Positions 1 to 34,965 of a DNA stretch of 34,965 bases are shown here, one piece after another. Every line of letters begins with the position of its first letter. The first letter of the stretch is position 1. This stretch comes from Longimicrobium sp. (GTDB taxonomy: Bacteria > Gemmatimonadota > Gemmatimonadetes > Longimicrobiales > Longimicrobiaceae): assembly GCA_036387335.1 (NCBI GenBank), contig DASVTZ010000172.1, forward strand, positions 1-34,965, read 5' to 3'. The position numbers were made by a program, and so were the translations under genes. The notes under the pieces were generated by a model. The model made no database searches. It had not been told where the DNA came from and saw only the letters and a list, made by a program, of their open reading frames with translations.

Positions 1-36
1 CGCGCCGGGGGCTTCCCCGGCGCGCCCGCTCTTTTT
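1..36 (+). terminator. Rho-independent terminator
   Basis: A perfect 10-bp stem (1-10 with 15-24, arms CGCGCCGGGG / CCCCGGCGCG) has a GCTT loop and is followed on the plus strand by CCCGCTCTTTTT. It probably ends a gene lying left of the window. Confidence 0.65.
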
Positions 37-172
37 ACGTGACCGTAAGGCACGCTGCGCCATGCAGTTGGCGCATCTGGTGCGCACTAACGATACGGCT
101 GTTTTTTCGTGCGCTGCATTGTAATTTGGGGAAGGAATCACCCGCTCACCGGCTGAAGGAGGTAGCATTGCG

Positions 173-418
173 ATGGCTGCTCCAATGAAAGAAACCGCGG
201 ATGGAATCCTGTCCAGAGTTATGGAGGCGCTCGCGCGTGAGTTGGGCCCGTCGGGAATGATCCGGTTCCTGCAGCAGCTCAAACCAGGAAGCGGCGACTA
301 TACGGCGGAGCGGCACAAGATCCTCGACCGGATCGATCTCTCTGAAATACCCGCTCTCCTAGCGGAACTACGACGCGATGGTCGTCTGTCCGCTGTGGAG
401 GGCGACCACCGAGCCTGA
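173..418 (+). CDS. Small hypothetical protein, 81 aa
   Basis: I do not recognise a firm function. The ATG at 173 follows a strong ribosome binding site (GAAGGAGG, 155-162). The protein is mostly charged and helical, with no signal peptide or membrane segment. Its middle part, GMIRFLQQLKPGSGDYTAER (residues 29-48), looks like the conserved core of small proteins I recall from other bacteria, some of them beside toxin-antitoxin genes; that link is memory-based inference. The gene converges on the HicB-like gene, whose stop lies 48 bp away. No partner on the same strand is visible. The real start is well supported; the role is open. Confidence 0.7.
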   Translation: MAAPMKETADGILSRVMEALARELGPSGMIRFLQQLKPGSGDYTAERHKILDRIDLSEIPALLAELRRDGRLSAVEGDHRA

Positions 419-466
419 GCCGGAGCTGCTCGTGCCACTGCTCGCGCGGATCTGATCCCTAAGCGG

Positions 467-673
467 CTACCTCGACATAGGCGTTTCGTTCGAGGGCTCC
501 GGCACCGGCAGGCCGTCCAGGCGCAGATCCTCGATGTGGAACTCCACCGCTTCGTGCATGTTCGCTTCGACCTCGCCCCGCGTCGCACCGGTGCTGATGC
601 AGCCTGGCAGATCGGGCGAGTATGCGGAGAATCCAGTCTCCGTCTCTTCGACAACGATCGGATAGCGCTTCAT
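467..673 (-). CDS. HicB-like antitoxin-family protein, 68 aa
   Basis: The ATG at 673 gives a compact protein beginning MKRYPIVVEETETGFSAYSP, followed by DLPGCISTGATRGEVEANMHEAVEFHIEDL. This is the typical HicB/YpkE half-RNase-H fold pattern: Y-P-V-V-x-x-E-x-x-x-G-(F/Y)-x-A-x-x-P-D-L-P-G-C. HicB proteins neutralise the mRNA-cleaving toxin HicA. Unlike many HicB proteins it has no C-terminal DNA-binding domain; it ends in a short Pro-rich tail. A HicA gene, normally just upstream and about 60 codons long, is not found on either side, so this is an orphan or works with a distant partner. The frame is open upstream to 829, but that extension has no family similarity. The ribosome binding site is weak. 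Confidence 0.8.
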   Translation of the reverse strand: MKRYPIVVEETETGFSAYSPDLPGCISTGATRGEVEANMHEAVEFHIEDLRLDGLPVPEPSNETPMSR

Positions 674-987
674 TGCTTTGCCTGTCGGGATGCTGGTGTG
701 GCCCTCTAAGTGGCTCGGCCGCCAAGCTATTCGGCACAGTGTCTCGTGGACAAGCATAAAACACGGACATTCAGAAACCGGGTTCGCGCGGTGGTTCAGA
801 GCGCGCGCTGCGCGCTCCTTACGCCCCACGGTTACGCCGTTGCCCCACGCGGTGTCAGGAGGGCGAGCGCGTGAAGATCAGCGGGCGGAGGGCGGAAGTT
901 CGGTAGCTTTGCCTACTGTGAGGGCCGAGCGGGCGGGGTATCCTGCGGAGGAAGGTCAACCGCTTCCACCGCACGGGAGAAAGGACC
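674..987. other. Divergent intergenic region, no gene recognised
   Basis: These 314 bp separate the HicB-like gene (minus) from the DoxX gene (plus). I checked for a small hicA-type gene and saw none. The region has a GC-rich hairpin (799-805 with 811-817, GAGCGCG / CGCGCTC). I found no promoter I would defend. The open frame running through it to 1694 on the plus strand has no recognisable protein and overlaps the better-supported DoxX gene. Confidence 0.5.
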
Positions 988-1533
988 ATGAACGCACTCC
1001 GCTCTCGCATCGCGCACGCCGCGCGCTGGCTCTTCGCCAGCCGACTGGCATCGCCGCTCTGGCTGGGGGTGCGCATCTATCTGGGGTCGGTGTGGCTCCA
1101 ATTCGGGGTCGCCAAGGTCCGTGGAGGGTGGCTCACCGGCAATCCGCTCCATGGGCTGCTGGACGCGGTCGCACGCGGGCAGACGCCGGCACCCTTTGCC
1201 GCGTACCGCCACATCGCGCAGGCGCTGATCGACTCCGGCGCGGACCGCATTCTCTCCGCCGCCATTCCGCTTACGGAGCTGCTGGTGGCCGCCGCGTTCT
1301 TCAGCGGGCTCCTGCTGGTTCCCGCAGCCGTCGGCGCCGTGCTCCTCAACCTCAACCTGATCCTCTCCGGCATCGCGACCTGGCAGTTCGACGGGCGCAT
1401 CATCCTGCTCCAGCTCCTCCTGCTGGTGGCATGGCGGGTGGCGGGATACCTGGGGCTCGGGCAGGTCGTCGCCGCGAGGGCACCGCGGCGGGTGCGGCGG
1501 AGGTCGTTGCTTCTAGGGTATCAGCCAGCATGA
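988..1533 (+). CDS. DoxX/DoxD-family membrane protein, 181 aa
   Basis: The ATG at 988 follows a purine-rich site (GGGAGAAAGGA). The protein has an N-terminal hydrophobic stretch with the DoxX-type pattern LxxRIYLGSVWLQFGVAK (about residues 26-43), then LSAAIPLTELLVAAAFFSGLLLVP and AVGAVLLNLNLILSGIA, ending in a basic tail. Four membrane helices are likely. The family includes the small subunit of archaeal thiosulfate:quinone oxidoreductase (DoxD) and many bacterial proteins of unproven role in respiratory or redox processes. No large-subunit partner is nearby, so a thiosulfate oxidase role is not supported. It appears to be a single-gene unit ending at the hairpin at 1541. Confidence 0.8.
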   Translation: MNALRSRIAHAARWLFASRLASPLWLGVRIYLGSVWLQFGVAKVRGGWLTGNPLHGLLDAVARGQTPAPFAAYRHIAQALIDSGADRILSAAIPLTELLVAAAFFSGLLLVPAAVGAVLLNLNLILSGIATWQFDGRIILLQLLLLVAWRVAGYLGLGQVVAARAPRRVRRRSLLLGYQPA

Positions 1534-1540
1534 AAGCAGG

Positions 1541-1570
1541 GGTCCGGCGCACGAGCGCCGGACCTCTGTA
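1541..1570 (+). terminator. Hairpin terminator after the DoxX gene
   Basis: A perfect 10-bp stem (GGTCCGGCGC 1541-1550, GCGCCGGACC 1555-1564) with an ACGA loop begins 7 bp after the stop codon and is followed by TCTGTATT. The T-run is weak, so this is a probable rather than certain terminator. Confidence 0.6.
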
Positions 1571-1759
1571 TTCCGCCTCCGAACGAGCGAAGGGCCCCGG
1601 CTTACAGCCAGAGCCCAGCGCCAACCGGGGTTTCCCAGTCCATTTGTCCAGCCAATCTAAGACCGCTCGAACCTTCGTCAATCTACTTACCTAGCGCGAG
1701 CGCCGAAGCGGCCACCCCACCAGCAAGAAGACTTCGCCATGCTGAGTGAGGACGACAAC

Positions 1760-1783
1760 CGCACTTACGCACTCACGCACTCA
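1760..1783. repeat. Octamer tandem repeat at the gdh stop codon
   Basis: Three 8-bp units, CGCACTTA, CGCACTCA, CGCACTCA. The last unit contains the stop codon of the glutamate dehydrogenase gene (1781-1783). Read on the gene's strand, the array starts at TGA and continues as GTGCGTGA-type units. The same octamer family occurs at 19979-20010, 29822-29845 and 30084-30107. Confidence 0.85.
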
Positions 1784-4700
1784 CCCTCCCGGCGCCACCG
1801 CCGTCAGCAGCCGCACGGCGAGTGCGTGGGCCGACAGCGGCGAGTCGGGCCGCAGCTCGGCGAGGAGCTCGCGGAGGGCGGCCATCTCGCGGCCCCGCTC
1901 CTCCTCCAGCGCGGCGAGTGCGGCGGCGGGAGAGGCCCCGTCGGCGCGCGCCTGCGTTTCGGCGACCAGGCGGCGTTGCGCGGCGGCGACGTCGTCGGCC
2001 AGGGCCTGGGCGTGGCGGCGGTCCCAGGGGTCGTCGCCGGCGGCGGTGCGCAGGCTCTCGCGCAGGCGCGCGGTGCCGACGCGCTCCGAGACCAGGTAGT
2101 AGGCCTCGGCGGTGCGCAGCGTCTCCGTGCCCGCGGCGCGGGCGGCGGCGACGATCTCCAGGAGCTGCGGGAGGAAGCGCAGCGTGATGAGCCGCTCCGC
2201 CATCGTGCGATCGACTCCCAGGTCCTGCAGCTCGCCCAGGCGCGAGAGGAAGAGGCTCCGGTCCTCGCCCGCCACGAAGCGCGCAAAGGAACCTCGCAGC
2301 GTCGCCAGCCCCGCGCGCCCCTCGTCGATCAGGGCGGGGGTGGGCGTGTCCGGCGCGGTGTTGGCGAGGACCCAGTGCGTGGTCGCCTCCAGCACGCGCG
2401 CCAGGCCGCTGAGCCAGCGGTACACCGTCTCCGAAGGGAAGCGCCCTTCCAGCGTCGCGAGGTCGGTGCGGATCTCCGGCGCGCCGGCGATGCGCGACGC
2501 GACCAGCCATGCGCGCACCACCCGCGGGATCTCCACCCCCGAGTCGCGCGAGACGCGGTGGAGGAACGAGGAGCCCATCAGGTTCCCCAGGTCGTTCACC
2601 AGCTCCGTCGCCACGATCTCGCGGCGGAGCTGGTGGGCGTGCACCAGCGACTCCCCCGCGGCTTCCACGGCGGCCGGCGGGAAGTAGTGGACGAGGTAGC
2701 TGTCCATCGCCGGATCGTCCAGGACGTCGCTCTCCAGGAGCTGCGCCTTGGCGTACAGCTTGGAGTGCGCCAGCAGCACGCTCAGCGTGGGACGCGTGAG
2801 CCCCAGCCCCTCGCGCGCCCGCTCGCGGATCTCCTCCGGCGCGGGAATCCCCTCCTGCTCGCGGTCGAGGCGGCGGTCGCGCTCGAGCTGGCCGATCAGC
2901 GCCGCGAAGTCGTCCAGCGCATCCTTTGAGCGCGTCTGGTCCAGCGACACGGCGAGCGACTGGCCGATGTTGTTGCGCAGCACCAGCTCGCTCACCTGGT
3001 CCGTCATGGAAGCGAGGAGCTCGTTGCGGCCTTCCAACGTCAGCCCGCCTCCTTCGACCACGCGGTTGAGGAGGATCTTGAGGTTGACCTCGTGGTCGCT
3101 CATGTCCACGCCGGCCGAGTTGTCCAGCGCGTCGGTGTTGAGCCGCACCCCCTTGAGTGCGGCCGAGATGCGCGCGCGCTGCGTGAAGCCGAGGTTGCCG
3201 CCCTCTCCCACCACCTGGCAGCGGAGCTCCTGCGCGTCCACCCGCACCGGATCGTTGGTGGTGTCGCCCGCGTCGGCGTGGGTCTCCTCGGCGTCCTTGA
3301 CGTAGGTGCCGATGCCGCCGTTCCACAGCAGCTCCACGGGCGCGGTGAGCACCGCGCGCACGAGGCCTTCGCCGTCCAGCCGATCCACGCTCTCGGGGAT
3401 GCCGAGCGCACGCCGGGCTTCGGGGGTCAGCACGACCTCCTTGGAGGCGCGCGGAACGAGCATGGCGCCCGGCGACCAGAGGGCGCGGTCGTAGTCCTCC
3501 CACGACGAGCGCGGCAGGGCGAACATCCGCTTCCGCTCCGCGAACGACGCCGCCGGATCGGGGCTGGGGTCGATGAAGACGTGGCGGTGGTCGAAGGCGG
3601 CCAGCAGGCGGATCTGCTCGGAAAGGAGCATTCCGTTGCCGAAGACGTCGCCGCTCATGTCGCCCACCCCGGCCACGGTGAAGGGCGTGCGCTGGATGTC
3701 CTTGCCCATCTCGCGGAAGTGGCGCTTGACGCACTCCCACGCGCCGCGGGCGGTGATCCCCTCGCGCTTGTGGTCGTAGCCGTGGCTCCCGCCGCTGGCG
3801 AAGGCGTCGCCCAGCCAGAAGCCGTACTCCGCCGCCACCGCGTTTGCCGTGTCCGAAAGGTGCGCCGTGCCCTTGTCCGCGGCCACCACCAGGTACGGGT
3901 CGTCGCCGTCGTGGCGCACCACGTCCTGGGGCGGCACCACCTTCCCCTCGACGATGTTGTCGGTGAGGTCCAGCAGGCCGCGCATCAGCGTCATGTACTG
4001 CTGGCGCGCCTCCTCCATCTGCGCATCGCGCTCGGTGAAAACGCGCTTGGTGATGAAGCCGCCCTTGGAGCCGCTGGGGACGATGGTGGCGTTCTTGACC
4101 ACCTGCGTCAGCACCAGCCCCAGCACTTCGGTGCGGAAGTCGTCCGGCCGGTCGCTCCAGCGGATGCCGCCGCGCGACACGGATGCGCCGCGCAGGTGCA
4201 CCCCCTCCATGCGCGACGAGTGCACGTAGATCTCGTAGAGGAGCCGGCTCTTCTTCAGCTCCTCGACGTCCGCGTTGCGCACCTTGATGGAGACGTACGG
4301 CACGCCGCCGCTGCGCCCCGTGGGGGTGGCCGCGCCGTGGCGGAAGTAGTTGGTGCGGACGGTGGCGTCGATCAGGTTCATCAGCCGCCGCAGCGCGCGG
4401 TCGTCCGCCAGCGAGGTGACCCCCTCCAGCTCGCGGACCAGCTCGCCGTGGATGGTCTCCTGCGCCTCGTCGCGGCCGGTGCGGGCGGGGTCGAAGCGCG
4501 TCTCGAAGGCATCCACCAGCAGGCGGGCGATGCGCGGATGCGCGGAGAGGGCGCGCACCGGCGCCAGCCGCGAGGGCACCGCGCCGATCTGCGACGCGTA
4601 ATTGGCGTAGGTGCGCAGCACGTCCGCCTGGCGCCAGCGCAGGCCGGCGCGCAGGATCAGCGCATTGAAGGGATCGCGCGGCGCGTCGCCGGCGCGGGCG

Positions 4701-6637
4701 GCGAGGAGGCACTCCGCCAGCGCGGGGGCCAGGTCGTCGGGGATCGGCTCGCCGTCGCGCGTCTGCACGTTGAAGGAGTAGACGCGCAGCGTGGGCTCGC
4801 CGGGGTGCAGGAGCTCAAAGGTGTCCACTTCCAGCACGCGCACCCCAGTGTCTTCCAGGATGGGCATGAAGTCGGAAAGGACGAGCCGCTCGTCCTGCAG
4901 GTACAGCTTGAGGACGGTGGCGCCGGGGCTCACCGTCTCTCCTTCCACCGGCTGACGGATGGCGAGGCCCACCGTCTCGCCGCGGGCGCGCATCCCCTCC
5001 AGCTCCATCACGTCGTGCACCGCCGCCGCGGGAATGCTGGCGGCGCGATACTCCTCGCCGAAGCGGGCCGCGTAGGCCGTGGCCAGCCGCCGCGCCTCGC
5101 CGGGCTCCACCACACCCGCGAGCGACTCCTCCAGCCGATCCGCCCAGGTGCGCAGCAGGACGTTCAGATCGCGCTCCAGCTGCCGCTCGGTCGGCGCTTC
5201 CACCGGCGCGGCATCGGCGTGCAGCGAGAGGTAGATGTGGAGGCGCGCCTGGTCGCCCGAGGAGAAGGCGACGTGGTGCGAGCGCACCGTGCCTCCCAGC
5301 CGCTCCGAAAGGAGCGTTCCGATCTGCGCGCGCATGTCGGCGCTGTAGCGGCCGCGGGGGAGGATCACCATGGCGGCGACCTCGGTGCGCAGCGGATCGG
5401 GACGCAGCACGACGCGCACTTCGTTGCTGAAGAGCTGCCCGAGGACCGCGTTGACCTCGTCGTGGAGCTGCTCGGCCGATGCCTGGAAGAGCTCTTCCTT
5501 GGGCATCGACGCCACGATGGAGATGATCTCCTTGTAGTCGTGCGAGCCGGGGCGCGTGCCGCTCGCCTCCAGGATGCGGCGCAGCTTCAACCGCAGCACG
5601 GGGACCTCGGAAGGGCTCTGCGAGTACGCCTGCGAGGTGAAGAGCCCCAGGAAGCGCCACTCGCCCACGATCTTCCCCGCGTCGTCCAGCTTCTTCACGC
5701 CGATGTAGTCCATCCGCGCGCGGCGGTGCACCGTGCTCTCGCGGTTGGCCTTGCTCACCACCAGCAGCGGCCCGCCCACCACGCGCGCGCGCAACTCGTC
5801 GGAGAGCTCTGCCAGCGGCCTGGGCGCGGCGTACGCGGACGACTCCGAGTCGGCCAGGATGCCGAGCCCGGAGCCGGCGTCCACGGAGAGGCGCTCGTCG
5901 TGCACATCGTAGCCGCGGAAGCCGAGGAAGACGAAGTTGCCCTCGCGGATCCAGCGCAGGAAGTCCACGTACTCGCGGTACTCGTCCGTGTGCTCGCCGT
6001 CGCGCGCGGCGTAGCCCTCCACGGCGGCCGTGGCCGCGTCCACCGCCGACAGCATGGCGTTGAAGTCGCGCGTGGCCTTCACCACGTCGGTCAGGCGGCG
6101 TGCGACCTCGTCGCGGATCTCGGCGCGCCGCTCCGGACGCGCCACGTGCGGGACCTCGCAGTGCACCAGCGCCTCCAGCGAACCGGGCCCGCCGCCCGCG
6201 CCCGCCCCCACCGCCACGATCGCCCCGGCGCCGTCGCGCTCCACGCGCAGCACGGGGTAGATGTAGTGCAGGATGGGGATGTTCTCCGCGTTGAGGTACT
6301 CGCGGATGGTGTCCACGATGAACGGCCTGTCCCCCACCTCCGCGCGGATGGCGGTGACGGGAGCGGGCCACCCCTCCTCGCCAGGATCGACCAGCTCGAC
6401 GTTCACCTGGTCGGGCCGCGAGCGGAGGAGGAACTCCCAGGCGCCCACGGTCATCGCTGCCAGCTCTTCAGGCGAGCGCTCTTCGGCGATGGAGCGCGGC
6501 ACCTTGGCGAAGAAGAGGCGCGCGAAGTCGCACAGCACGCCCCTGTCGGCGCGCTGCAGGTTGCCGAGGTGGGCGCAGAGGCCGTCCACGGTGACTGCCG
6601 GGGCGGCGCCCGTGGCCGCCGGATTCGTCGTGCTCAT
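1781..6637 (-). CDS. gdhB: NAD-specific glutamate dehydrogenase, large (180-kDa) type
   Basis: It interconverts L-glutamate and 2-oxoglutarate plus ammonia using NAD, mainly for glutamate breakdown in the cytoplasm. From the ATG at 6637 it is 1618 aa, matching the usual 1600-1650 aa of the class. The N-terminal half (to about residue 700) corresponds to the ACT/PAS-type regulatory part; it holds VGDRPFIVDTIREYL and the conserved GNFVFLGFRGYD. The catalytic region contains GGIRWSDRPDDFRTEVLGLV (about 820-840) and VPSGSKGGF with the likely substrate-binding lysine (about 855). GVGDMSGDVFGNGML and LWNGGIGTYVK are further family signatures. A TTG at 6727 could add 30 residues, but they look non-conserved. 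It is transcribed alone and divergent from the lipoprotein operon. Function is confident; the exact start less so. Confidence 0.95.
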   Translation of the reverse strand: MSTTNPAATGAAPAVTVDGLCAHLGNLQRADRGVLCDFARLFFAKVPRSIAEERSPEELAAMTVGAWEFLLRSRPDQVNVELVDPGEEGWPAPVTAIRAEVGDRPFIVDTIREYLNAENIPILHYIYPVLRVERDGAGAIVAVGAGAGGGPGSLEALVHCEVPHVARPERRAEIRDEVARRLTDVVKATRDFNAMLSAVDAATAAVEGYAARDGEHTDEYREYVDFLRWIREGNFVFLGFRGYDVHDERLSVDAGSGLGILADSESSAYAAPRPLAELSDELRARVVGGPLLVVSKANRESTVHRRARMDYIGVKKLDDAGKIVGEWRFLGLFTSQAYSQSPSEVPVLRLKLRRILEASGTRPGSHDYKEIISIVASMPKEELFQASAEQLHDEVNAVLGQLFSNEVRVVLRPDPLRTEVAAMVILPRGRYSADMRAQIGTLLSERLGGTVRSHHVAFSSGDQARLHIYLSLHADAAPVEAPTERQLERDLNVLLRTWADRLEESLAGVVEPGEARRLATAYAARFGEEYRAASIPAAAVHDVMELEGMRARGETVGLAIRQPVEGETVSPGATVLKLYLQDERLVLSDFMPILEDTGVRVLEVDTFELLHPGEPTLRVYSFNVQTRDGEPIPDDLAPALAECLLAARAGDAPRDPFNALILRAGLRWRQADVLRTYANYASQIGAVPSRLAPVRALSAHPRIARLLVDAFETRFDPARTGRDEAQETIHGELVRELEGVTSLADDRALRRLMNLIDATVRTNYFRHGAATPTGRSGGVPYVSIKVRNADVEELKKSRLLYEIYVHSSRMEGVHLRGASVSRGGIRWSDRPDDFRTEVLGLVLTQVVKNATIVPSGSKGGFITKRVFTERDAQMEEARQQYMTLMRGLLDLTDNIVEGKVVPPQDVVRHDGDDPYLVVAADKGTAHLSDTANAVAAEYGFWLGDAFASGGSHGYDHKREGITARGAWECVKRHFREMGKDIQRTPFTVAGVGDMSGDVFGNGMLLSEQIRLLAAFDHRHVFIDPSPDPAASFAERKRMFALPRSSWEDYDRALWSPGAMLVPRASKEVVLTPEARRALGIPESVDRLDGEGLVRAVLTAPVELLWNGGIGTYVKDAEETHADAGDTTNDPVRVDAQELRCQVVGEGGNLGFTQRARISAALKGVRLNTDALDNSAGVDMSDHEVNLKILLNRVVEGGGLTLEGRNELLASMTDQVSELVLRNNIGQSLAVSLDQTRSKDALDDFAALIGQLERDRRLDREQEGIPAPEEIRERAREGLGLTRPTLSVLLAHSKLYAKAQLLESDVLDDPAMDSYLVHYFPPAAVEAAGESLVHAHQLRREIVATELVNDLGNLMGSSFLHRVSRDSGVEIPRVVRAWLVASRIAGAPEIRTDLATLEGRFPSETVYRWLSGLARVLEATTHWVLANTAPDTPTPALIDEGRAGLATLRGSFARFVAGEDRSLFLSRLGELQDLGVDRTMAERLITLRFLPQLLEIVAAARAAGTETLRTAEAYYLVSERVGTARLRESLRTAAGDDPWDRRHAQALADDVAAAQRRLVAETQARADGASPAAALAALEEERGREMAALRELLAELRPDSPLSAHALAVRLLTAVAPGG

Positions 6638-6942
6638 GCAGGCTTCGGTTCTCGGGTACGTCGGTTCCTTCCATCGGGCGGCCAATGTAGTGGGTTGGGC
6701 GGGCTTTGGCACGGCTGCGGCACACAACCGCCGCAGCCCACCCTAAGGGAGACATTCTATTCAAGTCGGAGCTTGCGCGCTGAAGAAAGTGTGTATAAGC
6801 TTGTTTCGTCCGGCCGAGGAGTTTGCTGCGCGACGCGATAAATAGATTTCCCGTCTACTTGTGTGCGAACCGCCCGGTGCCTTGCGCTGTGCCTCCCTAG
6901 CCGCCCTTCCCGCGGTTCCCCGTACCACCCCCAGGAGTTGTA
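6638..6942. promoter_or_regulatory. Divergent promoter region between gdh and lipoprotein operon
   Basis: These 305 bp hold no convincing gene and must carry promoters for both directions. It is locally AT-richer than its surroundings (about 6750-6860). On the plus strand, TTGCGC (6773-6778) and TATAAG (6794-6799) are a possible -35/-10 pair with a short 15-bp spacer. On the minus strand TAGAAT (6754-6759) could be a -10. Both are weak guesses. CCCTAAGGG (6741-6749) is a small palindrome. Confidence 0.4.
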
Positions 6943-8295
<1,353 letters not shown>

Positions 8296-8308
8296 CGGAG
8301 GGTACGTG

Positions 8309-8812
8309 ATGGAACTTCGATGCAGCGGCACTCGTGCATCGGTGGATGGGACCGGCAGCCGCCCCGCGCGGCTGCCGCTCCGGCTCGCGGGATGGGCCGC
8401 GGCGGCGCTGGCGCTCGCCGCCTGTGGCGAAGGGCTCCTCGGCCCGCGTCCGTCCGAAACGGGGCTGGCCAGAGAGCGCGTGGTGGTCCGCACCGCGGAG
8501 CCCCTCCCCGGTATCCCGGTTCGCGAGTACCTCCTGGACAGGCTCCGCTACCTGGATGCTCGCGATCCTCATAACGTCAACCGCATCATCCGCGGCCAGG
8601 CCGACCTCCCCTGGCCGCGCCTCGACTCGCTGGGAGTCGCCGTCGGTGACACACTGGTGGTCTCCACCCGCTTCGAGCGCTCCGACCGTGTCTACGGTCT
8701 GAACGTGACGATCCCCGATTGGCCGGGGCACGGTGCGCGCTCGTATCTCGTCGGCACCCATACCATCACCGAAGTGGAAAAGGCCGGAAGGCGGACCGCC
8801 GCCGGCGAGTGA
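8309..8812 (+). CDS. Small lipoprotein, function unknown, 167 aa
   Basis: I do not recognise the family. The GGAGGG at 8297-8302 sits 6 bp before the ATG at 8309; a GTG at 8306 directly before it is too close to that site. After an unusually long, basic N-region comes a hydrophobic segment and the lipobox LAA-C39. The mature part has about 130 residues with no Cys or membrane segment and looks beta-rich (GDTLVVSTRFERSDRVYGLN). It lies 13 bp after the previous lipoprotein gene and is very likely co-translated with it. The two may form a complex at the same membrane. A protective role towards the first protein is conceivable but unsupported. Confidence 0.8.
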   Translation: MELRCSGTRASVDGTGSRPARLPLRLAGWAAAALALAACGEGLLGPRPSETGLARERVVVRTAEPLPGIPVREYLLDRLRYLDARDPHNVNRIIRGQADLPWPRLDSLGVAVGDTLVVSTRFERSDRVYGLNVTIPDWPGHGARSYLVGTHTITEVEKAGRRTAAGE

Positions 8813-8828
8813 CCCTCCGGGAGAACGT

Positions 8829-8866
8829 CACAGAGGCACAGAGAAAGCTCTCTCCGTGCCTCTGTG
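8829..8866. terminator. Long hairpin between convergent genes
   Basis: CACAGAGGCAC (8829-8839) pairs perfectly with GTGCCTCTGTG (8856-8866), and the inner GAGA/TCTC can extend the stem. It lies 16 bp after the lipoprotein operon and before the end of the TonB receptor gene, so it could terminate both. Its built-up sequence resembles the larger hairpin at 26726-26780. Confidence 0.55.
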
Positions 8867-8929
8867 CGTCTCCCGCGAGCCGCTCTACGCGGCCGCCGGG
8901 CCTCCGCGTGAGACTCGTTGTTCAGGCGC

Positions 8930-11119
8930 CTAAAACCGGAACGTCAGCCCCAGCACGGGAAGGATGGGGAACCCGCCGACGGCGGTGCGCGAGTCTTCGC
9001 CGTCGGGGCCGGGCTGGTAGAAGAGGGGCTCGCGCTGGTCCAGCGCGTTGATCACGCGGAAGTAGGGGGTCAGCTCCGTGCGGCGACCGGCAAGCAGCGG
9101 CGTCCAGGTGCGCGAGAGCTCCGCGTCCAGGCGCAGGTACGGCTCCTCGCTGGGGACGGCCAGGAGCGGCTCGGAGGCGGTGGCCAGGGCGTTCTGCGAC
9201 TCGGGCTGGAACGCGGACCGATCCGCGGTGCCGGGGAGAATGCGCGATGCGGAGAGCCCGGAGCCGTACTGGAAGCGCGCGCTGAGCTTCGCCGCACGGC
9301 CCAATGGAGTGGCGAGGCCCGCGCTCAGCACCTGCCGCCCCACGATGTCGTCCGCGGAAAGGCCGTCGTCCTCCAGCGACCACGCCCAGGTGAGCGTGTA
9401 GCCGATCCACCCCGTCAGCCGGCCCGTGCCGCGGCGCACCCACAGCTCCATCCCCGAGTTGTACGCGGCCTTGCCGGGAAGCGTGGGGACGTCGCGGAAG
9501 CGCTTGTAGAAGCCTTCGACCCCCAGCCGCACCCCATCCGAGAGCTCCTGGTCCAGCCCCACGGAGACGTGGTTGGCCGACGCCACCACCAGCTCCGAGG
9601 CCACGTTCCGCCGCACCGAATCCGCGAAGGAGGGCGGTGGATCGCCGTCGCTGAAGGTGCGGGTGCGCACGTACTGGTGGTAGCGCCCGGCCGCCAGCGT
9701 GAGCGCCGCGCGGTCGCCCACCAGCCAGGTGATGGAGCCGCGCGGCGAAAGGGTGGTGCGCGGCGAGTAGCGGTACGAGTCGCCGCGCACGCCGCCGCGC
9801 AGGCTCACCCGCGCGCTCGGCTGCCATGTGGCGTCCACGTACGCGGCCGTCGCGCCGCCGTACGTGTGGGTGCGCACCAGCGGGGCCCATCCCAGCGCCG
9901 CCTCGTCCACCTCGTAGCGCACGCGCGTGTACTCGTACGCGGCGCCGTAGCGCAGGCGTACCGGCCCCGCGGAGCGCCCCAGGTCCAGGGCCACGCGCGC
10001 GCGCTCCGTGAGGCCGCGCTGAGCCAGGACGTGGATTCCATAGTGACGCAGCGCCGCCGTGAAGCCCCCGCCGGCCACCGTCAGCTCGCCGTCCTCCCCC
10101 AGCCAGCCGCCGCGGTAGCGTACGGAGCCGGCCACGTTCCGCCACCCGGCGAAGCTGCGGTCGCGGTCGGCGGTGGCGCCCTCCTCGTTGGCGAAGCCGG
10201 TGGCGCGCAGCACCCCGCCGGCCAGCGGCACGTCCACGCGCGCCACGCCGTCCTTGTAGCGGTACGGGAAGTCGTCGCCCTCCAGCCCCCGCATCCAGGC
10301 GCCGTGCACCAGCCGGCCGCTCGCCAGGTAGGTGGCGCCGCGGGGGAGCGGGCCCTCCAGCACCCCGCGCGAGCTCACCACGTCCACCGAGCCGGCCAGC
10401 GAGTGGCGCTCCGGGTTGCCGCCGCGGGTGGCCAGGTCCATCACGTAGCTGAGCCCGCCGTCGAACCGCGCCGGGGCGCCTCCCAGGTAGAGGCGCGCCG
10501 AGCGGAGGACGCCGGGCTCGAACGCATCCATCAGCCCGCCCATGTGGAAGGGCGCGTACACCGGCGCTCCGTCCAGCAGCACCAGCTTGAGGTCCGCCGC
10601 CGAGCCGCGGACGTGGAACACCTCCCCGGGATCGGCCGGGTCGCTTCCGTCCGGGGTGGTGGCGAGGGCCTTGTCCAGCCCCGGTCCTTCCTCCAGCGCG
10701 CGCGAGTCCACCCACGCCACCTCGTGCCGCTCGGCCGCCACCGTGTCGCCCATGCGGATCTCGCCGGGGCGGCGGGCGCGCACCGTGTCCAGCGCCAGGG
10801 GGCGGTAGCGGAGGGCGAGGTCCAGCGTCACCACACCGCCGCCGGGGACCAGCACCTCCATCTCCAGCGGCGTGTGCTCCAGGTGGTGGACGCGCAGGGT
10901 GTGGCGCCCCGGCGCTATGCCGCGGAGCTCGTAGGCGCCGGTGCTGTCGGTGATGGAGCGCGCGGCCGGTGGGGCCGCGCCGCTGCGCACCTCCACCACC
11001 GCCATCGCTACGGGAAGCCCGCTGCGGTCGCTCTGCACCACGCCGCGCACCGCCCCCGTGGGGACGGTGTCGGCCGGGGCGGAGGCCACGGCCAGGGCGA
11101 GCGCAAAGTGGAGGAACAC
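8930..11119 (-). CDS. TonB-dependent outer membrane receptor, 729 aa
   Basis: It likely imports a bulky nutrient such as a metal chelate or glycan across the outer membrane. From the GTG at 11119 it begins with a short signal peptide (FLHFALALAVASA). A carboxypeptidase-type regulatory domain follows (GAVRGVVQSDRSGLPVAMAV). The plug region then carries VFHVRGSAADLKLVLLDGAP and GGAPARFDGGLSYVMDL. The rest is a long series of alternating beta strands ending in LGLTFRF with the terminal Phe expected of outer-membrane barrels. The start is uncertain: the frame is open to 11344, but that stretch overlaps the anti-sigma gene and reads like out-of-frame DNA. The chosen start is 14 bp after the anti-sigma stop. 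Position in a sigma/anti-sigma operon implies signal-controlled expression. The substrate cannot be read from sequence. Confidence 0.88.
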   Translation of the reverse strand: MFLHFALALAVASAPADTVPTGAVRGVVQSDRSGLPVAMAVVEVRSGAAPPAARSITDSTGAYELRGIAPGRHTLRVHHLEHTPLEMEVLVPGGGVVTLDLALRYRPLALDTVRARRPGEIRMGDTVAAERHEVAWVDSRALEEGPGLDKALATTPDGSDPADPGEVFHVRGSAADLKLVLLDGAPVYAPFHMGGLMDAFEPGVLRSARLYLGGAPARFDGGLSYVMDLATRGGNPERHSLAGSVDVVSSRGVLEGPLPRGATYLASGRLVHGAWMRGLEGDDFPYRYKDGVARVDVPLAGGVLRATGFANEEGATADRDRSFAGWRNVAGSVRYRGGWLGEDGELTVAGGGFTAALRHYGIHVLAQRGLTERARVALDLGRSAGPVRLRYGAAYEYTRVRYEVDEAALGWAPLVRTHTYGGATAAYVDATWQPSARVSLRGGVRGDSYRYSPRTTLSPRGSITWLVGDRAALTLAAGRYHQYVRTRTFSDGDPPPSFADSVRRNVASELVVASANHVSVGLDQELSDGVRLGVEGFYKRFRDVPTLPGKAAYNSGMELWVRRGTGRLTGWIGYTLTWAWSLEDDGLSADDIVGRQVLSAGLATPLGRAAKLSARFQYGSGLSASRILPGTADRSAFQPESQNALATASEPLLAVPSEEPYLRLDAELSRTWTPLLAGRRTELTPYFRVINALDQREPLFYQPGPDGEDSRTAVGGFPILPVLGLTFRF

Positions 11120-11132
11120 GGGGAGGACCGCG

Positions 11133-11906
11133 TCAGCCTTCCACGCGGAACTCGGCCTCCGGGGCGGTGGCGGAGGGGGCGCCCGGGGGCGACACCCGCA
11201 GCTCGGCGCCTTCCTTGGCCACGTAAACGCGGCCGTCCACCTCCACCACGGCCGCATCGGCGCCGCGGGGAAGGGCGATGCGAATCTCGCCCGCGCCGGC
11301 ATCCAGCACCTCGATGCGGCCCGGCGCCGTGCGGAAGCGGGCACCCGCCGCCGCGCCGCTCGCCGAGACCTCCACCAGCTCGCCGCTGGTGAGCCGGGCG
11401 TGGACCACCAGACCCGGCGCGGCGCCGTTCAGCACCACGCGCACCGCACCGCCGTCCGGCAGGATGGAGACGCCGGCCGCGGGAGCGGGCACGGTGGGGG
11501 CCGGCGCCGCATTCGGCTTCAGCGCGGGGAGCTCGCTGCGGGCCGGGGCGGCGGGGGAATCGCCCGCGATCCACTCGCGCAGCGGAGAGCCGGGGACGGC
11601 CGCGAAGGCGACCCCGCCCAGCGCCACCAGGAGCATGGCGGCGCGGAGCAGCGCCCGCCGCCCCTCGCCGGCCCACTGCGCCGCGGCACGCCTGCGCCGC
11701 AGCGACATCTGCGCGGCGGCGGTGGGGGGCGCCACGTCGGCGCGGGCGAGCGCGGCGCCCAGCGTGGCGTGGTCCGCGCGAAGGGACGCCAGCTCCACGG
11801 CGCACGCGCCGCAGCCGGCAAGGTGGGCATCCGCCGCGCGCCGCTCGCCGCCGGCCAGCTCGCCGTCGGCGAGTGCCTGGAGGGTGCCCTCATCCAAGTG
11901 CTTCAT
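11133..11906 (-). CDS. Zinc-finger anti-sigma factor, membrane-anchored
   Basis: This 257-aa protein should hold the co-encoded ECF sigma factor inactive until a signal arrives. The N-terminus has the zf-HC2 pattern H27-x3-C31-x2-C34 (DAHLAGCGAC). After a basic linker there is one membrane helix (about 84-103, LLRAAMLLVALGGVAFAAVP). A Pro/Ala-rich stretch and an approximately 110-residue beta-rich periplasmic domain follow (VSILPDGGAVRVVLNGAAPG and on). Its ATG lies inside the sigma gene (17-bp overlap), the usual arrangement for translational coupling. The receptor gene follows directly. The periplasmic domain probably senses the signal, but the sequence does not show what that signal is. 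Confidence 0.9.
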   Translation of the reverse strand: MKHLDEGTLQALADGELAGGERRAADAHLAGCGACAVELASLRADHATLGAALARADVAPPTAAAQMSLRRRRAAAQWAGEGRRALLRAAMLLVALGGVAFAAVPGSPLREWIAGDSPAAPARSELPALKPNAAPAPTVPAPAAGVSILPDGGAVRVVLNGAAPGLVVHARLTSGELVEVSASGAAAGARFRTAPGRIEVLDAGAGEIRIALPRGADAAVVEVDGRVYVAKEGAELRVSPPGAPSATAPEAEFRVEG

Positions 11907-12474
11907 CGTCCTTTTCCTCGTGTCTCTCGTATACCGCCGCGAAGCGCCGCGCGGCCCGGGCGAGCAGGGTGCCCACCGAGCCCGGCGCGACCCCCGCCGC
12001 CTGCGCGATCTCGTCGTATCGGAAGCCCTCCTCGCGCATCAGCAGCATCTGCCGGTCGCGGGGGGCGATCTGGTCCAGTGCACGCCGCACGCCGTCCACC
12101 GCGCGCGAGCGCTCCAGCAGCTCTTCAGGCCCGGGAAGGGCCGCCGGCCGCCAGGGGTTGGCGGTCAGGATCCGCTCGCGCCGCTTGGACATGCGCGTGC
12201 GGTCGCGAAAGAGGTTCGTGGCCACGGTAAAGAGCCAGAGCCGGGCCTCGTCTTCGGGCAGCTTGCGGCCCAGCAGGCGCACGAACGCCTCCTGGGCCAT
12301 GTCGTCCGCCGCATCCGTGTCGCCCGTAAGGCGTTGCAGGTAGCGGAAGAGCGACGGGTACACCCGCCGGAAGAGGGCGTCGTAGTCCGCGCCGGCCTCC
12401 GGCGCGCTCAACTTCGCGCCTCGCCGTGGCGGGCCCGCCACACCGTGGGTGGAGAGGGATGGCAGGGGGTGCAC
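11890..12474 (-). CDS. ECF-type RNA polymerase sigma factor
   Basis: It directs RNA polymerase to a small set of promoters. Region 2 is visible as YDALFRRVYPSLFRYLQRLT and DAADDMAQEAFVRLL, followed by WLFTVATNLFRDRTR. Region 4 is RALDQIAPRDRQMLLMREEG, FRYDEIAQAAGVAPGSVGTL and LARAARRF, with the helix-turn-helix. Region 3 is absent, as in all ECF factors. The ATG at 12474 gives 194 aa, but the first 25-30 residues are not typical; a start nearer YDALF, for example a TTG in KLSAPEAG, is possible. It overlaps the anti-sigma gene by 17 bp. The matching promoter motif upstream at 12575-12601 suggests it activates its own transcription. Confidence 0.93.
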   Translation of the reverse strand: MHPLPSLSTHGVAGPPRRGAKLSAPEAGADYDALFRRVYPSLFRYLQRLTGDTDAADDMAQEAFVRLLGRKLPEDEARLWLFTVATNLFRDRTRMSKRRERILTANPWRPAALPGPEELLERSRAVDGVRRALDQIAPRDRQMLLMREEGFRYDEIAQAAGVAPGSVGTLLARAARRFAAVYERHEEKDDEALG

Positions 12475-12574
12475 AGGGGTCGGCCCGGCATCGCGTGGAA
12501 GTTGGGCGCCGCGCAGGGCCGGGCGGCGAGGGGGAGCCCGGCCCGGCCGCCGCGCGGTGCGTCAGCGGGTGGTA

Positions 12575-12601
12575 AACGAGTGACGGGCCGCCGCTGTGAC
12601 A
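12575..12601 (-). promoter_or_regulatory. Candidate ECF-type promoter of the sigma operon
   Basis: On the minus strand TGTCACA (12601-12595) is separated by 16 bp from CGTT (12578-12575), about 100 bp before the annotated sigma start. TGTCA-type -35 and CGT-type -10 elements are typical of several ECF groups. A near-identical pair precedes the next gene upstream (14744-14771). Confidence 0.5.
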
Positions 12602-12607
12602 GCGCGA

Positions 12608-12684
12608 GTCCTAAGTCCTAAGTCCTAAGTCCTAAGTCCTAAGTCCTAAGTCCTAAGTCCTAAGTCCTAAGTCCTAACTTCTAA
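12608..12684. repeat. Heptamer tandem array GTCCTAA x10
   Basis: Ten exact head-to-tail copies of GTCCTAA fill 12608-12677, followed by a decayed unit CTTCTAA (12678-12684). It lies just upstream of the ECF promoter and only about 30 bp from a second, unrelated heptamer array. It is non-coding. Confidence 0.95.
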
Positions 12685-12712
12685 GTGCCTACTGCCGAAC
12701 TGCACGGCAGCG

Positions 12713-12767
12713 CTTGGCACTTGGCACTTGGCACTTGGCACTTGGCACTTGGCACTTGGCACTTGGC
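12713..12767. repeat. Heptamer tandem array CTTGGCA x7.9
   Basis: Seven exact copies of CTTGGCA (12713-12761) plus six bases of an eighth. It ends 8 bp from the stop codon of the plug-protein gene (12776-12778). On that gene's strand it reads TGCCAAG repeats immediately after the stop. Confidence 0.95.
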
Positions 12768-12775
12768 CCTACCCA

Positions 12776-14695
12776 TCACTGATAGCGCGTCCAGATCAGG
12801 ATTACCCCGCACTCGTTCCCCCGGTGCCGGAACTGCGGCGGGGCCAGCGCGTCACGGGCGTACACTTCGATCCCCTCCACCTCCTGCGCCTTGATGTAGT
12901 CCAGGCTGAAGTCCCCCTGCTCCCCGAAGCGCCGCCCATCCACGTACACCGTGGGAAAGCACCCCGGCGTCACCGGCATCGGCTCGCTCGACTCGGGGTC
13001 GGCACGGCGGCGCTTCGCCGGGTCCACGCCCATGATGCTCGTGTTGTCCGATCCTATCAGCATGCCGCGCAGGTATACCTTGCCGTTGCTCACCACCAGC
13101 GAAGGGACGGTGGCGAGGAGGTCGGTAAGGCCGCGGATCCTGAGCTGCTCGATGCGGCTGCGGGTGATGAAGTGCCCCGACGTCACGCCGCGCCCAGCCA
13201 TGCGGTCGTAGAAGCCGCCGAAGCCGCGCGGGGCACGCGCCGTCACCCCTTCCACGATCACCGGCTCTTCCGCGGTGTCCGCCCTCGCGACGCGCAGGGT
13301 GTCGGTGCGGCGCGCGGCGCGGCGTGCGCCCGGCGCCGCCGATGCCAGGAGCACCGGGGCCGGCGCGGTGCCGTCCGCCGCAACCGTGACGCGCTGCTGC
13401 GGCGGGATCACCTCCAGCGCCTCCAGCCGCGGGTGGGCGAAGGAGACGGTGTACTCCCCCGCCGGGAGCCCCGCGATCACGAACTCGCCCGCGGAGTCGG
13501 CCACCGCCTCGTGGCTGGTGCCCGAGATGAAGACTTGCGCGCCGGCCAGCGGTGCGCCCGTGTGGTCGGCCACGCGCCCGGTGAGCGCCAGGCGTACGGG
13601 CGCGCGCTCCAGCGGCCGGCCGTCCGCCGCGAAGACGGCGCTGACCTCGCCCCCCTGCTCGCGGATTCCGGTAAGGCGCGCGCGGCGCTCCACCGCCATC
13701 CCGGAATTCCCGGTGGCGCGCATGCTCTGGTCCACCGACATCGCGGGGACGCGCACCCACCAGCGCTGCACGATCCACCCGCCGCCCGGGCTGCGCCCGA
13801 ACTCCACGCGCCCGCCCAGCTTGTCGCTCCCGGCGCCGGGCTCCAGGTTCTCGTAGCGGTACTCCATGTGGCTCAGCTCGCGGGTGGCGCGGTCCACCCA
13901 CAGCACCCCGGCCACGTCGGGAAGGCGGCGCCCCCCCACGGGCTGGAAGGCGATCCCCACGCGCGCGGCGTTCTCCCCCTCCCCCGGAACCATACGGAAG
14001 CAGTGGCCGTCCAAAAAGGCATCGGAGAGGAGCGCCTGCGCGTCCGGCGCGTGGTAAAAGGTGCCCTGCGGCGTGGTCTGCACGTAGCCGTCGCGCCCCA
14101 GCTGCTCCGCGGGGAGGCTGCGGAACGGGTGCGGCCCCACCGACGTCGACGCCTTGCGGTCCTCCGCCAGCACGCGCAGGTCGCTTACGGTGAGGTCGCG
14201 CGTGTACTGGTCCACGCGGAAGCGCAGCGACTGCCGCTCCTGGAGGTACGCGGCGGCGTCCAGCGCCTTGCGCGCCTCGTTCCACACCGCGGCGGTGGCG
14301 GTCCCTTCCTCGGGACGCACTTCGCAGCGGCGGCGCGCCCCGGCCGTCACCGCCTCCAGCGTCACGGCGCTCGTCGTCCCTTCCATGCGGTACTGCCGCG
14401 TCTCGCCGGCGGCCAGCGCGAGCGCGGGCGACTCGGTGGCCTGGAAGCCGATCCGCTCCGCACGCAGCCGGTAGCTCCCGGCTCCCGGAGCCCGCAGGGT
14501 AAAGCGGCCGGCCTCGTCCGTCAGAACGCGGCCTCGCACCTTCCCGTCCGCATCCAGCAGCACCACCATGGCGCCACCCAGCGGCCTGCGCGCGGCATCC
14601 ACCAGCTCGCCCTGGACCGTCTGCGCCGCCAGTGGCCGCGCGGCGAGGAGCAGGGCCAGGAGCGCCAGGATGCGCGGAAAGGGGATGGGACGCAT
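12776..14695 (-). CDS. Secreted carboxypeptidase-regulatory / TonB-plug-like protein, 639 aa
   Basis: An ATG start gives a clear signal peptide (RILALLALLLAARPLAAQ). A first CarbopepD-type regulatory domain follows (VQGELVDAARRPLGGAMVVL, about 27-105). A middle domain of about 250 residues has the family pattern SHMEYRYENLEPGAGSDKLG. A second regulatory domain begins at LTGRVADHTGAPLAGAQVFI. The C-terminus is plug-like: LRIRGLTDLLATVPSLVV, then VYVDGRRF and IEVYARDALAPPQF, ending in CGVILIWTR. No barrel follows, so it cannot be a transport receptor on its own. It probably sits in the periplasm or at the outer membrane, perhaps docking to a TonB system. An ECF-type promoter precedes it, suggesting control by the nearby sigma factor. 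Confidence 0.85.
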   Translation of the reverse strand: MRPIPFPRILALLALLLAARPLAAQTVQGELVDAARRPLGGAMVVLLDADGKVRGRVLTDEAGRFTLRAPGAGSYRLRAERIGFQATESPALALAAGETRQYRMEGTTSAVTLEAVTAGARRRCEVRPEEGTATAAVWNEARKALDAAAYLQERQSLRFRVDQYTRDLTVSDLRVLAEDRKASTSVGPHPFRSLPAEQLGRDGYVQTTPQGTFYHAPDAQALLSDAFLDGHCFRMVPGEGENAARVGIAFQPVGGRRLPDVAGVLWVDRATRELSHMEYRYENLEPGAGSDKLGGRVEFGRSPGGGWIVQRWWVRVPAMSVDQSMRATGNSGMAVERRARLTGIREQGGEVSAVFAADGRPLERAPVRLALTGRVADHTGAPLAGAQVFISGTSHEAVADSAGEFVIAGLPAGEYTVSFAHPRLEALEVIPPQQRVTVAADGTAPAPVLLASAAPGARRAARRTDTLRVARADTAEEPVIVEGVTARAPRGFGGFYDRMAGRGVTSGHFITRSRIEQLRIRGLTDLLATVPSLVVSNGKVYLRGMLIGSDNTSIMGVDPAKRRRADPESSEPMPVTPGCFPTVYVDGRRFGEQGDFSLDYIKAQEVEGIEVYARDALAPPQFRHRGNECGVILIWTRYQ

Positions 14696-14743
14696 GACGG
14701 GTCCTCGACGTTGCGGGGAAGGCGGAAAGCGCGGACCCGGTGC

Positions 14744-14771
14744 AACGCGCGGCGCCCGCCGGTTTCTGACA
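14744..14771 (-). promoter_or_regulatory. Candidate ECF-type promoter of the plug-protein gene
   Basis: TGTCAGA (14771-14765) and CGTT (14747-14744), on the minus strand, are separated by 17 bp, with the ATG about 49 bp further on. It closely matches the element before the sigma operon and lies directly after the stop codon of the ABC permease gene (14774). Confidence 0.5.
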
Positions 14772-14773
14772 GG

Positions 14774-15826
14774 CTACTGCCAGCGGAACGTCTTCAGCGC
14801 CAGGAGAAAGGCGCCGGCGGTCCACGCCAGCAGGATCGCCGCCTCGGGCGCAACGGCCGCCAGCCCCTGCCCCTCGTTGTAGACGGCGCGCAGGGCATCG
14901 TTGAGCGCCGTGAGCGGAAGCGCCTGGATGACGGGCTGCAGCGCCGCCGGGTAGCGCGACGCGGAGAAGAACACCCCCGAAAGCACGAACATGGGGAGCA
15001 TCACCACGTTCAGCACCCCGCTCACCCCCTCGATGGTGCGCGCCCGCGACGCCGCCAGCAGCCCGATCCCCGCGAAGGTGAGCGCCCCAAGGAAGACGAG
15101 CGCCGCCAGCAGCAGGACCGACCCCTGCGGCCTCACCCCGAACGCCAGCCACGCAAAGATCACCAGCGGCGGCACCTCGAGGAAGAGGAAGCAGAGCCGC
15201 GCCGCCATCTGCGCCGCGAGGAAGTCGCCGCGGCGCATGGGGGTGGAGACGAGGCGCTTGAGCTGCTTCTTCTGCCGCATCTGCACCAGCCCGAAGCCGA
15301 GCCCCCACATCCCCGTGCTCATCAGGTTCAGCCCGATCAGCCCGGGGATCACCCAGTCGATGTAGCGCCCGCCCGGCGTCCGCACCCCGTCGTCGCGCGT
15401 GGCGACGGGCCGCGGCGCGCCGGCACCCCGCTGCAGCGCGTCGTCGGCCAGCAGGCGGGCCACGCGGCTCTCCTCGCGCCCCGGATCGTAGCGGAAGACG
15501 ACCGCGTCCCTGCCGGCGAGCACCACCGCCACCTCGCCGCGCCGCAGCGCCCGCTCGGCCTGGGCGGAATCGAGCACGCGCACCTCCACCTCCCGCGCGC
15601 GCCGCAGCGCGGGCAGATAGCGCTCCGCCGCGCTCCCCCGCTCCACCCCCACGGCCGCCCGCTGCACCGGCTGCTCCCGGAACGCGATCCCCAGCCCCAC
15701 CGCCATCAGGATGGGGAACACGAACGTCCAGAACAGCGCCTCAGGCTCGCGCAGGAACGAGCGGATGCGCGCCAGCATCAGCTCGCGCAACGGGCTCAGG
15801 CGCTCGGGCACGGCGGGGGGCGTCAT
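14774..15826 (-). CDS. ABC-2 type transporter permease, 350 aa
   Basis: This is the membrane part of an ABC-2 exporter. From the ATG at 15826 it starts with a cytoplasmic amphipathic stretch, then helix 1 (ALFWTFVFPILMAVGLGIAF). A large extracytoplasmic domain of about 130 residues follows. Five further helices come in the second half, including IDWVIPGLIGLNLMSTGMWG, VVMLPMFVLSGVFF and PEAAILLAWTAGAFLLAL. KKQLKRLVSTPMRRGDFLAA is the conserved ABC-2 cytoplasmic motif between helices. A TTG at 15835 could add three residues. Its ATPase is most likely encoded at 16682-17638, with the toxin-antitoxin pair in between. The substrate is unknown; the pairing resembles drug or antibiotic exporters. 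Confidence 0.9.
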   Translation of the reverse strand: MTPPAVPERLSPLRELMLARIRSFLREPEALFWTFVFPILMAVGLGIAFREQPVQRAAVGVERGSAAERYLPALRRAREVEVRVLDSAQAERALRRGEVAVVLAGRDAVVFRYDPGREESRVARLLADDALQRGAGAPRPVATRDDGVRTPGGRYIDWVIPGLIGLNLMSTGMWGLGFGLVQMRQKKQLKRLVSTPMRRGDFLAAQMAARLCFLFLEVPPLVIFAWLAFGVRPQGSVLLLAALVFLGALTFAGIGLLAASRARTIEGVSGVLNVVMLPMFVLSGVFFSASRYPAALQPVIQALPLTALNDALRAVYNEGQGLAAVAPEAAILLAWTAGAFLLALKTFRWQ

Positions 15827-15934
15827 AAGCGGCAACCCGACACGCGCGCAACGTCCTCACCCACGGCGGAACACGGCCGCAGGCTGGAGGTTCGCGCCGC
15901 GTTGCGCGAAACGCTCCCGGTGCTCATCCCAACC

Positions 15935-16336
15935 TCAAGCGATGAAGTCCTGCATCGAGACTGCAACCGTCGGGAATGCGCGCAGCACGCGCTTGTCTGA
16001 GGTGACCAGCGGCAAGCTCAGCTCCTGGGCCAGGTGGACGAACTCGCAGTCATAGGCGCTGCACTCCGACTGTTCCGCGAGGCGGAGCACTGGAGCGGAT
16101 TCTACCTGATACTCGTTGCCGTGGAGCAACGCTTCAGCTTCCTGTACGTACTGGAGGGCATCCGCGAGCGTGAGGTGCTTCTGCCGAAGGTAAAGCGCGA
16201 GCACGTTACGGAACTCGCTCCTCCAGAGCAGAGGAGCCGCCCAGATGGGATCGCGCTTCAGCACGGCCTGCGCCGTGGAGGTCTGATCGCCCTCGATCAG
16301 CAGGTACGCGACGAGATTGGAATCGGCGACGATCAC
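15935..16336 (-). CDS. vapC: VapC-like PIN-domain toxin
   Basis: A 133-aa PIN-domain ribonuclease. The acidic residues expected to bind Mg2+ are in place: D5 in MIVADSNLVAY, E41 in WRSEFRNVL, D96 in SAYDCEFVHLA and D114 in LVTSDKRVL. Start is a GTG at 16336 that overlaps the TGA stop of the antitoxin gene (GTGA), the usual tight coupling of the antitoxin-toxin pair. PIN toxins of this type cleave tRNA or rRNA. The catalytic set is complete, so it is probably active unless neutralised. The pair sits between the two halves of an ABC exporter. Confidence 0.92.
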   Translation of the reverse strand: MIVADSNLVAYLLIEGDQTSTAQAVLKRDPIWAAPLLWRSEFRNVLALYLRQKHLTLADALQYVQEAEALLHGNEYQVESAPVLRLAEQSECSAYDCEFVHLAQELSLPLVTSDKRVLRAFPTVAVSMQDFIA

Positions 16337-16575
16337 GGGCGCCCGTAATTCATTGCTTCCTCCAATATCTCATCCGTTAGCGGCGGGAGCTTCGTACGCT
16401 CCTGGAGCCGGCGAACCCGTGCAATGAATACCTCAGGATCTATAGGTTCGCTCCCGATCGAGCGCTCCAGCCGATAGAGCACTTCACTGTTGAGACTGCG
16501 GCGGTGCTCCTCTGCACTATGGCGAAGGCGCTGCAGGACCTCGACAGGTATTCCTTTGATGGTCAGGCTGGGCAT
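16333..16575 (-). CDS. vapB: FitA-like ribbon-helix-helix antitoxin
   Basis: An 80-aa protein. The N-terminus MPSLTIKGIPVEVLQRLRHS, followed by AEEHRRSLNSEVLYRLE, is a classic ribbon-helix-helix DNA-binding domain of the FitA/Arc type: a strand that reads operator bases, then two helices. The C-terminal tail (about 45-80) should wrap the PIN toxin and block its active site. It is the first gene of the operon and overlaps the toxin gene by 4 bp, so it can repress its own promoter in the 106-bp gap upstream. Confidence 0.9.
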   Translation of the reverse strand: MPSLTIKGIPVEVLQRLRHSAEEHRRSLNSEVLYRLERSIGSEPIDPEVFIARVRRLQERTKLPPLTDEILEEAMNYGRP

Positions 16576-16681
16576 GGCGACACTCCGGTTGCATTAGGGA
16601 ACCAGAGTGAAACTTACATCCACGGGAACGATCGTCAAGGAAGCCCGCGATGCGTCTGATTTGCACCCGCCTATGCTCTGG

Positions 16682-17638
16682 TCAATCCTCGCGCAGGTCG
16701 CGGCCGGTGAGGGAGAGGAACACGTCGTCGAGGGTGGCGCGGTGGGTGGTGAGGGCCGTCAGCTGTCCGCCCTCCGCGGCCACGAGGGCGAGGAGGGGCG
16801 GAAGAGAAAGGTGCGGCTCGTCCACGGTGAGGAGGATGGAGTCGCCGCGGCGGCGGAGGCGGGTGACGCCGGGAAGGGCGCGCAAGGCGTCCTCGGCGGG
16901 CGGCGCGGTGGTGGCGAACTCGATGACGTGCGCGCCGCCCAGGCCGTGGATCAGCTCGGCGGGAGTGCCCTCCGCGATCGTCTCGCCATGGTCCAGGATG
17001 GCGATGCGGTCGGCCAGGTACTCCGCCTCGTCCATGAAGTGCGTGGTGAGGAGGATGGTGCCGCCGCGCCCCTTGAACGCCTCGCACACGTCCCACAACT
17101 GGCGGCGCGACTGCGGATCGAGGCCGGTGGTGGGCTCGTCCAGGAAGAGGATCGCGGGGTCGCCGGCGAGCGCGCACGCCACCGAGAGGCGCTGCCGCTG
17201 CCCGCCAGAAAGGTGGCGCACCTGCGTGGCGCGCTTCTCCTCCAATTGCACGAAGCCCATCAGCTCGTCCACCGATGGCCCCTGCGGATAGAAGGAGCGA
17301 AAGAGGCGCACGATCTCCTCGGCCGTGGCGCGGTCGGGGAACTCGCTCTCCTGCAGCTGCACTCCCAGCCGCTCGCGGATGCGCTGCGGCTCGCGCTCCC
17401 ACGCCATCCCCAGGATCTCCACCTCGCCGCCGTCGCGCTCCTGCAGCCCTTCCAGGATCTCGATGGTGGTGGTCTTCCCCGCCCCGTTCGGCCCCAGCAG
17501 CCCCAGGCACTCGCCCTGGCGCACGTCCAGGTCCAGCGCCTTCACCGCCACCGTTTCGCCGAACCTCTTGTGCAGGCCCCGGCAGCGTATGGCCAGTGCG
17601 TCGGACGGCGGGGTCTTCTCAGCGGTCGCGGAGCTCAT
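16682..17638 (-). CDS. ABC transporter ATP-binding protein, 318 aa
   Basis: It powers an ABC-2 exporter. Walker A is GPNGAGKTT (about residue 49-57), the Q-loop lies near GVQLQESEFP, the signature is LSGGQRQR, Walker B is ILFLDEPTTGLD, and the H-loop is LTTHFMDEAEYLADR. After residue 240 comes a C-terminal extension of about 75 aa typical of DrrA/NatA-type ATPases, ending TLDDVFLSLTGRDLRED. The ATG at 17638 is used. The likely permease partner is at 14774-15826, downstream on the same strand, with the VapBC pair between them. Confidence 0.93.
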   Translation of the reverse strand: MSSATAEKTPPSDALAIRCRGLHKRFGETVAVKALDLDVRQGECLGLLGPNGAGKTTTIEILEGLQERDGGEVEILGMAWEREPQRIRERLGVQLQESEFPDRATAEEIVRLFRSFYPQGPSVDELMGFVQLEEKRATQVRHLSGGQRQRLSVACALAGDPAILFLDEPTTGLDPQSRRQLWDVCEAFKGRGGTILLTTHFMDEAEYLADRIAILDHGETIAEGTPAELIHGLGGAHVIEFATTAPPAEDALRALPGVTRLRRRGDSILLTVDEPHLSLPPLLALVAAEGGQLTALTTHRATLDDVFLSLTGRDLRED

Positions 17639-17814
17639 CTCTGCTGTAGTGGAGGTTCCAGCGGACCGGCGGGGACACGCGTTCCAAGGGCGATAAAGTT
17701 GCGCCCGCGATGACTTTGCGCCAGCGCTAAAACCGGTTTGGTGGCGAAGCCCGCCCGGTCATTGCGGGGCCGGCCGATGGCGCGGATCATGTCCCCCGAC
17801 GCACGAACGAGAAG

Positions 17815-17840
17815 CCCCGGCAGAGCGTGCTCTGCCGGGG
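17815..17840. terminator. Strong hairpin upstream of the Abi-like gene
   Basis: CCCCGGCAGAGC (17815-17826) is perfectly complementary to GCTCTGCCGGGG (17829-17840); realistically an 11-bp stem with a CGTG loop. It has no T-run on either side. It may separate the divergent ABC ATPase and Abi-like genes or act as a structured element. The rest of the 284-bp gap shows no gene. Confidence 0.5.
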
Positions 17841-17922
17841 CCGACTTCCATCCCTCGGAACCATCACCGGCTCACCTTACGGGGCCGGGAGAGGATCTCC
17901 CGAGGCGCGAGCATAAGATACC

Positions 17923-18732
17923 ATGAACTCCAAATCTGCACAAGCGAGCTACCTAGCGTCGATCAATACCGCGCTCTCACCTGCGCGCCTTCAAGTCGGG
18001 TTTCGTGCCTCTCCAAAAGACACCGACACGGTGGTGCTCGCACGGTACTTTCGTAATCTCGCGCTTTGCGAGTCGCTCTATCCGGTGCTGCACGTTCTCG
18101 AAATCACGTTGCGGAACCGCATCGACGCTGTCTTGGGCGCTGCGCTCCCAGCGAGCCCGCCGCAGCTCGGCGCTCCCAACCCCGGAGAGCTGCCGAGCGC
18201 GGGATCATGGCTGGATGCTGACCCGGGCGTGCTCGCGCCGGGTGACCGCGAGGAGATCCGGCGGACCAAAGCCCGCGTGTTCGTCCAGGAGAGAAAGGGG
18301 CCTTCTGCCAACCGGCTGGTAGAAGGGCTATCGCTTGGCTTCTGGACCGGGCTCTTCACGCGCGAATACGAGATCAGCCCACGATCCTCGTACTACCCTG
18401 CTGACGGAAGGCCGACCGCACTCTGGCCCCGGCATCTGAAGGCGGTTTTCCCGCATCTGCCGCGCAGGCTTCGCACACGTCAGCACGTGTACTCAGTTCT
18501 TTCGGAATTGACGCGCCTCCGCAACATGGTTTTTCACCACCGGCCGGTCTGGCACCTCAAGCTCAACGCTCTGCACACGAATGCAATCAAAGCGATCGCT
18601 TGGATGAGCCCGGAGGTGCAGCGAACAGTGCTCCACCTCGACCGCTTCCCAGCGGTTCATGCTCAGGATGAGGCCGCTTTCGTTCACCTCGTCCATCGTA
18701 TCATCGAAAACGAGCCGCCGATCTCCGGATAA
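17923..18732 (+). CDS. Abi-like HEPN-domain protein, candidate phage-defence gene
   Basis: A 269-aa cytoplasmic protein. The N-terminal half has the Abi-like pattern ARYFRNLALCESLYPVLHVL followed by EITLRNRIDAVL. The middle has LSLGFWTGLFTREYE, also typical. Near residue 200, ELTRLRNMVFHHRPVW contains the R-x4-H motif (RNMVFH) of HEPN ribonucleases. Proteins of the AbiD/AbiF group stop phage growth by harming the infected cell, probably by RNA cleavage; that is family knowledge, not shown here. It stands alone: the upstream neighbour is divergent and the downstream one convergent, only 12 bp away. Locally lower GC and isolated position fit horizontal gain. No separate antitoxin gene is visible. 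Confidence 0.82.
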   Translation: MNSKSAQASYLASINTALSPARLQVGFRASPKDTDTVVLARYFRNLALCESLYPVLHVLEITLRNRIDAVLGAALPASPPQLGAPNPGELPSAGSWLDADPGVLAPGDREEIRRTKARVFVQERKGPSANRLVEGLSLGFWTGLFTREYEISPRSSYYPADGRPTALWPRHLKAVFPHLPRRLRTRQHVYSVLSELTRLRNMVFHHRPVWHLKLNALHTNAIKAIAWMSPEVQRTVLHLDRFPAVHAQDEAAFVHLVHRIIENEPPISG

Positions 18733-18744
18733 TTTGCTGGAGTG

Positions 18745-19962
18745 TCAGCGCCGGATGGCGGCGGCGTCCAGCTTCCAGAGGCCGTTGAGCATGTCGGAGG
18801 CGTAGACGTTGGCGCCGACGTGCTGCACGCCCCAGATGTAGAAGTTGCGGCCGCCGGCGGGGACGTCGAGCACGCGGCCCACCTCGCGCCCCGCCTTGCG
18901 CATGTCGCAGCGGCCGTCGGCGGAGCGGGCGGAGGCGTCGCAGACGGAGATGTCGCCGGCGACGTTCAGGGCGCGCACCCCGCCGTTGTAGTAGGCGGCG
19001 TACAGGGTGCCGCTCGCCTCGTCCACCGAGAAGTTGTGCGTGCCCGCGCCGGGGACGTTGTAGAAGGCCACCTCGCGCGGCCTCGTGAAGTCGCTCACGT
19101 CCACCACGTGGATGTCGCCCGCCGAGGTGCTGCCGATGATCCCCGGCTGCTCCTCGCCGATGACGGCGAAGCGGTTGACGCCGCCCGTGTGCAGCCACCA
19201 GATGTTGTGCACCGCGCCGCCCACCGTCCTCACGTTCCCCAGCTCCACCGGGTTCTCGGGCGAGCCGCCGCGCCCGCCGCCGCCGATGTCCCAGATCGTC
19301 ATCCCGGCGTTCCACAGCGCGGTGAAGAGGATGCCGTCGCGCACGAAGACGTCGTGGATGAAGGGGGTGCCCATCACCCGCGAAAGGACTTCGCGCGGCG
19401 CTGCCGGGTTGCTCAGGTCCACCACCACCAGCCGCGCGTCGAAGTTGGCCCCTGGGTCGATCGAGAGGAATCCGTACAGCTTGCCGTTCACCCGCGCGAT
19501 CTCGGCGGTGTGCACGCCGGGGTCGGTGTTGGTGGAGGTGAAGCGCGACACCTCACGCGGCTTGGCCGGGTTCGTCAGGTCGAAGACGACGATGCGGCCC
19601 GGGCGCCGCTCGGTGGCGACCACCAGCAGCTTGCCATCGTCGGAGACCTGTACGTCGCCGGTGGTGGCGGCATCGTCCACGATCACCGAATCCCCCGGCG
19701 CGGGGATTTTTCCGGAAACGTCCCACACCCTGATGGCGTTGCCCGGGACGCGATTCGGGCCCCGCTGCCCCCAGCTGGTGGTGTACGCCCAGCGCCCGCT
19801 GACGGCCACCTCGGCGGTGTAGCGCTCCGCCACGCACCCCAGCCCCAGCACCGCGGGCGCGGTGATCTGCGCGCAGTTGGGATCGGGAATCGGGTCCGGA
19901 TCGGCCGGGTTGTTGTCGCACGCGGCGGCGGCGAGGGCGAGGAGGAGGAGGGTGCGTTTCAT
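18745..19962 (-). CDS. LVIVD-repeat beta-propeller lipoprotein, 405 aa
   Basis: The ATG at 19962 gives a lipoprotein signal with lipobox AAA-C15. The rest is a repeated beta-propeller: blades carry motifs such as RIVVFDLTNPAKPREVSRF, RLVVVDLSNPAAPREVL and IHVVDVSDFTRPREVAFY. Each has the V-D-(V/L)-S-(D/N)-P-x-x-P-x-(E/L)-V consensus of LVIVD repeats; about 6-7 blades are likely. Such proteins are surface or periplasmic scaffolds with mostly unknown ligands. The gene lies 46 bp after the outer-membrane protein gene on the same strand, the gap being mostly an octamer repeat array. It converges on the Abi-like gene. Confidence 0.87.
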   Translation of the reverse strand: MKRTLLLLALAAAACDNNPADPDPIPDPNCAQITAPAVLGLGCVAERYTAEVAVSGRWAYTTSWGQRGPNRVPGNAIRVWDVSGKIPAPGDSVIVDDAATTGDVQVSDDGKLLVVATERRPGRIVVFDLTNPAKPREVSRFTSTNTDPGVHTAEIARVNGKLYGFLSIDPGANFDARLVVVDLSNPAAPREVLSRVMGTPFIHDVFVRDGILFTALWNAGMTIWDIGGGGRGGSPENPVELGNVRTVGGAVHNIWWLHTGGVNRFAVIGEEQPGIIGSTSAGDIHVVDVSDFTRPREVAFYNVPGAGTHNFSVDEASGTLYAAYYNGGVRALNVAGDISVCDASARSADGRCDMRKAGREVGRVLDVPAGGRNFYIWGVQHVGANVYASDMLNGLWKLDAAAIRR

Positions 19963-19978
19963 GGATCGATGAAGGGAA

Positions 19979-20010
19979 GTGCGTGAGTGCGTTGGTGCGT
20001 GAGTGCGTTC
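19979..20010. repeat. Octamer tandem repeat between two genes
   Basis: Four units: GTGCGTGA, GTGCGTTG, GTGCGTGA, GTGCGTTC. The right end runs into the stop codon of the outer-membrane protein gene (20009-20011). The left end is 16 bp before the LVIVD start codon, so it fills nearly the whole gap and must affect the leader of the LVIVD gene. Confidence 0.88.
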
Positions 20011-21283
20011 AGTGTCCGCGGGCCGCGGCGCCGTAGCGGCCCATTCGGGGGTGCGTGCCGCCGATCTCGATGCGGGCACCGGCGGCCAACGTCCACATGC
20101 GGTCCGAGCCGTAGAACTCGCGCGGCACGAAGACGCTGGCGGTGCGGAGCGGCTCGGCGGCGAGGCGCGCGGCTTCGACGAACGGGCGCATCCGAATGCC
20201 GCCCAGCGAGCCGGCGCCGTGGCTCAGGTGCAGCGTGGCGATCGTCCAGCGCGTGATCCCCTGCAGCGACACGTCCGCGTGCGGCGACGGCGTGCGAAAG
20301 GGGTCCGCCAGCCGCTCCTCCTCGGGACGCTCGGTGCGCTCCAGGCGCAGCGCCATTTCGATGCCGTGGCGCCGGACCGCTCCCTCCGCCAGCACGGACG
20401 AGAGGCGAAAGGAGCGGAGCGAGCCGTTCATCTGGTCCGTGCGCGCCCATTCCACCAGCGCGTAGTCGCGCGATGCCGACCCGCAGTCCGCCTCGTAGCG
20501 GACGGAGGCGGCGATCTTGTCGTGATCGAGGCCCACGCCGCGCGGCTCCTCGGGCGAGTTGATCCGGGCATAGCCGCCGGATGCTTCCCAGCCGCGGCGC
20601 GGAGCCAGGGTGGCGCGCACGGCCCACGAGTCGCCGAAGCGGCCGGGGTCGCCCATGTCGCCCGTGCCGAAGGGCTCGTTTCCGGCGAAGAGCGCCCCCT
20701 CCAGCGCCAGCGGGCCGCGCCGCACGGCCACGATGGTCATCAGCCGCTCCAGCACCTGCGCCAGGTGGTGGTTGGCGGGGAATTTGACGAAGGGCCGCAC
20801 CATCGGGTCGTCGCTGCCGAATGGGACGAAGCCGCGGCCCGCGCTCACCGAGATCTCGCCGCGCGCGTGCGGGCCGCCCAGGGGAGAGAACGTCGCGACC
20901 GCCTCGTGCATGACAGTGTGAGGGTGGCGGCGGTCGATGAACCCCTCGCCCCAGATCCCCGGATTCGGTTCGCCGTCCGCGAGGGAGAGCGCCTCCAGGT
21001 TGATGCTGGCCACCAGCGCCGCCCGCCCGCCCCACCCCGTAACATGCGCCATCACCAGCGGCTGCGTCACCTGCGCCTCGGTGCTCGACTCTCCGTTGAG
21101 CGCGGGCGCCGTGTGCGTGACGAGCGGGATCGCCTGCGCGCTCACGCTCAGCCGCACCGCCGCCGAATCGGGCGCATGCACGTGCTCCTGCGCCGCGGCC
21201 GGGGCAACGGTCAGGAGGAGCGCGGCGAGGGCGGCGGACGGCTTCACGCCCCGGCGAGTTTTGGGGATGGGGATCTCTCCCAT
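20009..21283 (-). CDS. Predicted outer-membrane beta-barrel protein, 424 aa
   Basis: I do not recognise a named family. The N-terminus carries a signal peptide (AALAALLLTVAPAAAQ, cleavage near residue 31), then HVHAPDS. The remainder is long alternating hydrophobic/polar stretches such as MTIVAVRRGPLALEGALFAG and WTIATLHLSHGAGSLGGIRM, as in porin-like barrels. Gly/Asp/His-rich turns include WGEGFIDRRHPHTVMHEA. The start codon overlaps the argR stop (TAATG), so the two are translationally coupled. The LVIVD lipoprotein gene follows. A role in uptake of an arginine-related compound is possible from the argR link but is inference. The His-rich loops might bind a metal. Confidence 0.8.
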   Translation of the reverse strand: MGEIPIPKTRRGVKPSAALAALLLTVAPAAAQEHVHAPDSAAVRLSVSAQAIPLVTHTAPALNGESSTEAQVTQPLVMAHVTGWGGRAALVASINLEALSLADGEPNPGIWGEGFIDRRHPHTVMHEAVATFSPLGGPHARGEISVSAGRGFVPFGSDDPMVRPFVKFPANHHLAQVLERLMTIVAVRRGPLALEGALFAGNEPFGTGDMGDPGRFGDSWAVRATLAPRRGWEASGGYARINSPEEPRGVGLDHDKIAASVRYEADCGSASRDYALVEWARTDQMNGSLRSFRLSSVLAEGAVRRHGIEMALRLERTERPEEERLADPFRTPSPHADVSLQGITRWTIATLHLSHGAGSLGGIRMRPFVEAARLAAEPLRTASVFVPREFYGSDRMWTLAAGARIEIGGTHPRMGRYGAAARGH

Positions 21284-21732
21284 TAAACGCCGGCGATCTC
21301 TTCGATGCGCCGCACGATGGTGTCGAGGTGCGCGGGGTCGCGGAGGATGACGAGGATGGTGTCATCGCCCGCCACGGTGCCGAGGACCTCGGGCCACTCT
21401 TCCCAGTCGATCCCTACCGCGATGGGCTGCGCGCCGCCCACCATCGTCTTGACCACCAGGAGGTTGCCGACGCCGTCCGATCCCAGGTAGAGCGAGGGAA
21501 GGAGGCGGGCGAGGGTCGGGGTGGGGTCGGTGACGCCGGGCGGAAGGGTGTAGGTGGAGCCGCCGTTTTCGTCGGGCACCTTGACCAGCCCCAGCTCGCG
21601 GATGTCGCGCGACAGGGTCGCCTGCGCCACCTCGAAGCCGCGCTCCGCCAGGAAGTCGCGGAGGACTTCCTGCGACGAGACGCGCCGGTCGCGGACCAGC
21701 TCCAGGATGGCTGCGTGGCGCTGGGGCTTCAT
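21283..21732 (-). CDS. argR: Arginine repressor ArgR
   Basis: A 149-aa protein, the normal length. The N-terminal winged helix contains SSQEVLRDFLAERGFEVAQA then TLSRDIRELGLVKV, the recognition-helix signature. The C-terminal oligomerisation and arginine-binding domain has VGTVAGDDTILVILR, with the conserved G-T-x-A-G-D-D-T. ArgR hexamers bind arginine and repress its synthesis genes. None of those genes is in the window. Instead the gene overlaps the start of an outer-membrane protein gene by one base. The ATG at 21732 is chosen; the 13-codon extension to 21771 is not conserved-looking. Confidence 0.95.
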   Translation of the reverse strand: MKPQRHAAILELVRDRRVSSQEVLRDFLAERGFEVAQATLSRDIRELGLVKVPDENGGSTYTLPPGVTDPTPTLARLLPSLYLGSDGVGNLLVVKTMVGGAQPIAVGIDWEEWPEVLGTVAGDDTILVILRDPAHLDTIVRRIEEIAGV

Positions 21733-21836
21733 GGGAAGCGGGGAACGGGGATCAGGAACGGCCGGCCACACCCGCCGAAGCTAGACCGCCCCGCCGACAG
21801 GGCGCAAGCGCTGAACCGCCGGACCCAATCCCGTAG

Positions 21837-21858
21837 GGGCAGCCCCACGTGGCTGCCC
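21837..21858. repeat. Small palindromic element in intergenic DNA
   Basis: GGGCAGCC (21837-21844) pairs with GGCTGCCC (21851-21858) around CCACGT, within GTAGGGGCAGCC...GGCTGCCCGTGCCC. It lies between the phosphatase stop and argR and may act as terminator. The layout resembles dispersed intergenic palindromes seen in other genomes. Confidence 0.5.
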
Positions 21859-21907
21859 GTGCCCGACGCCGCACCGAACATCGTGTCACCGTCCATCGCC
21901 TGTCCGC

Positions 21908-23503
21908 CTACCTCAGCGCCTCCACCAGCACCCGCCCGTCCAGCGCCTCGGTCGGCCGCACGCCCACGATGCGCGCCAGCGTCGGCGCGATGTCCACGAC
22001 GCGGGCGAAGCGGGCGTACTTCCCGGGACGGATCGTGGAGCCGTAAAAGATCACCGGCACGTGCGCGTCGTAGTCGTGAGGCGTGCCGTGCTGCCCGTAC
22101 GTCGCGATCCCCCACACGTGCTCCGGCAGCAGCGTGACGACGGCGGCCACGGGAAGATCGGGCGGAAGCATGTGCATCCACCGGCGCGTCACCGGGTTGG
22201 TGGCCGAATCGCGCGGCAGATCCTTTACGAGGCTGGCGTGCATCACCCCAGGCTGCCGGCGCGCCCACGCCACGAAGCGCGTCATCGCCTCCGGGAGCAG
22301 CGCGGCCGGGTCGCGGCCGGCGCGGAAGAAGGCGTCGGGATCGTACGCCACCATCCCATCGTCGAAGTTGAAGGCGGCGCTGTCCACCCCCATCCGCCGC
22401 GCCTCGGCGCCCAGCCAGCGGGTGAAGGCGCCCAGGTTCGCGTGGTAGCGCGCGGCGTCGCCGGGGTGGCGCACCTCGGGGATGGGCGCCACGCCATGGT
22501 CCGCCGTCAGCGCGATCACCACGCTCGCGGGGTCGCGTCCGGCGTACAGCGAGTCGAGGAACACGCCCAGCATCCGGTCCAGCCGCACCACCTGGTCGTG
22601 GATCTCGCGCGAGTCCTGGCCGTAGCGGTGCCCCACCGCGTCCGTCGTGGAGAACGACACCGCGAAGACGTCCGTCTGCGGCCCCTGCCCCAGCTTCAGC
22701 TCGCGGAGCCCCGCCAGCGCGAACTCCATCGTGAGCTCATCCATCCAGGGAAACTCGACGATGGTGCGCCCCGCCGTGTCCGGGTCGGCGGAAAGGACGT
22801 GCGGAAAGGTGTACTCGCGCCCGCCGTTCTCGGCGCGCACGCTGTCCGGCTCCGTGTATGACGCGGCCGGGAGGAGCGGCGTCCACGCCTTCCCCGCGAA
22901 GCGCCGCGCCGGCCGCGACGCGTTGTAGCGCTGCACCCAGGTGGGAAGCGTGTCCGCATAGTAAGTGCTGGTGGTGAAGGCGCCGTTGTAGCCCCACCAG
23001 TACACGTCCTGCTGCGCCCTGCCGAGCGGAAGGATCGCCCCGCGGTCCTTGCGCGACACGGAGAGGGCGCGCGTGCGCGGGTCCTTGAAGCGCAGCCAAT
23101 CGGTCAGCGTGCTCCCGCGGAAGCGAAAGGGCGAGGCGCCCGCCATGGTGCTCCCGGCCAGGAGCGGCGCCTGCGGGTCGCCGACGCCGGCGATGTTCTG
23201 CACGATCCCGGTGCTGCGCGGAAAGCGCCCGGAGAGCGTGCTCGCGTGCCCCGGCGCCGTCTCGGTGATCGCGTGGTCCTGGTACGCGCGCGTGAAGACG
23301 GCGCCGCCGTCGTACAGACGCGCCAGCCCTCCGGTGAGCTGCCCGGGCCAGCGCGTGAAGTAGTCGGGGCGGAGCTGGTCCACGGTGATGAGCACCACCA
23401 GCGTCGGGCGGCGCGCGGGTGCGGCGGGCTGCTGCTGCGCCGCGGCGGGGAGGGCGGCCAACCATCCGGCGACGGCCAGCGATGCGATCCTTTTGAGCTT
23501 CAT
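21908..23503 (-). CDS. pafA: PafA-like secreted alkaline phosphatase, 531 aa
   Basis: It should release phosphate from organic monoesters in the periplasm. A signal peptide (LAVAGWLAALPAAAQ) follows the ATG at 23503. Metal ligand D42 (ITVDQLRPDYF) and nucleophile T82 (ITETAPGHAST) are present. N103 and the K152-x-R154 motif (SRKDRGAI) match the N100, K162 and R164 residues that define the PafA phosphomonoesterase class. Later ligands are in TTDAVGHRYG, LTADHGVAPIPE and YGQHGTPHDYDAHVP. The open frame extends to 23542 but gains nothing. The gene is single and divergent from the small membrane protein gene. Phosphodiesterase activity cannot be fully excluded, but the K-x-R motif argues for monoesters. 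Confidence 0.92.
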   Translation of the reverse strand: MKLKRIASLAVAGWLAALPAAAQQQPAAPARRPTLVVLITVDQLRPDYFTRWPGQLTGGLARLYDGGAVFTRAYQDHAITETAPGHASTLSGRFPRSTGIVQNIAGVGDPQAPLLAGSTMAGASPFRFRGSTLTDWLRFKDPRTRALSVSRKDRGAILPLGRAQQDVYWWGYNGAFTTSTYYADTLPTWVQRYNASRPARRFAGKAWTPLLPAASYTEPDSVRAENGGREYTFPHVLSADPDTAGRTIVEFPWMDELTMEFALAGLRELKLGQGPQTDVFAVSFSTTDAVGHRYGQDSREIHDQVVRLDRMLGVFLDSLYAGRDPASVVIALTADHGVAPIPEVRHPGDAARYHANLGAFTRWLGAEARRMGVDSAAFNFDDGMVAYDPDAFFRAGRDPAALLPEAMTRFVAWARRQPGVMHASLVKDLPRDSATNPVTRRWMHMLPPDLPVAAVVTLLPEHVWGIATYGQHGTPHDYDAHVPVIFYGSTIRPGKYARFARVVDIAPTLARIVGVRPTEALDGRVLVEALR

Positions 23504-23709
23504 GCGAACTTCGAGTGGCTTGGGTATCGCGGCAGGCTCCACAGCGGCCGCCGCACCGCCAAGCTACGCCCGCGTCCTCCGCCAGACCATCCCGCGCCCA
23601 TCGAAAGCTACGCGGGGCCAACGCCGGCGATTATACTGGGAATCCACGGGGAGCCCCTGCCCCGCCCGCGCCATCACTCGGCGCAAAATCCTCCTGCCAC
23701 GGCACTTCC

Positions 23710-24117
23710 ATGGGCGATTTCGATTCATCCGGGAGCATCCACGGCCCGCCCGCGATGGTGATGCAGATCATCCGCGCCGCCATGGCGATGGGCGTGGCGA
23801 TGTTCGCGGTGGTGACCACGCTGGTGCGCGAGCCCCGGCCCGACCCGCCGCTCCAGATCGGGTACATCGCGGCGGTGTTCGCCGTGGCCATGCTCGTGCC
23901 GATCTTCTTCTTCCGCAGCAGGATGGAGACGCTCTCCACGCGCGCCAAGCGGTGCACCTTCAGCATCATCGGATGGGCGCTGGGCGAGAGCGCGGGGATG
24001 CTGGCGGTGGTCTCGTACTTCCTCGGCAACGCACTGGTGTGGTCGCTCCCCGGCCTGCTGGTGCTCGCGGTCGCCTTCATCGCGTTCCCGCCCCCGGAGA
24101 ACGAGCCCGGGATGTAG
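23710..24117 (+). CDS. Small four-helix membrane protein, 135 aa
   Basis: Family not recognised. From the ATG at 23710 (MGDFDSSGS) there is a short polar N-terminus, then four hydrophobic segments: MQIIRAAMAMGVAMFAVVTT, IGYIAAVFAVAMLVPIFFF, FSIIGWALGESAGMLAVVSY and WSLPGLLVLAVAFIAFPPP. A basic loop lies between the second and third. The frame is open upstream to 23515, but that part is Arg/Pro/Ser-rich and non-conserved-looking. An internal ATG just before the first helix is an alternative start. It converges on the 72-aa protein gene, 7 bp away. Confidence 0.75.
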   Translation: MGDFDSSGSIHGPPAMVMQIIRAAMAMGVAMFAVVTTLVREPRPDPPLQIGYIAAVFAVAMLVPIFFFRSRMETLSTRAKRCTFSIIGWALGESAGMLAVVSYFLGNALVWSLPGLLVLAVAFIAFPPPENEPGM

Positions 24118-24124
24118 GCGCGGC

Positions 24125-24343
24125 TTACTCCCAGGGCTTCGACTCCGCGAGGCGCGCGCGCACCTCGTCGTCGGAGAGGGCGGAGAGTTCCTGCTCGGCC
24201 TGGCGCACGGTCTCGGAGGCGATGTCGGCGGTGCGGTTCTCGTTGGCGCCGCGCAGGGAGAAGAGGAGGACGAGCGACCCCCACGATCCGCGCCCCACCA
24301 TCACGTCCCAGCTGCGGCCCTCGGCGTCTTCGATGATGCGCAT
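24125..24343 (-). CDS. Small conserved-looking protein, 72 aa
   Basis: No known function recognised. The ATG at 24343 overlaps the TlpA stop by one base (TGATG), so it is translated with that gene. The sequence MRIIEDAEGRSWDVMVGRGS, followed by WGSLVLLFSLRG, looks like a small beta-rich fold. The C-terminal half is a charged helix with an LSDDEVRARLAESKPWE end. It is soluble and has no Cys. It is the third gene of the BNR-TlpA operon. Confidence 0.8.
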   Translation of the reverse strand: MRIIEDAEGRSWDVMVGRGSWGSLVLLFSLRGANENRTADIASETVRQAEQELSALSDDEVRARLAESKPWE

Positions 24344-24918
24344 CAGCCGCCGAGCTCCCTGTCGAGCGCCCGGTTGAGCGCGGGGTCGTCGGCGCGCACG
24401 GGGCCGACGTGCTTCCACAGGATGGTCCCGTCCGCGCCGATCAGAAAGGTGGTGGGCACGCCGACCGTGGCGAACGTGGAGGAGACGCGCTGGTCCGGGT
24501 CCAGCCAGATGGTGTAACGCGCGCCGAAGCCGCGCAGGAAGGCGCGGATCTCCTCCTCCTGCCCCGGATCGTCGACGCTGACGCCGACCACCGCCAGCCC
24601 GGGCCGCGCCTGGTGGATCTTCTGGAGCGCGGGGATCTCCTCGCGGCAGGGATGGCACCAGGTGGCCCACACGTTCAGCAGCACCGGCTTTCCCCGCATC
24701 TCCTTGAGCGACACCGGCCTGCCCCCCTCCAGCGCCACGGATTCGAACTCCGGCGCCGGCTTCCCCACCGCCGGCGGCCCTCCGCGCGGGACGTCGCAGG
24801 CCGCCAGGGCCAGGAGCGTGGCGAGGGCGAAGGCGAAGGCCAGGCGCGCGGGCCCCCTCCCCGCCCGTTCCTCGCTGCCCCTCCCCCAAACCGCTGGGGG
24901 AGGGGCGGAGGCGGGCAT
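24343..24918 (-). CDS. TlpA-type thioredoxin lipoprotein, 191 aa
   Basis: A membrane-anchored thiol-disulfide oxidoreductase facing the periplasm. After the lipobox LAA-C41 comes the TlpA/AhpC-like domain: GKPAPEFESVALEGG, then WATWCHPCREEIPAL with the CHPC active site (C88, C91), VVGVSVDD, and VGVPTTFLIGADG with the cis-Pro. Such proteins usually reduce disulfides, for example in cytochrome c or copper-site assembly. The ATG at 24918 is the only good start, yet roughly the first 20 residues (PPPAVWGRGSEERAGRGP) are encoded by an arm of a palindromic repeat. The cysteine-rich BNR lipoprotein gene lies upstream and the 72-aa gene overlaps its end. Confidence 0.9.
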   Translation of the reverse strand: MPASAPPPAVWGRGSEERAGRGPARLAFAFALATLLALAACDVPRGGPPAVGKPAPEFESVALEGGRPVSLKEMRGKPVLLNVWATWCHPCREEIPALQKIHQARPGLAVVGVSVDDPGQEEEIRAFLRGFGARYTIWLDPDQRVSSTFATVGVPTTFLIGADGTILWKHVGPVRADDPALNRALDRELGG

Positions 24919-25010
24919 CCGGTCCCCGTCCCGCGCCCCCTCTCTCGATAACGTGAGGGCGCAGCCCTCTCCTGTTATCGGGAGAGGGGGCAGCGAGGAA
25001 CGAGCGGGGG
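24861..25010. repeat. Nested palindromic element spanning the tlpA start
   Basis: Three nested inverted repeats: outer arms 24861-24881 / 24987-25007 (20 of 21 paired); a stem 24877-24887 / 24896-24906 (GCCCCTCCCCC / GGGGGAGGGGC); and 24936-24952 / 24974-24990 (16 of 17 paired, CCCCCTCTCTCGATAAC). It fills the gap between the BNR gene and tlpA and enters the tlpA reading frame. The composition looks like a dispersed intergenic repeat. Confidence 0.75.
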
Positions 25011-25019
25011 TGAGGGCCC

Positions 25020-26252
25020 TCACCGCCCCAGCTCCATGCGCGCGGTCTGCACGCGCGACGGCTTGCCGGGCGCCGTCCAGGCGAAGACGACGGAGCTGCC
25101 GCCGACGGCCATGCGCGGCACGGACCGCTCCGGCACGCCGCCGATCGTCCGCGGCTCGCCCAGCGCGCCGTCGCGGGCCACGCGCCGCACGCGCACCTCG
25201 GCGGGGCCGGCCGCGGAGCGCTCGATCCAGCTCACCAGGGCGCCGCCGTCCACGAGCTTGACGTCCGCGTGGCCCGCCGGGGTGCCGCCGTCCACGCGCA
25301 CGGGGGCGCTCCAGGTGGCGCCCGCGTCCTCGGAGAAGGCGACTTGCACGCGCGGCGTGTCGCGGGCGGCGGTGAACCAGGCGATGGCCACGCGGCTCCC
25401 GTCCGCGGAGAGGGCGGGGCCGTTCACGGGGCACGCGGGGATCTTCCAGCCGTCCGGGTGCACGGGGCGCGGTGGGGTCCAGCGGCCGCCGTCGAGGCGC
25501 GTGAAGTAGATGTCGCGGATCTCGTCGGCGGTGCGGTCGCGGTAGGCCACAAGCGGGCCGTCGCTGGTGATGGCCATCGCGGTCTGGCAGCAGTCGCAGG
25601 TACGCTGGTCGAGCGGGCTCTCGGGCGCGGCGCCGCCGTCCGCGCTGATGCGCGTGGTCATGATCGCCGTCTCGGCGGCGGGGTCGCCCTCCTCGCGGCC
25701 GGCGTACTTGCGGCCGTCCAGCCACGCCACGCCCACCGAGTCGCCCGGCGCGGCCCACATCGACACGAAGCCGTGCTCCGTGGGGGTCCCGTCGCGGTGC
25801 GGCACGACGGAGGGGCCCCAGCTCTGGCCGCCATCGGCGGAGCGGGCGACGCGCACCTCGTAAGCGTACTTCTCACCGCTGCTCCGCTGCAGCCAGTGCG
25901 CGGCGATCCCCCCGCCGCTCAGCGGGAGGAGCGAGGGGAAGTCCGCCCAGTTGACGAACCACCCGCGCCCCTCGGCCACGGTGCGCGGCGCGGACCACCG
26001 CCCGTCCTCCAGCACGGCGAAGCGCAGCGCGTGCGCCGAGTCCGGCCGCGGCTCCGTCCACGAGAGATAGACGCGCCCTTGGGCATCGGTGACCAGGTTG
26101 GGCGCGGTGCTCCCCTCCGGCGCGGGCGACGGGAGCTCGGCGGGCTGGCCGAGCGCTTGCCGCGCGTTCTTCTTCCCGCCCGCTTCGCCGCCGCACGCCG
26201 CAGAGAGCAGCGCCAGGGCGACGGCGAGGGACCGGCTGCGTTGCGTGGTCAT
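25020..26252 (-). CDS. BNR/sialidase-fold lipoprotein with cysteine cluster, 410 aa
   Basis: From the ATG at 26252 a lipoprotein signal ends at SAA-C20. The rest is a beta-propeller with repeated sialidase Asp-box-like motifs: VARSADGGQSWGP, AFSEDAGATWSAP and ALSADGSRVAIAW. True sialidase catalytic residues are not evident, so enzyme activity is doubtful. Striking are RTCDCCQTAMAI (C-x-C-C) near the middle and ACPVNGPAL about 60 residues later, an unusual set of cysteines for an exported protein. Because the TlpA reductase gene follows in the operon, these cysteines may need to be kept reduced or may bind a metal; that is inference. The open frame upstream to 26393 is non-conserved-looking. 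Confidence 0.87.
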   Translation of the reverse strand: MTTQRSRSLAVALALLSAACGGEAGGKKNARQALGQPAELPSPAPEGSTAPNLVTDAQGRVYLSWTEPRPDSAHALRFAVLEDGRWSAPRTVAEGRGWFVNWADFPSLLPLSGGGIAAHWLQRSSGEKYAYEVRVARSADGGQSWGPSVVPHRDGTPTEHGFVSMWAAPGDSVGVAWLDGRKYAGREEGDPAAETAIMTTRISADGGAAPESPLDQRTCDCCQTAMAITSDGPLVAYRDRTADEIRDIYFTRLDGGRWTPPRPVHPDGWKIPACPVNGPALSADGSRVAIAWFTAARDTPRVQVAFSEDAGATWSAPVRVDGGTPAGHADVKLVDGGALVSWIERSAAGPAEVRVRRVARDGALGEPRTIGGVPERSVPRMAVGGSSVVFAWTAPGKPSRVQTARMELGR

Positions 26253-26407
26253 GGCGGGTCGAGGGAGCGGGGGTCGTACGGAGCGATGCATCGTTCGGAA
26301 AATGGCACCGGACCCCGCCGCGGGGCAACGGTGAAACCCGCGGCGCGAGTGGTGCGTACCCCATTTCCGGCAACACACCCGCACGCCCCGCAAACCGGAG
26401 AACTTCC

Positions 26408-26692
26408 ATGTTCGGACTCATCGCGCTGGTCGCCGCATCCGCGGCCGCCATCTTCGGATACACGCAGTCCCGCCGCTTCGTCCGCAACCGCCTGCGCTTC
26501 GTGGACAAGGTCCATGGCAGCGGCGTTCCCGTGGTCGCCGGGTTCGCGGCGCTGATCGTAGGGATGCTGGTGACGGCCATCGTCCCGATCGTGGGCTTCG
26601 GCACGGCGCTCGCCTTCGGCGTGAGCGTGGGGACCGGGGTGGCCGCCGGGCGCAGCGACATCCGCCACAACCGCCTCAGCTCCGGCCGCTGA
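26408..26692 (+). CDS. Small membrane protein, 94 aa
   Basis: Not recognised. The ATG at 26408 follows GGAGAACTTCC. There are two hydrophobic parts: FGLIALVAASAAAIFGYTQS at the N-terminus and VVAGFAALIVGMLVTAIVPI plus the Gly/Ala-rich FGTALAFGVSVGTGVAAG. Between them lies a basic stretch (RRFVRNRLRFVDKV), which is probably cytoplasmic. It is divergent from the BNR operon, and a long hairpin (26726-26780) follows. Confidence 0.8.
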   Translation: MFGLIALVAASAAAIFGYTQSRRFVRNRLRFVDKVHGSGVPVVAGFAALIVGMLVTAIVPIVGFGTALAFGVSVGTGVAAGRSDIRHNRLSSGR

Positions 26693-26725
26693 ACGCTCTC
26701 TCGGCCACAAAAACAGCAGGGCTCA

Positions 26726-26780
26726 CGCGGAGACGCGGAGGCGCAGAGAGAGAACTCCTCCGCGCCTCCGCGTCTCTGCG
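26726..26780. repeat. 19-bp inverted repeat, likely terminator or dispersed element
   Basis: Arms 26726-26744 and 26762-26780 pair at 18 of 19 positions (CGCGGAGACGCGGAGGCGC), with a 17-nt purine-rich loop. It lies 33 bp after the small membrane protein gene. Its internal pattern of alternating CGCGGAG-like blocks resembles that of the hairpin at 8829-8866. Confidence 0.75.
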
Positions 26781-26868
26781 TAAGATTGCGGATTCAGCGG
26801 CTGCCCCACAGACGATTGCAGAGCTTTCCCTACGCCGCCGTTTCGTGCGACGGGCTAGGTCGTTGGGC

Positions 26869-28008
26869 ATGACTGACGAAACGAGACCCATCATCATCGC
26901 GGGCGGCGGGATCGGGGGGCTGTCGGCGGCGATCGCGTTGCGGAGGGCGGGGTTCGAGGCGCAGGTGTTCGAGAGGGCGCCCGAGTTGCGCGAGGTGGGC
27001 GCCGGCATCAGCCTGTGGCCCAACGCCACGCGCCAGCTCCGCCGCTGGGGCGTGCTGAACGACGTGGTGCGGCGCGGCTTCGTCTTCCAGCACGGCGCCA
27101 TCCGCTCGCGGAACGGGCGCGTGCTGCTGCGCATGAGCTTCGGCGCACACGATGCACCCAGCGTGCTGATCCACCGCGCGGCGCTCCACTCCGCCCTCGC
27201 CGATGCGCTCCCCCCGTGGGCGGTGACCACCGGCGCCACCGCGGAGGACTTCACCGACGCGGGCGATTACGTGCGGGTGCGCTTCGCGGGGCTGGGCGAT
27301 GTGGAGGGCGCGGCGCTCGTGGGCGCGGACGGTCTGCGCTCCGCCGTGCGCCGCCGGCTGCTGGATGACGGCGAGCCGGTGTACCGCGGCTATCCTGTCT
27401 GGCGGGGCGTGGCCGAGGGCACCTTCCCCGGCGCGGGCGAGCTGTCCGAGTCGCTGGGCGCGGGGCTGCGCTTCGGCATCGTGCCGATCGGCGAGGGACG
27501 CGTGGCGTGGTGGGCGACGGCCAACGAGCCAGAGGGGACGGACGATGGCGGCGAGGGCGCCAAGGCGAAGCTCCTCCGCCTCTTCCGCGGTTGGCACGAG
27601 CCAATTCCGCAGCTGCTGGAGGCGACGCCCGCGGAGGCCATCCTCAAGAACGACAGCTACGACCGTCCGCCGGTGCGCGGGTGGAGCCGCGGGCGGGTGA
27701 CGCTGCTGGGCGATGCGGCGCACCCCACCACGCCCAACATGGGGCAGGGCGGGTGCATGGCGATCGAGGACGCCGCGGTGCTCGCCTGCGCGCTCGTACA
27801 GAACCCCCGGATCCCGGATGCGCTACGCGACTTCGAGCGCCGCCGCTTCCGGCGCGTGGTCGGCATCGTCCGGCAGTCGCTTCAGTACGGTCAGGTGGCG
27901 CAGTGGGAGCGCCCGGCCGCCGTGCGGCTCCGCGATGCACTCTTCCGCCTCGCGCCGGACGCCGTCACGGCGCTCGCCATGCGGCGGACCTTTGCGTTCG
28001 ACGTGTAG
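26869..28008 (+). CDS. FAD-dependent monooxygenase, 379 aa
   Basis: A group A flavoprotein hydroxylase. The start ATG at 26869 gives MTDETRP, then the dinucleotide fold IIIAGGGIGGLSAAIALRRA (G-x-G-x-x-G) ending in the ribose-binding acid QVFER. The conserved ALVGADGLRSAVRRRL (DG motif) binds NAD(P)H and FAD. VTLLGDAAHPTTPNMGQGG is the GD motif near residues 280-298, followed by CMAIEDAAVLA. Relatives hydroxylate aromatic or zeaxanthin-like substrates; which one cannot be told here. It is followed 62 bp later by a DoxX gene on the same strand. The GTG at 26845 is a less likely start. Confidence 0.92.
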   Translation: MTDETRPIIIAGGGIGGLSAAIALRRAGFEAQVFERAPELREVGAGISLWPNATRQLRRWGVLNDVVRRGFVFQHGAIRSRNGRVLLRMSFGAHDAPSVLIHRAALHSALADALPPWAVTTGATAEDFTDAGDYVRVRFAGLGDVEGAALVGADGLRSAVRRRLLDDGEPVYRGYPVWRGVAEGTFPGAGELSESLGAGLRFGIVPIGEGRVAWWATANEPEGTDDGGEGAKAKLLRLFRGWHEPIPQLLEATPAEAILKNDSYDRPPVRGWSRGRVTLLGDAAHPTTPNMGQGGCMAIEDAAVLACALVQNPRIPDALRDFERRRFRRVVGIVRQSLQYGQVAQWERPAAVRLRDALFRLAPDAVTALAMRRTFAFDV

Positions 28009-28070
28009 CTGGCGCGCGGGTTGCGGCGCGGGACGGGCTTCCGGCGATCCACACGAACGGGAGGTCCCCC

Positions 28071-28511
28071 ATGCGGCCCTTTTTCATGCACCGCTTCGAG
28101 GAAGTGACGCTCGCGCTGCTTCGCGTCGTGGCGGGGCTGATGTTCATGCAGCACGGCGTTCAGAAGCTGTTCGGCTGGCTCAAGCCGCCCGACGCGCCGC
28201 CGGGCACCGTCGAGCTGTTCTCGCAGATGGGTGTGGCGGGGGTGCTGGAGGTGTTCGGCGGGCTGCTGATCGTGCTGGGGCTGTTCACGCGCCCCGTGGC
28301 CTTCATCCTGGCCGGCCAGATGGCGGTGGCGTACTTCCAGGCCCACTTCCCGCGCGGTGCCGTCCCCCTCCTGAACGGGGGCGAGCCGGCGGTCCTCTTC
28401 TGCTTCATCTTCCTCTACTTCTCCGCGCGCGGCGGCGGGCGCTACAGCGTGGACCACGCGATACGCGGGCGGGACGCAGCGGCGGACGGGCTGAGGACGA
28501 CGCGAGCGTGA
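28071..28511 (+). CDS. DoxX-family membrane protein, 146 aa
   Basis: GGAGGT (28060-28065) stands 5 bp before the ATG. The sequence EEVTLALLRVVAGLMFMQHG, VQKLFGW is the standard DoxX opening, followed by MGVAGVLEVFGGLLIVLGLF, TRPVAFILAGQMAVAYFQAH and GGEPAVLFCFIFLYFSARGG. Four membrane helices are likely. DoxX proteins are linked to redox stress defence (in mycobacteria with superoxide dismutase) and to quinone chemistry. Here it lies between an FAD monooxygenase and a DUF2784-like membrane protein, probably one transcript. Confidence 0.92.
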   Translation: MRPFFMHRFEEVTLALLRVVAGLMFMQHGVQKLFGWLKPPDAPPGTVELFSQMGVAGVLEVFGGLLIVLGLFTRPVAFILAGQMAVAYFQAHFPRGAVPLLNGGEPAVLFCFIFLYFSARGGGRYSVDHAIRGRDAAADGLRTTRA

Positions 28512-28545
28512 GCCCATCCGGCTCGGACCGCGGGCAGCGGTGTAC

Positions 28546-28980
28546 ATGGAGCGGAACCCTCCGCCCGCCGATGCGATGATCTCTCCCGCCGTCTACCGCG
28601 CCCTCGCGGACGCCGTCGTCCTGGGGCACCTCGCCTTCGTGCTCTTCGTGGCGCTGGGCGGGCTGCTCGTGCTGCGCAGGCCGAAGCTGGCGTGGGCGCA
28701 CGTCCCGGCCGCCGCGTGGGGTGCCGCCATCGAGTTCGGCGGATGGATCTGCCCGCTGACCTACCTGGAGAACCACCTGCGGCTGCTGGGCGGGGGCGAT
28801 GCGTACCGGGTCGGCTTCGTGGACCGCTACATCCTCCACATCCTGTACCCGCAGGGACTTACGCGCGGCACGCAGATGGTGCTGGGCGCGATCGTGCTGG
28901 CGGTGAACGGCTACGTGTACGCCCGCCTGGCGGCCCGGGGCCGCACGCCGCGTCTCAGCGGTGCTCGAAGCGCAGGCTGA
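28546..28980 (+). CDS. DUF2784-type membrane protein, about 144 aa
   Basis: The core YRALADAVVLGHLAFVLFVA, LGGLLVLRRPKLAWAHVPAA, GAAIEFGGWICPLTYLEN, and DRYILHILYP fits the DUF2784 family: small proteins with three to four helices, conserved H in the first helix, CPLT-x-x-EN in a loop. Function is unknown. The start is uncertain: GTG 28540, ATG 28546 or ATG 28576 (MISPAVYRAL), the last giving the family's normal N-terminus. It follows the DoxX gene by 34 bp and its last 26 bp overlap the convergent TPR gene. Confidence 0.85.
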   Translation: MERNPPPADAMISPAVYRALADAVVLGHLAFVLFVALGGLLVLRRPKLAWAHVPAAAWGAAIEFGGWICPLTYLENHLRLLGGGDAYRVGFVDRYILHILYPQGLTRGTQMVLGAIVLAVNGYVYARLAARGRTPRLSGARSAG

Positions 28981-29812
28981 GCAACTCCACCAGCTCGGCG
29001 GCGCCGGCCTCGCGCGCCACCGCCAGCCCGTCGCGGTAGTGCGATCCGGCGCGGATGGGGTCCTCCGCCTCGTACGCGATCTCCCCCAGCATGAAGTGGC
29101 ACTGCACCATGCGCAGCTGGTCGCCGGCGCGCGTAAAGGCGCGCACCGCCTCGGCCAGGCGCGTGCGTGCTTCGTTGCGCAATCCGCGCGCGTGGTGCAC
29201 GCACGCCAGCGCGAGCCCGCCCAGGGCGGCGCGGTGGTCGTCGCGCGCCCGCCGCCCCGTCTTAAGCGCCGCCTCCGCCGACTCCTGCGCCGCCGCCAGC
29301 TCGTTCCGCGCCACCTGCGCGACCGCGCGGTTCGCCTGCACCAGCAGCAGCGTCCACTCGTCGCCGTCCGCATGCGCCGCGGCCTCGGCGGCGGCGAAGC
29401 GGGCCAGCGCCTCGTCCGTGTCGCCGCGGAGTGCGGCCACGATCCCCAGGTTCACCTCCGCGCGCCCGTGCTCCGCCGCGTCGCCTGCCAGCGCGTTGCG
29501 GGCGGCGGTCTCCGCATCGTCCAGCAACCCGGCGTGAATGCGCGCCGCCGCCGACTCGTTCAGCGCCGCGCCCAGCAGCCCTGGCAACCGCAGCCTGCGC
29601 GCGAGCTCGGCGGCTTCGCGGGCGAGTGTATCCGCCCGCCCCCACGCCATCCTTGCCCGCGCCGCCCCCGCCGACGCCAGCACGTGCTCCACCGCCCCCA
29701 CCGCATCCCCCGGCGGCGGCGCGGAAGGCTCGGCCCCCGCATGCGCCCGCGCCGCGGGTACGTACGCGCCGGGCGGGATGTCGTCGAGCAGAGTTGCGGT
29801 GGTGGTGGTCAC
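28955..29812 (-). CDS. Tetratricopeptide (TPR)-like helical repeat protein, 285 aa
   Basis: From residue 40 on it is a series of paired Ala-rich helices of about 40 residues: AWGRADTLAREAAELARRL, LLDDAETAARNALAGDAAEH, GDTDEALARFAAAEAAAHAD, NELAAAQESAEAALKTGRRA, RLAEAVRAFTRAGDQLRMVQ and AEDPIRAGSHYRDGLAVARE. The L-x-x-(A/G)-x-A / A-x-x-x-(F/Y)-x-x-A spacing fits TPR-type repeats, so it is a protein-binding scaffold. No signal peptide or enzyme domain is present. The start is a GTG at 29812 with no clear ribosome binding site; an octamer repeat array begins 9 bp upstream. The partner is unknown. The histidine kinase gene lies upstream on the same strand across the repeat element. Confidence 0.83.
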   Translation of the reverse strand: MTTTTATLLDDIPPGAYVPAARAHAGAEPSAPPPGDAVGAVEHVLASAGAARARMAWGRADTLAREAAELARRLRLPGLLGAALNESAAARIHAGLLDDAETAARNALAGDAAEHGRAEVNLGIVAALRGDTDEALARFAAAEAAAHADGDEWTLLLVQANRAVAQVARNELAAAQESAEAALKTGRRARDDHRAALGGLALACVHHARGLRNEARTRLAEAVRAFTRAGDQLRMVQCHFMLGEIAYEAEDPIRAGSHYRDGLAVAREAGAAELVELLSLRFEHR

Positions 29813-29821
29813 GGGAGCGGA

Positions 29822-29845
29822 GGGCGTTAGTGCGTTAGTGCGTTA
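29822..29845. repeat. Octamer repeat before the TPR gene
   Basis: Units GGGCGTTA, GTGCGTTA, GTGCGTTA, ending 9 bp from the TPR start codon (GTG, 29812). The array is the inverted counterpart of 30084-30107 on the other side of the intergenic element. Confidence 0.85.
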
Positions 29846-29867
29846 AGTCTGCGGGCGGTCCCCCCTT

Positions 29868-30059
29868 TGTCATCCTGAGGGAGCCGCCGCGCAGATCTAC
29901 GCACGTCTCAAAACTCTTGCGGCGACCGAAGGATCTAGCCGGCGCGGCAGGAGGCCCGGGCAAGCCAGCGAATCTCTCGGTACGCGCAGTAGATCCTTCG
30001 CTTCGCGCCAGAGGCTGGAGCGAAGGAGAGGGCGGAGAGGCGCTTCGCTCAGGATGACA
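29868..30059. repeat. Dispersed palindromic element (CATCCTGAG type)
   Basis: Perfect 12-bp end repeats TGTCATCCTGAG (29868-29879) and CTCAGGATGACA (30048-30059) enclose a second perfect 10-bp pair CGAAGGATCT (29927-29936) and AGATCCTTCG (29991-30000). No protein is likely. The end sequence is one I recall as a recurrent intergenic repeat in several soil bacteria. It resembles a non-autonomous (MITE-like) element of about 190 bp. Confidence 0.8.
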
Positions 30060-30083
30060 GAAAAGTCCGGCGCCGGGCTGTTG

Positions 30084-30107
30084 CGCACTAACGCACTCAC
30101 GCACTCC
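30084..30107. repeat. Octamer repeat after the histidine kinase gene
   Basis: Units CGCACTAA, CGCACTCA, CGCACTCC, ending 3 bp from the kinase stop codon (30111-30113). On the gene strand it reads GGAGTGCGTGAGTGCGTTAG directly after the stop, as after the glutamate dehydrogenase gene. Confidence 0.85.
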
Positions 30108-30110
30108 GTC

Positions 30111-31328
30111 TTACACCGAAAGCCCGCCCGTCTCCGGCAACACCTCGGCGATCAGGCAGGGGAACGAGATCGCGAACACGGTGCCGTCGGCAGGGTCGAA
30201 CTCGGCCCAGGCGCGGCCGCCGACGGATTCGATGGTTTCGCGCACGATCGCCAGGCCCAGGCCCGTGCCCTCCTCGCCGGTGACGGTGCCCTCGTGGGCG
30301 CGGAAGAAGCGGCGAAAGAGCTCCGGCCGCGCCTCCTCAGGCACACCCAGGCCGTTGTCACGCACCCTCACGATCACCTCGCAAGGGTCGCCGTCGCGCA
30401 CGGTGCCCTCCACGCGCACCCAGTGGTCCGGCTTGCCGGGGTCGCGGTACTTGATGGCGTTCGACACGTAGTTGGTGAGGCACAGCTCCACGGCCGCCGC
30501 AGGGACCTCCACGATGGGGAGGTCGGGCGCGAGCTCCACGCGCACGCGCCGCGCCTCGGCGAAGTCGCGGAGCTGCCGCGCCACCTCGGCGGCAGCATCC
30601 GAGAGAAGGATGTTGCGCGACGACTGCGACCCGTCCACCTCCACGCGCGAGAGCTCCAGGAGGTCTTCCAGCACGCTCTGCATCCCATCCGCGTTGCGGG
30701 CGATGATGTCCGTGAACTTCTCCCGCTGCGACGCCACGCTCCCCACCCACTCCTCGCGCAGCATCTCGTTGGCGCCGCGCACGGTGTTGATGCGGTTCTT
30801 CATCTCGTGCGTGAGCGAGCGGTTGAAGGCGCGCAGCCGGTCCTCGCGCTCCCTCACCCGCGCCTCGGCCAGCGAGAGGAAGTGGTTCGTGGTGTACTGC
30901 TGGATCACCGCCACCGCGCGGAACACGCGGTGCGAGCAGGCCAGCAGCTCCGCGGGCGAGCAGCCGGGCCCCATCCGCTCCGCCGTCTCCGCCAGGTGGT
31001 CGAAGAGGATGCCGCCGAGGATCTCGTACTCCTTGAGGATCTGGTGCGCCTCGAAGCCCTGCGCGTGGCGAAGCGCCCCCAGCTCCATCGCCTTCGCCAC
31101 CACCGGCACGTCCGCCGTGATCTCGGCCGCGACGTCGCCCACGTAGTCCGCGATCCCGTCCACCAGCAGCGGGACGTGGTTCAGCAGCTCTTCGGAGGGG
31201 AAGATGTGGGTCGGATGAATCGCCACGCGGTCCACGATCCGCTCCAGCCAGCGTCCCACCAGCGATTCGCGGGCTTCGCGGACGCTGTTGGCCATCGTCC
31301 GCGCAAGAGGTTCGTGGGAGGAGATCAT
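30111..31328 (-). CDS. Soluble sensor histidine kinase with RsbRD-like N-terminus
   Basis: A 405-aa kinase. The N-terminal 150 residues (LVGRWLERIVDRVAIHPTHI, LLNHVPLLVDGIADYV, RHAQGFEAHQILKEYEILGG) look like the all-helical RsbR/RsbRD-type sensing domain, which in relatives may bind small ligands or partner proteins. Then come the phospho-acceptor helix FNRSLTHEMKNRINTVRGAN (H174), the N box NYVSNAIKYRD, G1 DNGLGVPEEARPELF and G2 GTGLGLAIV. No membrane segment is present. The ATG at 31328 is used. No response regulator is nearby, so it is an orphan kinase whose target is elsewhere. H-x-x-x-(N/R)-type neighbours of H174 fit the general phospho-transfer family. Confidence 0.93.
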   Translation of the reverse strand: MISSHEPLARTMANSVREARESLVGRWLERIVDRVAIHPTHIFPSEELLNHVPLLVDGIADYVGDVAAEITADVPVVAKAMELGALRHAQGFEAHQILKEYEILGGILFDHLAETAERMGPGCSPAELLACSHRVFRAVAVIQQYTTNHFLSLAEARVREREDRLRAFNRSLTHEMKNRINTVRGANEMLREEWVGSVASQREKFTDIIARNADGMQSVLEDLLELSRVEVDGSQSSRNILLSDAAAEVARQLRDFAEARRVRVELAPDLPIVEVPAAAVELCLTNYVSNAIKYRDPGKPDHWVRVEGTVRDGDPCEVIVRVRDNGLGVPEEARPELFRRFFRAHEGTVTGEEGTGLGLAIVRETIESVGGRAWAEFDPADGTVFAISFPCLIAEVLPETGGLSV

Positions 31329-31378
31329 CGTGTCCTTCGGCGTCGGGATGCGTCGGAGGACCACGTGCCATAGCACGC

Positions 31379-31406
31379 GGCCGGACCTGCACAGGCAAGT
31401 CCGGCC
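31379..31406. other. Hairpin in the leader of the kinase gene
   Basis: GGCCGGA (31379-31385) pairs with TCCGGCC (31400-31406), with CCTG/CAGG extending it internally. It lies about 50 bp before the kinase start codon and could be a leader structure or the remnant of a terminator. Confidence 0.4.
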
Positions 31407-31454
31407 TCTCAGCGCAATCGCCGTTCCGGCGCGACGGCGGACGACAAACAGGCG

Positions 31455-31482
31455 GCGGGCGCCGGATCACGCCGGCGCCCGC
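31455..31482 (-). terminator. Terminator after the doc gene
   Basis: A perfect 11-bp stem (GCGGGCGCCGG 31455-31465, CCGGCGCCCGC 31472-31482) with a 6-nt loop starts 7 bp after the doc stop. On the minus strand it is followed by CGCCTGTTTGTC, a weak T-rich tail. Confidence 0.65.
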
Positions 31483-31489
31483 CCTGGCG

Positions 31490-31885
31490 TCATTCGTAGG
31501 GAACGGCTCGCTCTCGCAGCCACTCCGCCAGTTCGTTCTCGCTCCGCTCGCCTGAAGCCACCCCGCTCATGAGGATCACGACTTCTTCTTCGGGCGCCTC
31601 GACGTCCAGCCCGTTGAGCCCCAGGAAAACGTACGCCGCCATGTACCCGACGCGCTTGTTTCCGTCGATGAAGCCGTGGTTCTTCGTCAGTCCAAATCCA
31701 TAAGCGGCAGCGAGCTCCGGCAGATCCACATCCTGGGAATAGCCCCATCGGTTCTGCGGCCGGGCGAGCGCGGAAGCGATCAGCCCCTCGTCACGCACTC
31801 CATGGCTGCCGCCATGCTCGCGAATTTGCTGATCGTGGATGGCCCGCACCATCCGCCGCGTCAGCCAGAACGGCTCGGAGACCAT
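31490..31885 (-). CDS. doc: Doc-family (Fic fold) toxin
   Basis: A 131-aa protein of normal Doc length. The active motif is HGFIDGNKR (H70, D74, N76, K77, R78), which matches the Doc form H-x-F-x-D-(A/G)-N-K-R rather than the Fic form ending in GNGR. Doc proteins phosphorylate elongation factor Tu and stop translation. N-terminal helices (IREHGGSHGVRDEGLIASAL, ARPQNRWGYSQ) are typical. The antitoxin gene ends 6 bp upstream. The active residues are intact. The partner is an AbrB-like protein, not the classical Phd. Confidence 0.94.
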   Translation of the reverse strand: MVSEPFWLTRRMVRAIHDQQIREHGGSHGVRDEGLIASALARPQNRWGYSQDVDLPELAAAYGFGLTKNHGFIDGNKRVGYMAAYVFLGLNGLDVEAPEEEVVILMSGVASGERSENELAEWLRERAVPYE

Positions 31886-31891
31886 GGCGCT

Positions 31892-32116
31892 CTACTGGGC
31901 GAGCTCGCGAAGCGCGTTCTGGTACTTGCGCGCACCACGTTCGTAAACTTCCATCGCGCGGTCGAACTCGGGATCGTGTGCCGTCAGAGTCACTCCGCAT
32001 TCCGTTTCCGCGACGCACAATTCGTCTCCCTCGCCCAGCTGCAGACGCTCAATCAACTCCTCGGGAAGCGCCACTACGAGTGATCCGCCCACTCTCTGGA
32101 GGGTAACCTTTGTCAT
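31892..32116 (-). CDS. AbrB/MazE-like antitoxin of Doc
   Basis: A 74-aa protein. From the ATG at 32116, MTKVTLQRVGGSLVVALPEE followed by LIERLQLGEGDELCV is a swapped-hairpin AbrB DNA-binding domain. The C-terminal part (DPEFDRAMEVYERGARKYQN, ALRELAQ) is an acidic-basic helix that should mask the Doc toxin. Its end, 6 bp before doc, shows a two-gene operon that the antitoxin itself probably represses. An open frame upstream to 32158 looks unrelated. Confidence 0.9.
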   Translation of the reverse strand: MTKVTLQRVGGSLVVALPEELIERLQLGEGDELCVAETECGVTLTAHDPEFDRAMEVYERGARKYQNALRELAQ

Positions 32117-32279
32117 CGAGCCTCTCTCGCGCGCGAATCGGTTGAGCACCGAGCACACGGCCCGGGCGGCACGTGTACTCTAACAGCATCGGGACTCAAG
32201 TTCCATCGCTAGCCTGCCCAACGCCTTAACTCCGCCAGGTCCTGCGCAATGCTGCGCGGGCGGTGGCGAATGCGGGGCG

Positions 32280-33395
32280 CTACACGCCGGCCATCGTCTC
32301 GCGGGCGGAGGCGCGGCCTTCGTCGGTGAGGGAGAGGTGCTCGCCGGTGCGGGTGAGGAGGCCGGCGCTCTCGGCGCGGCGCACGACGACGCGGGCGAAG
32401 TCGGGCGCCCAGCGCAGGTGCTCGTGAAGGTGGCGCTCGCGGCTCTCCTCGGCGGCCTGGGGAGAGCCCTCGTGGTCCAGCAGGTGGATCGTAAGGATCG
32501 CCTGCGCGAACTCCCAGCGCTGACGAGCGCGGCGCCGCGCCACCGCCACCACCCCGCGCTCGGGGGCGAAGAGGAGGGATAGGAAGAAGGAGACCCCCGT
32601 GCACGTCGCCATGGAGCCGGCGATGGAGACGTCGAGCAGGTACGACATCCAGTACCCCGCCAGCGCGCTCGCCACGCCGATCGCCACGCTGAGCGCCATC
32701 ATGCGCGGCAGGCGGTCCGTGATGAGGTAGGCCGCGGCCGGCGGCGCGATCATCAGCGCCACCACGAGCACCGAGCCCACGGCGTCGAACGCGCCCACCG
32801 CGGTCACCGACACCAGCGTCATGAACGCGTAGTGCAGCGCGCCCGGCGCGAAGCCGAGTGCGCCGGCAAGCGCCGCGTCAAAGGTGGTGAGCTTCAGCTC
32901 CTTGAAGAACGCACCGATGAAGGCCGCGTTCAGCAGGAGGATGGCGCCCATCACCCAGAGCGTGCGCGGGCCCAGGTCCATGCCGCGCCAGGAGTAGCGG
33001 TTGAAGGGGGCGAAGGCCAGCTCCCCCAGCAGCACCGCGTCCACGTCCAGGTGCACGTTGCCCGCGTAGCGCGAGATCAGGATGACGCCCACGCTGAAGA
33101 GCGCGGGGAAGACGAGGCCGATGGCGGCGTCTTCCTTGACGCGGCGCGTGCGGTGGAGGAGCTCCACCAGCGTCACTGTGAGCACGCCGGTCGCCGCCGC
33201 CGCGGCGATCAGGAGCGGCGAGGCGATGTTGCCGGTCGCAAAGAAGGCGAGGACGATCCCCAGGAGGATCGAATGCGAGATGGCGTCGCTCATCAGCGCC
33301 ATCCGTCGCAGCACCAGGAAGACGCCGGGGAGCGCGCACGCCGCGGCGGTGACGGCCGCGATCCACTGGATCTCCTGCTCGGGCGCGATGATCAT
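32280..33395 (-). CDS. Mn/Zn/Fe-type ABC permease with C-terminal winged helix-like domain
   Basis: Second permease of a divalent-metal importer. Residues 1-270 have the ABC-3 family pattern: VFLVLRRMALMSDAISHSIL, HRTRRVKEDAAIGLVFPALF, FKELKLTTFDAALAGALGF, GSVLVVALMIAPPAAAYLIT, with eight to nine helices. Then about 95 extra cytoplasmic residues (RQRWEFAQAILTIHLLDHEG, HLHEHLRWAPDFARVVVRRA, ESAGLLTRTGEHLSLTDEGR) end in a typical winged-helix wing. This could be a built-in metal- or DNA-sensing domain of the DtxR/MarR kind; that function is inference. The ATG at 33395 overlaps the stop of the first permease gene (ATGA). Confidence 0.92.
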   Translation of the reverse strand: MIIAPEQEIQWIAAVTAAACALPGVFLVLRRMALMSDAISHSILLGIVLAFFATGNIASPLLIAAAAATGVLTVTLVELLHRTRRVKEDAAIGLVFPALFSVGVILISRYAGNVHLDVDAVLLGELAFAPFNRYSWRGMDLGPRTLWVMGAILLLNAAFIGAFFKELKLTTFDAALAGALGFAPGALHYAFMTLVSVTAVGAFDAVGSVLVVALMIAPPAAAYLITDRLPRMMALSVAIGVASALAGYWMSYLLDVSIAGSMATCTGVSFFLSLLFAPERGVVAVARRRARQRWEFAQAILTIHLLDHEGSPQAAEESRERHLHEHLRWAPDFARVVVRRAESAGLLTRTGEHLSLTDEGRASARETMAGV

Positions 33396-34501
33396 CGGTC
33401 GTCCTCGCCGCGCAGGCCCGCGCGCCGCTCCGCCTCGCCGCGGCCGGCGGGGGTGATGGCCCACTCATCCTTCGGCGTGCGGCGCGCCCAACCCCGCGCT
33501 TCCATTTCGCGCAGCTCGCGGTGCGCGCCGGGGTGCATGGCTTCGAGAACCGCGGCGGCGTGGCCGTGCTCCGGGTTGGCGTGGTGGCGCGCCAGATCGT
33601 CCAGGTTGCCGAGCACGGCGTCCATGTGCAGGCGGCTGCGGTTGCGCCTGTCGCGCACCGATTCCCACAGCACCCCGCGGTTGGGTGCGAAGAGGATCGA
33701 CAGCACCACCAGCGCCGTCAGGCAGAGGACGATGGTCGGTCCCGTGGGGAGGTGCTGGGTCAGCGAGCTGAGCACCGCGCCGCTCACCCCCGCCAGAGCG
33801 CCGAACAGCCCGGCGACGGCCACCATCTTCCCCATGCGGTCCGTCCACTGCCTCGCGGCCGCGGCTGGGGCGACCACCATCGCGCTCATCAGCACCACGC
33901 CCACCGTCTGCAGCCCGATGACGATGGAGACGACGAGGAGCGTCGTGAGGATCACGTCCACCGAGCGCATGGGGAAGCCGAGCGAGGCGCCGTAGTCGGG
34001 GTCGAAGGCGAGGAGCTTGAACTCTTTCCAGAAGACCGCCGCCCCCAGCAACGCCACTGCACCGAGCGAGGAGATGAGGAGGACGTCGCGGTGCAGGAGG
34101 GTGGCGGCCTGGCCGAAGAGGAAGCGGTCGAGCCCGGCCTGGCTGGCGTCGGGACGCTTCTGCACGTAGGTGAGCAGCACCAGGCCGAACCCAAAGAAGA
34201 CGGAGAGGACGATCCCCAGCGCGCTGTCTTCCTTGACGCGGGTGGCGCCGGTGATCTTCATCACGGCGAGCGTCCCCAGCCACCCTGCCACCGCGGCCCC
34301 CGCCACCAGCACCGGCGTCGCCTTGCTCCCCGTGAGGAGGAAGGCGAGCGCGATGCCGGGGAGCGCCGCGTGCGAGATGGCGTCGCCCAGCAGGCTCTGC
34401 TTGCGCAGCACCGCGAACGAGCCGAGCGCGCCGCTGGTGAGCCCCAGTGCCGCCGCGCCCAGGGCGACCGTGCGGAGGGTGTAGTCGGTGAGGAGATCCA
34501 A
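33392..34501 (-). CDS. Mn/Zn/Fe-type ABC permease (first), with C-terminal extension
   Basis: The membrane half contains LGSFAVLRKQSLLGDAISHA, ALPGIALAFLL, TRVKEDSALGIVLSVFFGFG, FWKEFKLLAFDPDYGASLGF and QTVGVVLMSAMVVAPAAAAR, standard for ABC-3 metal permeases. The last 95 or so residues (NLDDLARHHANPEHGHAAAV, LEAMHPGAHRELREMEARGW, ARRTPKDEWAITPAGRGEAE) form a winged-helix-like tail similar in layout to that of the second permease. His residues in it (HH, HGH) might bind metal. The start appears to be a TTG at 34501, 9 bp after the GGGGAAT repeat array. The second permease overlaps its end by 4 bp; the ATPase gene is upstream. Confidence 0.92.
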   Translation of the reverse strand: MDLLTDYTLRTVALGAAALGLTSGALGSFAVLRKQSLLGDAISHAALPGIALAFLLTGSKATPVLVAGAAVAGWLGTLAVMKITGATRVKEDSALGIVLSVFFGFGLVLLTYVQKRPDASQAGLDRFLFGQAATLLHRDVLLISSLGAVALLGAAVFWKEFKLLAFDPDYGASLGFPMRSVDVILTTLLVVSIVIGLQTVGVVLMSAMVVAPAAAARQWTDRMGKMVAVAGLFGALAGVSGAVLSSLTQHLPTGPTIVLCLTALVVLSILFAPNRGVLWESVRDRRNRSRLHMDAVLGNLDDLARHHANPEHGHAAAVLEAMHPGAHRELREMEARGWARRTPKDEWAITPAGRGEAERRAGLRGEDDR

Positions 34502-34510
34502 GGGACTGAC

Positions 34511-34537
34511 GGGAATGGGGAATGGGGAATGGGGAAT
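34511..34537. repeat. Heptamer repeat GGGGAAT before the permease gene
   Basis: GGGAAT plus three full GGGGAAT units; on the gene strand it is ATTCCCC repeats ending 9 bp before the permease start. It is inverted relative to 34667-34695, so the two can pair. Confidence 0.9.
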
Positions 34538-34666
34538 GGTTAAACCAGGCCCATTCTTCTACGGGTGCGAGGCGAGGTACGGCGAGACAGACCCGCCCTT
34601 GGGGGAGCGAGGGCGACGGGGAGGCGGGCTCACGGCGAGATGCTTGTCCCGCCCGGAGTGCCCACC

Positions 34667-34695
34667 ATTCCCCATTTCCCCATTCCCCATTCCCC
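34667..34695. repeat. Heptamer repeat ATTCCCC after the ATPase gene
   Basis: ATTCCCC, ATTTCCCC, ATTCCCC, ATTCCCC, ending 5 bp from the ATPase stop codon (34701-34703). On the gene strand it reads GGGGAAT directly after the stop. The 129 bp between the two arrays show no gene. Confidence 0.9.
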
Positions 34696-34700
34696 GCCTT

Positions 34701-34965
34701 TCAGTCCGCCGCGTGCAGTGAGGCCCCAGCGGGCAGGCCCCCGTTGCGCGTCAGGAACGGAAGCCGTCCGCCGTAGGTCTGGCGCAGGTTTTCCTCCGTG
34801 AAGACCTCGCGCACCGGGCCGTCGGCGATGCGGCGCACGTTCAGCAGGAGGACCCAGTCGAAGTACTCCGGGACCGTTTCCAGGTCGTGGTGCACGACGA
34901 CGACCGTCTTGCCGGCGCGGCGCAGCTCCTGGAGGACGGAGACGATGGCGCGCTCCGTCTTGGCA
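34701..34965 (-). CDS. Metal ABC transporter ATP-binding protein, C-terminal part
   Basis: Only the last 87 codons are inside the window; the gene continues beyond the right edge. The visible part reads [40 protein letters not shown] (H-loop histidine), [15 protein letters not shown] and [16 protein letters not shown]. The last motif is characteristic of Mn/Zn/Fe ATPases such as MntB, SitB or ZnuC. It is the upstream gene of the transporter operon. A solute-binding protein would be expected further right. Confidence 0.93.

Follow-up and report, generated by a model that had tools for sequence, protein, structure and literature searches.

Intergenic palindromes and tandem heptamers of bacteria have mostly been studied apart, and neither has an agreed function. 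The STRR sequences of heterocystous cyanobacteria are, like the arrays reported here, heptanucleotide arrays lying between genes. Among palindromes, the closest systems are REPs and REPINs (GTAG and CGTC families), which are dispersed between genes, often close past stop codons, and can form inverted hairpin doublets; REPs measure 20–40 bp, and in the GTAG families, unlike the CGTC families, the repeat flanks a RAYT (Y1 transposase) gene (PMC3733652, PMC3116915, PMC12306157). Citing earlier work, PMC12306157 reports that ribosomes stall at REPs lying no more than 15 nt from a stop codon, the nearest experimental precedent for what follows. Among heptamers, the Xanthomonas and Nostoc repeats (GGGAATC, GGGGA(C/T)T) form intergenic 7-bp arrays, some inverted, which occupy the same gene gaps in related species with varying length and sequence; GGGGAAT was among the oligonucleotides tested there for G-quadruplexes (PMC4692102). 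The TAACTGA repeats of Beggiatoaceae, cyanobacteria and Bacteroidetes are abundant intergenic arrays with a single word per genome, nearly all direct and mostly just upstream of start codons (PMC4679880). A literature search on Longimicrobium repeats found nothing relevant.

The window, that is the whole 34,965-nt stretch analysed, is one contig (C172) of a Longimicrobium draft genome (G000; 265 contigs, 5.82 Mb). It carries two error-free arrays, GTCCTAA x10 (12608–12677) and CTTGGCA x7.9 (12713–12767), as the original prediction described them, at a spacing of 35 bp and not the 30 bp given there. Such arrays are not expected by chance: when 465 kb of unselected sequence from the same genome was replaced by a third-order Markov copy, zero perfect arrays of at least three copies were obtained at periods 6–20, while the real sequence held 20 (one at period 6, three at period 7 and 16 at period 8). 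The block lies where it had been placed, past the stop of the plug-domain gene (TGA at 12778–12776) and before the ECF sigma factor gene (Table 1). Array 2 lies 8–12 nt past that stop. Among named relatives, the plug protein is closest, at 83–84% identity, to one in the Longimicrobium MAG YPbin7. A search of the whole window against Rfam 15 gave zero matches above any family's gathering score, and a known RNA family was ruled out as the identity of the element.

Table 1. Repeat arrays and neighbouring genes in the window
Feature	Coordinates	Strand	Remarks
Array 1, AGTCCTA register x10	12607–12677	+	the element's 3′ arm when the minus (transcript) strand is read
Element centre	12678–12712		minus strand reads GCTGCCGTGCAGTTCGGCAGT, a degenerate version of the family's central hairpin
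Array 2, CTTGGCA x7.9 on plus, AGTGCCA on minus	12713–12767	-	5′ arm
Upstream gene	12776–14695	-	secreted protein, two carboxypeptidase-regulatory domains and a TonB plug domain
Downstream gene	11890–12474	-	ECF-type sigma factor with regions 2 and 4 of Sigma70; uncertain start, either 12474 or 12411
GGGGAAT array (x4, 34511–34539) with inverted partner (34665–34695)	34511–34695		same architecture, another word; about 5 nt past TGA of gene 34701–34964 (-)
Octamer AGTGCGTK, inverted arrays (29824–29845, 30084–30106)	29824–30106		same architecture; ~240 bp enclosed; about 4 nt past TAA of gene 30111–31364 (-)
Octamer array AGTGCGTK	19978–20009	+	abuts TGA of gene 20009–21283 (-)
Octamer array CGCACTCA	1760–1784	-	overlaps TGA of gene 1781–6637 (-)

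The two units had been thought to share nothing except their length. However, GTCCTAA reverse-complements to TTAGGAC and, in a shared register, GTCCTAA reads AGTCCTA while CTTGGCA, on the opposite strand, reads AGTGCCA; variants found across the genome (GTGCTAA, CTTAGCA) link both words into one AGTNCYN family. The two arrays are thus the arms of one inverted-repeat element built of AGT(G/C)C(C/T)N heptads, in which the palindrome and the tandem heptamer are combined. Nor are they unique in the genome. A search with three units of each word, allowing one mismatch, returned 49 matches per word, which fall in dozens of loci where a forward AGT(G/C)C(T/C)(A/G) array faces a reversed one over a short core, often CTGAAC-NGCN-GTT; octamer arrays are also found within the core of some of these palindromes. 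The modal arm has four units (left arm in 21, right arm in 18 of the 31 complete copies), complete copies span 55–200 bp, and essentially all arrays are intergenic. In a scan favouring neither word, G000 yielded 37 palindromes and a second Longimicrobium genome, G006, about 39 among the first matches listed (173 pattern matches there), and the pattern read backwards gave no match in either genome.

The heptad element shares with REPs the character of a small, high-copy, dispersed intergenic palindrome. It differs in its greater length, in its arms made of a variable number of tandem heptads and in having species-specific words at orthologous sites; no GTAG or CGTC tetranucleotide was seen in the outer-flank consensus of 31 copies (G-A-A/C-C-G-G-A), and neither of the two Y1_Tnp genes of the genome carries the repeat in its flanks. 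It is set apart from the Xanthomonas and Nostoc repeats by its palindromic order and post-stop position, and by its base composition: AGTCCTA and AGTGCCA lack the G-runs (at least three G per unit) of quadruplex candidates, which the separate GGGGAAT arrays have. The TAACTGA repeats are nearly all direct and mostly precede genes, while AGTNCYN arrays are inverted and lie behind stops.

The window copy is an expanded form of the element. Each arm consists of a single pure word (AGTGCCA x8, AGTCCTA x10), the arms are the purest in the sample and the left one, with 10 units, is joint-longest; the stem mismatches at about one base in seven. Folded alone, it is barely better than its shuffles (z −1.5 to −1.8) and, in isolation, it is a weak example of a hairpin.

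Of 31 complete copies, 22 have a stop codon 0–19 nt beyond one of their arms (median about 6 nt; 12 nt or less in 21), against a rate of 24.7% when 70-bp stretches are placed at random in gaps (p about 8e-8; loci partly picked through array matches, on whose choice this test should not depend; gene calls from our simple codon-usage script). The typical junction is a stop codon, about five bases, then AGTGC. Among 49 intergenic elements or part-elements, 41 lie between genes of the same direction, seven in divergent gaps and a single one in a convergent gap, a class that makes up 12% of gaps (p=0.03). The arms also show a weak polarity with respect to the gene, with AGTG in the 5′ arm and AGTC in the 3′ arm (17 to 5, p=0.04; the same remark on the choice of loci applies).

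Species were compared at two sites of the complex I cluster, E1 in the nuoE/nuoF gap (L064:1882–1953) and E2 in the nuoB/nuoC gap (L064:4676–4743). Both gaps hold the palindrome in seven further Longimicrobium genomes (G006, G005, G001, G008, G003, G009, G007), and are thus occupied in eight with that of the window, but the palindromes there consist of other words: AGTGCCT in G005, AGTCCTT/AGTGCTT in G001, AGTCCTA/AGTCCCA in G003 and G008, AGTGCCC in G009 and AGTGCCT/AGTACCN in G007. Heptad length is kept while the letters differ; positions 1–3 (AGT) and 5 (C) hardly vary between species. Agreement between left and right arms exceeded that obtained by permutation at unit position 6 (0.89 versus 0.54, p<1e-4), position 7 (0.76 versus 0.44, p<1e-4) and position 4 (0.70 versus 0.50, p=0.005), in a comparison of two orthologous sites among non-independent species with draft, partly incomplete genomes. 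Both arms switch word together between species. RNA folding of seven E2 versions (G000, G005, G001, G008, G003, G009, G007) gave z-scores of −6.1 to −7.5. Left arms at E1 measure about 6 units in G000, 10 in G006 and 20 in G003. The element is absent from G002, where both nuo gaps are only a few bases long and the genes nearly abut, and from E1 of G019, another genus of the family. At E1, G004 (L231) and G013 (L238) share a related insert of roughly 450–500 bp, unrelated to the palindrome.

Within species, unit-by-unit matching between arms was no better than with shuffled unit order (p=0.37), and was dropped as proof of compensatory change. The word-level agreement could therefore stem from homogenisation and not from selection for pairing. 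At position 4, unselected copies show an excess of mismatches between arms, weaker in G000 (p about 0.02–0.05) than in G006 (p about 0.0004–0.003), and the polarity of the copy, possibly an ancestral one, may lie behind this. In the palindromes of both genomes the mismatch takes the form of a C.C or G.G every seven bases. Selection against perfect arms was discarded as an explanation, the strong anticorrelation first seen at this position being partly an artefact of locus picking, on which that first arm-correlation test does depend.

Words differ sharply in number between species. Arrays of 3.7 units that end in A/G, T or C numbered, per genome, 181/17/2 (G000), 37/52/42 (G001), 0/0/0 (G002), 1014/11/1 (G003), 18/0/0 (G004), 34/118/4 (G005), 489/22/13 (G006), 12/0/23 (G007), 309/0/211 (G008) and 0/0/12 (G009). 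Of 136 genomes that belong to the order but not to the genus, only G013 gave matches; mis-binning is possible there, because the matching contig is 95% identical to the genome of the window. The site of the window itself is empty in G004, the MAG YPbin7, which reads TAGGGGGTTGTCACAGCGG where the window reads TGATGGGTAGGG-[element]-CGCGCTGTCACAGCGG.

Taken together, these observations make it probable that the two arrays form, as 3′ and 5′ arms, one expanded copy of a Longimicrobium-specific REP-like palindrome that acts as a post-stop mRNA hairpin and is homogenised by slippage and copying. In the mRNA the palindrome would fold into an intercistronic hairpin just past the stop. By analogy with E. 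coli REPs near stop codons, it may shield the upstream mRNA at its 3′ end, slow ribosomes leaving the stop, or both, and it would do so without ending transcription. The position of most copies would suit a REP-like translational control, in which a hairpin at most 15 nt past the stop lowers translation of the upstream gene. Slipped-strand replication would extend and homogenise each arm in steps of seven, and copying between arms and between loci would spread a single word through the genome, the window copy being the furthest advanced in this process. Slippage would account for the differing length of the E1 left arm from one species to another. The creation and repair of hairpin stems by template switching is an established process (PMC8794818); its proposed step between arms is unproven, since unit-by-unit matching did not rise above shuffled order. 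The element keeps its place past the same gene across the genus, while its word shifts as one in both arms and from locus to locus. Concerted repeat evolution and the idea of a post-stop mRNA hairpin thereby become testable at defined sites such as the nuoB/nuoC and nuoE/nuoF gaps.

Part of the same evidence could also be read, with less likelihood, as the trace of a selfish REPIN- or MITE-like element transposing behind stop codons, whose structure would serve transposition with no host function and whose word differences would come from repeated replacement with the element native to each species. The family is dispersed, presence or absence is clean at the site of the window and at the nuo gaps, copy number ranges from 0 in G002 to over 1000 pattern matches in G003, and the weak arm polarity would fit as well. 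However, no target duplication is evident at the empty site in G004, and occupation of two nuo gaps in eight genomes would require persistence or repeated hits. MITEs combine terminal inverted repeats with a target-site duplication and an autonomous partner; here, empty sites are seen with no clear duplication, and the search for a mobilising partner covered Y1_Tnp genes. The genome has two of these, and tandem AGTNC heptads are absent from their ~1.5 kb flanks, which hold other palindromes instead; mobilisation by a RAYT was rejected on this ground. These two genes, in L171 (C169) and L172 (C7), one with an internal TAG, have flanking palindromes (e.g. GCGGTTTCAACCGC) that are possibly a true REP family of this genome.

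Uniformity across loci needs either inter-locus copying or a trans-acting reader, and neither was seen. The second option, a DNA- or RNA-binding factor that would recognise the heptad word and whose coevolution would rewrite all loci, giving species 'dialects' at conserved sites, appears quite unlikely to us. Plain slipped-strand microsatellites, grown in place from chance seeds and inverted as a by-product of replication template switching, would explain the homogenised arms and the copy number varying between species in the left arm of E1, and the known building and repair of stems by template switching fits them too. Independent growth, however, gives neither one word at dozens of loci per genome nor a position behind stop codons, and we hold this origin to be very doubtful. 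Highly improbable is the view that the palindromes are genus-specific intrinsic terminators. They are indeed very stable stems right behind stop codons, but no U-tract follows them (T 30% over the first 8 nt past the element, with position 7 mostly C), convergent gaps are under-represented and copies lie inside the nuo cluster. That nuo genes are co-transcribed is well established. A terminator scan of the window copy found none, and the identity was rejected on the missing U-tract, the negative scan and the intra-nuo copies.

A sequence-blind mechanism fixing repeat length in unrelated heptamers, the explanation originally offered by reference to cyanobacterial short tandem repeats, has hardly any likelihood left: periods 7 and 8 dominate and heptad length stays constant under word change, but both arrays belong to a single word family, octamer arrays occur at a similar frequency and the near-invariant AGTNC core is a partial refutation. 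Period 7 is special as that proposal implied, with 58 perfect arrays of at least three copies and none at periods 9–13 in a 1.22 Mb sample partly chosen for heptamer matches; the same sample, however, has 39 at period 8, which in unselected sequence outnumbers period 7 by 16 to 3. The third word invoked, GGGGAAT, does form an array in the window, and this too has an inverted partner. The arrays consist of a small set of specific words sited past stop codons and not of just any sequence of a given length.

Another octamer, ACACAGAG, makes the commonest perfect array of the unselected G000 sample (L081–L120), with eight of the 16 period-8 arrays, and is seldom close past stop codons (2/24). The AGTGCGTK octamers and GGGGAAT heptamers are nearly all intergenic, some in inverted pairs, and 25 of 70 and 11 of 29 intergenic arrays, respectively, lie within 15 nt of a stop.
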